Origin: Streptomyces diacarni
Lineage (GTDB): Bacteria; Actinomycetota; Actinomycetes; Streptomycetales; Streptomycetaceae
DNA length: 64,000 nt
Direction: 5' to 3'
NCBI RefSeq assembly: GCF_003323715.1
Contig: NZ_QOIN01000045.1
Location: 62,001 to 126,000 of the forward strand
Shown: in pieces, positions 1 through 64,000 of the stretch
Numbering within the stretch: position 1 is the first letter of the stretch
Layout: each line of letters starts with the position of its first letter
Notes under the pieces: model-generated
Told to the model about the DNA's origin: nothing
Database searches by the model: none
Seen by the model: the letters and a program-made list of their open reading frames with translations, nothing else
Made by a program: the position numbers and the translations under genes

Positions 1-671
1 CCCCGCAGGTCGGCGTCCCGCAGGTCGGCGCCGAGGAAGTCGACCTGGCGCAGGTCCGCTCCCCGCAGGTCCGCCGCGAGCAGCAGCGCGCCCCGCAGGG
101 TGGCACCGCGCAACCGCGCCTTCCGCAGGTGCTTGCCCGTCAGGTCGCCGCGTCGCAGGTCCCGCCCGTCGAGCCCCGCGCGCGCCCGCTCGCTGACCCG
201 CTCCAGGATCGGCCCGACCCGCGCCCGCCAGGCCTCGACGTCGGCGGCGAGCAGCGCGGCGACGTCGCCGTCGATCAGCGCGTCCAGCTCTGCTGCCGAC
301 GCTTCGGCCTCCGGGCAGCGACCGCCTCGCGCCGCCTCGGTGAGCAGCCACAGCAGCTCGTGCAGCTGCCGCGTCACCCGGAAGACCGCGAACAGCTGCG
401 GTCCGGACACCGTCTCTTCGCGGGCCGTCACCCGCTGCCCCGCCCCGTAGCAGTCGAAGACCGAGCATCCGGTGAAGCCGCTGACGCGCAGCCGCGCGTG
501 GATCGCGCACCGGTTCTCGTCGGTCAGGTTCCCGCACCGCTTCCCCGCGGGTTTGTCCACCGCGAAGTCGGCCGACCGCGCGAACGGCAGCGCCACACAG
601 CACAGCCCCGCGCACCGCTCACAATCGGCCCTCAGCCGTTCCATCCGCTCCGGGCCTTCGCTCTCGCTCAC
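1..671 (-). CDS. Pentapeptide repeat protein with Cys-rich N-terminus (partial, 3' end outside window)
   Basis: The gene reads leftwards off the window edge, so only the first 223 codons are visible. I chose the GTG at 671; an in-frame ATG at 644 is the alternative. The N-terminal ~80 residues carry many cysteines (CERC, LCCVALPF, a C before NLTDENRC, GCSVFDCYG), a pattern common in Streptomyces pentapeptide proteins. The last ~40 visible residues are tandem A(D/T)LRG-type pentapeptides (ADLRG, ADLRQ, ADLRD), which fold into a right-handed beta-helix. The Cys arrangement suggests metal binding, but that is inference. Function unknown; the family assignment is secure. Confidence 0.8.
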   Translation of the reverse strand, partial: MSESEGPERMERLRADCERCAGLCCVALPFARSADFAVDKPAGKRCGNLTDENRCAIHARLRVSGFTGCSVFDCYGAGQRVTAREETVSGPQLFAVFRVTRQLHELLWLLTEAARGGRCPEAEASAAELDALIDGDVAALLAADVEAWRARVGPILERVSERARAGLDGRDLRRGDLTGKHLRKARLRGATLRGALLLAADLRGADLRQVDFLGADLRDADLR

Positions 672-712
672 CCGTCCAAGCTAACCCGGGGCCGTCGACC
701 GGTGCGGCGTCG

Positions 713-780
713 GCCTCCCCCGGGAGCGGGACCGGGACGGGCCGGGGAGCGGGACCGGGACGGGCCGGGGAGCGCGGGCG
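713..780. repeat. 23-bp GC-rich tandem repeat between convergent-side 3' ends
   Basis: Two perfect copies of a 23-bp unit beginning AGCGGGACCGGG lie at 725-747 and 748-770, followed by a partial third copy. They sit just past the stop codon of the DUF574 methyltransferase (791), in the space before the pentapeptide gene start. No coding or regulatory role is visible; strand slippage in GC-rich DNA is the simplest explanation. Confidence 0.7.
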
Positions 781-790
781 CGAGCCGGAT

Positions 791-1600
791 TCAGGGCTTG
801 CGGGCGACCGCGCCGAACTGGGCGACGCTCTTCTCGTCGTCGGCGGCGTGCCCGGGGCGCCAGCGGGAGCACGAGACGATGCCGGGCGGCAGCAGTTCGA
901 GCCCGCGGAAGAACCCGGCCACCTCGACGCGGCTGCGGGCGGTGATCGGCGGGGTGGCGTTCTCGTTCCAGAACCGCATGGCCTCCTCGTTGGCCTCGCC
1001 GCCCAGCTCCAGCGTGGGGTGGGTGAGGACGAGGTAGCTGCCGGAGGGGACGGCTTCCATCAGCGTGTCGACGATGCGGGCCGCCTCGTCGGTGTCGGCG
1101 ATGAAGTTGAGGATGCCCAGCATTATGACGGCCACGGGGTCGACGAAGTCGAGGGTGTCGGCCGCGGCGTCGACGATCGCGCGCGGATGGTGCGCGTCGG
1201 CGTCGATGTAGTCGGTCGCGCCTTCCTGGGAGCTCGTGAGCAGGGCACGGGCGTGGACGAGGACGGTGGGGTCGTTGTCGACGTAGACGATCCGCGAGGA
1301 CGGGGCGACCCGCTGGGCCACCTGATGCGTGTTCTCGACGGTGGGCAGCCCGGTGCCGACGTCGAGGAACTGGCGGATGCCCACCTCTCCCGCCAGATAC
1401 CGCACCACGTGGCCGAGGAAGGCGCGGTCCGCGCGCGCCACCTCGCGGATGCTGGGGTACATGCTGGTGACGTGGTCGCCGACCTGCTGGTCGATGGCGT
1501 AGTAGTCCTTGCCGCCCAGCCAGTAGTTCCACACCCTGGCGTTGTGCGCGACATCGGCGACCGGCGTCCCGGCGCCCTCGGGACCGCTGCTCTCGCTCAC
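791..1600 (-). CDS. SAM-dependent methyltransferase, DUF574 / SAV2177 family
   Basis: This 269-residue protein belongs to the DUF574 (Methyltransf_19) family that is greatly expanded in Streptomyces. Family hallmarks are visible in order: WNYWLGGKDYY near residue 25, FLDVGTGLPT (SAM-binding motif I), IVYVDNDP (motif II) and an acidic loop after DYIDADAHHP. The GTG at 1600 is chosen because GAGAGGA precedes it and the family start motif follows closely; the frame stays open far upstream but the extra residues are Arg-rich and non-homologous. The substrate is unknown. A 269-residue paralogue lies at 62894-63703. Confidence 0.85.
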   Translation of the reverse strand: MSESSGPEGAGTPVADVAHNARVWNYWLGGKDYYAIDQQVGDHVTSMYPSIREVARADRAFLGHVVRYLAGEVGIRQFLDVGTGLPTVENTHQVAQRVAPSSRIVYVDNDPTVLVHARALLTSSQEGATDYIDADAHHPRAIVDAAADTLDFVDPVAVIMLGILNFIADTDEAARIVDTLMEAVPSGSYLVLTHPTLELGGEANEEAMRFWNENATPPITARSRVEVAGFFRGLELLPPGIVSCSRWRPGHAADDEKSVAQFGAVARKP

Positions 1601-1909
1601 GTGCCGTGTCCTCTCCGCTCTGCGCCCGCACTTCTCGGGCCGACCCGCGCCCTTGGACCGCTCGAAGAATCCAGGAGCGCTCGACGAGTCTAGGCGGCGA
1701 CGTACCACCGGGCATGACCGCGCGCGAGGCGGCCGCACCGCCGTGGCGGTGCCGGTGCACCGCCCGGGGCGGGGCGCGCCGGGAGAAGTCGCCTGCCCGG
1801 TGCCCGACTTCGGCCGACTTGGGGATTCCTCCAAGCCGGGTTGGCACATGCTATAGAGAGAAGCCATTCGCATTGCATATGCGAGGCTGTGGGCCATACG
1901 TTGACGCAC
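1601..1909. promoter_or_regulatory. Divergent promoter region with a palindrome before the molybdate locus
   Basis: This 309-bp gap separates the leftward methyltransferase from the rightward HTH/TOBE gene and must hold both promoters. An inverted repeat CGCAT-TGCAT-ATGCG lies at 1869-1883, ~27 bp before the HTH/TOBE start. A TGCTATAGA sequence (about 1850-1858) looks like an extended -10 box. The palindrome could be the operator of the HTH/TOBE protein, but it is not a clear match to the ModE box I know. No other gene is evident. Confidence 0.35.
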
Positions 1910-2305
1910 ATGCAGTCGTACACCATCGGCCAGGCGGCCCGGCTGCTCGGCGTCAGCCCGGACACGGCGCGGCGCTGGGCGGACGCGGGCCGCGTCACCA
2001 CGCACCGCGACGAGAGCGGGCGCCGCCTGATCGGCGGACGGGATCTGGCCGCCTTCTCCGTCGAGCTCGGCCGGCACGCCGCCGAGGAGGACGACGTCCC
2101 CTACACCTCGGCGCGCAACGCGTTCGCCGGGATCGTGACCGCCGTCAAGCTCGGTGACGTGGCGGCGCAGGTCGAGATCCAGGCGGGGCCGCACCGGCTG
2201 GTCTCCCTGCTGACGCGGGAGGCCGTCGAGGAGCTGGGCCTGGAGGTCGGCATGCAGGCCACGGCCCGCGTCAAGTCGACCAGCGTGCACATCGACACGC
2301 CGTAG
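1910..2305 (+). CDS. HTH (MerR/excisionase-type) protein with TOBE/Mop molybdate-binding domain
   Basis: The 131-residue protein starts with a MerR/excisionase-like winged helix (SYTIGQAARLLGVSPDTARRWADAGRV, residues ~3-30) and ends with a ~65-residue TOBE/Mop domain (SARNAFAGIVTAVKLGDV...VSLLTREAVEELGL), the fold that binds molybdate or tungstate. ATG 1910 is chosen because the HTH begins right after it; an in-frame upstream start at 1841 adds unrelated residues. It precedes modA by 77 bp in the same direction. The likely role is molybdate sensing or storage with DNA binding, a small functional counterpart of ModE; that role is inferred. Confidence 0.8.
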   Translation: MQSYTIGQAARLLGVSPDTARRWADAGRVTTHRDESGRRLIGGRDLAAFSVELGRHAAEEDDVPYTSARNAFAGIVTAVKLGDVAAQVEIQAGPHRLVSLLTREAVEELGLEVGMQATARVKSTSVHIDTP

Positions 2306-2382
2306 GCCCCGCCCGCGTCCTCGCGCGCGCCACGCCCGCCCCCAGCCCCGCCCCGTCCCCGCCTCACCTGGAGACCCACCGC

Positions 2383-3198
2383 ATGTCCTCGCCCTCGTCA
2401 CCTTCCCCCTCGTCCTCACTCCTGTCGCCCCGCCGCATCCTCGCCGCGCTCGCCGCCGTCGCCGTCCTCGTCCCGCTCACCGCCTGCGGTGGAGGCGGTG
2501 ACGACAAGGGCGACGAGGCGGGCGAGGGCGGCACGACCGAGCTGACGGTGCTCGCGGCGTCCTCCCTGACCGACGTGTTCAAAGCCGCGGGCAAGGCGTA
2601 CGAGAAGGAGCACCCGGACACGAAGGTGAACTTCTCCTTCGCCGGGTCCCAGCAGTTGGCCGCCCAGGTCGAGCAGGGGGCGCCGGCCGACGCGCTGGTC
2701 ACGGCCGACACCACCACCATGGAAGGGCTCGGCGGTGAGACGGGCGAGCCGGACGTCATCGCGAAGAACCGGCTCGTCATCGCCACCGGCGAGGGCAACC
2801 CGAAGAAGGTCGAGTCCCTGAAAGACCTGACCGACAGCAAGCTGAAGGTGGTGCTGGCCGCGCCCGAGGTGCCCGTCGGGCGCTACAGCAAGCAGGTGCT
2901 GGACGCGGAGAAGCTCAAGGTCGAGCCGGTCTCGCGGGAGACCAACGTCCGCCAGGTGCTGAGCAAGGTCGAGCTGGGCGAGGCGGACGCCGGCATCGTC
3001 TACCAGACCGACGCGGCGACGGCGCCGAAGAAGGTGGACGCCGTCACGATCCCCGACGGTCAGAACGCGATCGCCTCCTACCCGGCCGCCACGCTCAAGG
3101 GGTCCGAGCACCGTGAGGAGGCGGCGGCCTTCGTGAAGTGGCTGAAGACGCCCACGGCGCAGAAGCTGCTGCGCGAGGCGGGCTTCCAGAAGCCGTGA
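2383..3198 (+). CDS. modA: Molybdate ABC transporter substrate-binding lipoprotein ModA
   Basis: The 271-residue protein has a lipoprotein signal peptide (twin Arg, hydrophobic core, lipobox LTAC about residue 32) followed by a ModA domain: LTVLAASSLTDVF at the mature N-terminus, FSFAGSQQLAAQVEQGAPADALVTAD, and GEADAGIVYQTDA near the C-terminus. These Ser and Tyr-containing segments form the oxyanion site in ModA proteins. It captures molybdate or tungstate outside the membrane for the ModBC protein, whose GTG overlaps this stop codon (GTGA). Confidence 0.93.
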   Translation: MSSPSSPSPSSSLLSPRRILAALAAVAVLVPLTACGGGGDDKGDEAGEGGTTELTVLAASSLTDVFKAAGKAYEKEHPDTKVNFSFAGSQQLAAQVEQGAPADALVTADTTTMEGLGGETGEPDVIAKNRLVIATGEGNPKKVESLKDLTDSKLKVVLAAPEVPVGRYSKQVLDAEKLKVEPVSRETNVRQVLSKVELGEADAGIVYQTDAATAPKKVDAVTIPDGQNAIASYPAATLKGSEHREEAAAFVKWLKTPTAQKLLREAGFQKP

Positions 3199-5273
3199 CC
3201 CGTACGCGCAACCCCGCGGGGCGCCCCCGCGCCCCCCTCACGCTGGGGGTACCCGCGGTGCTCGCGGTGGCGTTCCTGCTGGTGCCGCTGCTCGGCATCC
3301 TGGTGCGGACGGAATGGGGTGAGCTGGGCGCGCACCTGGGCAGCGACGGTGTCACCGAGGCGGTGAAGCTGTCGCTGCTGGTGTCCGGCGGCGCCCTGGC
3401 CCTCTCCCTCCTGCTGGGCGTACCGCTGGCCTGGCTGCTGGCCCGGATCGACTTCCCCGGCAAGGCGCTGGTGCGGTCGCTGGTCCTGCTGCCGATGGTG
3501 CTGCCGCCGACCGTGGGCGGTGTCGCGCTGCTGCTGGGCTTCGGGCGGCGCGGGCTGCTGGGCCCGTGGCTGGAGGACACCTTCGGTGTCGTGCTGCCCT
3601 TCCACACCTCGGGCGCGGTGGTGGCGGCGACGTTCGTGGCGATGCCGTTCCTGGTGATCAGCCTGGAGGGAACGCTGGCGGGGCTGCGCCCCGCCTACGA
3701 GGAGACGGCGGCCTCGCTGGGCGCGTCTCCGGTACGCGTGTTCTTCACGGTGACGCTGCCGCTCGTGGCCCCGGGACTCGCCGCGGGCGCCGCCCTCACC
3801 TGGGCGCGGGCGCTGGGCGAGTTCGGCGCGACGATCACCTTCGCGGGAAACCTGCCGGGGACGACGCAGACACTCCCGCTGAAGGTGTATCTGCTGCTCC
3901 AGGACCAGCCGGAGGCGGCGACGTCCGTCTCGCTGCTGCTGCTCGTCATCGCCATGGCCGTGCTCTTCTCGCTGCGCGGCCGATGGGCGGGCGCCGCGGG
4001 TGCCTCGCGCACCCGCGGCGGAAAGTCGGGTGGCGGCGCGGGGAGTCTCTCGCGCCTCCGCGACCGCTGGACACACGGCGCTGAGGACCCCGAGGCCGCC
4101 ACCGACCGCGAGGCCCCGCACACCACCAGCGGCGCCAGCACCGGCACCGGCACCCCGGAAGCGGCCGCCGCCCCCGGGGAGCCCGACGCCACGGTCGCCC
4201 GCGCCTCTCCGTCCGACGCCGACGCCGGCGCCGAGCGTTGGGACCTGCGGGCGCGGTTCGGCGGGTTCACCCGGCTCACGCTGGATGCCGCGCCCGGCAC
4301 CACCGTCGCCGTCGTCGGCCCGAACGGTGCGGGCAAGTCGACGCTGCTGCGCGCGCTGCTCGGGCTGACCCCGCGCGCGCACGCCGACCTCGCCCTGGGC
4401 GGCATCGAGGTCGGCGCGCTGCCCCCGCACCGGCGGGGTGTGGCATGGGTGCCGCAGGACGGCGCGCTCTTCCCGCACCTGAGCGCGCTGGCGAACACGG
4501 CCTACGGGTTGCGCGCCGCGGGCGTGCGCCGCGGTGAGGCGCGCCGCCTGGCGCGCGGGTGGCTGGAGCGGCTGGAGGTCGGTCACCTGGCGCACCGCAG
4601 GCCCGCGCAGTTGTCCGGCGGTCAGGCCGGGCGGGTGGCGCTGGCCCGCGCGCTGGCGGCGCGGCCGAGGCTGCTGCTGCTCGACGAGCCGCTGGCCGCG
4701 CTCGACCAGACGACGCGCGCGCACGTGCGCCACACCCTCCGCGGCCATCTGGGGCGCTTCGGCGGGGTCTGCCTGCTGGTGACCCACGATCCGGTGGAGG
4801 CCGTGTCGCTGGCCGACCGGGTGCTGGTGCTGGAGGACGGCCGTGCCGTGCAGGACGCGTCGCCCGCCGAGGTGGCGCGCCGTCCCCGTTCGCCGTGGGT
4901 CGCGCGGATGCTGGGCCGCAACGCGCTGGCGGGGACGGCCGCGCGGGACGGCTCGCTGGCTTTGGAGGGCGGCGGCAGCCTGGTGGTCGCCGATCCCGTC
5001 GCGGAGGGGAGGAACGTGCTGGCGGTCATCGCGCCGGAGGCGGTCGCGCTGCATCGGGAGCGCCCGCAGGGCAGTCCGCGCAACGTCTGGGCGGGCACGG
5101 TGCGGGAGGTCACGGCGGTCGGCAGCAGGATGCGGGTTCTCGTGGCGTGTAGGGGCCGTCCCGATCTGGTCGCCGAGGTCACCGCCGACGCCGTGGCCGA
5201 GCTGGGTCTGGAGGACGGCGCTGCGGTCTTCGCGGGCATGAAGGCCACGGAGATCACCCTCGTCGAGCGGTGA
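3195..5273 (+). CDS. modBC: Fused molybdate ABC transporter permease-ATPase (ModB-ModC)
   Basis: One 692-residue chain joins a ModB permease to a ModC ATPase. Residues ~1-262 hold the membrane segments and an EAA loop (EETAASLGASPVRVF, about residue 169). Residues ~262-348 are a Gly/Ala/Thr/Pro-rich linker without recognisable fold. The ATPase follows with Walker A GPNGAGKST at 375, signature LSGGQ at 473, Walker B LLLLDEP and H-loop LLVTHDP; the last ~100 residues are a TOBE-type molybdate domain. GTG at 3195 overlaps the modA stop, which fixes the start. ModB and ModC are usually separate genes, so the fusion is the notable feature. Confidence 0.9.
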   Translation: MTRTRNPAGRPRAPLTLGVPAVLAVAFLLVPLLGILVRTEWGELGAHLGSDGVTEAVKLSLLVSGGALALSLLLGVPLAWLLARIDFPGKALVRSLVLLPMVLPPTVGGVALLLGFGRRGLLGPWLEDTFGVVLPFHTSGAVVAATFVAMPFLVISLEGTLAGLRPAYEETAASLGASPVRVFFTVTLPLVAPGLAAGAALTWARALGEFGATITFAGNLPGTTQTLPLKVYLLLQDQPEAATSVSLLLLVIAMAVLFSLRGRWAGAAGASRTRGGKSGGGAGSLSRLRDRWTHGAEDPEAATDREAPHTTSGASTGTGTPEAAAAPGEPDATVARASPSDADAGAERWDLRARFGGFTRLTLDAAPGTTVAVVGPNGAGKSTLLRALLGLTPRAHADLALGGIEVGALPPHRRGVAWVPQDGALFPHLSALANTAYGLRAAGVRRGEARRLARGWLERLEVGHLAHRRPAQLSGGQAGRVALARALAARPRLLLLDEPLAALDQTTRAHVRHTLRGHLGRFGGVCLLVTHDPVEAVSLADRVLVLEDGRAVQDASPAEVARRPRSPWVARMLGRNALAGTAARDGSLALEGGGSLVVADPVAEGRNVLAVIAPEAVALHRERPQGSPRNVWAGTVREVTAVGSRMRVLVACRGRPDLVAEVTADAVAELGLEDGAAVFAGMKATEITLVER

Positions 5274-5346
5274 CCCCGCCGCCCGGCGGCAGGCCGTGCG
5301 CCCGTGCCGCGGGTGCCGTGCGGCATCCGGCTCCCTTCCCGTTCGG

Positions 5347-5388
5347 GATAATGGCCCCACGCCCACACGGCGTTCCGTATAGCGAACG
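5347..5388 (+). promoter_or_regulatory. Promoter/operator of the XRE-cupin regulator (18-bp palindrome)
   Basis: GATAAT at 5347-5352 resembles a -10 box. The palindromic sequence CGTTCCGTATAGCGAACG lies at 5371-5388, 37 bp before the GTG start of the regulator. It matches 14 of 18 positions with the sequence at 6151-6168 in front of the catabolic operon, so both are probably sites for the same regulator, with autoregulation here. Confidence 0.6.
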
Positions 5389-5425
5389 GGAGTCGCGGGG
5401 AAGACCACAGGGGAAGGGAGGGGCC

Positions 5426-6058
5426 GTGAGCGGTCCTGAAACGGCCAAGAGATCGATCCGCAGCATGTTGGCGCTCAACCTGAAGCGGGCGCGGGCCCAG
5501 CGGGGGCTGTCGATCTCGGAGCTGTCGCGGCGCTCGAAGATCGGCAAGGCGACGCTCTCGCAGCTGGAGTCCGGTACGGGGAATCCCACCATCGAGACGG
5601 TCTTCAGCCTCTCCCGTGTCCTGGAGGTGCCCATCTCCGACCTGCTGGACGCGCGGCCGCCCGCCGGCCTGCGGGTGGTGCGGGCCCAGGAGGTGGAGGT
5701 GCTCAGCGGCGAGGGCGTGGACCTGCGCCCGTTGCAGCGGATCGAGTCGGGCGAGGGCGTCTTCGAGGTCTACGACCAGCAGGTGCGGGCGGGTGAGCGG
5801 CGGGACTCGCTGGGCCATGTGGGGGTGGAGCACACCATCGTGCAGGCGGGGCGGCTCGGGGTGAGTGTGGAGGGCCACGACGTGGAGCTGGGCCCCGGCG
5901 ACTACGTCGGCTTCGACGCCGCCCTTCCGCACAGTTATACGGCGCTGGAGGGCACCGTGCGCTCGGTTCTGCTCCTCCAGTACCGCGCGGACCAGCGGCT
6001 GCCTCCCAACGCCCCGCACGCCGTCGCGGGCGGGTGCGCCCCGCACACCGAGGACTGA
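5426..6058 (+). CDS. XRE-family regulator with C-terminal cupin sensor domain
   Basis: The 210-residue protein has an N-terminal HTH (LNLKRARAQRGLSISELSRRSKIGKATLSQLESGTGNPTIETVF, ~residues 14-60) and a C-terminal cupin (HVGVEHTIVQAGRLGVSVEGHDVELGPGDYVGFDAALPHSYTA, ~residues 125-170), which in this class binds a small ligand. GTG 5426 is used because GAAGGGAGGGG lies just upstream and the HTH begins ~20 residues later. It precedes the hydroxyproline-type operon by 120 bp on the same strand, and matching palindromes sit before both, so it is probably the local repressor or activator, perhaps responding to an imino acid. Confidence 0.85.
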   Translation: MSGPETAKRSIRSMLALNLKRARAQRGLSISELSRRSKIGKATLSQLESGTGNPTIETVFSLSRVLEVPISDLLDARPPAGLRVVRAQEVEVLSGEGVDLRPLQRIESGEGVFEVYDQQVRAGERRDSLGHVGVEHTIVQAGRLGVSVEGHDVELGPGDYVGFDAALPHSYTALEGTVRSVLLLQYRADQRLPPNAPHAVAGGCAPHTED

Positions 6059-6114
6059 GGGCGCCTGCGCACCCGCTCAGGACGCCGCTCCGTCAGGTCG
6101 CTCCGCCGCACCCG

Positions 6115-6170
6115 TTGACACCCCTGCGGCGCCGCGCATACCGTCCCTCTCGTTCGTTTCAGCGAACGAG
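6115..6170 (+). promoter_or_regulatory. Promoter and operator of the hydroxyproline-type catabolic operon
   Basis: TTGACA at 6115-6120 and TACCGT at 6139-6144, 18 bp apart, form a good vegetative promoter. Just downstream, CTCGTTCG (6149-6156) and CGAACGAG (6163-6170) form a perfect 8-bp inverted repeat over the expected transcription start. Its core CGTTCGTTTCAGCGAACG matches the site before the XRE-cupin gene. Its position suggests repression by blocking RNA polymerase. The following GAGGAGG is the ribosome site of the first gene. Confidence 0.65.
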
Positions 6171-6178
6171 GAGGTTCG

Positions 6179-7384
6179 ATGAACGGAACGCGAGCCGTGG
6201 TGCTCGGTGCCGGGATCATCGGTGCGGCCTGCGCTCGCGAACTCGCCCTGGCCGGGCTGGCGGTGACCGTCGTCGACCGGGGCGGCCCCGCCGCGGCGAC
6301 CACCTCGCACGGCGAGGGCAACGTGCTCGTCTCGGACAAGGGCCCTGGCCCCGAACTCGCGCTCGCCCAGCTCTCCCGCGAACTGTGGCCCACAGTGCTG
6401 GCGCAGGTCGCCGAACGGTCGGCCGAGGGGCGCCGGGCCGTACAGGCCGCCGAGTGGGACCCCAAGGGCGGCATCGTCATCGCGACGACGGGCGCCGGAG
6501 CGCACTCGCTCGCCCGGTTCGCCGACAGCCAGCGCTCCGCCGGGGTGCGGGCCGAGCCCCTGGCGCCCGAGGCGCTGCGGGAGGCGGAGCCGTACGTCAC
6601 CCGCGAGCACACCGCCGCCGTCCACTACGGCGAGGACGCGCAGGTGCAGCCGGCGGGCGCGGCGACGGCGCTGCTGACGGACGCACTCGCCGCGGGCGCC
6701 ACGCTGCGCGGCGGCGAGGAGGTGTGCTCGGCGGTCGTCCGCGGCGGCAGGCTCACCGGCGTCCGCACCACGCGCGGGCTGCTGGAGGCCGACCTGTTCG
6801 TCAACGCCGCGGGCCCCTGGTCCGGCGCGCTCGCCGCCCGCCTGGGCGCACCCGTCGGTGTCGAGCCCCGGCGCGGCGACGTCCTGGTGACGACGCCGCA
6901 GCCGCCCACCGTCTTCCACAAGGTCTACGACGCCGACTACGTGGGCGCCGTCGGCAGCAGCGAGGAGGAGTCGCAGACCTCGGCCGTGGTCGAGTCGACC
7001 CGCGCGGGCAGCGTGCTGATCGGCTCCTCGCGGCGCCGCGTCGGCTTCGACGACCGGCTGCGGCCCGAGGTGCTCTCGGCCGTCGCCGCCAAGGCGCTGC
7101 GGCTCTTCCCCTCGCTCGCCCGGGTCCCGGTGATGCGCGCTTACGGCGGCTTCCGGCCGTACGTGGCCGACCACCTCCCCGTCATCGGGGCCGATCCGCG
7201 GCTGCCGGGCCTGTGGCACGCGAGCGGCCACGAGGGCGCCGGGATCGGGCTGTCGGTGGGCACCGGGCGGCTCCTGCTCCACCTGGTGCTGGGCCAGCCG
7301 CCCCCGGTGGACGCCGCCGCGTTCCGGGTGGACCGCCCGGCCGTGCTCCGACCCCGCCCGTACCAGCAGGAGGAGGCGCCATGA
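6179..7384 (+). CDS. FAD-dependent D-amino/imino acid dehydrogenase (hydroxyproline dehydrogenase subunit)
   Basis: This 401-residue flavoprotein starts with an FAD-binding beta-alpha-beta motif (VVLGAGIIGAACARELALAG, residues ~6-25) and has a DadA/glycine-oxidase-like body with a C-terminal FAD contact (RAYGGFRPYVADHLPVIG, then GHEGAGIGLSVGTG). With the next two genes it corresponds to the three-subunit D-hydroxyproline dehydrogenase found in bacterial hydroxyproline clusters, which oxidises cis-4-hydroxy-D-proline to pyrroline-4-hydroxy-2-carboxylate. GAGGAGG precedes the ATG. Its stop overlaps the next start (ATGA). Confidence 0.8.
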   Translation: MNGTRAVVLGAGIIGAACARELALAGLAVTVVDRGGPAAATTSHGEGNVLVSDKGPGPELALAQLSRELWPTVLAQVAERSAEGRRAVQAAEWDPKGGIVIATTGAGAHSLARFADSQRSAGVRAEPLAPEALREAEPYVTREHTAAVHYGEDAQVQPAGAATALLTDALAAGATLRGGEEVCSAVVRGGRLTGVRTTRGLLEADLFVNAAGPWSGALAARLGAPVGVEPRRGDVLVTTPQPPTVFHKVYDADYVGAVGSSEEESQTSAVVESTRAGSVLIGSSRRRVGFDDRLRPEVLSAVAAKALRLFPSLARVPVMRAYGGFRPYVADHLPVIGADPRLPGLWHASGHEGAGIGLSVGTGRLLLHLVLGQPPPVDAAAFRVDRPAVLRPRPYQQEEAP

Positions 7385-7728
7385 GCTCCCGACTCGTACC
7401 CACCGAGCGCGACGCCACCGGCCGCGGGGGCCGGCCGCTGCGGATCACCGTCGACGGCGTGCCGGCTGACGGCATCGCCGGGCAGACGCTGGCAGGCCTC
7501 CTGCTCGCGTCCGGCAGGTCCTCGTGGCGCCAGGCCCCCTCCGGTGCCCCGCGCGGCGTCTTCTGCGGCATCGGGGTCTGCTTCGACTGCCTGGTCACGG
7601 TCAACGGCGAGCCCGACGTGCGGGCCTGCCGCAGGAGGGCCGTCGACGGCGACGAGGTCACCACCGGCTCCCGCGCCGTGCCCCGCCCCACCGACGGGCC
7701 CGAGTCCGGGACCGGAGAGGGGCAGTGA
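7381..7728 (+). CDS. Small [2Fe-2S] ferredoxin-like subunit of the imino acid dehydrogenase
   Basis: This 115-residue protein has the cysteine pattern of a plant-type [2Fe-2S] domain: C62, C67, C70 (FCGIGVCFDC) and C83 (DVRACRR). It matches the small HcnA/SoxA-like subunit of multi-subunit D-amino acid and hydroxyproline dehydrogenases and passes electrons between the two flavoproteins. It overlaps both neighbours by 4 bp (ATGA before, GTGA after), so all three are translationally coupled. Confidence 0.85.
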   Translation: MSSRLVPTERDATGRGGRPLRITVDGVPADGIAGQTLAGLLLASGRSSWRQAPSGAPRGVFCGIGVCFDCLVTVNGEPDVRACRRRAVDGDEVTTGSRAVPRPTDGPESGTGEGQ

Positions 7729-9308
7729 CCATGCCTGCCGCACGGCGCGTCGCGGTCGTCGGCGCGGGACCCGCCGGGCTCTCCGCCGCGCAGGCGGCAC
7801 TGGCCGCGGGGGCGCGGGTGACGGTGATCGACGCCGCCGAGGAGCCCGGCGGCCAATACCACCGCACGGTGCCCGCGGCGTACGCGCCCCGGCGGCCAGG
7901 ACATCTCCAGCACGGGTGGCGGGCGTTCGAGCACCGGCGCCGCCGGGTGCTGGCACACCCCCGGTGCACGTGGCTGCCGCAGACCTCGGTGTGGGCACTG
8001 GAGCGGCCCCGGCCAGGACAGGAGGGCCCGCCCCGGCTGCACCTGCTGTGCTCGGGCCCGGCGGACGGCGCGGGGCGCCCCCGGCGCACACTCGACGTGG
8101 ACGCCCTCGTGCTGGCCGTGGGCGCGCACGACCGCGTCCTGCCGTTCCCCGGCTGGGAGTTGCCCGGCGTCTGCACGGCGGGCGCGGCGCAGGCGCTGGC
8201 CAAGGGCGAGCGGGTGGCGGTCGGTCAGCGGGTGGTGGTCGCGGGCTCGGGCCCCTTCCTCCTTCCGGTGGCGGCCTCCTTGCTGGACGCCGGCTCCCAG
8301 GTGCGGGAGGTGTTGGAGGCCAACACCGCGGCGACGACGGCGCGCGGCTGGGGGCGCCGCCCATGGGAGCTGGCCGCGCAGGCGGGCAAGGCGGCGGAGC
8401 TGGCCGCCCACGCCGCCGCGCTGGCCCGCCACCGGGTGCCGTACCGGACGGGCCGCGCCGTGGTCGAGGCACGCGGGGACGGCCGGGTGGAGGAAGTCGT
8501 CACGGCGCGGCTGCGCGCCGACTGGTCGGTTCTGGAGGGTACGCGGCGCACGGTCGCCGTGGACGCCGTGTGTGTCAGCCACGGCTTCAGCCCTCAGCTG
8601 GAGTTGCCGCTCGCCGCGGGATGCGCACTGGGCGAGCGCGCTGAGCCCGGCAGCGACACGGCGGGAACCCGTGCGAGCGGCCCGTCCGGTTCCCGCGGCG
8701 CACCGGACGCTTTCGTACGCGTCGACGAGCGGCAGCGCACCAGCGTGCCCGGGGTCTTCGCCGCCGGTGAGATCACCGGCATCGCCGGGGCTGCGGCCGC
8801 GCGGGCCGAGGGCGCCGTCGCCGGGTGGTCCGCCGCCACGGGCGGGAGCGCGCCACGGGATCCCGGGACGCGCCGGGCGCTGCGGGCGCTGCGGCGGAGC
8901 CGCGACCAGGGGCGGGCGTTCGCCGGACGGCTCGCCCGCGCCCACCCGATCGGCGCCGCGTGGCCGGGCTGGCTGCGGCCGCAGACCGTGGTGTGCCGCT
9001 GCGAGGAGACCGACTACGGCTCGCTGTGTGCCGCGTTCGCCACCGAGGCCGGTGCCGCGCCACGGGTCGCCAAGCTCAACACCCGCGCCGGGCTCGGTCC
9101 CTGCCAGGGCCGGATCTGCGGGCCGACGGTCGCCGAACTCCGCCGAAGGCTCGCCGGGGACGCCCCGGACAGGCCGGCCGAGGGCCTGCCGGCGGCCGAC
9201 CCGCATCGCCGGCCGCTCGCCCAGCCCATCCGGCTCGGCGAACTCGCCGCTCCGTCCGCCCCGCTGACCGGTCCAGGTCACCGTCCCGAAGAGGAGAGCA
9301 GTTCATGA
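7725..9308 (+). CDS. FAD/NAD-binding oxidoreductase with BFD-like [2Fe-2S] domain (dehydrogenase large subunit)
   Basis: The protein of ~527 residues resembles HcnB/SoxA-type subunits: an N-terminal dinucleotide fold (RVAVVGAGPAGLSAAQAALAAG), a second nucleotide fold near residue ~170 (VVVAGSGPFLLPVAASLL), and a C-terminal BFD-like cluster domain with VVCRCEE and GPCQGRICGP supplying four cysteines. GTG 7725 overlaps the upstream stop; ATG 7731 (two codons in) is the alternative. It completes the three-component dehydrogenase, and its stop overlaps the next ATG. Confidence 0.82.
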   Translation: MTMPAARRVAVVGAGPAGLSAAQAALAAGARVTVIDAAEEPGGQYHRTVPAAYAPRRPGHLQHGWRAFEHRRRRVLAHPRCTWLPQTSVWALERPRPGQEGPPRLHLLCSGPADGAGRPRRTLDVDALVLAVGAHDRVLPFPGWELPGVCTAGAAQALAKGERVAVGQRVVVAGSGPFLLPVAASLLDAGSQVREVLEANTAATTARGWGRRPWELAAQAGKAAELAAHAAALARHRVPYRTGRAVVEARGDGRVEEVVTARLRADWSVLEGTRRTVAVDAVCVSHGFSPQLELPLAAGCALGERAEPGSDTAGTRASGPSGSRGAPDAFVRVDERQRTSVPGVFAAGEITGIAGAAAARAEGAVAGWSAATGGSAPRDPGTRRALRALRRSRDQGRAFAGRLARAHPIGAAWPGWLRPQTVVCRCEETDYGSLCAAFATEAGAAPRVAKLNTRAGLGPCQGRICGPTVAELRRRLAGDAPDRPAEGLPAADPHRRPLAQPIRLGELAAPSAPLTGPGHRPEEESSS

Positions 9309-10246
9309 GTGAGAACCAGCAGCCGTCCCGTGGTCTGGGCGGTGTCGTGGTGGCCACCGCGCTGCCCTACCGCGAGGACGCGGCGGCCCCCGCCGGGCTC
9401 GCCGTCGACTACGACAGGTACGCCGAGCACTGCAGGTGGCTGGTGGAGCGCGGCTGCCACGGTGTGGGCCCCAACGGCTCGCTGGGCGAGTACTCGTCGC
9501 TGACGGACCAGGAGCGCCGCACGGTGGCGCGCACCGCCGTCGAGGCGGTGGGCGGGGCCGGCACGGTGGTGGTCGGCGTGCACGGCGTCGGGTCGCACCA
9601 GGCCCGGCAGTGGGCCGAGGCCGCCGCGGAGGACGGCGCGGACGGAGTGCTGTGCCTGCCCCCGACGATGTACCGCGCCAACAAGGGGGAGATACTGGCA
9701 CATTTCACTCAGGTGGCCTCCGTCGGACTGCCGGTGATGATCTACAACAACCCCGTCGACACCAAGGTGGACCTCACCCCTGACCTGATCGCGGAGGCCG
9801 CGCAGATCGACAACGTGGTGGCCGTCAAGGAGTTCTCCGGCGACGTGCGCCGGGTGCTGGAGATCAGGGAGCGCACCGCCGGCACCGGCCTTGAGGTGAT
9901 CAGCGGGGCCGACGACGTGGTGCTGGAGAGCCTGCTGATGGGCGCGAGCGGCTGGTTCGCCGGATTCCCGAACGTCTTCCCCGCCGAGTCGGCCCGCCTG
10001 TTCGAGCTGGCCAAGGCGGGCAGGCTGGAAGAGGCGCGGGAGCTGTACGAGCCGCTGGTGGCCGCCTTCCGGTGGGACTCGCGCACGGAGTTCGTCCAGG
10101 CGATCAAACTGGGCATGGAGCAGGTCGGCCGGTTCGGCGGCCCCTGCCGTCCGCCGCGCGGTCCGCTGCCCCCCGGCCTGCGCGCGCGGGTGGAGGCCGA
10201 CATGGCGCGTGCGATCGCCGCCCTCGGCGAGCGGGCCGCCGCCTGA
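9305..10246 (+). CDS. DapA-family lyase, probable pyrroline-4-hydroxy-2-carboxylate deaminase
   Basis: This 313-residue protein is of the dihydrodipicolinate synthase/N-acetylneuraminate lyase family. The Schiff-base lysine is K175 in VAVKEFSGD and the catalytic tyrosine is Y147 in MIYNNP; GPNGSLGEYSSLT around residue 57 is the substrate loop. Between a D-imino acid dehydrogenase and a proline racemase-type epimerase, the best assignment is the deaminase that converts pyrroline-4-hydroxy-2-carboxylate to alpha-ketoglutarate semialdehyde. True DapA is less likely given the context. It overlaps the upstream gene (ATGA) and the downstream one (TGATG). Confidence 0.82.
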   Translation: MSENQQPSRGLGGVVVATALPYREDAAAPAGLAVDYDRYAEHCRWLVERGCHGVGPNGSLGEYSSLTDQERRTVARTAVEAVGGAGTVVVGVHGVGSHQARQWAEAAAEDGADGVLCLPPTMYRANKGEILAHFTQVASVGLPVMIYNNPVDTKVDLTPDLIAEAAQIDNVVAVKEFSGDVRRVLEIRERTAGTGLEVISGADDVVLESLLMGASGWFAGFPNVFPAESARLFELAKAGRLEEARELYEPLVAAFRWDSRTEFVQAIKLGMEQVGRFGGPCRPPRGPLPPGLRARVEADMARAIAALGERAAA

Positions 10247-11247
10247 TGCGCTCGGTCCGCACGCTCAGCGCCGTCGACTCGCACACCGAGGGCATGCCCA
10301 CCCGGGTCGTCACCGGCGGGGTGCCGCCCCTGCCGGGCGCGACGATGGCCGAGCGCCGCAACCACGCCGTGCTCCACCTCGACGAGCTGCGCAGGTTCCT
10401 GGTCGACGAGCCGCGCGGGCACCCCGCCATGAGCGGTGCCCTGCTCCAGCCGCCGACCCGCCCCGACGCCGACTGGGGCGTGGTCTACGTGGAGGTCAGC
10501 GGCTTCCTGCCGATGTGCGGGCACGGCACCATCGGGGTGGCGACCGTGCTCGTGGAGACGGGCATGGTCGAGGTGACCGAGCCTCAGACACGGGTGCGGC
10601 TCGACACCCCGGCCGGCCTGGTCGAGGCCCGGGTGACCGTGCGGGACGGGGTGGCCGAGAGGGTCACCCTGCGGAACGTGGACGCGTTCGCACTGGAGTT
10701 GGACGCCACGGTCACCGTTCCCGGACTCGGTGAGGTCCGCTACGACATGGCCTACGGCGGCAACTTCTACGCCCTCGTCGAACTCGACCGGATCGGCCTC
10801 CCGTTCGACCGCGCACGCAAGGACGAGATCCTCTCCGCCGGCCTGGCGGTGATGCGGGCCGTCAACGAGCAGAACCGCCCCGCACACCCGGTGGATCCCG
10901 CCATCGGCGGCTGCAAACACGTGCAGTTCCTCGCGCCGGGCTCGACCGGGCGGCACTCGCGCAACGCCATGGCGATCCACCCGGGCTGGTTCGACCGCTC
11001 CCCCTGCGGTACGGGAACCTCGGCGCGGATGGCGCAGTTGCACGCGCGCGGCGAACTGCCGCTGCACACCGAGTTCGTGAACGAGTCGTTCATCGGCACC
11101 CGCTTCGTGGGGCAGCTGCTGGGGACCGCCGAGGTCGGCGGGGTGCCCGGGGTGGTGCCCGAGTTCTCCGGCCGGGCGTGGATCACCGGCACGGCGAACT
11201 ACCTGCTGGATCCGCGCGACCCGTTTCCGCACGGCTTCGTGCTGTAG
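10246..11247 (+). CDS. Proline racemase-family protein, probable 4-hydroxyproline 2-epimerase
   Basis: The 333-residue protein keeps both catalytic cysteines of the family: C91 in MCGHGT and C254 in SPCGTGTSA. Enzymes with two Cys are racemases or epimerases, while trans-3-hydroxyproline dehydratases lose one. It would convert trans-4-hydroxy-L-proline to cis-4-hydroxy-D-proline, the substrate of the upstream dehydrogenase. The start overlaps the preceding stop (TGATG), and it is the last gene of the operon. No alpha-ketoglutarate semialdehyde dehydrogenase follows, so the last step must be encoded elsewhere. Confidence 0.85.
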   Translation: MRSVRTLSAVDSHTEGMPTRVVTGGVPPLPGATMAERRNHAVLHLDELRRFLVDEPRGHPAMSGALLQPPTRPDADWGVVYVEVSGFLPMCGHGTIGVATVLVETGMVEVTEPQTRVRLDTPAGLVEARVTVRDGVAERVTLRNVDAFALELDATVTVPGLGEVRYDMAYGGNFYALVELDRIGLPFDRARKDEILSAGLAVMRAVNEQNRPAHPVDPAIGGCKHVQFLAPGSTGRHSRNAMAIHPGWFDRSPCGTGTSARMAQLHARGELPLHTEFVNESFIGTRFVGQLLGTAEVGGVPGVVPEFSGRAWITGTANYLLDPRDPFPHGFVL

Positions 11248-11266
11248 ACCGGGCGGGCCCGAGAGG

Positions 11267-11734
11267 TCAGTGGGCGGTGTCCCGTTCGGGGCGGGACAGG
11301 CCCAGGGCGAGCTCCGCCGCGGCGAGCACACGGGTGGGATCGAGCGGCAGTTCCCTGCTCACCTGCTGGACGACGGCGAACGGGTCGCAGTGGCGGACCC
11401 GGCCGTCGAGCCCCATGGCCGTCAGCACGTACCGGTGGCCGCCCGGCGCGGAGGCGTCCGGCGTGGCCTCCCAGTGCGCGCCCTTGGCCCGCACCATGAA
11501 GTCCGCCAGGAAGGAGACCAGGTCGGTGTGGAGCGTCACCCGGTCCGACTCCTCGAAGTCGGCGAGCGGCAGCCTGGACACGTAGTTCTCCCACGCGGGC
11601 AGAGCGGCCAGCGGGTCGGCCCGGTAGTCGGCGGCGGGCACCCCCAGCATGTCCGCGAGGCGGGCGGCGTTCGCCTGGCACTCCTCGGCCCATGAGGCCA
11701 GGTTCTCTTCCCTCTCGTTCCGCCGCGCGTCCAT
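11267..11734 (-). CDS. Hypothetical protein (155 aa)
   Basis: I do not recognise this 155-residue, acidic, cytoplasmic protein. It has no signal peptide or membrane segment; visible sections are LPAWENYVSRLPLADFEESDR, VSFLADFMVRAKGAHWE and HRYVLTAMGLDGRVRHCDPFAVVQQVSRELP. The 'own-reading of a record by a conserved C-terminal FAVV' layout faintly recalls DUF3806-like proteins, but I cannot support that. ATG 11734 is the best start, since upstream codons in frame look non-coding. It is convergent to the epimerase and divergent from the HD gene. Confidence 0.65.
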   Translation of the reverse strand: MDARRNEREENLASWAEECQANAARLADMLGVPAADYRADPLAALPAWENYVSRLPLADFEESDRVTLHTDLVSFLADFMVRAKGAHWEATPDASAPGGHRYVLTAMGLDGRVRHCDPFAVVQQVSRELPLDPTRVLAAAELALGLSRPERDTAH

Positions 11735-11854
11735 ACGGCACAACCTACTCAGCCCGACGGGACCGCGCGACACCCGCACCCGCCACCGACCGGGTGCGGG
11801 GAGGCGGCGCGGCCCGCGCCCCCACCCGCCGGCGTCCGCTAGGGTCGCCGTGCC

Positions 11855-12484
11855 ATGGGCAACGAGACGCGTCTTCGCGAGCTCTTCGACTTCATCTCCC
11901 ACACCGCGCGCCTGCGCGAGGTGGAGCGGCACAACAACGCCACCCCCCGGCGACGGGAGTCCGTGGCCGAACACTCCTGGCACCTGGCGATGGTGTGCTG
12001 GGTGCTGCACACCGAGTTCGAGCGGGAGAGCGGGCTGGACCTGGACCTGGGACGCATGCTCAAGCTGTGCCTGCTCCACGACGTGGTCGAGATCGACACC
12101 GGCGACCCGTCGGCCTGGCAGACCTCGCGCGGCGGCGAGGAGGCACGCGCCCGCAAGGCCCGCGCGGAGGAGGCGGTCGCCCGCGACCGCCTCGGCACGC
12201 TCCCCGCACCGCTCGGCCCGCAACTGCTGGCGCTGTGGCGGGAGTACGAGGAAGGTGCCACGCCCGAGGCCCGGCTGGTGCGCGGCGTGGACCGGCTCAA
12301 CCCGGCGCTGATGCGCCTGCTGACCGGGCAGGGCTGGGCGGACGTGGACGCCGACGCCGCCGCCCTCGACCGGCTCCAGCTACCCAGGGTGAGCGTCAGC
12401 CCGACGCTGACAGCGCTGTACGAGGAGGTCAGGCAGGCGGCGGTCGCCCGGGGTTTGCTGAGCACTGTCCGGCGGACCATGTGA
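11855..12484 (+). CDS. HD-domain phosphohydrolase (YfbR-like 5'-deoxynucleotidase family)
   Basis: This 209-residue protein carries the HD-domain metal ligands: H40 in ESVAEHSWHLAM, H75-D76 in LCLLHDVVEIDTGD, and a later Asp in VRGVDRLNP. That is the pattern of YfbR/HD_3 enzymes that dephosphorylate deoxynucleoside monophosphates. The start is supported by a short upstream gap to the divergent neighbour and by the family N-terminus. Nucleotide clean-up is the likely role; substrate not determined. Confidence 0.8.
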   Translation: MGNETRLRELFDFISHTARLREVERHNNATPRRRESVAEHSWHLAMVCWVLHTEFERESGLDLDLGRMLKLCLLHDVVEIDTGDPSAWQTSRGGEEARARKARAEEAVARDRLGTLPAPLGPQLLALWREYEEGATPEARLVRGVDRLNPALMRLLTGQGWADVDADAAALDRLQLPRVSVSPTLTALYEEVRQAAVARGLLSTVRRTM

Positions 12485-12725
12485 CCGTCGGCTGACGGGC
12501 TCGTTGTTATGGGCTCCAGCGGGGTGAGCATGACGCATGCGAAGTAGGCCGACAGGAACCGCACCTGCCCTCCGTTGCCGCTGGATCCGACCCGGCCCAC
12601 GCCATGGCGGGGGCCACCGAACCATGCCATTTGCACTTTTCGGGCTGTCCCGAAACACCTCGACCGCCCGGCGGCGCCCGACGGATCCTGGTCTCGCGCA
12701 ACCAGGGGGCGAGGGATGGTGAACG
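12485..12725 (+). promoter_or_regulatory. Leader region of the SARP gene with a perfect short hairpin
   Basis: The 241-bp gap before the SARP gene holds TTTCGGG-CTGT-CCCGAAA, a perfect 7-bp hairpin with a 4-nt loop at 12638-12655, about 70 bp before the start. It could be an operator or an mRNA attenuator. Base composition is less GC-extreme here than in the flanking housekeeping genes. No open frame in the gap looks coding. Confidence 0.4.
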
Positions 12726-13526
12726 GTGATGGTCCGGTTTCAGGTCATCGGGACGGTCGAGGTCTCCGGTCCATCGGGCGCGTGCGCACTGCGGATGCCG
12801 CTTCGCGCCGCTCTGCTGACCGCTCTCGCCGTGGAGAGCAACTTCTGTGTTCCGACGGGTAAGTTGTTGTCAGTCCTGTGGGATGATGCGCCCGCCTCGG
12901 CCTTGGCGAATCTGCGTACCAATGTCGCGCACCTCCGTAAGTCTCTAGACGACGTGAGCCCCCGGCTCGCGGACCGGCTCATCACAGCCAGGGGAACCGG
13001 TTATCGGCTTCTCGTGCACGCCGGCGAACTCGACTTGGTGGAGTTCCGTTCCCTCGCGGCGGCCGCACGGGTACATCTCAAAGCGGGTAACGTCGCGAAG
13101 GCATGTGCACAGTCGCAGCAGGCGCTGGCTCTGTGGCGTGGCCCGTTCGGGGAGGGACTGCCCCGGACGCGTTGGCTGGAGGCTCACGCGGCCGGGCTGG
13201 AGAGTATGAGGATCCAGATCGTCGAAGACCTGTATGCCGCCCGTCTCCTGCTCGGTGACCATCTGCGGCTCAGCCACGACGCGGCGACCCTGCTCTCGGA
13301 CGAGCCGCACCGCGAACGGCCGTGGCTGGTCCTGATGGCGGTGCAGCAACTCTCGGGGGACTCTGCGCGCGCCATGGCAACGTTCCGGCGCTGCCGTACG
13401 CATTTCGCCCAGGCGCTCGGGATCGATCCTCCGTCCAGCAGCACCGAACTCCACCACGCGATCCTCGACCGGGACGATGCCCGAGTGCTCGACATCGTCC
13501 GACGTGACGTGGCCGGCGTCGCCTGA
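12726..13526 (+). CDS. AfsR/SARP-family transcriptional activator
   Basis: The 266-residue protein has the two-part SARP architecture: an OmpR-type winged helix (residues ~1-95, RMPLRAALLTALAVESN...ANLRTNVAHLRKSL...ITARGTGYRLLV) and a bacterial transcriptional activation domain (BTAD, ~100-245; VEFRSLAAAARVHL...QALALWRGPFGEGL). Single-domain SARPs of this length usually activate secondary-metabolite clusters. It uses unusual codons for the window, such as TTGTTGTCA, suggesting acquisition by transfer. It is convergent to the ABC/TPR/peptide operon with a 6-bp gap and is its likely activator. GTG 12726 or ATG 12729 can start it. Confidence 0.88.
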   Translation: MMVRFQVIGTVEVSGPSGACALRMPLRAALLTALAVESNFCVPTGKLLSVLWDDAPASALANLRTNVAHLRKSLDDVSPRLADRLITARGTGYRLLVHAGELDLVEFRSLAAAARVHLKAGNVAKACAQSQQALALWRGPFGEGLPRTRWLEAHAAGLESMRIQIVEDLYAARLLLGDHLRLSHDAATLLSDEPHRERPWLVLMAVQQLSGDSARAMATFRRCRTHFAQALGIDPPSSSTELHHAILDRDDARVLDIVRRDVAGVA

Positions 13527-13532
13527 CGGCAC

Positions 13533-16500
13533 TCACCCGACCGGTTCCTCTCGCGCGGCGGAGACGGTGATCCGCCGGTCGGCGAGGTCCTGGTTGGCCG
13601 TGCGATGCAGTACGGCGATGATCGCCGTGTGGGGCGCGGCACGGCGAACGGTGTCGAGCGCGGCGTGCTCGGCCTGCGCGTCCATGGCGGACGTCGCCTC
13701 GTCGAGGAACACCGCGCTGGGCCCGTCGGCGAACACTCGGGCGAGGTTCACCAGTTGCCTGTGCGTATGGCTGAGGTTCCGGAGAGTGTCTTCCGGCTCC
13801 GGCACGCTCGTCCCGGTCGCGGCGCACAGCTGGGCGAGCAGGACGGGCCCGTCAGGACACCCGCGGAGGAACGCGCGCACGGTCACCGGCAGGCGGGGGA
13901 TGTCCGCGTCCGCGTAGCGCAGTGCAGAGCGCGTGCGACTGCTCAGCACCGCAGGTTTCGCTCCGTTGAGCAGGACGGTGCCGTTCGCTGCGGCGTTGGC
14001 TCCGGCGAGCGTCTTGAGCAGGGTGCTCTTGCCGACCCCGGAGGGTCCGGTCAGTACCGTCAGGGAGCCGGGTTCGGCCACCAGGTCCAGCGGCTCCGGC
14101 CGGGGCAGCCCCTCGGGCATGAGGGGCTGGAGCCGCTGCGCGTGGACCGGGGGGCCACCGCCGGGGCGGGTCTCGTCCTCATACCGGAGGAAGCCGTCGG
14201 TCAGACACGCCAGATCCCGTGGTGTCTCACGCAGCAGCCGAGCTCGTGTCGGGAGGTCTGAGGAGCCGAGGAGCTCGGCCACGCGGCGGATGGCCAAAAG
14301 CGTGCCGTCGAACTCCAGCATGCCCTCCACGATGAGGGCGGCCCGCTGCGCGAGCGTGTAGGCGGCGTAGACGACGACGCCGGCCGCCAACGCCGTCGCC
14401 CCGAACGAGAGAACCACGGCCCACAAGGCGATCAGGAACACGCCGAGGCCGAGGATCTCCACCATGAGGAGAGTGCGCAACTGGACCCAGGACCTGCGGA
14501 GGATCCCTACGGCACGGACTGCGCCGAGGTCGTCGAACCGAGCCGACAACGCCCGCCGGAGTGCGGGAGAGGTGTGGAATCCAGGCGTTCCGAGCGCGGC
14601 GCGGGCGAAGTTCAGCAGGGGGTTGCGGCACGCGGCGGACAGATGGGACGAGGCGATCAGCGCGGAGCGGCCCCTGCGATAGGCGCCCACGCCGAGTAGC
14701 GCGATGAGTCCCAGCGGAAGCACGGTCCACCATCCGCCGGCGAGCACCGCGGCCGCGGCGGCAAGCATCGAGATCCACGCTGCGGCGAATTCCGCCAGTT
14801 GGAAGGGCACCCGTAGTTCGAGTGTGAAGAAGTCACGGCTCAGCCGCCCCGTCACCGAGGCGCTGCGCTCGTCCAGTCGCCCCGACAGCAGACCGCGGAC
14901 CAGGCCGGTGTGGACGCGGTCGATCGCGCCGATCGGTGTGCGCAGAGGCAGCCACGAACGCAGCCAGGCCACAACGACCCCCACCGCCACCAGAGCGGAC
15001 AGCCACCACAGGCCGCTGAAGTCCGTGATCCCGTGATCCACCAGGTACGCCAGTCCGTACTCCACCGCGACCAGTGCGCAGATGCACACAAGGACGGCGC
15101 CGATGGCCGACGGCGAGAACATGCCTCGTACGTTGCGGTAGAAGTCGCTGATCCGCAGCACCGGTGTGGGCGTATCGAACGCCGAGGCGTGTGGCGGAAC
15201 ATAGCCCTCCGGAAAGCCGTACCGCAGACCCGCGGACTGTAGCGCCGAGAGTCGCTGCTCCGGAACGGGAAGTCGCTGTCCCGGGAGAAATCCCCCCTCG
15301 CTGTCCGGTCCGATCGCTGCGAGCAGTTCAGCGGTCCGCACCGGTCCCAGGAGCTTTCGGACCGTTGTGCTCCGCGCCGACAACTCCTCAGGCCGGAACG
15401 AGACGATCTCCCCGTCGGCGACGATGAGGAAACGGTCGGCGCACCGTGTGATCTCCGGTCGCGTGGTGGTGCACATCCGGGTGCCGAGACCGGGTTCGTC
15501 GGCCATCACCCCGGCGGCGACCTGCGCGGCGCACTGTGGATCGAGCGGTGCGAACACGTCGTCGAGCAACAGCACGTCGGGCGCGAGGTACAGCGCCTGG
15601 GCCAGACTGACGCGCACGGTCTGACCGTCGGACAGCCGCTCGGTCGACGCGCTCAGCTCAGCGCCGTCACCCTCGGGACGGGCCGCGAGGTCGTCCAGCA
15701 ACCCGCTGCGGACGAGAGCCTGGCGGTAGCGGGCCTGTTCGACCGGTCGCCGCCACAGGGCCACCGTCTCGGCGATGGGGCCGTCGAACACCGGCTGGCC
15801 GCGTGCCACCAGGACCAGCTCCCCGCCGTGTGCGACCCTCCATTCAGGACAGCTCGTCGGCATTCCGGCGATCTGTTCCATCAAGCGGGTCGTTCGGCCC
15901 TGGTCCCGGCCCAGCACGACGACGCGTTCACCTGGCGCTACCGTGACGCCCCCTCCCCGTCCCGGACCGGTAGGCGAGATCGTGACCGTTCCCGGAGCCG
16001 GCGCGGAACCCGGGACAGGATCGGCCTCCTCCGGCGCCTCGGACAACAGCGCGGTGACCTCACGCCCGATGACCCAGGCGAACCGGATGTTGACGTACGT
16101 CGCGATGTTCTCGTCAACGGCCGACACCAGCATCCGCACCAGAACCAGCAGTGCAACACCCTCCCCCGCAGCCAAACCGGTGGAGAACAGGACCCCCGCC
16201 AGGACCGCCGCCCACACCACCACCTGGGGAAGCGCCTGCCGAAGGGCGTCCACCCACGCGTTGCTCCGCGCTCGGCGCAACAGCGTGCCGCGTTGCTCCT
16301 CTCGGACCGACGCGAACGCCGCGGTGACCACCGGTTCCAGGTGCTGCCTGCGCACCGCCTGCCACGCCGCGACCAGCCCGTCGATCAGCTCCGCCCGCCG
16401 GTGGTCCCCGGCGAGGTACTCCTTGGTGGTCGCGGTCATCCGGTCCACGAGAGTGCGCCCGACCAGCGCTCCCAGGCCCGCCACCGCAGCCACCCCGAAC

Positions 16501-17087
16501 CCGACGGCACCGAACCACACCAGCACGCACACCACGTAGGTCACGATCAGCGCGCTGTGGACGACGAACTCCGCTGCGAAAGCCGATTGCGACAGCTGCT
16601 GGGGATACTCCAGCAGGAAGGTCGTCGAGGACTTCTTCTGCCGGCCGAGCCAGCGGGGGTCGGTGCGTTGCAGCCGCCGGAAGATCAGCCGCTGGACGGA
16701 CAGGTCGATCCGGTACACCAACATGCGCACCTGCCAGGTGCTGGCCCAGCGCAACAGTGTGAAGGCCGTCGCCACGACGCTCAGCGCGACCGCCGGCCGC
16801 AACGCCGGCCCACCGTCGTTGACGCGGGAAAGCACATGATCGATCGCCCGCGGCACCAACGCCCCCGTGACGACCACTCCGATCCCGAGGAGAAGGTAGC
16901 CGGTCGCATGGCGCCAGAAATGCCGCAGCAGACCGAGCCACAACCCACGAGCCCCCACGTGGGCCGCCAGGTCCGCGATCCGGTCCCGCACGTCGAGTCC
17001 CGCTTGCGCGGCCTCCTCGGGACACAGGTCCCCAGGGGCGGCGTGGGCGCGCTCGTAGGCCTGCCTCAGATTCCGCCACACGCTCAC
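13533..17087 (-). CDS. Full-length double ABC exporter (TMD-NBD-TMD-NBD) with asymmetric nucleotide sites
   Basis: One 1184-residue chain holds two exporter halves: membrane domains at ~55-330 and ~655-925, nucleotide domains at ~370-590 and ~985-1184. NBD1 has a broken Walker A (GRDQGRTT, 393-400, no lysine), signature LSDGQ (485-489), Walker B LLLDD (506-510) and TTTR where the H-loop His belongs. NBD2 has an intact Walker A (GPSGVGKST, K1020), Walker B VFLDE and H1161, but a degenerate signature (LSHTH, 1105-1109). So one composite ATP site is intact and the other is dead on both faces. GTG 17087 overlaps the TPR stop. Likely cargo is the nearby peptide product. Confidence 0.88.
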   Translation of the reverse strand: MSVWRNLRQAYERAHAAPGDLCPEEAAQAGLDVRDRIADLAAHVGARGLWLGLLRHFWRHATGYLLLGIGVVVTGALVPRAIDHVLSRVNDGGPALRPAVALSVVATAFTLLRWASTWQVRMLVYRIDLSVQRLIFRRLQRTDPRWLGRQKKSSTTFLLEYPQQLSQSAFAAEFVVHSALIVTYVVCVLVWFGAVGFGVAAVAGLGALVGRTLVDRMTATTKEYLAGDHRRAELIDGLVAAWQAVRRQHLEPVVTAAFASVREEQRGTLLRRARSNAWVDALRQALPQVVVWAAVLAGVLFSTGLAAGEGVALLVLVRMLVSAVDENIATYVNIRFAWVIGREVTALLSEAPEEADPVPGSAPAPGTVTISPTGPGRGGGVTVAPGERVVVLGRDQGRTTRLMEQIAGMPTSCPEWRVAHGGELVLVARGQPVFDGPIAETVALWRRPVEQARYRQALVRSGLLDDLAARPEGDGAELSASTERLSDGQTVRVSLAQALYLAPDVLLLDDVFAPLDPQCAAQVAAGVMADEPGLGTRMCTTTRPEITRCADRFLIVADGEIVSFRPEELSARSTTVRKLLGPVRTAELLAAIGPDSEGGFLPGQRLPVPEQRLSALQSAGLRYGFPEGYVPPHASAFDTPTPVLRISDFYRNVRGMFSPSAIGAVLVCICALVAVEYGLAYLVDHGITDFSGLWWLSALVAVGVVVAWLRSWLPLRTPIGAIDRVHTGLVRGLLSGRLDERSASVTGRLSRDFFTLELRVPFQLAEFAAAWISMLAAAAAVLAGGWWTVLPLGLIALLGVGAYRRGRSALIASSHLSAACRNPLLNFARAALGTPGFHTSPALRRALSARFDDLGAVRAVGILRRSWVQLRTLLMVEILGLGVFLIALWAVVLSFGATALAAGVVVYAAYTLAQRAALIVEGMLEFDGTLLAIRRVAELLGSSDLPTRARLLRETPRDLACLTDGFLRYEDETRPGGGPPVHAQRLQPLMPEGLPRPEPLDLVAEPGSLTVLTGPSGVGKSTLLKTLAGANAAANGTVLLNGAKPAVLSSRTRSALRYADADIPRLPVTVRAFLRGCPDGPVLLAQLCAATGTSVPEPEDTLRNLSHTHRQLVNLARVFADGPSAVFLDEATSAMDAQAEHAALDTVRRAAPHTAIIAVLHRTANQDLADRRITVSAAREEPVG

Positions 17088-18616
17088 CTGGCGCTTGCTT
17101 CCCGCACCGCCGCCACGTTCTCCTGGACCAGCTGGGAGTCGGGGTAGCGCTCACCGAGCGCACGTACCCGCGCAGTGGTCTGGGCCGCAGCTTGCCCGTG
17201 GAGGAACGAGTCGGTCTCGATGCGCAGCAGCTCGGCCTCGGGGGCGACCTCTTCGTTCGCGCCGGAGACAGCCAGCCGGTCCAGCCAGATCTCGGCTTCG
17301 GCATACCGTTCGGCCAGGCATGCCGTGCGAATGCAGGTCACAAACGTGTCCTGATCCAAGGGGTCCAGCGCGACGGCCTTCGCGTAGTTCTCATAAGCGT
17401 CATCCACCTGCCCCAGGCCGAGCAGCACGTATCCGGTCAGCGCGTACAGGGGTGCTGCGTCCGTACACAGATCAGTGCCTCGCCGTAGTGCGCTCAGCGC
17501 TTCCTCGGGCTCTCCGCGGTTCGCGGAGAACTCCCCGAGGTCGAACCAGAACTCCGGGTACTGGGGGTCCAGCTCCACCGCTTCGCGCAGCATCTTGGCG
17601 GCGGCCTCGGCCGAGTCCGGCATCGAAGCGAGGACCCGCCCCAGGTTGTTGCAGAGAATGGACAGGGGGACCCGGTTCGCCTCTCGGTCCGCAGCGAGCT
17701 CTTCGATCGCCTTGCGCAGCGTGCGTGCGGCCTCGTCCTGGCGACCAGTGCGGACGAGCACAAGTGCCAGAGCGTTGCGGTTCATCACCCTTTCCAGCAC
17801 ACCATCGGCGGTGACCTCGGCGGACTGGCTTTTCCGCCATGCCTCGTCGAGGATTTCCTCCGCCCGCGCCAGGCTGCGCAGACTCGGCGGAAAGTGTCGC
17901 GCGTAGAGCAGGGACAGGCTGTAGCCGGCCTGGATCGCGAAGGGGCCGGTGTCGGCGAGGGCTATGCGCAGGCAGGTCTCCGCCATCCCGGTCCGATGCT
18001 GGGCCCTGTAGGCCATGGCCATCAGGTCCGCCGCGGCTGCCGGCAACGGGATTCCCGTCTCCAGCGCGCTGTCCGACAACCACGCCGCGGTCCAGGAGTC
18101 CCCGCAGGTCAAGTAGCGCACTACTCGCCTCCTGAACTCCGTCCAGTCCTCCGACGCCGCGAACTCGTCACGTATCCATGAGGAGTCACTGAGGACACGC
18201 ACCGTCTCCTCGTCGGCCATCGCCTCTGCCGCGCCCACTGCCGTCGCCGCATCCGGCCGTGCCCCGAAGGTCACCGAGACCGGCGCCACCTTTGCGAGGA
18301 CCCCGAAGAAGTCGAGGTCAGGCCGGCCCAGGTCGCCGGTCACCACCACGTCAAGGCCCTCGGGGTACTCCTCGGCCACGAGCCACCCGATGCGCCGGAC
18401 ACCGGCGAGGCAGCCCTGGCGCCCACGCCATCGGAACTGTCCCTTCACCGGCTGCCGGTCGTTCAGGCTGGCCGCGGCAGCGGCGGGAGCGTGAGTCACG
18501 AACCGGACGGCCTGTGCCGAAGCCGACCCCGCCTCGATCGGGAGGTGCCGCAAGAACGCCCGGGCAGAACTGAACGGTGCCACACCGCTCGGCACCACAA
18601 TCCGGCTACGTGCCAC
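17084..18616 (-). CDS. Tetratricopeptide-repeat protein of the mini-peptide/ABC locus
   Basis: This 510-residue protein has an N-terminal region without recognisable domain (~1-230) and a TPR-like C-terminal half, clearest in EAVELDPQYPEFWFDLGEFSANRGEPEEAL, DAAPLYALTGYVLLGLGQVDDAYENYAKAVALDPLD and the following repeat (~residues 340-450). GTG 18616 is chosen for the AAGGGA seven bases upstream; ATG 18643 lacks a ribosome site. It lies between a 24-codon peptide gene and a double ABC exporter, with a GTGA overlap to the exporter. It may be a scaffold or chaperone for peptide maturation or export; no catalytic motif is visible. Confidence 0.8.
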   Translation of the reverse strand: MARSRIVVPSGVAPFSSARAFLRHLPIEAGSASAQAVRFVTHAPAAAAASLNDRQPVKGQFRWRGRQGCLAGVRRIGWLVAEEYPEGLDVVVTGDLGRPDLDFFGVLAKVAPVSVTFGARPDAATAVGAAEAMADEETVRVLSDSSWIRDEFAASEDWTEFRRRVVRYLTCGDSWTAAWLSDSALETGIPLPAAAADLMAMAYRAQHRTGMAETCLRIALADTGPFAIQAGYSLSLLYARHFPPSLRSLARAEEILDEAWRKSQSAEVTADGVLERVMNRNALALVLVRTGRQDEAARTLRKAIEELAADREANRVPLSILCNNLGRVLASMPDSAEAAAKMLREAVELDPQYPEFWFDLGEFSANRGEPEEALSALRRGTDLCTDAAPLYALTGYVLLGLGQVDDAYENYAKAVALDPLDQDTFVTCIRTACLAERYAEAEIWLDRLAVSGANEEVAPEAELLRIETDSFLHGQAAAQTTARVRALGERYPDSQLVQENVAAVREASAR

Positions 18617-18652
18617 TTCAGGTTCCCTTCGTGTCGGGTGCATGCTGGGGAG

Positions 18653-18688
18653 CGGCCGTGCGCGTGACGGTAGCCACGCACACGGCCG
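18653..18688 (-). terminator. Strong stem-loop between the mini-peptide and TPR genes
   Basis: Left arm 18653-18666 and right arm 18675-18688 pair over 14 bp with one mismatch around an 8-nt loop (ACGGTAGC on +). No U-run follows. It sits 21 bases past the peptide stop and ~37 bases before the TPR start, so it may partly terminate transcription and keep the peptide mRNA more abundant than the downstream genes, as in many peptide operons. Confidence 0.6.
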
Positions 18689-18708
18689 GAACTTCATCAC
18701 CGGCGATG

Positions 18709-18783
18709 TCAGGCGCAGTGCTTGTAGCCCTCGTCCTGACGCACAGAACTCGGGGACTTCGCCGTACCCTTGATCATCTTCAT
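18709..18783 (-). CDS. Candidate 24-residue precursor or signal peptide
   Basis: The 25-codon frame begins MKMIKG, runs through a Ser/Pro/Lys-rich middle and ends YKHCA-stop, with one Cys next to last. It is upstream of the TPR and ABC exporter genes on the same strand and downstream of a long non-coding leader. GAGGGAGG lies ~11 bases before the ATG. A tiny peptide, a structured intercistronic stem-loop, a dedicated exporter and a SARP are the usual parts of a ribosomal peptide locus. No modifying enzyme (LanB, YcaO, radical SAM) is visible, so it might instead be a secreted signal. The reading frame could also be fortuitous. Confidence 0.5.
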   Translation of the reverse strand: MKMIKGTAKSPSSVRQDEGYKHCA

Positions 18784-19012
18784 GGCCGCATACACCTCCC
18801 TCGCGCTTCTTGCTGACTGGTGGTCGCAGAAGCCGCATGCGACGGGATCGTCGTCCGCGGCAACACCTCAGATCGTGCCCGGGCAGCGCACTTTCCCCGT
18901 ATCGACCGCGCACCGCGGGCGCCCGCGCCCACCCCGGCCTCGACAGGACGACGTGAGGATGCTCGCTCCACCGCGCCAGGGGGCTCGTTCCGCTGCACGT
19001 GTGCGCCCGGCG

Positions 19013-19060
19013 TTGACAGGTGCGGTTAATGGAATTAGCTTCTAGCTAAAGCGATTAGCT
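19013..19060 (+). promoter_or_regulatory. Promoter with TetR-type palindromic operator
   Basis: TTGACA (19013-19018) and TTAGCT (19035-19040), 16 bp apart, form a promoter for the hydrolase-TetR pair. The perfect palindrome TTAGCTTCTAGCTAA spans 19035-19049, overlapping the -10 box, and a further TTAGCTA half-site starts at 19054. This is the usual layout of an autoregulated TetR operator. The 296-bp gap between the leftward mini-peptide and this gene otherwise shows no coding frame. Confidence 0.7.
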
Positions 19061-19079
19061 ACAGCGTCTGGGGGATGCC

Positions 19080-19916
19080 ATGACCGAGTACCTCGCCGTC
19101 GACGAGGGCACGCTCGCCTACGAGGTGACGGGGGAAGGACCACTGCTCGTCCTCGCACACGGCATGGGCGACAGCCGCGCCGCGTACCGCGCCCTGACCC
19201 CGCACTTGGTGGCCGCCGGCTACCGGGTCGCGGCGGTCGACCTGCGCGGCTGCGGCGAGTCCGACACCGCATGGCCCGCCTGGACCCGCACCGCCCTCGC
19301 CGGCGACCTGCTCGCCCTGATCCGCCACCTGGGCGGCCCCGCCGTACTCGTCGGCCACTCGGTCTCCGGCGGCGCCGCCACCATCGCCGCGGCACAGGAG
19401 CCCTCGCTGATCACCGAGGTCGTCGAGTTGGCACCGTTCACCCGCAAGCAGTCCATAAGCCTCGCGGACCTGCGGGTGAAACGCTTCCGGCGCGGCATGC
19501 TGCGGCTGTTGGGCACGGCGATGTTCGGCAGCGTACGGCTCTGGCGCTCGTACCTCGACGAGGCGTACCCCGGCGTGAAACCCGCCCACTGGCCGGCGCG
19601 CCTCGACCGCGTCGGCACCCTGCTGCGCGAACCGGGCCGGATGAAAGCCCTGCAGAACATGGGCCGCAGCGCGCCCACCGACGCCGGCGCGCACCTCGGC
19701 GACGTCCGCTGCCCCGTCCTGGTCGTCATGGGCACACTCGACCCCGACTGGGCCGACCCGCACGCCGAGGGCTCGGCGATCGTCGACGCCCTGCCGGACG
19801 GCCTCGGCCGCCTCGAGATGATCGAAGGCGCGGGACACTACCCGCACGACCAGTTCCCCGACCAGGTGGCCTCCCTGATGCTCGCCTTCCTCCACACGGA
19901 CACCGCCCGTGCCTAG
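19080..19916 (+). CDS. Alpha/beta-fold hydrolase
   Basis: The 278-residue protein has the alpha/beta-hydrolase triad: nucleophile S94 in GHSVSGG, acid in MGTLDPDW (~residue 225) and His in GAGHYPHDQF (~residue 256); HGMG near residue 27 is the oxyanion loop. GGGGGAT precedes the ATG. It overlaps the TetR gene by 8 bp and shares its operator. Hydrolase-TetR pairs often act on the inducing ester, lactone or antibiotic; the substrate here is unknown. Confidence 0.85.
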   Translation: MTEYLAVDEGTLAYEVTGEGPLLVLAHGMGDSRAAYRALTPHLVAAGYRVAAVDLRGCGESDTAWPAWTRTALAGDLLALIRHLGGPAVLVGHSVSGGAATIAAAQEPSLITEVVELAPFTRKQSISLADLRVKRFRRGMLRLLGTAMFGSVRLWRSYLDEAYPGVKPAHWPARLDRVGTLLREPGRMKALQNMGRSAPTDAGAHLGDVRCPVLVVMGTLDPDWADPHAEGSAIVDALPDGLGRLEMIEGAGHYPHDQFPDQVASLMLAFLHTDTARA

Positions 19917-20490
19917 GGCAGGGCTGGACCCGGCGGCCGTGGTCGCGGCCGGCGCCGCCCTCGCCGACGAGGTGGGACTCGCCCACCTGACGATGGGCTC
20001 CCTGGCCGAACGGCTGGGCGTACGCACCCCGTCCCTGTACAAACACGTGAGCGGCCAGGACGACCTCAACCGGCGCATCGCCGCCCTGGCGTTGAGCGAG
20101 GCCGCCGACGCCGTCGGCGGCGCCGTCCAGGGATACGCCGGCCGCGAAGCGCTGGCGGCCGCGGCCCGCGCCTTCCGCGCCTTCGTCCTGGAGCACCCGG
20201 GGCGGTACGCCGCGACGATCGGCGTGGAACCGTCCGGCCCCGACGACCCACTGGCCACCGCGAGCCGGCGGCTGCTCGCCGCGTTCGTGGCGGTACTGCG
20301 CGGCTACGAGATCGCGGAGCCCGACGTGGACCACGCCCTGCGCATGCTCCGCAGCCTCTGCCACGGCTTCGCCACACTGCAGGCGGCGGACGGCTTCCAG
20401 TGGAGCGCCGACATCGACCAGAGCTTCGAGTGGCTGATCACCTTCGCCGACCGAGGCCTGCGCGTCATGTCAGGCGCGGGCGCCGTGTGA
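19909..20490 (+). CDS. TetR/AcrR-family regulator (WHG-type C-terminal domain)
   Basis: The 193-residue protein has an N-terminal TetR HTH (VVAAGAALADEVGLAHLTMGSLAERLGVRTPSLYKHVSG, ~residues 11-48) and a C-terminal ligand domain of the WHG type (HPGRYAATIGVEP...LCHGFATLQAADGF). The GTG start overlaps the hydrolase stop. It probably represses its own operon by binding the palindrome at 19035-19049. Confidence 0.87.
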   Translation: MPRAGLDPAAVVAAGAALADEVGLAHLTMGSLAERLGVRTPSLYKHVSGQDDLNRRIAALALSEAADAVGGAVQGYAGREALAAAARAFRAFVLEHPGRYAATIGVEPSGPDDPLATASRRLLAAFVAVLRGYEIAEPDVDHALRMLRSLCHGFATLQAADGFQWSADIDQSFEWLITFADRGLRVMSGAGAV

Positions 20491-20752
20491 GGCCCGCGCC
20501 GCAGGGCGGCGACCGCGCCAGGCGAGCGGACCGCGCGACGGCCCACCTGGTGAGCGGGCTCGCACCCGAACAGCAGAACCACCGGCCGTGCTTGTGCGTG
20601 TTCTGCTGCGAGATGTCCAACAGCGCCTGGACGACCACCGGCTGCCACAGGTGGGCGAACCGGACTGAGCCCCGAAGCCTGTCGACCCTTCATTCACTGT
20701 AGTAACTTCGGGTGACCGAACTGCGGGCAGAGAGCTGAGAGATTCGTTGCGT
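20491..20752. other. Intergenic region before the lipoprotein gene
   Basis: This 262-bp gap follows the TetR gene and precedes the lipoprotein. A more AT-rich stretch near 20690-20715 (TTCATTCACTGTAGTAACTT) is the likeliest promoter of the downstream pair. A short frame ending near 20668 has no coding character. No other feature seen. Confidence 0.4.
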
Positions 20753-21409
20753 ATGAACAAGCAGGCGAGTACAGCGATGTGGACCGCAGGAGCCGTTGCC
20801 GCGGCCCTGCTGTTGGGAGCATGCGGAAGCGGCGACGACTCCCAGGACGAGATCAAGGGCGCGGGCGACAGCAAGCCGTCGAAGTCCGCCCCGGCATCCG
20901 ACTCGAAGAGTTCAGCCCCGCGGGGGGATGAACGACCCCAGTACAAGCTGGCCGAAGACGCCAAGAACGTCTTCGAGGACACCAAGACGGGTGACCCGAA
21001 GAAGGACGAGGTCGTAGCGGACAACCAGCGCCGGATCAATCTCACCGACCGGATCGTCACCACGGGCAAGGACGCGGACGATCTGAAGCTGTACGCCAAG
21101 GGCCAGGCCTTCATCGCCGCGAGCAAGTACATCTCGACGTACGCCGACGACGACTACAGCTGGGCCGGCACAGCTCGGTACTACAACCACGAAGTCGAGT
21201 TCCTCAACGGCGCCACCGCCAAGATCACATACTGCGTCGACGACTCGAAAGCGAACGACAAGAACCTCAAGACGGGGAAGGTCGAACGATACGACTCCGG
21301 CGACGGGAGGGACACGCTGGAGACCAGCACTGTACGACGCAGCAAGGACAAGATCTGGCAATCGTATTCCAGCAGAACAAAACGGGAGGCAGAGGAATGC
21401 GAAAGATAG
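20753..21409 (+). CDS. Hypothetical secreted lipoprotein
   Basis: This 218-residue protein has a lipoprotein signal peptide with lipobox LLGAC (about residue 23), a disordered Ser/Lys/Asp-rich spacer, and a folded domain starting around RPQYKLAEDAKNVFED. The core (LYAKGQAFIAASKYISTYADDD...YYNHEVEFLNGATAKITYCVDDSK) resembles NTF2-like accessory lipoproteins, though I cannot confirm a family. ATG 20753 is preferred over the TTG six bases upstream. It overlaps the next gene by 13 bp, so the two are probably made together and function at the cell surface. Confidence 0.75.
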   Translation: MNKQASTAMWTAGAVAAALLLGACGSGDDSQDEIKGAGDSKPSKSAPASDSKSSAPRGDERPQYKLAEDAKNVFEDTKTGDPKKDEVVADNQRRINLTDRIVTTGKDADDLKLYAKGQAFIAASKYISTYADDDYSWAGTARYYNHEVEFLNGATAKITYCVDDSKANDKNLKTGKVERYDSGDGRDTLETSTVRRSKDKIWQSYSSRTKREAEECER

Positions 21410-22467
21410 CGGAGTCGTGCGTCGCACTGTGCTTGATCGGGGGAGTCTGCCTGTCGATGGCTGGTCCGGCCCATGCCGACAGGAAGCACAGGGAAAAGGC
21501 TTCCGGTGCAAACGACCACGGTGACATCGTCACCGAGGTCTCCCGCGTGCAGATCACCGGTGGCGGTGACACCGGCAAGGACACCGTCAAGCTGACTCCG
21601 GAGAACTCCAACTGGGAGCCGCCGGCGTGCTGGTATGAGCCGAAGACGTCGCCCAAGGAGCTCAAGGAGAAGATCGAGAGCGCGAAGCCCGAGAAGCGGA
21701 AGCCGAAGAAGAAAAAGAAGCCGGAGACGATCTTCGACGAGCTGGAGGAGAGCAACCAGGACGCCGCGGACGCGGTGTCCAACCAGGTGGTCGGTCTCTA
21801 CGAGGACTACTACCAGACGGACAAGTACGAGGACTACAACATCGACAAGCAGGGCGAGGGCATGTTCTGGGAAGGGGTGAGGAACCCCGACCGCGCTGAC
21901 GACCCCGACTCCTACAAGTGCAGCCAGCACGCGTACTGGGTGCCGGACGGTGAAACCCCGAAGGACGTGCCTCTCGCCGTCAGCCCCAAGGTGCTGGCCG
22001 AGTACGCCTACGAGCGGCTGCCCATCCCGCGCACGGAAATATCACTGAATCCCAAGGGTAAGCAGACGGTCAATCTCGATACCTGGGTGTGGGCCGACAA
22101 GAAGAGGTTCAAGAAGGTGAGTGTGACGGCCTCGCTGAAGAATCCCGCCATCTCCGCCACCACCACCGCCGAGCCCGTCTCCCTGACTCTCGAACCGGGT
22201 ACCGAGGATGCCAGGACGTATCCGGGTTCGGGCACGTGCAAGCTCGGAGAGTCCTACTCCGCGGGTAAGAAGGATCAGACACCGCCGTGCGGTGTCCGCT
22301 ATCTCCGCGCCACCAGCAAGAACGGCACCTATCCTCTCAAGGCCACTCTCACCTGGGAGATTTCCTGGAAGGGGTCCGACGGAAGCGGCGCCACGCTGCC
22401 GGCGGGCACTTTCAGCACCACCGAGGACCTCACCGTCAAGGAGATCCAGTCGATCGTGCGCGACTGA
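21397..22467 (+). CDS. Hypothetical secreted protein (356 aa) coupled to the lipoprotein
   Basis: The protein begins with a classical signal peptide (MRKIAES...GPAHA-D, cleavage near residue 27). The mature part has a Lys-rich stretch (residues ~95-110), a Trp/Cys-containing segment (NWEPPACWYEP) and a C-terminal beta-rich half with paired cysteines (GTCKLGES, PPCGVRYLRA) and repeated Thr/Lys beta-strand patterns. I do not recognise a catalytic domain. The 13-bp overlap with the lipoprotein implies coupled translation. Codon use, with many AAG codons, is less GC-biased than in neighbouring housekeeping genes. Confidence 0.78.
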   Translation: MRKIAESCVALCLIGGVCLSMAGPAHADRKHREKASGANDHGDIVTEVSRVQITGGGDTGKDTVKLTPENSNWEPPACWYEPKTSPKELKEKIESAKPEKRKPKKKKKPETIFDELEESNQDAADAVSNQVVGLYEDYYQTDKYEDYNIDKQGEGMFWEGVRNPDRADDPDSYKCSQHAYWVPDGETPKDVPLAVSPKVLAEYAYERLPIPRTEISLNPKGKQTVNLDTWVWADKKRFKKVSVTASLKNPAISATTTAEPVSLTLEPGTEDARTYPGSGTCKLGESYSAGKKDQTPPCGVRYLRATSKNGTYPLKATLTWEISWKGSDGSGATLPAGTFSTTEDLTVKEIQSIVRD

Positions 22468-22495
22468 GGAAGCCGGCGGGGACGGACGTGGACAG

Positions 22496-22543
22496 ACCGC
22501 GGCGCCTGCCGTGACCCGGTCGGGGACTGGCAGGCGCCGCGGT
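22496..22543. terminator. Bidirectional terminator between the secreted protein and gltD
   Basis: Arms 22496-22510 (ACCGCGGCGCCTGCC) and 22529-22543 form a perfect 15-bp inverted repeat with an 18-nt loop. It lies between the convergent 3' ends at 22467 and 22578, as expected of a shared terminator. Confidence 0.85.
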
Positions 22544-22577
22544 GTCCGTACGTCCTTGTACGGAGGTTCTGGGCCCC

Positions 22578-24036
22578 TCAGACGGTCAGGGAGCGGTCCG
22601 TGGGGTGGATGGGGGCGTGCAGGGTGCTGGCGGTGCCGGTCAGGTGACGGTCGACGGCCTTGGCCGCGGAGCGGCCCTCCGCGATGGCCCACACGATGAG
22701 TGACTGGCCGCGTCCTGCGTCCCCGGCGACGTAGACGCCGGGGACGTTGGTGGCGTAGGAGTCGTCGCGCGCGATGTTGCCGCGCGCGTCGAGGTCGACG
22801 CCGAACTGTTCGACCAGGCCGTTCTCGCGGTCGACGCCGGTGAAGCCCATGGCGAGGGTGACGAGTTGGGCGGGGATGCGGCGTTCAGTGCCCGGCTTGG
22901 GTTCCAGCTTGCCGTCGACCATCTCGATCTCGACCAGGTGGAGCCACTGGACGTTGCCGTCCTCGTCGCCCTCGAAGTGGGTGGTGTTGACGGAGTAGAC
23001 CCTCTCTCCGCCCTCCTCGTGCGCGGAGGTCACCTTGTAGAGCATGGGGAAGGTCGGCCACGGCTGGCGGGCCTGGTCCCGCTCCTCGCCCGGCTTGGGC
23101 ATGATCTCCAGCTGGGTGACGGAGGCGGCGCCCTGGCGGTGGGCGGTGCCGACGCAGTCGGCGCCGGTGTCGCCGCCGCCGATGACGACGACGTGCTTGC
23201 CTTCGGCGGTCAGGGGGGAGTCGACGTAGTCGCCCTCCTGCACCTTGTTGGACAGCGGCAGGTACTCCATCGCCTGGTGGACGCCGTTGAGTTCCCGGCC
23301 GGGGACGGGCAGGTCGCGGGCGGTGGTGGCGCCGGCCGCGACGACCACGGCGTCGTACCGCTTGCGCAGCTTCTTCGCGTCGAGGTCGCGGCCGATCTCG
23401 ACGCCGGTGCGGAACTTGGTGCCTTCGGCGCGCATCTGCTCGATGCGGCGGTTGATGTGCCGCTTCTCCATCTTGAATTCGGGGATGCCGTAGCGCAGGA
23501 GGCCGCCGAGGCGGTCGGCGCGTTCGTAGACGACGACGGTGTGTCCCGCGCGGGTGAGCTGCTGGGCTGCGGCGAGCCCTGAGGGCCCTGAGCCGATGAC
23601 GGCGACCGTCTTGCCGGAGAGCCGCTCGGGCGGCTGGGGGGCGACGCCGCCGCTCTCCCACGCCTTGTCGATGATGGAGACCTCGACGTTCTTGATGGTG
23701 ACGGGCGGCTGGTTGATGCCCAGCACGCACGCCGACTCGCAGGGGGCGGGGCAGAGCCGTCCGGTGAACTCGGGGAAGTTGTTGGTGGCGTGCAGGCGTT
23801 CGGAGGCCGCCGTCCAGTCGCCGCGGTAGGCGTAGTCGTTCCACTCGGGGATCAGGTTGCCCAGGGGGCAGCCGTTGTGGCAGAAGGGGATGCCGCAGTC
23901 CATGCAGCGCCCGGCCTGCTTGCTGATGATGGGCAGCAGGGAGCCGGGGACGTAGACCTCGTTCCAGTCCTTGACCCGCTCGTCGACGGGTCGGGACTGT
24001 GCGACCTCGCGGTCGGTGGTCAGGAAGCCCTTGGGG

Positions 24037-24044
<8 letters not shown>
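22578..24044 (-). CDS. gltD: Glutamate synthase (NADPH) small subunit
   Basis: The 488-residue protein is the FAD/NADPH electron-input subunit of GOGAT. It shows the N-terminal cluster region [24 protein letters not shown], an FAD fold ([18 protein letters not shown]), an NADPH fold ([17 protein letters not shown]) and the C-terminal [22 protein letters not shown]. It passes electrons to GltB for reductive transfer of glutamine amide to 2-oxoglutarate. Its start overlaps the gltB 3' end by 8 bp, so the subunits are translationally coupled. Confidence 0.96.
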
Positions 24045-28653
<4,609 letters not shown>

Positions 28654-29116
28654 CGGCAGCTCCCGTCGTCTCGTGGCAGTGGTACATACCGAGGGACGAC
28701 GTTGGCCCTCTTGTGGCAGAAGAATTTTCGAGCAGGTTACAGGGTGGCCGATTTCCCGGAAAGTGGAAGACACGTCTCGCGATGCGGACACGGGGCGGCC
28801 TGGTCCTCGTGGGACCTGCACGGAAGGGGGCGGGGTCGAAGGTGGTGACCCCGGTGAGGAACGACTTGCTCGCCACCCGCGTCGTTGCCGGCGGCGTTAC
28901 GGACTACTGCCCGGGGCCGCACGAAATGAAACCGCCGGGTAACACGCGGATCATGCCCCGGAAGGCCCGCACGACGCTGTGACCTGGCCCACGGCCTCTC
29001 GGCAGCAGGACAGACCACGGCATCGGTCCGTCCTGCTGCCGGGGCCCGGAGGGCCGACGGAAGCCCGGGCGGCAGCGGCGGGGAGGAAGCTGCGGAGGGA
29101 GAGGGTGCGGCCGGGC
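28654..29116 (-). promoter_or_regulatory. gltB upstream region with GlnR-like boxes
   Basis: This 463-bp gap contains the gltB promoter and the P450 operon terminator. On the minus strand, GTAAC-n6-GAAAA at 28725-28740 fits the actinobacterial GlnR consensus gTnAc-n6-GaAAc. A second related half-site pair, GAAAC-n6-GTAAC on +, lies at 28928-28943. An AT-rich run (GAAAATTCTTC, minus) adjoins the first box. Nitrogen control by GlnR is therefore plausible. No open frame of coding quality is seen. Confidence 0.5.
29000..29041 (-). terminator. Terminator of the P450 operon
   Basis: Arms 29000-29016 and 29025-29041 pair over 17 bp with one mismatch around an 8-nt loop (ACGGCATC). It sits 76 bp past the stop codon of the second P450 gene and upstream of the gltB regulatory region. 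Confidence 0.8.
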
Positions 29117-30442
29117 TCAGCGGGCGGCGGCGCCCAGCACCACCGGCAGCGCCTCCAGCTCGTTCTGGCTGAGGACCGGACGGTTGCGGATCCGCTCCGC
29201 CGGGACGGCGAGCCGCAGCTGAGGGAACCGGGCGAACAGCGCGGGGAGGGCGATCGACGCCTCCAGCCGGGAGAGCGCGGCCCCCGGGCAGATGTGCGGC
29301 CCGTGTCCGAAGGCGAGGTGCCGCACGGGTCCGGCGGCCGCTCTGCGCAGGTCGAAGCGGTCGGCGCCGTCCCCGTGCTGCGCGCGGTCCCGGCCGATGG
29401 CGCGGTAGGACATCACGACGCCCTCGCCCTCCTCGATGACCGTGCCGGCGACCTCGATGTCCGAGGTCGCGAACCGCATGAGCAGATGCGTGGAGGGCGA
29501 CTCCCAGCGCAGCGTCTCCTCGATGACCGCGTCCCAGCCGACCTCGCCGTCGAGCACGAGCCGCAGCTGCTCCGGATGGGTGAGCAGGGCCCGCACGGCG
29601 CACAGGATGAGGGTCACGGTCGTCTCGTGTCCCGCGGCGACCATGGCTTCGAGGTTGCCGCGCACCTCCTCGGCCGTGAGCGGTTCGCCGCCCTCGTCGG
29701 CGAGGACGAGGGCGCTGGTGAGGTCGTCACCGGGAGCGGCGGTCTTGGCGCGGACCATGTCGTGGTAGAGCCCGTCGAGCTCCTCGATGACGGCGAGGCG
29801 CTCGTCCTGCGGGGTCAGCAGCGAGAAGAAGGCCTCGTACAGCTCGTGCAGCCGGGGTTCGAGTGCGGGGTCGACGCCCATCAGGGAGCAGACGACCGAC
29901 ATGGGCAGCGGCTGCGCGAAGGCGGCCTTCAGATCGACGGTCTCCTCGGGGCCGTGCTCCGCCATGCGGTCCAGGAGCGCGGTGGTGATGCCCTCGATCA
30001 CGCCCCTGTTGGCCTCCAGCCGGCGCGGGGTGAGGGCCTGTGCCGTCTTGACCCGCAGGCGGCGGTGTTCGGCGCCGTCGACGGTGAACATGGAGCGGCC
30101 GGCGTCGACCATGCCGATCAGCGGCCAGGTGTGGTCGATGCGGCCGCTGCGCCACAGGTTCCAGCGGCCGATGTCCTTGACGAGCCGGCTGTCGGTGAGC
30201 AGCCCGCGGGCCTCGGCGTGGGTGGTGATCGTCCAGGCCTCGGCGCCCATGAGCGCGATCCGGGCCACGGGTCCCGCGGTCCGCAGCGCCTCGGTCTCCT
30301 CGGCGAGGCCGCCGACGAGCGGGTCGATCTCCAGGGGGCAGCTCGCGGACGTCTCCTGCGCGGGCGCCGCGGGTCCGTGGGCGGGGCAGCGGCTCTCGGG
30401 CGCCTCGGCGAGGGGGCTCTCGGCCGTGGGCTGTGGGTACAT
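29117..30442 (-). CDS. Cytochrome P450 (CYP154-like)
   Basis: The 441-residue P450 has all canonical motifs: I-helix AGHETT (with acid-alcohol pair), K-helix EETLRW (ExxR), and heme loop FGHGPHICPG with the proximal cysteine. A Pro/Ser/Ala-rich N-terminus and soluble body are typical of actinobacterial class I P450s needing ferredoxin partners, none of which is encoded here. The ATG overlaps the stop of the upstream P450 (TGATG), so the two are coupled. In Streptomyces CYP154 proteins follow CYP157 proteins, often in conservon operons; the subfamily is inferred. Confidence 0.87.
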   Translation of the reverse strand: MYPQPTAESPLAEAPESRCPAHGPAAPAQETSASCPLEIDPLVGGLAEETEALRTAGPVARIALMGAEAWTITTHAEARGLLTDSRLVKDIGRWNLWRSGRIDHTWPLIGMVDAGRSMFTVDGAEHRRLRVKTAQALTPRRLEANRGVIEGITTALLDRMAEHGPEETVDLKAAFAQPLPMSVVCSLMGVDPALEPRLHELYEAFFSLLTPQDERLAVIEELDGLYHDMVRAKTAAPGDDLTSALVLADEGGEPLTAEEVRGNLEAMVAAGHETTVTLILCAVRALLTHPEQLRLVLDGEVGWDAVIEETLRWESPSTHLLMRFATSDIEVAGTVIEEGEGVVMSYRAIGRDRAQHGDGADRFDLRRAAAGPVRHLAFGHGPHICPGAALSRLEASIALPALFARFPQLRLAVPAERIRNRPVLSQNELEALPVVLGAAAR

Positions 30443-31749
30443 CAGTGTCCTCCGTGGGGCGGGGTGGTCTCGAACCTGACGGGGAGCACCGTCATGCCGC
30501 GCAGGAAGGGCGAGGGGCGGCGTGCCAGCGCCTGCGCGGGCACGGCGAGTTCGATCCCGGGCAGCCTGTCGAGGAGCACCTCGATGCCGGTGCGGGCGAG
30601 GATCTCGGCGATCTCCTGGGCGGGGAAGGGGCACTGGTACTCGCCGTGGCTGAAGGCGAAGTGGGCGAAGTTGTTGTTGCGCAGCCCGTCGCCGGAGTGC
30701 GGGGTGTGGGCGTCGGGGTCGGCGTTGGCGCCCGCCAGGCCGAGCAGCAGCATGTCGCCCTTGGCGATGTGGCGCCCGGCCAGCCTGGTGTCGCGGGCGG
30801 CCCAGCGTCCTGCGAGGATCTGGGTGGGGGTGTCCTCCCACAAGACCTCGTTCATGGCCTCGGGGATGCTGTGGCGGCCGCCGGTCAGCGAGGCGGCGAA
30901 GCGGTCGTCGGTGAGCATGAGGCGCACCGAGTTGCCGAGCCAGTCGGACGTGGGCAGGAACCCGGCCGAGGTGAGCGCCATCAGGTTGAGGACGTACTCC
31001 TCGTCGGTGAAGGGCGCGGGGTGGGCCGTCATGGCGGAGGCCATGTCGGCGCCGGCCGTGTGGTGGACGCGTGCGACGAGCCGGCTCATCGCGGCGAGCG
31101 CGTCCTGGAACCCCTGGAGCGCGTCGGGTCCGCCGTCGCACATGTCGCTGAGGGAGCGGATGAGCGCGGGCCCTTCGGAGTCGGCGAAGCCGAGGACGCG
31201 GGCCAGCGCGAGGATGGTCAGCGGCCGGGCGTAGCCGGAGATGATCTCGGCTTCGCCCGTGCCGCAGAAGCCGTCGATGAGCCGGTCGGCGATCTCCTCG
31301 GTGGTGCGGCGCACTTCGATGTGGTCGACGCTCTCGAGCGCGTCCTGGACCATCGCCAGGTGGCGGCGGTGCTCTTCGCCGACGGTGAAGTAGACCGAGG
31401 GCTGCGGGGTGCCGATCATCGGGCGCAGTGGCCAGTCCTCGGGCACGTTGGGCCACTGGTTCCACAGGCCCTGGTCGCGGGGGAAGAGCAGCGGGTCGCC
31501 GGTGACGCGGAGGAGTTCGCGGTAGCCGATGACGAGCCAGGCGGGGACGCTGCCCGGGAGGGTGACGGGGACGACGGGGCCGTGGTCGCGGCGCATGTCC
31601 CGGTGGAGGGCCTCCAGATCGGTGTGGAACCTGGGCCCCATGAGGGGGACCGCGCCTGGCGGGGCCGCGGTGGCGTTCGAAGCGTGTGCGGGGCACCTGT
31701 CCGCGGTGTGTGCGGAGGCGCTCCCGGCGGGCCGGGGCTGACTGGTCAT
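30442..31749 (-). CDS. Cytochrome P450 lacking the ExxR arginine (CYP157-like)
   Basis: This 435-residue protein is a P450 by its heme loop (FAFSHGEYQCPFPAQE, Cys ligand present) and overall layout, but the K-helix reads NEVLWEDTP, so the normally invariant ExxR arginine is Trp. The I-helix reads LTSAGFLPTSDWLGN instead of AGxxT. Known CYP157 proteins of Streptomyces also lack ExxR, which supports that family. ATG 31749 is preferred over GTG 31779, as GGGGAA lies ~10 bases upstream. Whether it is a catalyst or a partner of the adjacent P450 is unclear. Confidence 0.85.
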   Translation of the reverse strand: MTSQPRPAGSASAHTADRCPAHASNATAAPPGAVPLMGPRFHTDLEALHRDMRRDHGPVVPVTLPGSVPAWLVIGYRELLRVTGDPLLFPRDQGLWNQWPNVPEDWPLRPMIGTPQPSVYFTVGEEHRRHLAMVQDALESVDHIEVRRTTEEIADRLIDGFCGTGEAEIISGYARPLTILALARVLGFADSEGPALIRSLSDMCDGGPDALQGFQDALAAMSRLVARVHHTAGADMASAMTAHPAPFTDEEYVLNLMALTSAGFLPTSDWLGNSVRLMLTDDRFAASLTGGRHSIPEAMNEVLWEDTPTQILAGRWAARDTRLAGRHIAKGDMLLLGLAGANADPDAHTPHSGDGLRNNNFAHFAFSHGEYQCPFPAQEIAEILARTGIEVLLDRLPGIELAVPAQALARRPSPFLRGMTVLPVRFETTPPHGGH

Positions 31750-32058
31750 GGTCGCTGATTCCCCTGTGAGCGGCGGCACTTGGTGTCTGCACGTGTCACT
31801 TCCTGCACACCTTAGACACGTTCCCGATCAGTGGGAGGCGGTTCTTGACGATCCGCGTCTTCTCGTTCTCTCCACCCCTCTCCACAAGTCGCCCGCCACC
31901 GTTCGGAGGTGTCCGACCCCTTGACAGAAGGGGAGGGCGCGCCCAATATCTGTAAACGTTTTCAGTCGCTGTAAAGGTTTACAGCCCGCGCGGCGGCTGC
32001 CTCATCGGACACTCCGGCGGAATCTCCGGCGGACCTCCATCGCGAAGGGGCCGAAGTG
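31750..32058. promoter_or_regulatory. Divergent region with strong promoter and two LacI-type operators
   Basis: On the + strand TTGACA (31921-31926) and CAATAT (31944-31949) are 17 bp apart, an excellent promoter. Two LacI-type operators follow: CTGTAAACGTTTTCAG (31950-31965, imperfect) and CTGTAAAGGTTTACAG (31969-31984, perfect palindrome), centres 19 bp apart, covering the start of transcription. They are the probable autoregulatory sites of the LacI protein that follows. The leftward P450 promoter must lie in 31750-31900 but is not obvious. Confidence 0.75.
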
Positions 32059-33189
32059 ATGTCTGACGGCGGACCACCGACCGTCGTGTCGATCGCGGAG
32101 CGCGCGGGCGTCTCGATCGCCTCCGTCTCCCGCGTCCTCAACGGCGTGGGAGCGCGCCCCGAGACCGTACGGCGGGTCGAACGGGCGGCGGCCGAGCTCG
32201 GCTACGTGCCCAACGCGGTGGCCCAGTCCCTCAAGGGCGGGCGCACCAAACAGCTGACGTTCGCCATGCAGGACATCGGCAACCCCGTCTACGTGGCGAT
32301 GGTCCGCCAGATCCAGGCCGTCGCCCGAGCCGCCGGGTACCGGCTGCTGCTGCACTCCACCGACGCGGTGATCGAGGACGAACTCGCCGTCGTACGCAGC
32401 CTCGGGGACCGGACGAGCGACGGGCTGATCCTGTGCCCCATCCGCATCACCCCCGAGCACGTGGAGGTGCTGACGGCCGCGGCCGGGCCCGTGGTCGTGA
32501 TCGGCTCGCTTCCCCAGGGCGTGCCGGTCGACGCGGTGCAGGCCGACTCGGTCCTCGGCGCCCGGCTCGCCGTCACCCACCTCGTCGAGAGCGGCAGGCG
32601 GCGGATCGCGTTCGTCAACGGCCCCCTGGACACGGTGCCGGGCCACAACCGCCGCCAGGGCTACCTCAAGGCGCTCGCCGAGGGCGGCGTCGTGCCGGAC
32701 CCGGCGCTGGAGCGGGCCACCTCCTTCGGACTGGCCGCCGGACGCGAGGCGCTGCACGACCTGCTCGACGCGGGTACGGCCCCCGACGCCGTCTTCTGCG
32801 CCAACGACCAGCTCGCCCTCGGCGCGGCGCAGGCCGCGCACGAGCGGGGCCTGCGCATACCCGAGGAGATGGCCGTCGTCGGCATGGACGACAGCGACCT
32901 CGCCCGCGCCTGCTGGCCGCCGCTGAGCAGTGTGGACCTCGGCTCCGAGGAGCGCGGCAGGACGGCGGCGCGGATGCTGCTGGAGCGACTCTCGGACACC
33001 CCCGGCTCCGACGACCGCCAGGGCCCCGGCCCCGAACCCGGAGGGCCCCGCCCCGGCGCGGCACGGCGCGTGACCACGGCGCCCCGGCTGGTCGTGCGCG
33101 CCTCGTCGGCCCCGTCCACGCCCCCGTTCACGTCCGCGTTCACGTCCCCGTCCACGTCCGCGACCACGGCGAGAGGCGGTGCCCGATGA
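32059..33189 (+). CDS. LacI-family transcriptional regulator
   Basis: The ~376-residue protein begins with a LacI HTH (SIAERAGVSIASVSRVLNGVGARPETVRRVERAAAELGYVPNAVAQSLKGG) and continues with a periplasmic-binding-like sensor domain (DGLILCPIRIT, PDAVFCANDQLALGAAQ, VVGMDDSDLARACWPPLSSV). The last ~55 residues are low complexity, with Thr/Ser/Pro-rich repeats (FTSAFTSPSTSATT) encoded by tandem 12-bp-like units at about 33117-33170. Its stop overlaps the first permease gene (ATGA), so it is part of the operon it probably represses. The ligand is unknown but likely a sugar or riboside. Confidence 0.88.
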   Translation: MSDGGPPTVVSIAERAGVSIASVSRVLNGVGARPETVRRVERAAAELGYVPNAVAQSLKGGRTKQLTFAMQDIGNPVYVAMVRQIQAVARAAGYRLLLHSTDAVIEDELAVVRSLGDRTSDGLILCPIRITPEHVEVLTAAAGPVVVIGSLPQGVPVDAVQADSVLGARLAVTHLVESGRRRIAFVNGPLDTVPGHNRRQGYLKALAEGGVVPDPALERATSFGLAAGREALHDLLDAGTAPDAVFCANDQLALGAAQAAHERGLRIPEEMAVVGMDDSDLARACWPPLSSVDLGSEERGRTAARMLLERLSDTPGSDDRQGPGPEPGGPRPGAARRVTTAPRLVVRASSAPSTPPFTSAFTSPSTSATTARGGAR

Positions 33190-34193
33190 GCACGGCCTCC
33201 CCCGCGTCGCTCGGCGACGAGGCGACAGGCACGGTCCCCGCGGCCCGCGGCGGCGGACGGGGCGGGCGCGGCACCCCGCCGCCGCGCACCCCGGCGGCCC
33301 GCAAGCGCCTCCTCGGGCTCGACCACGGCGCCTGGTTCCTGCTGCTGCCCGCGCTGCTGCCGATCCTGGTGCTGAGCGTGGGGCCGCTGCTGTACGCCAT
33401 CTCGCTCGCCTTCACCGACGCCCAGTTCGGGCGGACCGTGGAGACCGACTTCATCGGCGTCACCAACTTCGCCGACCTGCGCCTGGACTCGCTGTTCTGG
33501 GAGTCGTTCCGCATCGGCCTGGTGTGGGCGGTGGCGGTCACCGCGCTGCAATTGGTGCTGGCGCTGGGGCTGGCGCTGCTGCTCAACCAGAACCTGCGCT
33601 TCCGCTGGCTGGCCCGCACCCTGGCGCTGGTGCCCTGGGCGATGCCGGAGGTCGTGGTCGGCATCATGTGGCGGCTCGTCTACCACCAGGACGCCGGCAT
33701 CCTCAACAAGACGCTCCGGCAGGTGGGCCTCATCGGTGGGTCCGCCGAGAACATCGACTGGCTGACGAACCTCTCCCTCGCGCTGCCCGCCGTCATCCTC
33801 GTCGGCGTGTGGGCGGGCATGCCGCAGACCACCGTCGTGCTGCTGGCAGGACTGCAGAACGTGCCCCACGAGCTGACGGAGGCCGCGCAGCTGGACGGCG
33901 CCGGGGTGTGGCGGCGGTTCGCCTCGGTGACCTGGCCCGCGCTCAAGCCGGTGGCCGTGGCGATGACCGCGCTGAACTTCATCTGGAACTTCAACTCCTT
34001 CGGCCTGGTCTACGTGCTCACCCAGGGCGGGCCGGGCGGCCAGACGCGGCTGCCGATGCTCTTCGCCTACGAGGAGGCCTTCAAGTACGGCCAGTTCGGC
34101 TACGCCGCCGCGATGGGCGTCGTGATGATCGCCGTCGTCGCCGTGTTCCTCACGGTGTTCCTGCGCAAGCGCCTCAAGGAGGACGCCATATGA
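33186..34193 (+). CDS. Carbohydrate ABC transporter permease (MalF-type)
   Basis: The 335-residue integral membrane protein has about six hydrophobic segments (the first at ~48-68) and the EAA loop ELTEAAQLDGAGVWRRF (~residue 229) that docks the ATPase. The N-terminal ~40 residues are Gly/Pro/Ala-rich and cytoplasmic. ATG overlaps the LacI stop. Together with the next gene it forms the channel of an importer of the CUT1 class; no ATPase gene is in the operon, so a shared MsiK-type ATPase is likely used. Confidence 0.88.
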   Translation: MSTASPASLGDEATGTVPAARGGGRGGRGTPPPRTPAARKRLLGLDHGAWFLLLPALLPILVLSVGPLLYAISLAFTDAQFGRTVETDFIGVTNFADLRLDSLFWESFRIGLVWAVAVTALQLVLALGLALLLNQNLRFRWLARTLALVPWAMPEVVVGIMWRLVYHQDAGILNKTLRQVGLIGGSAENIDWLTNLSLALPAVILVGVWAGMPQTTVVLLAGLQNVPHELTEAAQLDGAGVWRRFASVTWPALKPVAVAMTALNFIWNFNSFGLVYVLTQGGPGGQTRLPMLFAYEEAFKYGQFGYAAAMGVVMIAVVAVFLTVFLRKRLKEDAI

Positions 34194-35095
34194 GCGGCAC
34201 GAGCAGCCTCGGCGCGCCGACCGCGCGCACGAGCGCGCCTTCCGCCGGACACGGGCGGCGGCGCACCCTGCGCCTCGCGGGCCGCACCGGGCAGTACGCC
34301 GGGCTCCTGTGCTACCTCGTCTTCCTCGCCTTCCCCCTGGTGTGGCTGGTCTCCACCTCCTTCAAGTCACCGCAGGAGCTGGGCAGGATCGACCCGACGT
34401 GGCTGCCGCAGCACCCGACGCTGGAGAACTTCCGCGCCGCCTTCGAGGCCCAGCCGCTGGCCCGCTCGGCGCTCAACAGCCTGATCGTCGCCGGCGGCGC
34501 CACCCTCATCTCCGTGGCGCTGGCCGTGCCGGCCGCCTACGCGCTGGTGCGCCACCGCTCCCTGGTGAGCACGGCCGCCAACGGGTGGGTGCTGGTCAGC
34601 CAGATGTTCCCGTTCGTGCTGGTGATCATCCCGCTCTTCCTCGTCCTGAAGAATCTGCACCTGGTCAACTCCCTCGGCGGGCTGATCATCGTCTACGTCG
34701 TCTGGAACCTGCCGTTCTCGCTGTGGATGCTCCAGGGCTACGTCAAGGCGGTGCCCGTCTCGCTGGAGGAGGCCGCGGCGGTGGACGGGGCGAGCAGGCC
34801 GCGCATCCTGCGCAGTGTCGTGCTGCCCCTGCTGGCGCCCGGCCTGGTGGCGACGCTGATGTTCTCCTTCGTCACCGCCTGGAACGAGTTCTTCTTCGCC
34901 CTCGTCCTGCTCAAGTCCCCGGAGACCCAGACGATGTCCGTCATCCTCACCCGCTTCCTCGGCGACGAGGGCGTCGCCGACCTGGGCCCGCTGGCCGCCG
35001 CCTCGGTGCTCGCGACGATCCCGAGCCTGCTGTTCTTCGCCCTGCTCCAGCGGCGGCTGGCCTCCGGAATGCTGGCCGGGGCGGTGAAGGGCTGA
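34190..35095 (+). CDS. Carbohydrate ABC transporter permease (MalG-type)
   Basis: The 301-residue protein has six predicted membrane helices and the EAA motif VSLEEAAAVDGASRPRILRSVVLP (~residue 190). It is the second channel subunit and overlaps the first permease (ATGA) and the binding-protein gene (TGATG). The absence of a cognate ATPase gene in the operon matches Streptomyces CUT1 importers energised by MsiK. Confidence 0.88.
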   Translation: MSGTSSLGAPTARTSAPSAGHGRRRTLRLAGRTGQYAGLLCYLVFLAFPLVWLVSTSFKSPQELGRIDPTWLPQHPTLENFRAAFEAQPLARSALNSLIVAGGATLISVALAVPAAYALVRHRSLVSTAANGWVLVSQMFPFVLVIIPLFLVLKNLHLVNSLGGLIIVYVVWNLPFSLWMLQGYVKAVPVSLEEAAAVDGASRPRILRSVVLPLLAPGLVATLMFSFVTAWNEFFFALVLLKSPETQTMSVILTRFLGDEGVADLGPLAAASVLATIPSLLFFALLQRRLASGMLAGAVKG

Positions 35096-36444
35096 TGCGC
35101 CGCGCACCGAGGGGAACGCGCGGAGCCGTCCGCGCCGCGACCGCCACCCTGCTGACCTGCGCCCTGCTCACCTCCTGCGCGGGCGGCGGCGAGGGCGACG
35201 GCGACGAGACCGTCACCCTGGACTACTACAGCCTCGCCTGGCAGAAGGAGTCCGTCGCCGCGAACAAGAAACTGGTCGCGCGGTGGAACAAGACCCACGG
35301 CAAGGTGAAGGTCCGCTACGTGCAGGGCGCCTGGGACACCGTCCACGACCAGCTGCTGACCTCCTTCGAGGGCGGCGAGGCGCCCGACATCATCCACGAC
35401 GACGCCAGCGACCTGACCGACTTCGCCTACGGCGGCTACCTCGCCGACCTGCGCGACTACCTGCCCGAGGAGTCGCGCGCCGCGATCCCGCAGGCCGGCT
35501 GGGACTCCGTGACGATGAACGGCGGCCGCGTCTACGGCGTGCCGTTCCTCCAGGAACCCAAGGTGATCATCGCCGACAAGAAGCTGCTGGAGCGCTCCGG
35601 CGTACGGATACCGACCGCGGGCCACCCCTGGACGTGGCAGGAGTTCGAGCGGGCCGCGAAGAAGCTGACCCGCGACAAGGACGGCAACGGCAAACCCGAG
35701 CGGTACGGCACCGTGTGGCCGATGAAGGAGCCGGTCAAACAGTCCGTCAACCTCTCGCTGTCCACCGGCGGACGCCTCTTCACCCGCGAGCGGACCGGCG
35801 ACGGCACCAAGAACACCGTGCGGTTCACCGGGCGCGACGCGGCCATCAGCGAGCTCATCCACCGCCAGGTCAACAAGGACCGCACCGCGCCGCGCAGCGG
35901 GCTCGGCATGGGCGGCTCCGACACGCTGCCCGGGTTCTTCGCCGGACGCTACGCGATGGTGCCGCTCAACTTCTCCTTCCGCCAGCAGGTGCAGCAGCAG
36001 GCGCCCGACGGTTTCGAGTGGACCGTCCTGCCGCTGCCGCGCGGTCAGCGCGAGGGCGAGAACGCGCAGGGCGTCGTCCCGCAGACCCTGTCCGTGGCGC
36101 AGGAGAGCGCGCACAAGAAGGCCGCGGCCGACTTCGTCGCCTACATGACCACCCCCGAGCACCAGGCAGCGCTCGCCAAGGGCGACTGGCTGCTGCCCAC
36201 CGCGAAGGAGGCACTGAAGGACCCCGAGATCAACCGGCGCGAGGACGGCTGGCGCACGGGCGCCCGGATCGCCCGCACCCTGCGGCCCTCGCCGACACTC
36301 GGCGTGCGCGGCTACGCGGAGTGGTCCGACAAGGTCGCCACCCCCGCCTTCCAGCGCTACTACAGAGCCGACACCGACCTGGACGCGCTGCGTGACGCGC
36401 TGGTCGACGACGGCAACCTGATCCTCGACCGCTACCAGAGATGA
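35095..36444 (+). CDS. Extracellular solute-binding lipoprotein (carbohydrate-type, CUT1)
   Basis: The 449-residue protein has a lipoprotein signal peptide (lipobox LTSC, about residue 28) and a family 1 solute-binding fold: YSLAWQKESVAANKKLVARWNKTHG, GEAPDIIHDDASDL, VYGVPFLQEPKVIIADKKLLERSG and the C-terminal MTTPEHQAALAKGDWLLPT. It captures an oligosaccharide or glycoside for the two permeases. Start overlaps the upstream stop. Confidence 0.9.
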   Translation: MRRAPRGTRGAVRAATATLLTCALLTSCAGGGEGDGDETVTLDYYSLAWQKESVAANKKLVARWNKTHGKVKVRYVQGAWDTVHDQLLTSFEGGEAPDIIHDDASDLTDFAYGGYLADLRDYLPEESRAAIPQAGWDSVTMNGGRVYGVPFLQEPKVIIADKKLLERSGVRIPTAGHPWTWQEFERAAKKLTRDKDGNGKPERYGTVWPMKEPVKQSVNLSLSTGGRLFTRERTGDGTKNTVRFTGRDAAISELIHRQVNKDRTAPRSGLGMGGSDTLPGFFAGRYAMVPLNFSFRQQVQQQAPDGFEWTVLPLPRGQREGENAQGVVPQTLSVAQESAHKKAAADFVAYMTTPEHQAALAKGDWLLPTAKEALKDPEINRREDGWRTGARIARTLRPSPTLGVRGYAEWSDKVATPAFQRYYRADTDLDALRDALVDDGNLILDRYQR

Positions 36445-36616
36445 CCCCTCCGGCGGGAAGAGCCGCACGGCACGGCCCCGGCCGGCCGTCCTCCCCCGCC
36501 GTCTGATCCGCACCGAGGCCGGCATACGGCCGCCAGGTGCCCCGGTTCTCCGCCGTCGCGGCGGAGAGAGTGCGCCCCAGCGCACGGCACGGAAAAACGC
36601 ACAGAAAGAGCTCCGC
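36445..36616 (+). other. Intercistronic gap between transporter and glycohydrolase genes
   Basis: At 172 bp this is the only sizeable gap inside an otherwise overlapping operon. It is GC-rich and can form weak hairpins, and it carries no clear promoter or operator that I recognise, so continuous transcription is the default. A GAAAGAG before the next ATG serves as ribosome site. Confidence 0.35.
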
Positions 36617-37759
36617 ATGAGCGCCGAGCTGTCGGCCGCAGCACCGCCCGCACGATCCGCGTCCTCCGCTCCCTCGCCCGCCCACTCCTCCGCACCCGCC
36701 CCCTCCCTTTCCCGCGCTCCTCGCGCCCTCACCCCCTCACCGACCGACCGCGCCAGGGGCGCGATGGTGGGACTCGCCGTGGGGGACGCGCTCGGCGCGC
36801 CCGCCGAGAACATGAAACCGTCGCAGATCCGCGAGAGGTGGGGCCGCATCGAAGGGTTCGTCAGCGACGATCCGGCCGGCACCGACGACACCGAGTACGC
36901 CCTCTTCTCCGGGCTGCTGCTGGCCGAGCACGGCTCCGCGCTGACCGTGGAGCACGTGGAGGCGGCCTGGCACCGGTGGATCGCCGACCTGGACGAGGGC
37001 TCCTTCCGCGGCGCCGGCTTCAGCGAGCGCGGCACGCTGGAGAATCTGCGCCGTGGCCTGGCGGCGCCCATCTCGGCGCAGCACCGGCACGCCTGGAGCG
37101 ACGGGCTGGCCATGCGGGCCGCGCCGTTCGGGGTGTTCGCCGCCGGGCGGCCCGCCGAGGCCGCGCGGCTGGTGGCCATCGACGGCACCGTCAGCCACGA
37201 GGGCGAGGGCATCTACGGCGGCCGTGCGGTGGCCGCGGGGGTCGCGGCGGCCATGGTCAGCGACAGCCCCGGCGCCGCCGTGCAGGCGGCGCTGTCGGTG
37301 ATCCCGGAGAACTCCTGGACCTCCCGCTCCCTCCAGCGCGCCGTCTCGGCCGCGCGCCGCGCACCGCTGCGGCCCGACGCGACGCGGCTGAGCGTCGAGC
37401 GCGCCGTGCGCTCGTCCGTCGTCATCGGCGGCTACCCGTGGACGGACCTGGCGCCCGAGGCGATCGGGCTGGCGTTCGGCGCGTTCACCGCGGCGCGCGG
37501 CGACTTCACCCACGCGGTGCTCACCGCCGTCAACATGGGCCGCGACGCCGACACCACCGCCGCCGTCGCCGGCGCGCTCGCCGGCGCGCTGCGCGGGCAC
37601 GCGGCCATCCCCGAACGGTGGTCGTCCGCGATCCGCCCCGTACGGGGCAGCTGTCTGCCCGCCATGGCGGGGCGGCACGTCCGCGAGATCGCCGACCGGC
37701 TCGTGGGCGCCGCAGGCGGCCACCTCGCCCCCTCCGACGCGGCGCGGGACGCCTCATGA
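36617..37759 (+). CDS. ADP-ribosylglycohydrolase-family protein 1
   Basis: The 380-residue protein has the family core after a ~45-residue low-complexity Ala/Ser/Pro leader: RARGAMVGLAVGDALGAP, metal motif GTDDTEYALF and the second motif NMGRDADTTAAVAGALAGAL. These Asp/Thr residues bind the two catalytic Mg2+ ions in DraG/ARH enzymes, so it looks active. Such enzymes cleave N- or O-glycosidic bonds to ADP-ribose or related ribosides. It overlaps the next gene (ATGA). Substrate is inferred only from the operon. Confidence 0.85.
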   Translation: MSAELSAAAPPARSASSAPSPAHSSAPAPSLSRAPRALTPSPTDRARGAMVGLAVGDALGAPAENMKPSQIRERWGRIEGFVSDDPAGTDDTEYALFSGLLLAEHGSALTVEHVEAAWHRWIADLDEGSFRGAGFSERGTLENLRRGLAAPISAQHRHAWSDGLAMRAAPFGVFAAGRPAEAARLVAIDGTVSHEGEGIYGGRAVAAGVAAAMVSDSPGAAVQAALSVIPENSWTSRSLQRAVSAARRAPLRPDATRLSVERAVRSSVVIGGYPWTDLAPEAIGLAFGAFTAARGDFTHAVLTAVNMGRDADTTAAVAGALAGALRGHAAIPERWSSAIRPVRGSCLPAMAGRHVREIADRLVGAAGGHLAPSDAARDAS

Positions 37760-38994
37760 GCACCACCACCGCCGCGCCCGCGAACACCCACCCCTCCGGC
37801 GGCGAGGGCGCGGCCCGGATCGAGGGGCTGCTGCTGGGGCTGGCCGCGGGGGACGCCGCCGGCTGGCCCTCGGGGCGGCACCGCGCCGCCCGGCTGCCGG
37901 ACTGGACCCGCAGGCTGACCCGCGAACTGGACACCTTCGCCGAACAGAACGCCACCACCACCCTGCCGGTGCCCATCGCGCTCAACCAGCCGCCCGAGCC
38001 GCTGCGTCTGGGCCCCTCCGACGACGCCGAGTGGGCCGCCTTCACCGCGTACGCCGTGCTGTCCGCCGACCCGGCGGCCCACAGCGACCTGGCGCCCGAC
38101 CAGCGGGTGCGCGCCGCGCTGACGCTGGCGTGGAACGCGCTGGCCGACGAGGTGGCGGCGGCCGCGGAGCGGGCCGAGGAGATCGAGTCGGCACAGATCC
38201 CGCTGCGCGCCCGCATCTCCGTACGGGCGGGCCTTGGCAATCTCGCCGCCGGGCTGCGGCCCCCGGCGACCGGGCACGACAACCCGCACTACTTCGACGA
38301 CGCCGCCTGCGGGCGCGCCGCCGTGCTGGCCGTCGTCCACCCGGGCGACCCCGCAGCCGCGGCCCGTCTTGCCGAGTTCGACGCCCGCTACACCCAGGAC
38401 GACGACGGCGTGCACGGCGCCCGCGCGATGGCCGCCGCCGTCGCGGTCGCGCTGGCGGGCGGCGAGACGGACACCTGCGTCGCGGCCGCACTCGACCAGC
38501 TCCCCGACGGCACCGAGATCCGCCGCAACACGCTGGCGGCCCTGCGGCTGGCGCACGCGGCGCTCAAGGAGAGCGCCGGGCTGCCGGGCAGCGCGTTCGC
38601 GCTGGTCCCGGTGTTGGAGCACGAGATCGTCGACCACGTCTACAGCTACGGCATCGCCGCCGCCGAGACGGTGCCCGTGGCGCTCGCGGTGGCGACCGCG
38701 GCCCGGGGCAGGCTGAGCGAGGCGGTACCGGCAGCCGCGTGCCTGTCCCGGGTCGCCGACTCGGCGCCCGCGCTGACCGGGGCGCTGGCCGGTGCGCTCG
38801 GCGGGGCGCGCGCGGTACCCGCCTCCTGGCGCGAGAGCTGCCGCAGGCTGTCCGGCTGCGCGCTGCCCCAGTTCGCGGGCGCCGACCTGGTGGAGACGGC
38901 GGGCCGGCTGGCCGCGCACCACCCGGCGCCCACCGACCGCCGTGCGGTCACCACCCGTCCAGACCACGCCCCGGAAGGACCCCAGAAGCCATGA
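37756..38994 (+). CDS. ADP-ribosylglycohydrolase-family protein 2 (degenerate metal site)
   Basis: This 412-residue protein aligns with its neighbours (RIEGLLLGLAAGDAAGWPSG at the start) but the metal motifs are altered: the expected TDDT reads PSDDAEW and the DADT motif reads SRVADSAP, losing the first Asp. It may have lost hydrolase activity and be structural or regulatory, or use different chemistry. The Asn/His-rich segment DNPHYFDDAACGRA and GVHGARAM remain. ATG overlaps the stop of protein 1 and its stop overlaps the next ATG. Confidence 0.75.
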   Translation: MSTTTAAPANTHPSGGEGAARIEGLLLGLAAGDAAGWPSGRHRAARLPDWTRRLTRELDTFAEQNATTTLPVPIALNQPPEPLRLGPSDDAEWAAFTAYAVLSADPAAHSDLAPDQRVRAALTLAWNALADEVAAAAERAEEIESAQIPLRARISVRAGLGNLAAGLRPPATGHDNPHYFDDAACGRAAVLAVVHPGDPAAAARLAEFDARYTQDDDGVHGARAMAAAVAVALAGGETDTCVAAALDQLPDGTEIRRNTLAALRLAHAALKESAGLPGSAFALVPVLEHEIVDHVYSYGIAAAETVPVALAVATAARGRLSEAVPAAACLSRVADSAPALTGALAGALGGARAVPASWRESCRRLSGCALPQFAGADLVETAGRLAAHHPAPTDRRAVTTRPDHAPEGPQKP

Positions 38995-40163
38995 GCTCCC
39001 CCACCGCACCCGCCGCGACGCTCTCCCTCACCGACCGGACCGTGGGCTGCCTGGTCGGCGCCGCCGTCGGCGACGCGCTCGGCGGGCCCGTCGAGGGCTG
39101 GTCGCCCGCCGCGATCGCCGAGCGGCACGGCGGTCGCGTCCGCGGCATCGTCGAACCGTTCCACAAGGACGCCTGGCGCACCGCCCGCCCCATCGCCCCG
39201 TACCACAAGGGCGACGGGCACGTCACCGACGACACCCTCATGACGCACGCCCTCGTCCGCGTCTACGAGAAGGTCCGCGACCATCTGGACGCCTACGCCG
39301 TGGCCGACCACCTGGTGCCCGACCTGATCGGCGAACCGCGCTGGATACCCGAACTGGAGGCCGAGGCCCTGCTGTTGCAGCGGATCTTCCTGGCCGAGAA
39401 GTGGCTGGTCGCGCGGATCCACTACGGGCACGTGGACCCGCGCGAGGCGGGCGTCGGCAACATCGTCAACTGCGGCGCCGCGATGTACATGGCCCCGGTC
39501 GGCGCGGTCAACGCGGGCAACCCGGACGCCGCCTACGCGGAGGCGCTCGACGTGGCGGGCGCCCACCAGTCCTCCTACGGGCGGGAGGCGGCCGGGGTGT
39601 TCGCCGCCGCCGTGGCCGCCGCGTTCCGGCCCGGCGCCACCCCGGAATCCGTCGTCGCCGAGGCGCTGCGGCTGGCCAAGGACGGCACGCGGGCCGCCGT
39701 CGAAGCCGTGCGCGAGACGGCCGCCGGGTACGACGACTGGGAGGCGGCGCTGGCGCCGCTGCGCGAGGCCGTCGCCCCGTTCGACACCGTGGGCCCCGAG
39801 TACCGCAGCCCCTCGCTGGGCGCCCGCCGCCCGTCGCGGCTGCACGCCATCGAGGAGTTGCCGATCGCCCTGGGCATGCTGCTGGTGGGCGGCGGCGACT
39901 ACCGCGCCACCGTCCTCGGCTCCGTCAACTACGGCCGCGACTGCGACTCCATCGCCTCCATGAGCGGCGCTCTGGTCGGCGCCCTGCACGGCGAGGCGGC
40001 CGTGCCCGCCGAGTGGAGCGCGGAGATCACCGCGGCCAGCAAACTGGACCTGCGCTCCCCCGCGCTGGCGCTGGCCGCCGTGGCGCGCGACGTGTACGCG
40101 CGCGACGTGGAGCGCAGGCGCGCTCACGAGGCGGCGTTCGCGACGCTGGCGGACGAGCGATGA
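38991..40163 (+). CDS. ADP-ribosylglycohydrolase-family protein 3
   Basis: The 390-residue protein has intact motifs: VGCLVGAAVGDALGGPVEGW, HVTDDTLMTHAL and NYGRDCDSIASMSGALVGALHG. The latter two provide the dinuclear metal ligands. An extra segment between them (IVNCGAAMYMAPVGAVNAGNPDAAYAEAL) belongs to the family. It is likely a catalytically competent glycosidase of the DraG/ARH fold. Overlap at both ends (ATGA) ties it to proteins 2 and 4. Confidence 0.85.
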   Translation: MSSPTAPAATLSLTDRTVGCLVGAAVGDALGGPVEGWSPAAIAERHGGRVRGIVEPFHKDAWRTARPIAPYHKGDGHVTDDTLMTHALVRVYEKVRDHLDAYAVADHLVPDLIGEPRWIPELEAEALLLQRIFLAEKWLVARIHYGHVDPREAGVGNIVNCGAAMYMAPVGAVNAGNPDAAYAEALDVAGAHQSSYGREAAGVFAAAVAAAFRPGATPESVVAEALRLAKDGTRAAVEAVRETAAGYDDWEAALAPLREAVAPFDTVGPEYRSPSLGARRPSRLHAIEELPIALGMLLVGGGDYRATVLGSVNYGRDCDSIASMSGALVGALHGEAAVPAEWSAEITAASKLDLRSPALALAAVARDVYARDVERRRAHEAAFATLADER

Positions 40164-41650
40164 CGCCGGGGTACGACGAGGGGGCGGCGCGGGCGCCCGT
40201 CGGCGAGGAGCCGCTGGTCCGGCTGACCTGGGTGCAGCCCGAGGACCTGGTCGGGCACGAGTTGCGGCAGGCGGCGCAGGACGGCCGCGACGTCGCGGAC
40301 GTGGAGCGGCGGTGGCGGGCGGCGGGCGGCACCCTCGCCCCCGAGCGGGCCGGAGCGTCACCCGCACCGGCCGCCCCGCGCCTGCGCGCGCTCGCCGGGG
40401 AATTGCTGGACGAGCTCGCCCGGATCGAGGCGCCCGCCGCCGCGTACGAGCCGACCGGTCTCGACGCGATCCGGGCCGCCTGCCCGAGCTGGCCAGGCGC
40501 GGACCACCGGGTGCGCCCCGGGTACGCGGAACGGCTGCACGCCGCCTGGCTGGGCCGTGCGGCCGGATGCGTGCTGGGCAAGCCGGTGGAGAAGGTGACG
40601 CTTCAGGGCATCAGGGCGCTGGCCAGGGCCACCGGCAACTGGCCGCTGTCCGGCTGGTTCACCGAGCGCGGCCTGGACGCCGCGACCGCCGCGGCGCACC
40701 CGTGGAACCGCCGCTCCGCCGCGAACTCGCTCGCCGAGAACATCGACGGAGCGCCCGAGGACGACGACCTCAACTACCCGCTGCTCGGCGTGCTGCTGCT
40801 GGAGCGGTACGGGCACGGCTTCACCACGGGCGACGTGGCACGGCTGTGGCTGGACGAGCTGCCCGCGGGGCGCACGTTCACGGCCGAGCGGGTGGCGTAC
40901 CGCAACCTGCTGGCCGGCGTCGAGCCGCCGCTCACCGGCGCGTACCGCAACCCGTTCCGCGAGTGGATCGGGGCGCAGATCCGCGCCGACGTGTTCGGCT
41001 GGACCCATCCGGGCGACCCGGGCGCCGCGGCCGAGGCGGCGTGGCGGGACGCCACGCTGACCCACACGGCGAACGGCGTCTACGGCGCGATGTTCATCGC
41101 CGCGGCGCTCGCCCACGCGGCGGGCCTCGGCGACGGGGCCGCGGTGGAGGGGTGCCTGGAGGCGGGGCTGTCCGTCGTCCCGCCGGCGTCGCGGTACGCG
41201 ACCGCCGTACGCACGGGCATCGCGGCGGCGCGGGAGGCGCCCGACGACTCGCCTGCGGGCTTCGCGCACGTGGTGGACGGGCTGCACGCCGCCTACGGGG
41301 ACCACCACTGGGTCCACGTGCTGCCCAACGCGGCGCTGCTCGCCGCCGCGCTGACCCACGCGCGGGGCGATTTCGAAGGCGCCGTGTGCCGGGTCGTCTC
41401 CGGCGGCTGGGACACCGACTCCAATGGCGCGAGCGCCGGTTCCCTGACGGGGCTGCTCGCCGGAGCGCCCGCAGCCCTCCCCGCCCGCTGGACGGCCCCG
41501 CTGAAGAACCGCCTGGCGACGAGCGTGGGCGGCATGGACGGCACGGGCTTCGACGCGCTGGCGGCCCGTACCCACGCGCTCGCCGCCACCGTCCGTCCGT
41601 CTCCCTCCTCCCCCTCGTCCCCCGACGCCACAGGAGACACCACGTCATGA
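40160..41650 (+). CDS. ADP-ribosylglycohydrolase-family protein 4
   Basis: The largest of the four at 496 residues. After a ~110-residue N-terminal extension (LTWVQPEDLVGHELRQAAQDGRD) comes the core: AAWLGRAAGCVLGKPVEK, an acidic PEDDDLNYPLLGVLLLE in place of TDDT, and SGGWDTDSNGASAGSLTGLL in place of DADT. These variants are self-consistent in a subgroup of the family and preserve acidic metal ligands. It is probably a distinct glycosidase acting on another step or substrate. Stop overlaps the CoA transferase start. Confidence 0.82.
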   Translation: MTPGYDEGAARAPVGEEPLVRLTWVQPEDLVGHELRQAAQDGRDVADVERRWRAAGGTLAPERAGASPAPAAPRLRALAGELLDELARIEAPAAAYEPTGLDAIRAACPSWPGADHRVRPGYAERLHAAWLGRAAGCVLGKPVEKVTLQGIRALARATGNWPLSGWFTERGLDAATAAAHPWNRRSAANSLAENIDGAPEDDDLNYPLLGVLLLERYGHGFTTGDVARLWLDELPAGRTFTAERVAYRNLLAGVEPPLTGAYRNPFREWIGAQIRADVFGWTHPGDPGAAAEAAWRDATLTHTANGVYGAMFIAAALAHAAGLGDGAAVEGCLEAGLSVVPPASRYATAVRTGIAAAREAPDDSPAGFAHVVDGLHAAYGDHHWVHVLPNAALLAAALTHARGDFEGAVCRVVSGGWDTDSNGASAGSLTGLLAGAPAALPARWTAPLKNRLATSVGGMDGTGFDALAARTHALAATVRPSPSSPSSPDATGDTTS

Positions 41651-42912
41651 ACGACATGCACGAGGCCCCTTCGCACGGGACCGAGCCCCCTGCACACGGG
41701 GCCGAGAACCCTTCGCACGGGGTCGGGGCGCCGCTGCGCGACCTGCGCGTACTCGACCTCGCCACGCTCTTCGCAGGGCCCCTCGCCGCCACCATGCTCG
41801 GCGATTTCGGTGCCGAGGTCATCAAGGTGGAGCACCCGCACAAGCCGGACCCGTCGCGGGGGCACGGCCCCAGCAAGGACGGGGTCGGCCTGTGGTGGAA
41901 GCTGCTGGGCCGCAACAAGCGCACGGTCACCCTCGACCTGTCGTCCCCGCAGGGACGCGAGGTGCTGCTGAGGCTCGCGGCCGACGCCGACGTGGTCATC
42001 GAGAACTTCCGCCCCGGCACCCTGGAGCGATGGGGCCTGGGCTGGGACGCGCTGTCCGAGGCCAACCCGCGTCTCGTGCTGGCCCGGGTGACCGGGTTCG
42101 GGCAGCGCGGCCCGTACGCGCAGCGGCCCGGCTTCGGCACCCTCGCCGAGGCGATGAGCGGCTTCGCCGCCGTCACCGGCGAACCCGACGGGCCGCCGAC
42201 GCTGCCGCCGTTCGGGCTCGCCGACTCCATCGCGGCGCTGTCGACGGCGTACGCCGTGATGACGGCGCTGGCCGGACGCGCGCACACCGGGCGCGGCCAG
42301 GTGGTGGACATGGCCATCATCGAGCCGATGCTGACGGTCCTGGGGCCGCAGCCGCTCTGGTACGACCAGCTCGGCTACGTCCAGCCGCGCACCGGCAACC
42401 GTTCGGCCAACAACGCGCCCCGCAACACCTACCGCACGGCCGACGACCGCTGGGTGGCCGTCTCCACCTCCGCGCAGTCCGTGGCCGAGCGCGTGCTGCG
42501 GCTGGTGGGGCGTCCTGAGTTCCTGGACGAACCCTGGTTCGCGACGGGGGCCGGACGCGCCGAGCACGCCGCCGAGCTGGACGAGGCGGTCGGCGGCTGG
42601 ATAGCCCGCCATACCAGGGACGAGGTCGTGAGCGCCTTCGAACAGGCGCAGGCGGCCGTCGCGCCCGTCTACGACGTGCGCGATGTGATGGCCGACCCGC
42701 AGTACCGGGCGCTCGACTCGATCACCAGTGTCGAAGACGACGAACTCGGGCCGGTGAAGATGCAGAACGTCCTCTTCCGGCTGTCGGAGACCCCCGGCGC
42801 GATCCGCTGGGCGGGGCGGCGGCACGGCGCCGACACCGACGCCGTGCTCGGCGGCCTCGGCCTGAGCGAGGCGGAGATAGCGGCGCTGCGCGAGGCGGGT
42901 GTGGTGCGGTGA
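41647..42912 (+). CDS. Class III CoA transferase (CaiB/BaiF family)
   Basis: The 421-residue protein has family III signatures: LRVLDLATLFAGPLAATMLGDFGAEVIKVEHP, ENFRPGTLERWGLGWDAL, and the catalytic Asp likely D181 in TGEPDGPP, aligned with the formyl-CoA transferase site. It transfers CoA between carboxylic acids. In this operon it would activate an acid released from a glycoside before the CitE-like lyase acts. The start overlaps the glycohydrolase stop, the stop overlaps the next GTG. Confidence 0.87.
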   Translation: MNDMHEAPSHGTEPPAHGAENPSHGVGAPLRDLRVLDLATLFAGPLAATMLGDFGAEVIKVEHPHKPDPSRGHGPSKDGVGLWWKLLGRNKRTVTLDLSSPQGREVLLRLAADADVVIENFRPGTLERWGLGWDALSEANPRLVLARVTGFGQRGPYAQRPGFGTLAEAMSGFAAVTGEPDGPPTLPPFGLADSIAALSTAYAVMTALAGRAHTGRGQVVDMAIIEPMLTVLGPQPLWYDQLGYVQPRTGNRSANNAPRNTYRTADDRWVAVSTSAQSVAERVLRLVGRPEFLDEPWFATGAGRAEHAAELDEAVGGWIARHTRDEVVSAFEQAQAAVAPVYDVRDVMADPQYRALDSITSVEDDELGPVKMQNVLFRLSETPGAIRWAGRRHGADTDAVLGGLGLSEAEIAALREAGVVR

Positions 42913-43826
42913 ACGCCTCGTCCACGGCGGCTGTGGGCCGCCCGCACCCGGCCGCCGCCGACACCTGCCTGACCTGGCTCACCTGGCTCTACGTACCCGG
43001 TGACCGGCCCGACGTGGTCGCCAAGGCGCTGCGTTCGGGCGCCGACGTGGTGCTCGTCGACCTGGAGGACGCCGTCGCGCCGGAGCGGAAGGCGTACGCG
43101 CGCGCGGCGACCGCCGAACTGCTGGCGCAGGGTCCGCCAGGGCCCGTGCCCGTCCACGTGCGGGTCAACGCGCTGGACGGGCCGCTCGCCGCCGACGACA
43201 TCCGCACGCTCGCCCACCTGCCGGGACTGGCCGGGCTGCGGCTGCCGAAGGTGACGGACCCGGACGATCTGCGGCGGGCGGCCGGATGGGTCCGCGCCGG
43301 CACGCACACGCCGCCGCTGTACCCGCTGCTGGAGTCCGCGCTCGGCGTCGAGCGCGCCTTCGAGATCGCCACGGGGCACGGCGCGGTGCGGGGCCTGGCG
43401 CTCGGCGAGGCCGATCTGCGGGCCGACCTGGGCGTCGGGGGTGGCGGGCTCGGCTACGCGCGGGGCCGGGCCGTCGTCGCCGCACGCGCCGCCGGGCTGG
43501 CGCCGCCGCCCCAGTCGGTCTACCCCGACGTGCGGGACACCGAGGGCCTGGCCCGCGACTGCGCCGAGGGCCGCGCGCTCGGCTTCCTGGGCCGTACCGC
43601 CATCCACCCGCGCCAACTCCCCGTCATCGAGGCCGCCTACCGGCCCTCGCCCGCACAGGTCGAGGCGGCGGAGGAGATCGTGGCGGCCGCCGAACAGGAG
43701 GCGGGCGCCCTCGCGCTGGCGGACGGCCGCTTCGTCGACGCCGCGGTGGTCGCGGGCGCGCGGCGCACCCTGGCGCTGGCCCGCAGGTCCTGCGGCTCCC
43801 CAGGGGGCGGGGCCCGGTCGAGGTGA
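42909..43826 (+). CDS. CitE-like CoA lyase (HpcH/HpaI aldolase family)
   Basis: The 305-residue TIM-barrel protein resembles citrate lyase beta and malyl/beta-methylmalyl-CoA lyases: LYVPGDRPDVVAKALRSGADVVLVDLEDAVAPERK near the N-terminus, an acidic metal site LALGEADLRADLGV, and HPRQLPVIEAAY with the conserved C-terminal fold. It probably cleaves an acyl-CoA made by the preceding CoA transferase. Its GTG overlaps the upstream stop, and it is the last gene of the operon. Confidence 0.85.
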   Translation: MNASSTAAVGRPHPAAADTCLTWLTWLYVPGDRPDVVAKALRSGADVVLVDLEDAVAPERKAYARAATAELLAQGPPGPVPVHVRVNALDGPLAADDIRTLAHLPGLAGLRLPKVTDPDDLRRAAGWVRAGTHTPPLYPLLESALGVERAFEIATGHGAVRGLALGEADLRADLGVGGGGLGYARGRAVVAARAAGLAPPPQSVYPDVRDTEGLARDCAEGRALGFLGRTAIHPRQLPVIEAAYRPSPAQVEAAEEIVAAAEQEAGALALADGRFVDAAVVAGARRTLALARRSCGSPGGGARSR

Positions 43827-43834
43827 CCGGGCCC
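43810..43834. terminator. Terminator overlapping the stop of the lyase gene
   Basis: GGGCCCGGTC (43810-43819) and GACCGGGCCC (43825-43834) form a perfect 10-bp stem with a 5-nt loop, overlapping the lyase stop and separating it from the convergent VIT gene (stop at 43859). It can work in both directions. Confidence 0.75.
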
Positions 43835-43858
43835 GGCGGGGGCCGCGTCAGCCCCTCG

Positions 43859-44590
43859 TCAGCCCATCGCGACCCCGAACAGTGCGCCCAGACCGTAGGT
43901 GACGCCCGCGGCGGCGGCGCCGAGGCCGAGCTGGCGCAGGCCGCTGAACCACCAGGGGCGTGCGGTGACCCGCGCGACGACCGCGCCGCAGGCGAACAGG
44001 CCCACCAGGGCCAGCACGACGGCGGGCCACAGCGCGGTGGTGCCGAACAGGTACGGGAGCACGGGCAGCACGGCTCCCAGCGAGAAGGAGAAGAAGGAGG
44101 AGACCGCGGCGACGGTCGGCGAGGGCAGGTCGGCGGGGTCGACGCCCAGCTCCTCCCGCGCGTGTATCTCCAGCGCCTGTTCCGGGTCGCGGTGCAGCTG
44201 CTCGGCCACCTGCAACGCCAGGTCGCCGTCCACGCCGCGCGCCTCGTACAGCGCGGCGAGCTCCCTGATCTCCTCGCCGGGGCTGCGCCGCAGCTCCCTG
44301 CGCTCGACCTCCAGTTCGGCCTGGACGAGCTCCCGCTGCGAGGCGACGGAGGTGTACTCGCCCGCGGCCATCGAGAAGGCGCCGGCGGCCAGGCCCGCCA
44401 GGCCGGAGATGACGATGGTCTGCGGTGCGGCCGAGCTTCCCGCCACGCCGGTCATCAGACCCAGGTTGGAGACCAGACCGTCCATCGCGCCGAAGACGGC
44501 GGGGCGCAGCCAGCCTCCGTTGACGTCGCGGTGGGTGTGGTTGTCGCGGTGGGCGACGTGTGTCGGGTCTGAGACTCCGGCTTCGGACAT
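43859..44590 (-). CDS. VIT1/CCC1-family iron/manganese transporter
   Basis: The 243-residue membrane protein matches the VIT/CCC1 family: RPAVFGAMDGLVSNLGLMTGVAG at the first helix, LAGLAAGAFSMAAGEYTSVASQRE with family Asp/Glu and Met residues, and C-terminal hydrophobic helices. A charged cytoplasmic segment (ELVQAELEVERRELRRSPGEEIREL) links helices 2 and 3. It would move Fe2+ or Mn2+ out of the cytosol. ATG 44590 is chosen because a strong palindrome and ribosome site lie between it and mnhG; upstream codons look non-coding. Confidence 0.87.
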   Translation of the reverse strand: MSEAGVSDPTHVAHRDNHTHRDVNGGWLRPAVFGAMDGLVSNLGLMTGVAGSSAAPQTIVISGLAGLAAGAFSMAAGEYTSVASQRELVQAELEVERRELRRSPGEEIRELAALYEARGVDGDLALQVAEQLHRDPEQALEIHAREELGVDPADLPSPTVAAVSSFFSFSLGAVLPVLPYLFGTTALWPAVVLALVGLFACGAVVARVTARPWWFSGLRQLGLGAAAAGVTYGLGALFGVAMG

Positions 44591-44621
44591 GGCCGGTACG
44601 GCTCCTTCACGGTCAGCGGTG

Positions 44622-44672
44622 CCTGCGCCTTTCGTGCGCCGACCTTCGAAGAATAGGCACGAAAGGCGCAGG
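44622..44672 (-). promoter_or_regulatory. Perfect 16-bp inverted repeat before the VIT transporter
   Basis: Arms 44622-44637 (CCTGCGCCTTTCGTGC) and 44657-44672 are perfectly complementary, 19 nt apart. On the minus strand the spacer contains TATTCT, a -10-like hexamer, so the arms would flank the promoter of the VIT gene. It lies between mnhG (stop 44705) and the VIT start (44590), so it may also end mnh transcription, although no U-run follows. The operator reading is favoured; it does not look like an iron box I know. Confidence 0.5.
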
Positions 44673-44704
44673 GCTGCCAGCAAGGAAGGCCGTACTTACC
44701 CCGC

Positions 44705-45082
44705 TCACCTGCGGTTTTCCCTCTCGTCCTCGGCGGCGGCCCGCCGCAGCGCCTCCTCCAGTTCGTCGAGCACGATGTCCTCGCTGTCCATGCGGCCCGT
44801 CCGGTAGGCGGCGCGGCCGACCATGTGCGCGGCCACCGGGGAGGTCGCCAGCTGGAAGAGGCCGACGAGCAGCAGGATGCCCAGGTCGACCAGGCTGCGC
44901 ACCCACAGGCCCGAGCCGACGAGCACGAGCAGCAGGCCGAAGGACTGCGGCTTGGTGGCGGCGTGCATCCGGGTGAGCACGTCGGGCAGGCGCAGCAGCC
45001 CGATGCCGGCCAGGAGGCAGAGCACGCCGCCCGCCAGCATGAACACGGCGCCCGCGACGTCCGCCACGGCGGTCCAGTTCAC
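44705..45082 (-). CDS. mnhG: Mnh/Mrp antiporter subunit G
   Basis: The 125-residue membrane protein has the MnhG/PhaG pattern: ADVAGAVFMLAGGVLCLLAGIGLLRLPDVLTRMHAATKPQSFGLLLVLVG and two further helices. GTG 45082 overlaps mnhF by 4 bp. A charged Glu/Arg C-terminal tail (~25 residues) is extra. Last gene of the antiporter operon. Mnh complexes exchange Na+/K+/H+ and support pH and salt tolerance. Confidence 0.9.
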   Translation of the reverse strand: MNWTAVADVAGAVFMLAGGVLCLLAGIGLLRLPDVLTRMHAATKPQSFGLLLVLVGSGLWVRSLVDLGILLLVGLFQLATSPVAAHMVGRAAYRTGRMDSEDIVLDELEEALRRAAAEDERENRR

Positions 45083-45492
45083 CGCGCCTCCCTGGGCCCC
45101 TGGCCGGGCCGCCGCCCGGGCTCCTCCGCGTCGCGGGCGTCGCCTGCCGCGCCGTTGTCCTGGTCGCCGCCGCCCTCCTCGCCCGTGTCCTGGCTCTCGT
45201 CCACGTCGCCGGTTCCCGCCTCGTCCCGCAGCGCCATGAAGCGGGCGACACCGACAGAACCCGTGAAGCCGAGGAAGGAGAGCACCAGCAGGACGGGCAG
45301 GTAGAAGGCGTTGCCGCGCACGGCGGTCTGGAGGCCGATACCGGCCATGACGACGGCCACCAGCGCGTCGAGGGCGACCGCGCGGTCCAGCGTGGAGGGG
45401 CCCAGCACCATGCGCAGGGTCACCATCAGCCCGGCGGCCAGCAGCAGCCCGGCGATCACCGTGGCGACCACCTCGTGCGCCGTCGCGGTCAT
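45079..45492 (-). CDS. mnhF: Mnh/Mrp antiporter subunit F
   Basis: 137 residues with three hydrophobic segments (VVATVIAGLLLAAGLMVTLRMVLGP, VALDALVAVVMAGIGLQTAVR and LPVLLVLSFLGFTGSVGVARFM), typical of MnhF/MrpF. A ~45-residue acidic Gly/Asp-rich tail follows, longer than usual. ATG overlaps mnhE (ATGA) and the stop overlaps mnhG. Confidence 0.9.
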   Translation of the reverse strand: MTATAHEVVATVIAGLLLAAGLMVTLRMVLGPSTLDRAVALDALVAVVMAGIGLQTAVRGNAFYLPVLLVLSFLGFTGSVGVARFMALRDEAGTGDVDESQDTGEEGGGDQDNGAAGDARDAEEPGRRPGQGPREAR

Positions 45493-46073
45493 CGCCACCG
45501 CCCGAACAGCTCCTGCGCGCTCTGAGAGGCGCGGATCGCGTCGATGTCGGCGCGGGTGCCGAACGCCCGCACGACACGGGTCTCCAGGCGCAGCGCGTCG
45601 CGCCTGGCGCGGTCCCGCTCGTCCTCCAGCTCGCCGCCCATCACGTGGAGGTAGAGGGTGCCCGAGCGGCGGTCCACCTCCAGGACGGTGCTGCCGGGCA
45701 CGGCGGTGACGCACACGGCGGTCACCGTCAGCATCAGGTCGCCGGGGCAGCGCATCGTGACGCCGAGCACGGCGCAGCGCGGGCGGCTGGGGGCGAGGAG
45801 GTAGCGGTTGACCCGCCAGCTGGAGACGACGAGGTCCAGTGCGAAGCGCGCGGTGAAGCGCGCGATGCCCAGCGGGTGCGGGCGCGCCTGCTTCTCGATC
45901 GGCGGGAGCGGGAAGACCAGCACCACCAGGAGCGCGACGAACACCCCCGTCACGATGTTGGCGGGTGTCGGTGTGCCCCACAGCAGCATCCACAGCAGGG
46001 TCAGGCCGAGCACCATGGGCCACTGGGTGGCGCGCAGCCTGCTGGCCTCGGGCAGTCGCTGGGGTGAGGTCAT
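45489..46073 (-). CDS. mnhE: Mnh/Mrp antiporter subunit E
   Basis: The 194-residue MnhE/MrpE protein has two N-terminal helices (LGLTLLWMLLWGTP, NIVTGVFVALLVVLVFPL) and the family cytosolic section VVSSWRVNRYLLAPSRPR...LYLHVMG. It overlaps mnhD (TGATG) and mnhF (ATGA). It is required for stable assembly of the complex in other bacteria. Confidence 0.9.
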   Translation of the reverse strand: MTSPQRLPEASRLRATQWPMVLGLTLLWMLLWGTPTPANIVTGVFVALLVVLVFPLPPIEKQARPHPLGIARFTARFALDLVVSSWRVNRYLLAPSRPRCAVLGVTMRCPGDLMLTVTAVCVTAVPGSTVLEVDRRSGTLYLHVMGGELEDERDRARRDALRLETRVVRAFGTRADIDAIRASQSAQELFGRWR

Positions 46074-47782
46074 CAGCGGGTCACCGCCTCCACGTAGGGG
46101 GTCCGCGCGATGAGTTCGTCGGCGGCGCGGTCGGTCAGGGAGAACAGGGGGCCCGCCAGGACGGTGAAGGCCAGCCCGAAGAGCACGAGGCCGGCCGTGG
46201 CGACGGTCATGCTCGGCGGCAGCGTGGCGCTGGTGGTGATCTCCTGGCCGCCGAACGTGGCCGCTCCCCTGCGCCGCACCGGCGCCGGCTCCCAGCGGTC
46301 CAGGACCACGTGCGGGGCCGTGGAGCGCGTGTACGGGCCCAAGGCCGCCTCGTCCTCGTCCTCGTCGTCGTCGCTGTCCGCCTCGGTGTCCTCCAGCACC
46401 GTTCCCGCGGCGCACATCTCGGGGGTGGGGGCGCGCCAGAAGGCCAGGTTCCACGCCTTGGCGAGCGCGTACAGGGTGAGCAGGCTGGTGGCCGTGCCAC
46501 CGGCGACCAGCACGTAGGCGAGCGCTCCCCCGTCGTCGATCCCGGCGCGCAGCAGCCCCAGCTTGCCGAGGAAGCCGGAGAGCGGCGGGATGCCGGCCAG
46601 GTTCATCGCGGGGACGAAGAACATCACGCCCAGCAGCGGGGAGAGCCGCGCCAGGCCGCCGAGGCTCTGCAGGTCGGTCGTGCCGCTGCGGCGCTCGATC
46701 AGCCCGGCGACGAGGAAGAGGGTGGTCTGCACGGTGATGTGGTGGGCGACGTAGAAGACGGCCCCTGAGATGCCGCCGTGGGTGGCCAGGCCGATCCCGA
46801 AGACCATGTAGCCCATGTGGCTGATGAGGGTGAAGGACAGCAGCCGCTTGAGGTCGGTCTGTGCGACGGCACCCAGGATGCCCACCAGCAGCGACAGCAG
46901 CGCCAGCACCATCAGCACGTCACCGATGCGGTGCCCGGGGAAGAGCAGGGTCTGGGTGCGGAGTATGGCGTAGACGCCCACCTTGGTCAGCAGCCCGGCG
47001 AAGACGGCCGTCACCGGGGCGGGGGCCGTCGGATAGGAGTCGGGCAGCCAGGCGGCCATCGGGAAGACGGCGGCCTTGATGGCGAAGACGCCCAGCAGCG
47101 CGATGTGGATGAGCATGCCGACCCCGTCGGGCAACGCGTCCAGACGCGCGGGCAGTTGCGCCATGGTGACGGTGCCGGTGGCCGCGTAGACCATGGCGAC
47201 CGCGGCCAGGAACAGCATGGACGACAGCAGCGAGACGACCGCGTACGTGGCGCCCGCGCGGATCCGCGACAGGGTGCCGCCGATGGTCATCAGCACGTAG
47301 CTGGCGGTCAGCATCAGTTCGAAGCCGACGTACAGGTTGAACAGGTCCCCGGCCAGGAACGTGTCCGAGACCCCGGCGACCAGCACCAGGTAGGAAGGGT
47401 GGAAGACGGACAGCGGCGTCACCTCGTCGTTGTCGGCCATGCCCTGGCCCACGGAGTAGACGAGCACGCACAGCGTCACGGCGGAGGAGATGACCAGCAT
47501 CAGCGCGGAAAGCCGGTCGGCGACCAGCACGATGCCCACCGGCGGCGCCCACCCGCCCGCGAACATCACCTGCGGCCCGTGCCGGTCGGCGGCCACCAGC
47601 AGCACCAGCGAGACGACGAGCACCGCGGCCAGCACACCGGCGCTGATGAACCGCTGCAACCGCTCCAGGCGCGCCCCGATGGCCAGCTTCAGCCCGGCCG
47701 CGCACAGCGGCAGGATCACCGGCAGCGGCACCAGCGCCGACATCACGGCCGCCGCCTCGGACGGCTGGCCCCCGCCGCTCAC
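46073..47782 (-). CDS. mnhD: Mnh/Mrp antiporter subunit D
   Basis: This 569-residue NADH-quinone-oxidoreductase-like membrane protein has about fourteen helices and the family lysines and glutamates (VGFELMLTASYVLMTIGG; FAIKAAVFPMAAWLPDSYPTAPAPVTAVFAGLLTKVGVYA). A cytosolic acidic insertion (EDTEADSDDDEDEDEAALG, ~residues 468-486) is unusual. GTG 47782 has GGAGGG upstream and is preferred; ATG 47743 is an alternative. A proton-translocating subunit. Confidence 0.9.
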   Translation of the reverse strand: MSGGGQPSEAAAVMSALVPLPVILPLCAAGLKLAIGARLERLQRFISAGVLAAVLVVSLVLLVAADRHGPQVMFAGGWAPPVGIVLVADRLSALMLVISSAVTLCVLVYSVGQGMADNDEVTPLSVFHPSYLVLVAGVSDTFLAGDLFNLYVGFELMLTASYVLMTIGGTLSRIRAGATYAVVSLLSSMLFLAAVAMVYAATGTVTMAQLPARLDALPDGVGMLIHIALLGVFAIKAAVFPMAAWLPDSYPTAPAPVTAVFAGLLTKVGVYAILRTQTLLFPGHRIGDVLMVLALLSLLVGILGAVAQTDLKRLLSFTLISHMGYMVFGIGLATHGGISGAVFYVAHHITVQTTLFLVAGLIERRSGTTDLQSLGGLARLSPLLGVMFFVPAMNLAGIPPLSGFLGKLGLLRAGIDDGGALAYVLVAGGTATSLLTLYALAKAWNLAFWRAPTPEMCAAGTVLEDTEADSDDDEDEDEAALGPYTRSTAPHVVLDRWEPAPVRRRGAATFGGQEITTSATLPPSMTVATAGLVLFGLAFTVLAGPLFSLTDRAADELIARTPYVEAVTR

Positions 47783-47870
47783 CGCCCGCCCTCCGCACGG
47801 GAGACGGGGACGCGGCGGGCGCCGTCGTGCCGAGCGCCCGGGCGGGCGCCTTCCGGGCGCCGCTCGGCGC

Positions 47871-48503
47871 TCACCGGTCGGCGCCCAGGATGGTCTGCCA
47901 CGGGTCGTCCTCCCCTTCGATCTCCTCGGCCGTCTCCTCGGCGCGGGCCTGGCGTGCGCGGAAGACGCGGGCGTCGGCGCGGGCGCGCCTGCGCATCTCC
48001 CGGTAGCGGTCGCGGGCGGTGCCCAGCCGCTGGTAGGCGCTGTGCTCGCGGGCCTCCCGCTCCTCCTCGCCGCGGGCCAGCGCGCGGTACTCGTGGCGGC
48101 GCTTGCGGTAGGCGGCGCGCAGCCGCTCGCGCTCCTCGGCGTAGGTGGCGCGGCGCACGACCCGGATGTCCTCGATGTCGTCGGGGACGTCGTCGTTGCC
48201 CGAGTGCTGCCAGGAGCGGTAGGCCATGGTCACCAGGAAGGCGGTGACGGCGAGGGTGATGACGATGGCCGTGAGGATGAACGCCTGCGGCAGCGGGTCG
48301 GCCATCCGCCCCGGGTCCGAGTCCGGGTAGAGCAGCGCGGCGCGGCCCGCGGCCCCCGAGGTGGCCAGGACGAGGATGTTGACGCCGTTGCCGATCAGCA
48401 CGATGCCGAGCAGGATGCGGGTGAGCGGGCGGGCCATCAGCAGCGCCGTGCCCGAGGCGAACAGCACACCGCCGCAGCACACCAGGGCGAGCGTCCCCGT
48501 CAT
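47871..48503 (-). CDS. mnhC: Mnh/Mrp antiporter subunit C with long charged tail
   Basis: The N-terminal ~105 residues are the MnhC/NuoK-like three-helix core (LVCCGGVLFASGTALLMARPLTRILLGIVLIGNGVNILVLATSG). The remaining ~100 residues form an Arg/Glu-rich, probably coiled-coil tail (EERERLRAAYRKRRHEYRALARGEEEREAREH), about double the usual protein length. ATG overlaps the upstream fused subunit (ATGA). Confidence 0.88.
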   Translation of the reverse strand: MTGTLALVCCGGVLFASGTALLMARPLTRILLGIVLIGNGVNILVLATSGAAGRAALLYPDSDPGRMADPLPQAFILTAIVITLAVTAFLVTMAYRSWQHSGNDDVPDDIEDIRVVRRATYAEERERLRAAYRKRRHEYRALARGEEEREAREHSAYQRLGTARDRYREMRRRARADARVFRARQARAEETAEEIEGEDDPWQTILGADR

Positions 48504-51500
48504 GATCCGCTCTCCTTCGCGGTGCGGTCCGCCTCGCGGCGGGCGCGTTCGCGCTCCATACGGCGGTCGATCTCGGACCCGAGACTGCGCAGCACATCCA
48601 GGACGACACCGAGGACGAGCAGGTAGACGCCGGTGTCGAAGAGGACCGGGCTGGCGGCGTGGAAGTGGCCCACCAGCCAGAACGCGCCGGTGACCTTGCC
48701 CGCCTCCAGCACACTGCCGCCCAGCCACAGCCCCGCGAGACCCGTGCCCGTGACCAGCAGCAGCCCCAGCCCGAGCAGGAAGCCGGGGTCCACGGGCGCC
48801 GCGGCCGCCAGCTCCAGACGCCCGCCCGCCAGGTACCGCACGGCCAGCGCGAGCCCGGCCACGAGCCCGGCGGTGAAGCCGCCGCCCGGCAGGTTCTCGG
48901 CGGAGAAGAGCAGGTAGAGGGAGAGCACCAGGATCGGGTGGAAGACGAGCCTGGCCACCACCTCGAACATCACAGAACGCCCCTCGGGGGCGAGGGTGGA
49001 ACTGGCCGCCAGCCAGGTGCGGCGCGGCGCGACGGGCGAGCCGCGGGACGGCCGCGCGCCGGTGCGCACCGGCTGCTTCCACGCGTCCCAGCGGCCCGCC
49101 GCCGGCTTGTCCGCGCCGGACGTGCCCGAGGCCGCGGCCGACTGGTCCAGCGCGACGCTCGCGGAGCCCGGGGTGCGCAGCGGTCCGACGGCCGGTCGTC
49201 CCGGGCCCGCGACGGGAGCCGAGGGCGCGGGTCCGCCGCCGGGGCCCTCGGATCCCGGCACCGGCTGGGCGACGGGCACCCGGGCGCGGCGGCGCAGGTA
49301 GACCAGGCTGGTGACGCCGACGGCGGCGACCGCGAGCACGGCGGACTCGCCCATGGTGTCCCAGGCCCGCAGGTCCACCAGGGTGGTCGCGACCACGTTC
49401 TTGACGTCCTCGTGCGCGGTCGCGCTCAGCAGCGCGGGGCCCGAGGCCGGTCCCGTCCTGGCCGCGAGGGAGAGGTGGATAAGCCCGGCGACGAGCCCGC
49501 CCGCGGCCACGGAGATCACCAGCTGGACGCCGCGCCGCACCCGCCAGGTCCGGTGGCCGTCGGGGAAGCGGGCCGGCAATCTGCGCAGCACCAGCACGAA
49601 CACCGTCAGGGAGACCGTCTCGACGGCGAACTGCGTCAGCGCCAGGTCGGGCGCGCCGTGCAGCACGTACAGCAGCCCGGCGCCGTACCCGGTGACGCCG
49701 GCGAGCACGGCCGCCTTCATCCGCTGCCGCGCGAGCACGCACAGCACCGCCACCCCGCAGACCCCGACGGCCACGACGAGCTGCGGAACCGAGTCGTACC
49801 AGCGCAGCCCCTCCGCCTGCCGCCAGGGTCCGTCGGCCAGCAGCTGCGCGCCCTCGAAACCGAGCAGGACCACGAGGATGGTGCCCAGGTAGACGGGGAG
49901 GGAGCCGCGCTGCACGGCGCCCGTGGCCTGGAGGGAGAGCCTTTCGAGTCCCCACAGCGCGCGGGCGAACACCTGGTCGCCGTCGACCTGCGAGATCCGT
50001 TCGCCCAGCTCCGCGAGCGGCCGTCCGGCCCAGAAGAGCGCCACGCCCAGCACCCAGGCCAGCGCCGAGAGGCCCAGCGCCGGACCGAGACCGTGCCACA
50101 GCGCCAGGTGGTAGGGGGCGCCCTCGCTGGGCAGGTTGTCGGCGTACCGGCCCAGCAGCGGGTCGATCCACGGCGCCGCGGGCCCGAGCACGAGCCCGGC
50201 CAGCGCGCACAGCAGGGGCGGCGCGAGCAGCGGCAGCGAGGTCCTGGTGCCTTTCTCGACCGTGACCGGTTGCAGGGGCGGGGAGCCGCCCTTGGTGGCG
50301 AAAGCGCCCCACAGGAACCGCAGCGTGTACGCGGTGGTCAGGGCCGATCCGGCGATCACGGCCGCCAGCGTCCAGGTGTGCGCGGCGCCGCCGTGCAGCA
50401 GCGCGGAGACGGCCGCCTCCTTCGCGGCGAACCCCAGCAGCGGCGGCAGCGCGGCCATCGACAGCCCGGCCGCCACGGCGACGCCGCACAGCACGGGCAG
50501 GGCGCGGCCCAGCCCGGAGAGCCGGTCGATGTCGCGGGTGCCCGTGTGGTGGTCGATGGCGCCGACGACGAGGAACAGCGGCGCCTTGAACAGCGCGTGC
50601 GCCAGGATCATCGCGATGCCGGCCAGCTCGGTGTTCCGGTCACCGTCACCGACCAGCAGCGTGAGGAAACCCAGCTGGCTGACGGTGCCGAAGGCCAGCA
50701 GCCGCTTCAGGTCCGTCTCACGCAGCGCCCGCCAGCCGCCGATCAGCATGGTCACGCTGCCCAGGACGAGCACCAGCGCCCGCCAGGGCACCACGTCGGC
50801 GAAGCCGGGGGCGAGCCGCGCGATCAGGTAGACGCCCGCCTTGACCATGGCGGCCGCGTGCAGGTAGGCGGACACCGGTGTGGGCGCGGCCATCGCCCCC
50901 GGCAGCCAGAAGCTGAAGGGCCACACCGCCGACTTCGACAGCGCCCCCACCAGGACGAGCACCAGGCCGCCCGAGACGAGCGCCCCGCCGCCCGGTGGGT
51001 TAGCCAGCAGCAGCGAGATCCGGTAGGTGCCGGCCGCGTGCCCCAGCATCAGGAAACCGACGAGCATCACAAGACCGCCGACCGTGGTGACCAGCAGTGC
51101 CTGCAGCGCGGCGCGCCTGTTGGTCCTGCGTGCGGAGTCGTGGCCGATGAGCAGGAAGGAGAAGACGCTGGTCAGCTCCCACAGCACGTACAGCAGGATC
51201 AGGTCGTCCGCCAGGATCAGCCCGAGCATGGCCCCGGCGAAGGCGGTGAGGGCTCCGGCGAAGGAGCCCAGCCGCGGCGCGTAGGAGCTGAAGTAGCCCG
51301 CGCAGTAGACCATCACCAGGGCACCGACACCCCCGGCGACCAGCACCATCTCCAGGGCGAGCGGGTCGCACCGCAACGCGATGTCGACGCCGAGCGAGGG
51401 GACCCACGCGGTGTGTTCGCTGAGCGCCTGCCCACCGGAGACATCGCCGTAGTGCACCGCCGCCCACACAGCCGCGCTCGCGGGTGCCGCCGCGAGCGCG

Positions 51501-51583
51501 AGGAAGGCGCGCGGCCCCAGCCACCGCACCAGGGGCCCGGCGCAGCACGCGACGGCGAAGTGGACGACGATCAACCACAGCAC
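48500..51583 (-). CDS. mnhA: Mnh/Mrp antiporter fused subunits A and B
   Basis: The ~1027-residue protein starts with an MnhA/NuoL-like part (LLLAFGTVSQLGFLTLLVGDGDRN-type motifs, EAAVSALLHGG, FAIETVSLTVFVLVLRR-like C-terminal) and ends with an MnhB domain (VFHPILVLSLYLLFSAENLPGGGFTAGLVAGLALAVRYLAGG) joined by a ~100-residue Pro/Ala/Gly-rich linker. GTG 51583 is chosen because VLWLIVVHFA fits the family start; a TTG at 51613 within the upstream palindrome would add ten residues. MnhB is usually separate or fused, as here, in actinobacteria. Confidence 0.88.
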   Translation of the reverse strand: MLWLIVVHFAVACCAGPLVRWLGPRAFLALAAAPASAAVWAAVHYGDVSGGQALSEHTAWVPSLGVDIALRCDPLALEMVLVAGGVGALVMVYCAGYFSSYAPRLGSFAGALTAFAGAMLGLILADDLILLYVLWELTSVFSFLLIGHDSARRTNRRAALQALLVTTVGGLVMLVGFLMLGHAAGTYRISLLLANPPGGGALVSGGLVLVLVGALSKSAVWPFSFWLPGAMAAPTPVSAYLHAAAMVKAGVYLIARLAPGFADVVPWRALVLVLGSVTMLIGGWRALRETDLKRLLAFGTVSQLGFLTLLVGDGDRNTELAGIAMILAHALFKAPLFLVVGAIDHHTGTRDIDRLSGLGRALPVLCGVAVAAGLSMAALPPLLGFAAKEAAVSALLHGGAAHTWTLAAVIAGSALTTAYTLRFLWGAFATKGGSPPLQPVTVEKGTRTSLPLLAPPLLCALAGLVLGPAAPWIDPLLGRYADNLPSEGAPYHLALWHGLGPALGLSALAWVLGVALFWAGRPLAELGERISQVDGDQVFARALWGLERLSLQATGAVQRGSLPVYLGTILVVLLGFEGAQLLADGPWRQAEGLRWYDSVPQLVVAVGVCGVAVLCVLARQRMKAAVLAGVTGYGAGLLYVLHGAPDLALTQFAVETVSLTVFVLVLRRLPARFPDGHRTWRVRRGVQLVISVAAGGLVAGLIHLSLAARTGPASGPALLSATAHEDVKNVVATTLVDLRAWDTMGESAVLAVAAVGVTSLVYLRRRARVPVAQPVPGSEGPGGGPAPSAPVAGPGRPAVGPLRTPGSASVALDQSAAASGTSGADKPAAGRWDAWKQPVRTGARPSRGSPVAPRRTWLAASSTLAPEGRSVMFEVVARLVFHPILVLSLYLLFSAENLPGGGFTAGLVAGLALAVRYLAGGRLELAAAAPVDPGFLLGLGLLLVTGTGLAGLWLGGSVLEAGKVTGAFWLVGHFHAASPVLFDTGVYLLVLGVVLDVLRSLGSEIDRRMERERARREADRTAKESGS

Positions 51584-51590
51584 GCACAGA

Positions 51591-51616
51591 GAATTGCATA
51601 CATAACCATGCAATTC
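51591..51616 (-). promoter_or_regulatory. 9-bp-arm inverted repeat at the mnhA start
   Basis: GAATTGCAT (51591-51599) and ATGCAATTC (51608-51616) form a perfect 9-bp inverted repeat with an 8-nt spacer, unusually AT-rich for this genome. It overlaps the first codons of the longer mnhA frame and is 8 bp from the preferred GTG, so it may be an operator controlling the antiporter operon. No standard -35/-10 is obvious. Confidence 0.5.
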
Positions 51617-51684
51617 GGACAGGCAGCCCTGCGCTGCCGCGTGGGGGCTGCGCCCTCCCGGCGGAGTGGTGGCTCAGCCCGAGG

Positions 51685-51699
51685 CGGGGCCTCGCCCCG
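51685..51699 (-). terminator. Possible terminator downstream of lgt
   Basis: CGGGGC-CTC-GCCCCG at 51685-51699 is a perfect 6-bp hairpin with a 3-nt loop, 19 bp past the lgt stop and ahead of the mnhA promoter region. It is short and G/C-only; moderate support. Confidence 0.4.
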
Positions 51700-51717
51700 G
51701 GCCCCAGGGACGTGGCG

Positions 51718-52767
51718 TCAGGCCTTCGGCCTGTCGGCCGTCCTGTCGGGGGAGCTCCCCGCCGTGCCGGCCGTCTCGCCCGCGGGGCTTCCCGCCGTGC
51801 GGGCCTCGTCGGCCTCGTCGGCCGTGTCGTCTTCGACGGCCTTGCCGAGACCGACGGCTTCCTCGCCGGTCTTGGCGTCCTCGCCGGACCCCGCATCCTC
51901 GTCGGCCCCGGCGTCCTCGTCGGTCCCGGCGTCCTCGTCGGCCCCCGGCTCGACGATCTCCTCACGTCCAGGCCGCTTCTTCGCCGAGACGGCGATGCAG
52001 GCGACCGCGGCGAGGAAGACGGCGATCGCCGTCCAGTTGTTCAGCCGCATGCCCAGCACATGGTGGGCGTCGTCCACCCGCAAGTACTCGGTCCAGAAGC
52101 GCCCGACGGTGTAGGCGGCGACGTACAGCGCGAACGCCCTGCCGTGCCCCAGCTTGAAACGCCGGTCCGCCCAGATCACCACGAGCGCCACCCCGACGCA
52201 CCACAGCGACTCGTAGAGGAACGTCGGGTGGTACGTGGCCATGTCGGGGGTGTCGACAGGGCGGTGCGCCGGGTCGATCTCCAGCGCCCAGGGCAGGTCG
52301 GTCGGCCGCCCGAACAGCTCCTGGTTGAACCAGTTGCCCCAGCGGCCCAGCGCCTGCGCCAGCACGATGCCCGGCGCCACGGCGTCCGCGTAGGCGGGCA
52401 GCGGGATGCCGCGACGGCGGCAGCCGATCCACGCGCCCAGCGCGCCCAGCGCGATCGCACCCCAGATCCCCAGGCCGCCGTCCCAGATGCGGAGGGCGTC
52501 CACCGGGTTGCGGCCCTCACCGAAGTAGAGCTGGTAGTCGGTGACGACGTGGTAGAGCCGGCCGCCGACCAGGCCGAACGGCACGGCCCACACGGCGATG
52601 TCGGCGACCGTCCCGGGCCGCCCGCCCCGAGCGACCCACCGGCGCCCACCGAGCCAGACCGCGACGAAGACGCCGACGATGATGCAGAGCGCGTAACCGC
52701 GCAGCGGGATCGGCCCGAGATGGATCTCGCCGGCCGACGGACTGGGGATAAAGGCAAGGGTCTCCAT
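51718..52767 (-). CDS. lgt: Prolipoprotein diacylglyceryl transferase
   Basis: The 349-residue integral membrane enzyme attaches diacylglycerol to the lipobox Cys of lipoproteins. The signature is GIVLAQALGRWGNWFNQELFG (residues ~134-154), with WDGGLGIWG and HPTFLYESLWC flanking. After residue ~275 comes an acidic, low-complexity tail with DEDAG-type repeats (GADEDAGTDEDAGADEDAG). ATG 52767 fits the family N-terminus METLAFIPSPS. It is the enzyme that processes lipoproteins such as ModA and the binding proteins of this window. Confidence 0.93.
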   Translation of the reverse strand: METLAFIPSPSAGEIHLGPIPLRGYALCIIVGVFVAVWLGGRRWVARGGRPGTVADIAVWAVPFGLVGGRLYHVVTDYQLYFGEGRNPVDALRIWDGGLGIWGAIALGALGAWIGCRRRGIPLPAYADAVAPGIVLAQALGRWGNWFNQELFGRPTDLPWALEIDPAHRPVDTPDMATYHPTFLYESLWCVGVALVVIWADRRFKLGHGRAFALYVAAYTVGRFWTEYLRVDDAHHVLGMRLNNWTAIAVFLAAVACIAVSAKKRPGREEIVEPGADEDAGTDEDAGADEDAGSGEDAKTGEEAVGLGKAVEDDTADEADEARTAGSPAGETAGTAGSSPDRTADRPKA

Positions 52768-52863
52768 GGCGCACCCGACGCTACCGTGCCCGGCGGCGCC
52801 CCGGGCAATCAGGCCGCACAACGGCTGCATAACGGCCGCCGGAGCCCGGTCCCGGCGATCCGC

Positions 52864-53595
52864 CTAGCTCTTGCGTTCCACCATCTTCTTCAGCTTCTGC
52901 GGTGTCAGCGGGTTCGACTGGTCGGCGTAGATGTTCTTGCCGTCCAGCAAAACCGTGGGCGTTCCCTGGTGGCCCGAGGCGCCGAAGCTCTCGCTGGAGC
53001 GGCGGACCCACGCGTCGTGCTGCCCCGTGGACACGCACTCCTCGAACGCCGGGGAGACCAGCCCCTCGACCTTCTTCGCCAGTTCGAGCAGCCGCTTCGT
53101 GCTCGCGAACGCGTCGTCCTGCTCGGCCGGCTGGTTGCGGTAGAGCACGTCGTGGTACGCCTCGAACTTCCCGCGGTCCTTCGCGCAGACCGCCGCGTTG
53201 GCCGCCTCCTCGGAGCCGCTGCCGCCCATGTTCTTGTCGATGAGCGCCACCAGGTGGTACTCGGCCCGAAGCTTGCCCGCCTTCTCCAAGCTCTTGATCG
53301 TGCTTTGGTAGGTGTTCTCGAACTGGCCACACGCGGGGCAGCGGAAGTCCTCGTAGACGGTGAGCTTGGCCGGAGCGCCCTTGTCGCCCACGGTGATCGG
53401 CTTCGCCGACTGGCTGTTGTCCTCCTCGCCGCCGCCGGTCTGGTGGGCGACGGTCGCCCCGACGCCCGTGGCGACCGCCAGCGCGCCGATCACCGCCGCG
53501 GCGACCTTGGCGGTGCGGCGGCGCTTCTCGGAGGCCCTGTGTCGTTGCTGTTCGGCCCGCAAGCGGTCGCGGGCCGAGGTCTTGTTCTGAGTCAC
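52864..53595 (-). CDS. DsbA-family thioredoxin-like membrane-anchored protein
   Basis: The 243-residue protein has a charged N-terminus, one transmembrane helix (VAAAVIGALAVATGVGATVA, ~residues 31-50) and an extracytoplasmic thioredoxin-like domain with CPAC active site (C86, C89) and cis-Pro loop GTPTVLLDG near residue 205. It belongs to the DsbA/Com1-type oxidoreductases in actinobacteria and would form or isomerise disulfides outside the membrane. GTG 53595 is the natural start. In other Streptomyces it likewise precedes lgt. Confidence 0.88.
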   Translation of the reverse strand: MTQNKTSARDRLRAEQQRHRASEKRRRTAKVAAAVIGALAVATGVGATVAHQTGGGEEDNSQSAKPITVGDKGAPAKLTVYEDFRCPACGQFENTYQSTIKSLEKAGKLRAEYHLVALIDKNMGGSGSEEAANAAVCAKDRGKFEAYHDVLYRNQPAEQDDAFASTKRLLELAKKVEGLVSPAFEECVSTGQHDAWVRRSSESFGASGHQGTPTVLLDGKNIYADQSNPLTPQKLKKMVERKS

Positions 53596-53733
53596 GCCCG
53601 GCCCAACGAGGGGTTCCGCCCGTGGCGGGGGGAAGACCTGAGGACTTCACCCGAAAGATAGAGAGTTGCCCAGGGCCTTTCCCGCGAAGTCGCCGGGCCG
53701 TCTCCGGCTATGGAGGGAACGTTCTCTCCCTGC

Positions 53734-53763
53734 GGGGGCTCCTAATAGGGGGGCGGAGCCCCC
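53734..53763 (-). terminator. Terminator downstream of the trp genes
   Basis: GGGGGCTCC (53734-53742) pairs with GGAGCCCCC (53755-53763), 9 bp with a 12-nt loop; within it GGGGGC-GGA-GCCCCC is an alternative hairpin. It lies 106 bp past the trpA stop and before the DsbA-like gene. The 273-bp gap around it holds no coding frame. Confidence 0.65.
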
Positions 53764-53868
53764 ACCACGGCCGAGAGCACCCTCACGAAAGAAGGGGAAG
53801 ACCATGTCGCCAGGGACGGGGGCACACGTGGCGGACGCACATGGCGCGCGTCCGCCACGCGCGGCGGA

Positions 53869-54677
53869 TCAGCGCCGGACGCTCTCGGCCAGGGCCGTTG
53901 CCAGCTCGCGGACGTCCGCGAGCCCCGATTGCAGGTCCTCCGCGGCCAGCAGCCGTTTGACGAACGCCGAGCCCACGATCACGCCGTCGGCGAAGGTGGC
54001 GACCTCCGCGGCCTGCGCGGGGGTGGAGACACCCAGGCCGACGCAGACCGGCAGGTCGGCGCCGGCGCGGACGCGGGAGACCAGCTCCCGCGCCTCCGCA
54101 CCGACGGACTCGCGGGTGCCGGTGACGCCCATCAGGGACGCCGCGTAGACGAAGCCGCTGCCCGCCTCGGTGATCCTGGCCAGGCGCGCGTCGCGGCTGC
54201 TGGGGGCGACGACGAAGACCGTCGCGAGGCCGGCCCGCTCGGCGGCCTTGCGCCAGCCGTCGGACTCCTCGACGGGCAGGTCGGGCAGGATGCATCCGGC
54301 GCCGCCCGCGGCCGCCAGCTCCTCGGCGAAACGTTCGGCGCCGTACCGGTCGACGGGGTTCCAGTAGGTCATGATCAGCACCGGCTTGCCGGTGGCGGCG
54401 TGCGCCTCGCGGACCGTGCGGATCACATCCGCGATCCGCACACCGCCTTGGAGGGCGATGGTGTCGGCCGTCTGGATGACGGGCCCGTCCATGACGGGGT
54501 CGCTGTGCGGCAGCCCGACCTCGACGACGTCGCAGCCGCTCTCCAGGAGCGCCGTGCAGGCCGCGATGCCCCCGTCGACGGTGGGGAAGCCGGCGGGCAG
54601 GTAGCCGACGAGCGCGGCCCGGTTCTCGGCCTTGGCGCGGGCCAGGGTCTGCTCCAGCAGTGCGATGTTCCCGCTGC

Positions 54678-54681
<4 letters not shown>
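53869..54681 (-). CDS. trpA: Tryptophan synthase alpha subunit
   Basis: The 270-residue TIM-barrel enzyme cleaves indole-3-glycerol phosphate. The catalytic residues are E54 in [11 protein letters not shown] and D65 in VMDGPVIQ (E49/D60 in the Salmonella enzyme). Loop [15 protein letters not shown] and phosphate-binding [10 protein letters not shown] are visible. ATG overlaps the trpB stop (54678-54681), indicating coupled translation with the partner subunit. Confidence 0.95.
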
Positions 54682-55916
<1,235 letters not shown>

Positions 55917-56014
55917 GCCGATGCTGCTCCTTGGTGTGGGCTGACGCCGATGTCCTGGCCCCGCTCGTGCCCGTGCCCGGTGAGCCGGTGGCCCGCACGG
56001 TCCGGGGAGTGGGG

Positions 56015-56037
56015 TCCCCCGGACGGCGTCCGGGGGA
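56015..56037 (-). terminator. Perfect stem-loop between trpM and trpB
   Basis: TCCCCCGGAC (56015-56024) pairs with GTCCGGGGGA (56028-56037), a 10-bp stem with a 3-nt loop. It lies 16 bp past the trpM stop and ~100 bp before trpB. It could reduce transcription into trpBA, or stabilise the trpCM message. A trpB-specific promoter may follow. Confidence 0.55.
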
Positions 56038-56052
56038 GGGAGGGGTAAACAG

Positions 56053-56205
56053 TCAGCGCCATCGGCGGCCGCGGATCACACCGGGCTCGCAACCGATGTG
56101 GTACCGCACCGAGCGCCCCCGCACCCGCCGCGCGGGGGCACGGCACCCGCGCGGCCTGCACCCGCGCGCCAGCGCGAGGGAGCACAGGGAGACGGAGGCG
56201 GTCAC
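56053..56205 (-). CDS. trpM: Tryptophan biosynthesis modulator TrpM (50 aa)
   Basis: A 50-residue, highly Arg- and Cys-rich protein between trpC and trpB. It contains [19 protein letters not shown] followed by [11 protein letters not shown], the characteristic TrpM (earlier trpX) signature in the trpCXBA cluster of S. coelicolor. GTG 56205 is 4 bp past the trpC stop, so translation is probably coupled. In S. coelicolor TrpM affects tryptophan production and differentiation. It is too short for many gene callers. Confidence 0.85.
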
Positions 56206-56209
56206 GGTC

Positions 56210-57019
56210 TCAGCCCCTGCCGTGCCTCAGGGCCGGGTGCGCGCCGGCCGCGACCAGGTCGGAGACGGCCGTCTTGGGGTCCTTGCCGGTCACCAGGGAC
56301 TCCCCCACCAGCACGGCGTCGGCGCCCTCGTTCGCGTAGGCGATCAGGTCGTGGGGGCCGCGCACGCCGGACTCGGCGACCTTGACGACGTGGTCGGGGA
56401 TCTCCGGGGCGATGCGGGTGAAGTTGCCCCGGTCGACCTCGAGGGTCTTGAGGTTGCGCGCGTTGACACCGATGATCTTGGCTCCGGCGTCGAGGGCCCG
56501 CTCGGTCTCCTCCTCGTCGTGGACCTCGACCAGCGGCGTGAGCCCGATGGACTCGGCCCGCTCGATGAGGGAGACGAGCGCTTCTTGTTCGAGCGCGGCG
56601 ACGATCAGCAGGATGACGTCGGCACCGTGCGCGCGGGCCTCCCACAGCTGGTAGGAGGAGAAGATGAAGTCCTTGCGCAGCACCGGGATGTCCACGCGGG
56701 CGCGGACAGCCTCCAGGTCGGCGAGTGAGCCGCCGAAGCGGCGGCGTTCGGTGAGGACGGAGATGACGCCCGCGCCGCCCGCCTCGTAGTCGGCGGCGAG
56801 CCCGGCGGGGTCGGCGATGGCGGCGAGCGCGCCCTTGGAGGGGCTGGAGCGCTTGACCTCGCAGATCACCCGGACGCTGTCGCCCTTGAGCGCGGCGAGC
56901 CCGTCCTTGGCCTGGGGCGCTCGGGCGACACGCTCTTTGAGCTCGTCGAGGGTGACGCGCGCCTGCCGCTCGGCGAGGTCCTCACGTACGCCTTCGATGA
57001 TCTCGTTGAGCACACTCAC
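56210..57019 (-). CDS. trpC: Indole-3-glycerol phosphate synthase
   Basis: 269-residue TIM barrel. Catalytic lysine lies in [13 protein letters not shown] (~residue 53), with further motifs [39 protein letters not shown] and [21 protein letters not shown] binds phosphate. GTG 57019 is preceded by AAGGAGGT at ideal spacing. It forms indole-3-glycerol phosphate for TrpAB. Confidence 0.95.
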
Positions 57020-57229
57020 CGAGCGACCTCCTTGCTGGCTGGGTTTGGCTGGCTGACGGGGCCCTCTCCGGCGGACGAGGGTGGTCAGGTGGGGCACTGC
57101 GATGGTATCCGCCGGTGGACGGAGGTCTCGCATCCGGTTGCACCGAATCCCACATAGCGGACAAAACGAGGAGGGGTCCGCATTGCGGGTGACGGCCTCG
57201 TCACCAGGGGTCAGACGCGCCGGCGCGGC

Positions 57230-57649
57230 TCACGGGGTCAGCGCCGCCCCCAAGGGCGTGTTCCGGACAACCGTGAACGCCGCCAGCAGCACCCCCGCGG
57301 CCCAGGCGTGCCACACCCGGGGCCGCACCGGGAAGGCGAAGGGACGCGCCCCGGCGGCCCGGACGCTCCAGTACAGCCAGCCGAGAGCGAGGACGGCGAA
57401 GAGGAGCACGGCCGCCGCGTTCGCGCCCAGCGCGGTGGCCACGTCACCGTGCGCGACGGCGTGGGCGCTGCGCAGCCCGCCGCAGGCAGGACAGTAGAGC
57501 CCGGTGGCGGCCAGGAAGGGGCAGGGCGGGTAGTGCCCCGGCTGGTTCGGGTCGACGGCGGCGACATACACGAAGGCCGCGCCCACCGCGGCGAGGGAGC
57601 CGAGGGGCGCGGCCAGCCGCGGCACCGCGCCGGTCAGGCGGTGCCGCAC
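57230..57649 (-). CDS. DUF2752 membrane protein
   Basis: The 139-residue protein has the DUF2752 motif CPACGGLRSAHAVAHGDVATAL (~residues 53-74) and about three hydrophobic segments. Function unknown; in Streptomyces it lies between the HGxxPAAW protein and trpC. GTG 57649 is 23 bp past the upstream stop. Confidence 0.82.
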   Translation of the reverse strand: MRHRLTGAVPRLAAPLGSLAAVGAAFVYVAAVDPNQPGHYPPCPFLAATGLYCPACGGLRSAHAVAHGDVATALGANAAAVLLFAVLALGWLYWSVRAAGARPFAFPVRPRVWHAWAAGVLLAAFTVVRNTPLGAALTP

Positions 57650-57672
57650 CGTCGCGGCGTACTGCCGTTGCC

Positions 57673-57957
57673 TCAGGAGTGCGCCTTGGCGTGGGGCTCG
57701 TGGGTCCTGCGCGCCTCGTCGTGCTGCTGCTTGTGCGCCCGGGCCTGCTCGGCGTTCATGCCCTTCGACTTCGCCTGGCCCAGCCCCATCGCGCTCATGA
57801 CGCCGCCGACCACGGCGGCCAGCAGGAGAAGGGCCAGCCCGGCGATCACACCGGCAGGCTGCGCCATCACCGTGAAGACGGAGGCAACGCAGAAACCGAC
57901 GAAGGCGATGAGCACGCCGGTCCAGGCGGCCGGGGTGTGTCCGTGGCTGTGCGCCAT
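57673..57957 (-). CDS. HGxxPAAW-motif small membrane protein
   Basis: The 94-residue protein starts with the motif HSHGHTPAAW, followed by two helices (TGVLIAFVGFCVASVFTVMA, VIAGLALLLLAAVVGGVMSAMG) and a charged tail. The family is conserved next to trpE-trpC in actinobacteria. ATG 57957 is fixed by the motif. Function unknown. Confidence 0.85.
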   Translation of the reverse strand: MAHSHGHTPAAWTGVLIAFVGFCVASVFTVMAQPAGVIAGLALLLLAAVVGGVMSAMGLGQAKSKGMNAEQARAHKQQHDEARRTHEPHAKAHS

Positions 57958-58110
57958 GAATACTCCTTGAGTCACAACGTGAAAGAGGGCCACCGGGCCC
58001 GTTGCCTGCTCATTCTCCCCCTTCCACGCACCGGCGACAGCACGGGGGTCGCCCGTGCGGGCCACACGGGGTTCACCGGGCGTCCGCGCGCCCCTTCGGG
58101 CGCCCGTGGT

Positions 58111-58889
58111 TCAGGCGGTGCCGTGCGTGGGGTCCTCGCCGCGGTCCATGGCCTTCCACAGGTCCTCGGGGCGGTCGGGGTCGACCCGCTGCGCCCGGGT
58201 GGCCCGCTGCCGCAGGGGCACGCGCTCGTAGCGGGCGCTGCCCGACATGGAGGGCCAGGTCCGCCCGTAGCGCAGGGCGAGCAGGCCGGCGAGCAGCAGC
58301 AGCGCGCCGCCCGCGGCCGAGACGTAGGGCCAGGCGGTGACGTCGACGGCGCCGATCCCGCTGTCCGTCAGGCCGCTGGTCTTGGCCGCCTGCTCGGTCA
58401 GCGGCGCGGTGTCGTCCGCGCCCAGCAGCGCGGCGGCCATGACGGCGCCGCCGCAGACGGTGAGCAGCCCGGCGACGAGGTAGCGCCCCAGGCGGCGTAC
58501 GGCGAAGACGGCGAGGAGCGCGGCGAGGCCGACCAGGGCGAGCGCGCTGGGCAGGCCGGTGACGTCACCGCCCTCGGCGCTGACGGGGACCGTGCCCTGC
58601 GCGAACGCGGCGCTCGACTCGCTCCACGTCTGTCCCGCGGCGACCAGCGCGAGCGCGGCGCCCACCGCGCCGCACAGCAGCGCCGCCGCGAGCGCGACGC
58701 GGGGCGCGCGGGAGCGCGCGCCACCGGCGCCGGGGGCCGCGGTCCCGGTGTCGGGGGCCGCGGCCTCGGCCTCGGCGGCGGGAGTACCGGCGTCGGCCTC
58801 GGCCGCCGGGGTGCCGGTGCCGGCCTCAGCGGCCGGGGTGCCGGTGTCGGCCGGGTCCGTCTCGGCGTCCGGGGCGGGGGGTGGAGAAG

Positions 58890-58893
<4 letters not shown>
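58111..58893 (-). CDS. Trp biosynthesis-associated membrane protein (TIGR02234-type)
   Basis: The 260-residue protein has a disordered N-terminus with Thr/Pro/Ala/Glu repeats (GTPAAEA units) and four likely membrane helices ([25 protein letters not shown] to [13 protein letters not shown]). [10 protein letters not shown] and DVTAWPYV are typical of the family encoded with actinobacterial trp genes. GTG overlaps the trpE stop. Possibly a tryptophan or precursor transporter; unproved. Confidence 0.84.
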
Positions 58894-60407
<1,514 letters not shown>

Positions 60408-60444
60408 GGCCCCTCACCCTACTGGCAGGCGCGGCGCCTCCCGT

Positions 60445-60801
60445 TCAGCCGTGGGACAGCAGCACATCGGCGTCGAAGCACGTCCGCTCGCCGGTGTGGC
60501 AGGCGGCGCCGATCTGGTCGACCTTGAGCAGGACGGTGTCGGCGTCGCAGTCGAGTGCGACGGACCTGACCCGCTGCACGTGTCCCGAGGTGTCGCCCTT
60601 CACCCAGTACTCCTGCCTGCTGCGGCTCCAGTAGGTGGCACGCCCCGAGGTCAGGGTGCGGTGGAGCGCCTCGTCGTCCATCCACCCCAGCATCAGCACC
60701 TCCCCGGTGTCGTACTGCTGGGCGATCGCGGGGACGAGGCCGTCCGCGTCACGCTTGAGGCGGGCGGCGACGGCGGGGTCGAGGGAGCTGCGCTGGGACA
60801 T
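60445..60801 (-). CDS. hisI: Phosphoribosyl-AMP cyclohydrolase
   Basis: 118 residues, with metal residues in [26 protein letters not shown] (two Cys, Asp), and [24 protein letters not shown] upstream. It carries out the third step of histidine biosynthesis. ATG 60801 is the family start. It shares the trpE transcript, as in other Streptomyces. Confidence 0.94.
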
Positions 60802-60911
60802 GGCTCCATTGTCGCGCACCCACCCTGTCCCGCACTCCCCGCGGCAGCGGCCGCGGACACGCCTCGCGCACAGCCGGGCACTCACCGCGTGCCCGCCGTA
60901 CCCTGGCGGAC

Positions 60912-61544
60912 ATGTCGACCCATGCGAAGCGAGAACGACTCCTTTTCGCCGATCTGTTGGAGACGCACGGCCCCGAGGCCCCCACGCTGTGCGAGGGCTG
61001 GCGCACCCGCGACCTGGCGGCGCACGTCGTCGTGCGGGAGCGCCGCAGCGACGCCGCGGGCGGTCTGCTGATCAAGCCGCTCGCCGCCCGGCTCGAACGG
61101 GTGCAGGCCGAGTTCGCCGCGAAGCCGTACGACGAGCTGATCCAGCTCATCCGCACCGGGCCGCCGCGGGTGTCGCCCTTCGCCCTCAAGCAGGTGGACG
61201 AGGCGGCGAACACGGTGGAGTTCTTCATCCACACCGAGGACATCCGCCGCGCGCAGCCCGACTGGGCGCCGCGCGAGCTGGACTCCGTGTTCGAGGACGC
61301 GCTGTGGCGCCGTCTGGAGACCGCGGCGCGGATGTACGGCCGCAAGTCCCCCGTCGGTCTCGTGCTGCGGCGGCCGAACGGGCAGACCGCCGTCGCCCAC
61401 CGCGGCACCCCCGTCGTCACGGGTGTGGGGGCCCCCTCGGAGCTGCTGCTGCTCGCCTCGGGCCGCCAGGAGCACGCCGACGTCGAGCTGGACGGCGAGA
61501 AGGAGGCCGTCGACCGCCTGCGCCAGGCGAAGCTCGGCATGTGA
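60912..61544 (+). CDS. TIGR03085-family metal-binding protein
   Basis: 210-residue DinB/maleylpyruvate isomerase-like protein: [38 protein letters not shown] and [14 protein letters not shown] place the three metal-binding histidines of the four-helix bundle. TIGR03085 members are actinobacterial and lack a proven function. The ATG follows a divergent hisI promoter gap. Confidence 0.84.
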
Positions 61545-61635
61545 AAGAACCCCGAGAGGCCAACCAGGGGCGGGGCAGGGGGAGTTCAGGGTCGCCCCCG
61601 ATGGAGGGACGGCCACGGCCCGGGAGCGTGGAGAC

Positions 61636-62865
61636 ATGTTCTCCTCGCCTTCTCGTCTCTCCCGCCGCCTCCCCTCCCGCAGAGCCCTGCTCACCGGTGT
61701 CGCCGGCGGCGCGGCGGCGGCCGCCGTCGGCACCCCGGCGCCGGGCGCCGTCGCCGCGCCACCCCCGGCCGGGGCGAGCGGTACGACGCTTCCGCCGCCC
61801 GTCGGGCGGGCGTTGCGCGCGGCGCTCGACGACCTGGCGCACCCCCGCTCGTCGGGCGCTCAGCTGCGCGTCAGCGGGTCGGCGGGCCGCTGGTACGGGA
61901 CCTCCGGCGTGGCGGATCCGGCCACCGGGCGGCCCATCGGGCTGAACGACAAGGTGCGCGCCGGCAGTGTGACCAAGGCGTTCGTGGCGACGGCGGCGTT
62001 GCAGCTCGCCGAGGAGGGACGGCTGGAGCTGCGCACCCCCGTCCGGGACCACCTGCCCGACCTGCTGCCGGAGCGGTTCGGCGCCGTCACCGTCGCGCAG
62101 CTGCTCGACCACACCAGCGGCCTGCCCGACCACGTGGGCCTTCCGGACATGAGCACGCCCGAGGCGGTGGTGCGGCACCGCTTCGACCGGTGGACCCCGC
62201 GGCAGATCGTGGAGACGGTCACCGGCGGTGAGCTGAAGTTCGCGCCGGGCACCGCACAGGAGTACCGCGGCATCAACTACGTGCTGGCCGCGCTGGTGAT
62301 CGAGCGCGTGACGGGGCACCCCTACGGCATCGAGATCCGCGACCGCGTTCTGCGTCCGCTGCGCCTGGGCCACACCTCCTTCCCCTCGGCGCAGGGGAAC
62401 GAGCGGCGGCTGCGCGGTCCGCACGTGCACGGCTGCCTGGAGATGAGCGACGGCTCGCTGGGGGACGTCACCGTATGCGACTCGTCCCGCTCGTGGGCGG
62501 ACGGCGAGATCGTCTCCAGCTCCGGCGATCTGCACCGCTTCCTGACGGCGCTCTTCTGCGGGGCGCTGCTGCCCGAGCGGCAGCTGCGGAAGATGTTCAC
62601 GCTGCCGCCTCGGCACGTGCGGATGGTCGACGGCAGCCCGGCCCGCTACAGCACCGGGCTGCAGACCGCCACCGTGAACGGCGTCACCCTGTGGGGCAAG
62701 ACCGGCGAGCGTTACGGCTACGCCACCGCCGTGTTCGCCACCTGTGACCAGCGGCTGCGGCTGGCGTGGACGTTCAGCCCCGTCGAGCTGGGGGCCGACC
62801 CGTCACCGATGAGCCAACGGATCGCCGAGGCGGCGACGGGGGCGCTGGCGGACGCACAGCGGTGA
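61636..62865 (+). CDS. Tat-exported serine hydrolase (D-Ala-D-Ala carboxypeptidase / class C beta-lactamase-like)
   Basis: 409 residues. N-terminal Tat-like signal (SRRLPSRRALLTGVAGGAAAAAVG) precedes a penicillin-binding fold: nucleophile and lysine in GSVTKAF, second motif YRGINYVLAAL where YSN is expected, and third motif WGKTG. The KTG and SxxK boxes are intact. It probably acts on cell-wall peptides or esters outside the membrane. Start at 61636 follows GTGGAGA. Confidence 0.82.
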   Translation: MFSSPSRLSRRLPSRRALLTGVAGGAAAAAVGTPAPGAVAAPPPAGASGTTLPPPVGRALRAALDDLAHPRSSGAQLRVSGSAGRWYGTSGVADPATGRPIGLNDKVRAGSVTKAFVATAALQLAEEGRLELRTPVRDHLPDLLPERFGAVTVAQLLDHTSGLPDHVGLPDMSTPEAVVRHRFDRWTPRQIVETVTGGELKFAPGTAQEYRGINYVLAALVIERVTGHPYGIEIRDRVLRPLRLGHTSFPSAQGNERRLRGPHVHGCLEMSDGSLGDVTVCDSSRSWADGEIVSSSGDLHRFLTALFCGALLPERQLRKMFTLPPRHVRMVDGSPARYSTGLQTATVNGVTLWGKTGERYGYATAVFATCDQRLRLAWTFSPVELGADPSPMSQRIAEAATGALADAQR

Positions 62866-62893
62866 CGGGTCCTGCGGGCGTGGCCTGTGGTGC

Positions 62894-63703
62894 TCACGGC
62901 TTGCGGCCGAGGCCGCCGTAGAGCGGGGAGAACGCGGTGGCGCCCGCGCCCTGCGCCTCGGGCCGCCACAGCGGGCACGAGACGAGGCCGGGCTCGACCA
63001 GCTCCAGGCCGTCCAGGAACCCGGCCACCTGCTCGGGGCTGCGCGGCCGGTAGGGCACGGCGCCGCTGCGGTTGTAGTCGGCCAGGCCCTTCACGTAGCG
63101 GGGGTCGGTGTCGGTGCCGTCGCGGACCGCCAGGTAGCTGCCGGAGGGCAGGGCTTCCACCAGCCGCCGCACGATCGAGATGGCCCCGTCGTAGTCGGCC
63201 ACGTGCGCCAGGATGCCCATGAGCATCACCGCGACGGGCCGGTCGAAGTCGAGGGTGCGGGCGGCCTGCCGCAGGATCGTCTCCGGGTCCTCGACGTCGG
63301 CCTCGATGTAGTCGGTGGCGCCCTCGGGGCTGCTGGTGAGCAGGGCGTTGGCGTGGGCGAGCACCAGGGGGTCGTTGTCGACGTAGACGATCCGGGACTC
63401 CGGGGCGGCCCGCTGGGCGACCTCGTGGGTGTTGTCGACGGTCGGCAGCCCCGTCCCGATGTCGAGGAACTGGCGGATGCCCGCCTCCTCGACCAGGTAG
63501 CGCACGGTGCGTCCGATGAAGTGCCGTCCGACGCGGGCGAGGGTCACGATGTCGGGGAAGACGGCCCGGATGCGTTCGCCCGCCTCGCGGTCGACCTCGT
63601 AGCAGTCCTTGCCGCCGGTCCAGTAGTCCCAGATCCGCGCCGAGTGCGGCACGGAGGAGTCGATCCGGTCCGCCCGGTCCGCCTTGCGAGAGGCATCCGC
63701 CAT
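62894..63703 (-). CDS. SAM-dependent methyltransferase, DUF574 / SAV2177 family (second copy)
   Basis: 269 residues, the same length as the copy at 791-1600. Family motifs: IWDYWTGGKDCYEVD, FLDIGTGLPTVDNTHEVAQ, IVYVDNDPLVLAHA, and DYIEADVEDPE. ATG 63703 has GGGAG seven bases upstream. Substrate unknown. Confidence 0.87.
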   Translation of the reverse strand: MADASRKADRADRIDSSVPHSARIWDYWTGGKDCYEVDREAGERIRAVFPDIVTLARVGRHFIGRTVRYLVEEAGIRQFLDIGTGLPTVDNTHEVAQRAAPESRIVYVDNDPLVLAHANALLTSSPEGATDYIEADVEDPETILRQAARTLDFDRPVAVMLMGILAHVADYDGAISIVRRLVEALPSGSYLAVRDGTDTDPRYVKGLADYNRSGAVPYRPRSPEQVAGFLDGLELVEPGLVSCPLWRPEAQGAGATAFSPLYGGLGRKP

Positions 63704-63769
63704 GAGTGAACTCCCGTTCGTCTGCGTTGCTGCCCCCAACCTATGCCGTCGACCGCGCGCTGTCGTGTG

Positions 63770-64000
63770 TCAACTGCCCGTTCTGGACGCCGTCGTCAGC
63801 CGCTCGGTCAGGATGTGCTGGAGTTCGCCGGCCGCGCGGGTCGGTGAGACGTCGCCGCGGTGGGCGACGGAGATGGTGCGGTGGAGCCCGGGGGACGCGA
63901 AGCGGGTGACCCGCAGCCCTGAGCGGGCCGCGACCATGCTGGGCACGACCGCCAGCCCGAGACCCGCCCGCACGAAGCCGAGCACGGCGTCCATCTCGCC
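63770..64000 (-). CDS. LysR-family regulator, C-terminal fragment (continues outside window)
   Basis: Only the last ~76 residues are in the window. MDAVLGFVRAGLGLAVVPSMVAARSGLRVTRFASPGLHRTISVAHR fits the LysR substrate-binding domain end, with GLGLAVVP as the family turn and a final helix (ELQHILTERL). The start lies beyond 64000; the N-terminal HTH is not visible, so the family call rests on the effector domain. Confidence 0.75.
   Translation of the reverse strand, partial: GEMDAVLGFVRAGLGLAVVPSMVAARSGLRVTRFASPGLHRTISVAHRGDVSPTRAAGELQHILTERLTTASRTGS

Follow-up and report, generated by a model that had tools for sequence, protein, structure and literature searches.

The Streptomyces diacarni locus described here is, judged from its sequence, a divergent member of a group of operons in which a gene for a very small peptide is paired with a gene for a TPR protein. 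We think it reasonably likely that the product of this locus is a very short ribosomal peptide, bound by the TPR protein and exported by an ABC transporter, with a SARP regulator in control. The locus lies in the window, the whole stretch of 64,000 nucleotides that we analysed, and its anatomy, read directly from the DNA, is as follows.

12726-13526, + strand: small SARP regulator (Trans_reg_C and BTAD domains), starting at GTG 12726 or ATG 12729
13527-13532, no strand: gap of 6 bases between the stop codons of the convergent SARP and exporter genes, seen in the sequence
13533-17087, - strand: fused double ABC exporter of 1184 aa, assigned by Pfam and by a relative in Bdellovibrionales (L036)
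17084-17087, - strand: GTGA overlap of the TPR stop and the exporter start, seen in the sequence
17084-18616, - strand: TPR protein of 510 aa with a putative STAND remnant, assigned by Pfam TPR matches, family alignments and a structure model
About 18653-18688, - strand: hairpin with a 16-bp stem and without a U-run, between the peptide and TPR genes, from folding against shuffles
18709-18783, - strand: putative precursor peptide gene, 24 aa, MKMIKGTAKSPSSVRQDEGYKHCA; start motif and position match the family
18795-18800, - strand: Shine-Dalgarno sequence GGGAGG, 11 bases ahead of the peptide ATG, a spacing at the long end

The original prediction had named a SARP, a 24-residue peptide, a TPR protein and a double ABC exporter, with the last two genes overlapping at GTGA and the SARP converging to within six bases of the exporter, and all of this is present. 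The open frame of the TPR gene reaches 18913; we prefer GTG 18616 on the basis of family alignments and a ribosome site. The SARP matches BTAD at E 4e-31 and Trans_reg_C at E 2e-9 in Pfam, and is one of 15 BTAD proteins in the host genome (7.66 Mb). Codon use is less GC-biased than in the surroundings, as had been proposed: GC3 is 0.78 for the SARP, 0.85 for the ABC exporter, 0.83 for the TPR gene and 0.80 for the peptide gene, whereas the median for the window is 0.92. Pfam and NCBIfam scans of the SARP, ABC, TPR and peptide products found no RiPP modifying enzyme or RRE in the locus, in keeping with the predicted lack of a known peptide-modifying enzyme, and no Rfam family was found within the window.

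A tblastn search with the window TPR protein returned distant relatives on plasmids of Klebsiella, Pantoea and Streptobacillus that align over the full length, and directly upstream of each of these TPR genes lies a tiny, unlisted frame (MKMIKRKPAAKRVDFSVMYNR, MKMIKRKPSAKRVDFSVMYGGTN and MKKLIKKKIELKKVNFSVMYCYKDGCLAF). Further plasmid members with a peptide come from Listeria, Pantoea soli, Priestia and Bacillus badius. Scanning 84,980 species genomes with family alignments (like our other genome searches, a sample of species) yielded 49 loci; member peptides include MKLIKAAPAAKKVTFSVMYNAPV and similar sequences in Streptomyces, MQLKIEKPKEQKIDFAVLYGGKATTI in Arthrobacter and MKIKISKIRRPKVNLGVMYCYKSGEIA in Bdellovibrionales. 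Conserved peptides occur in Streptomyces, Arthrobacter, Bacillus, Seinonella, Vibrio, Providencia and Bdellovibrionales, and on plasmids of Klebsiella, Pantoea, Listeria, Streptobacillus and Priestia. We found no TPR relatives in viral contigs and phages, and no relatives of the Klebsiella cluster in E. coli genomes searched in near mode.

The pairing of peptide and TPR genes is observed directly. We counted as a peptide gene any frame of 18-32 aa with a ribosome site and an M[KRQE][KLMIT][IVLMK] start, positioned no more than 450 bases ahead of either the TPR gene or the gene preceding it. Such a gene, of the MK-[KLM]-[IV]-K type, precedes the TPR gene at 46 of 65 family loci and precedes 1 of 353 other genes of these loci, used as controls; the rule was formulated with the peptides already known and allows two upstream places on the family side versus one for controls, which cannot account for the difference. 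The window peptide (MKMI...) has the start, the length and the ribosome site of the rule. A looser scan finds more peptides, and about ten family loci have none in either scan. Among close relatives, codon changes at conserved peptide residues are synonymous, indicating that the peptides are selected as protein.

The hairpin between the two genes is likewise conserved. In the window, the peptide-TPR hairpin has an MFE of -45.9, compared with -35.4 +/- 3.4 for shuffled sequences (z -3.1), and none of 200 shuffles was as stable, which bears out the strong stem-loop that had been predicted; the spacer alone gives z -3.4. A spacer hairpin (z <= -2) is present in 19 of the 22 loci tested, from several phyla and with unrelated sequences. 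No terminator-like site was found at the window hairpin. As far as sequence comparison goes, an operon that runs from tiny basic peptide through hairpin to TPR protein occurs repeatedly. The downstream partners vary: an MFS exporter with an S9-like hydrolase, a membrane protein that is PqqD/RRE-like and M50-like, the double ABC exporter in the window and L036, or nothing. The original prediction of a minimal, undescribed ribosomal-peptide or signalling locus largely stands, since peptide, hairpin and TPR gene recur in at least five phyla and are unnamed in the curated families and open-access papers found; the exporter, however, is not a constant part of it.

Peptides of the FSVMY subtype read ...K[KR]VxFSVMY..., with the core pattern K[KR]-[VI]-x-F-[SA]-V-M-Y. 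Their usual operon order is peptide, TPR gene (product about 500 aa), MFS exporter and S9-like hydrolase with GxSxG, and most complete members of this branch have an exporter downstream, of MFS, ABC-2 or double ABC type. A member with the conserved core is also present in a soil Streptomyces, S. olivaceus NRRL B-3009. Two loci on Priestia and Bacillus badius plasmids (L024 5142-9207 and L033 5257-9321) carry a 77-aa frame and an O-methyltransferase gene between the TPR and MFS genes, so that their product may be methylated. Four loci of the group (L119 6351-8308, L120 6844-9020, L121 6298-8347 and L122 6578-8393) consist of peptide and TPR gene alone, with unrelated neighbours and no adjacent exporter or protease. 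A locus on a Streptomyces finlayi plasmid (L123 5829-6984), near a gamma-butyrolactone gene pair, keeps the leader MKLVKASP, has lost the core and has a shortened TPR frame joined to a DUF6235 stretch; it is apparently a decayed copy.

A sister branch has larger TPR proteins (560-760 aa) and is found in Streptomyces, Micromonospora, Kutzneria, Brevibacillus, myxobacteria and others. Here a peptide of the form MKKIxVRKAGPVRLTSxACSxY... is followed by a membrane protein of about 410 aa and then by the TPR gene, or stands with the TPR gene alone. HExxH is invariant in the membrane protein; Pfam Peptidase_M50 matches 10 of its 15 members (best E 1e-5) and PqqD matches one (E 0.017). Its only PDB matches, weak at E about 0.1, are TbiB1 and TfuB1, both lasso-peptide RRE proteins. 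Given this RRE-like and M50-like partner, the sister-branch peptide is very probably a recognised and processed substrate. No such partner occurs in the window and none was detected in its genome, in a search run without a positive control.

Sister peptides beside a PqqD/RRE-like HExxH protein and a 710-aa TPR protein occur at L115 4524-4604, L117 10526-10606 and L094 10237-10317, in L052, L055, L062 and L064, and in others; among these, a SARP is often near and the cores are variable, often with Cys and aromatic residues. In Myxococcus, Corallococcus and Thermoanaerobaculum (L049 3020-3079, L050 4638-4700 and L063 3782-3907), the peptides run ...KTTAA and then into tails containing Cys or Trp (VYHEWCIVTAATN, YYDIWCILTGAGAN and SYCCGCPGMPPCIPWDPDACPVGH). 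Of 31 loci of the RRE/M50 type, 15 have a SARP at a distance of up to about 7 kb, where the density of BTAD genes in the S. diacarni genome (15 in all) would predict about 3%; the association is only suggestive because related loci are not independent. None of 25 FSVMY-type loci has a SARP nearby.

The window TPR protein is homologous to the family from end to end and carries the motifs YxLSxLYxRH and NRN. In the tree it falls in the FSVMY branch, where it and the L036 protein are sisters (98/95) on long branches. The core, the MFS exporter and the S9-like hydrolase of that subtype are all absent from the window; L036 also has a double ABC exporter instead. The window peptide keeps the MKMIK start, the length and the place, lacks the FSVMY core, and has no exact copy in 391 other genomes of the order; hence we file the locus as a divergent group member and not as an FSVMY peptide. 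In sequence, the peptide resembles its relatives only at its two ends, the leader-like start and the KHC[AG]-like terminus; two standalone sister-branch peptides end similarly, in PKHVG and PRHCG, compared with YKHCA in the window. No close relative was found in the sample of species genomes searched, and its membership therefore rests on position, hairpin and leader. The original prediction had made conservation of the peptide frame beside the TPR-exporter pair its check, and this came out divided: position, length, leader-like start and hairpin are kept, and the core sequence is an orphan. No NCBIfam model matched any peptide tested, with filters that may miss 20-mers.

In the window TPR protein, Pfam finds nothing but TPR matches. 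Its AlphaFold model (pLDDT 85, pTM 0.82) has a superhelix at residues 134-509 behind a small alpha/beta domain; the closest resemblance of the superhelix is to peptide-binding TPRs, LGN for example. Residues 1-120 are degenerate AAA_16-like sequence in which the P-loop is absent; in relatives, the AAA_16 match of this domain is weak (E 1e-4) and covers the second half of the model only. A Foldseek search with the N-domain gave no significant match, and in a structural comparison (VIA) STAND chains (Dark, CED-4) came top with a Z of only about 5. From these models, the N-domain is best read as a dead STAND remnant. No DNA-binding domain was found in the protein.

The exporter is asymmetric, as had been predicted: NBD1 has the signature LSDGQ and no Walker A, and NBD2 has the Walker A sequence GPSGVGKS and a degenerate signature, LSHTH. 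Pfam finds two ABC_tran stretches, only one recognisable ABC_membrane and no Peptidase_C39 domain. L036:8193-11273, from Bdellovibrionales, is a full-length relative, its N half matching the N half at E 3e-10 and its C half the C half at E 4e-7. Among the loci examined, only the window and L036 have this fused double ABC exporter, and their ATP sites have decayed alike. No close exporter relative was found in plasmids (E <= 1e-20) or in 150 genomes of the same genus, the latter a weak absence in that only 8 of about 100-230 candidates per genome were scored.

Upstream of the operon, an alpha/beta hydrolase gene and a TetR gene form a pair (19080-20490) that diverges from it, has scattered relatives elsewhere and is probably unrelated to it. 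We considered the hydrolase (19080-19913) as the missing S9 partner and rejected it: it is a 278-aa Abhydrolase_6 protein, encoded on the opposite strand and paired with its own TetR gene. The flanking genes did not define an empty insertion site: in 40 relatives no match to the HD gene reached E <= 1e-40, and the hydrolase had only scattered ones. Farther on, at 20747-22467, are two overlapping genes of low GC (0.61-0.63) without a Pfam match; both starts look like secretion signals.

We propose the following mechanism. The SARP would switch the block on, and the 24-codon gene would give a precursor whose basic start, MKMIK..., serves as recognition segment, with the hairpin causing peptide to be made in excess over the products of the downstream genes. 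The groove of the TPR superhelix would bind the nascent or finished peptide, shield the cell from it and hand it to the exporter, which would work with a single competent ATP site formed by the Walker A of NBD2 and the signature of NBD1. The C-terminal part (about RQDEGYKHCA) would be the variable, active end, which a host protease might trim before it acts outside the cell, either as a signal or against other bacteria. We infer translation of the window peptide, its binding, export, trimming and activity from this arrangement; the peptides of the group are probably exported signals or antibacterial peptides.

An unlikely alternative is signalling of the quorum type: the exported peptide would re-enter the cell and be detected by the TPR protein, much as by RNPP receptors, and the TPR protein would then act on the SARP, giving an AfsR layout divided over separate genes. 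The RNPP family offers established examples of TPR receptors for short linear peptides, the TPR protein would pair a STAND remnant with TPRs as AfsR does and adjoins a free SARP, and SARPs are common near the sister RRE/M50 subtype. Weak RNPP_C matches in relatives L037 and L083 (E 0.018 and 0.025, below cut-off; the window protein has no such Pfam match) point the same way. However, most relatives have no SARP nearby, the FSVMY core hardly varies between phyla, as opposed to signals that diversify, and the locus offers neither a DNA-binding domain on the TPR protein nor an importer.

Two further explanations seem to us quite improbable. The short frame might be the leader peptide of a translational attenuator: stalling on it would unfold the hairpin and allow expression of the TPR and exporter genes, a mechanism known from antibiotic-resistance operons. 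The order of short frame, hairpin and exporter would suit this, as would a conserved stretch followed by a variable tail, and the sister motif IRKAGPVRLT (L115 and relatives) recalls the end of SecM, IRAGPQRLT. Yet AGP is not kept in the sister subtype, being replaced by TGS, AGS, TTP, TET or VET, so that the likeness to SecM is probably coincidence; moreover, the RRE-like and M50-like protein needs a real substrate, the cores vary and contain Cys and aromatic residues, and a terminator-like site was not found. Alternatively, the TPR-exporter pair could be genuine and the window peptide gene drifted or without function, a reading suggested by a core unlike that of all relatives, by the long branches and by the apparently decayed copy in S. 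finlayi. Against decay, all window frames are intact, the TPR signature residues (RH, NRN) and the one ATP site of the exporter are kept, and the hairpin and ribosome site are present. Synthesis and export of a TPR-bound peptide is our preferred reading.

Tentatively, and at a little less than even confidence, we suggest that the group is a new class of ribosomal peptides, with precursors of 20-30 aa that have no classical leader and depend on a dedicated dead-STAND TPR protein in place of an RRE and modifying enzyme, spread over plasmids and chromosomes of at least five phyla; the window would be its SARP-linked double-ABC subtype with a new core. We found no published description of the group in the open-access literature, and no curated family names the peptide or the TPR protein. 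The peptides are not listed in the public gene tables, themselves incomplete, of the Klebsiella, Pantoea, Listeria, Streptobacillus, Priestia and B. badius plasmids. Because its members are too short for routine annotation, a family of secreted peptides present in several phyla has apparently been overlooked. A search for a tiny basic frame, a hairpin and a STAND-remnant TPR protein would give dozens of precursor-core pairs at once, and raises the question of whether a TPR protein alone can take the place of an RRE and modifying enzyme for an exported peptide.

Several known systems resemble the group in part. RRE-guided RiPP precursors with M50-type peptidases share a short basic leader-like start, a variable C-terminus and a dedicated partner, and the sister subtype also has a PqqD/RRE-like and M50-like protein; the group differs in its precursors of only 20-30 aa, in having no known modifying enzyme and in the TPR protein as constant partner, and the window and its branch have no RRE. 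Double-glycine bacteriocin exporters carry a C39 domain and act on a GG leader, whereas the window exporter and peptide have neither, the peptide containing no GG. Operons of the microcin C type comprise a tiny peptide, an MFS exporter and a serine peptidase, much as the FSVMY-type clusters, often plasmid-borne, combine a tiny peptide, an MFS exporter and an S9-like hydrolase; in place of the adenylating enzyme there is a TPR protein, and in the window operon the exporter is of ABC type and a hydrolase is missing. RNPP systems (Rap/Phr, PlcR/PapR, NprR/NprX) also pair a TPR protein with a short peptide gene, but here the peptide gene lies upstream with a hairpin and encodes no signal peptide, and the TPR protein has a putative dead STAND remnant and no DNA-binding or phosphatase part. 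Finally, AfsR is a SARP-NOD-TPR regulator in one chain (PMC10936776). The likeness lies in a SARP and a STAND-TPR protein side by side; in the window these are separate genes, the STAND part lacks the working P-loop of AfsR, and a peptide and an exporter are linked to them.
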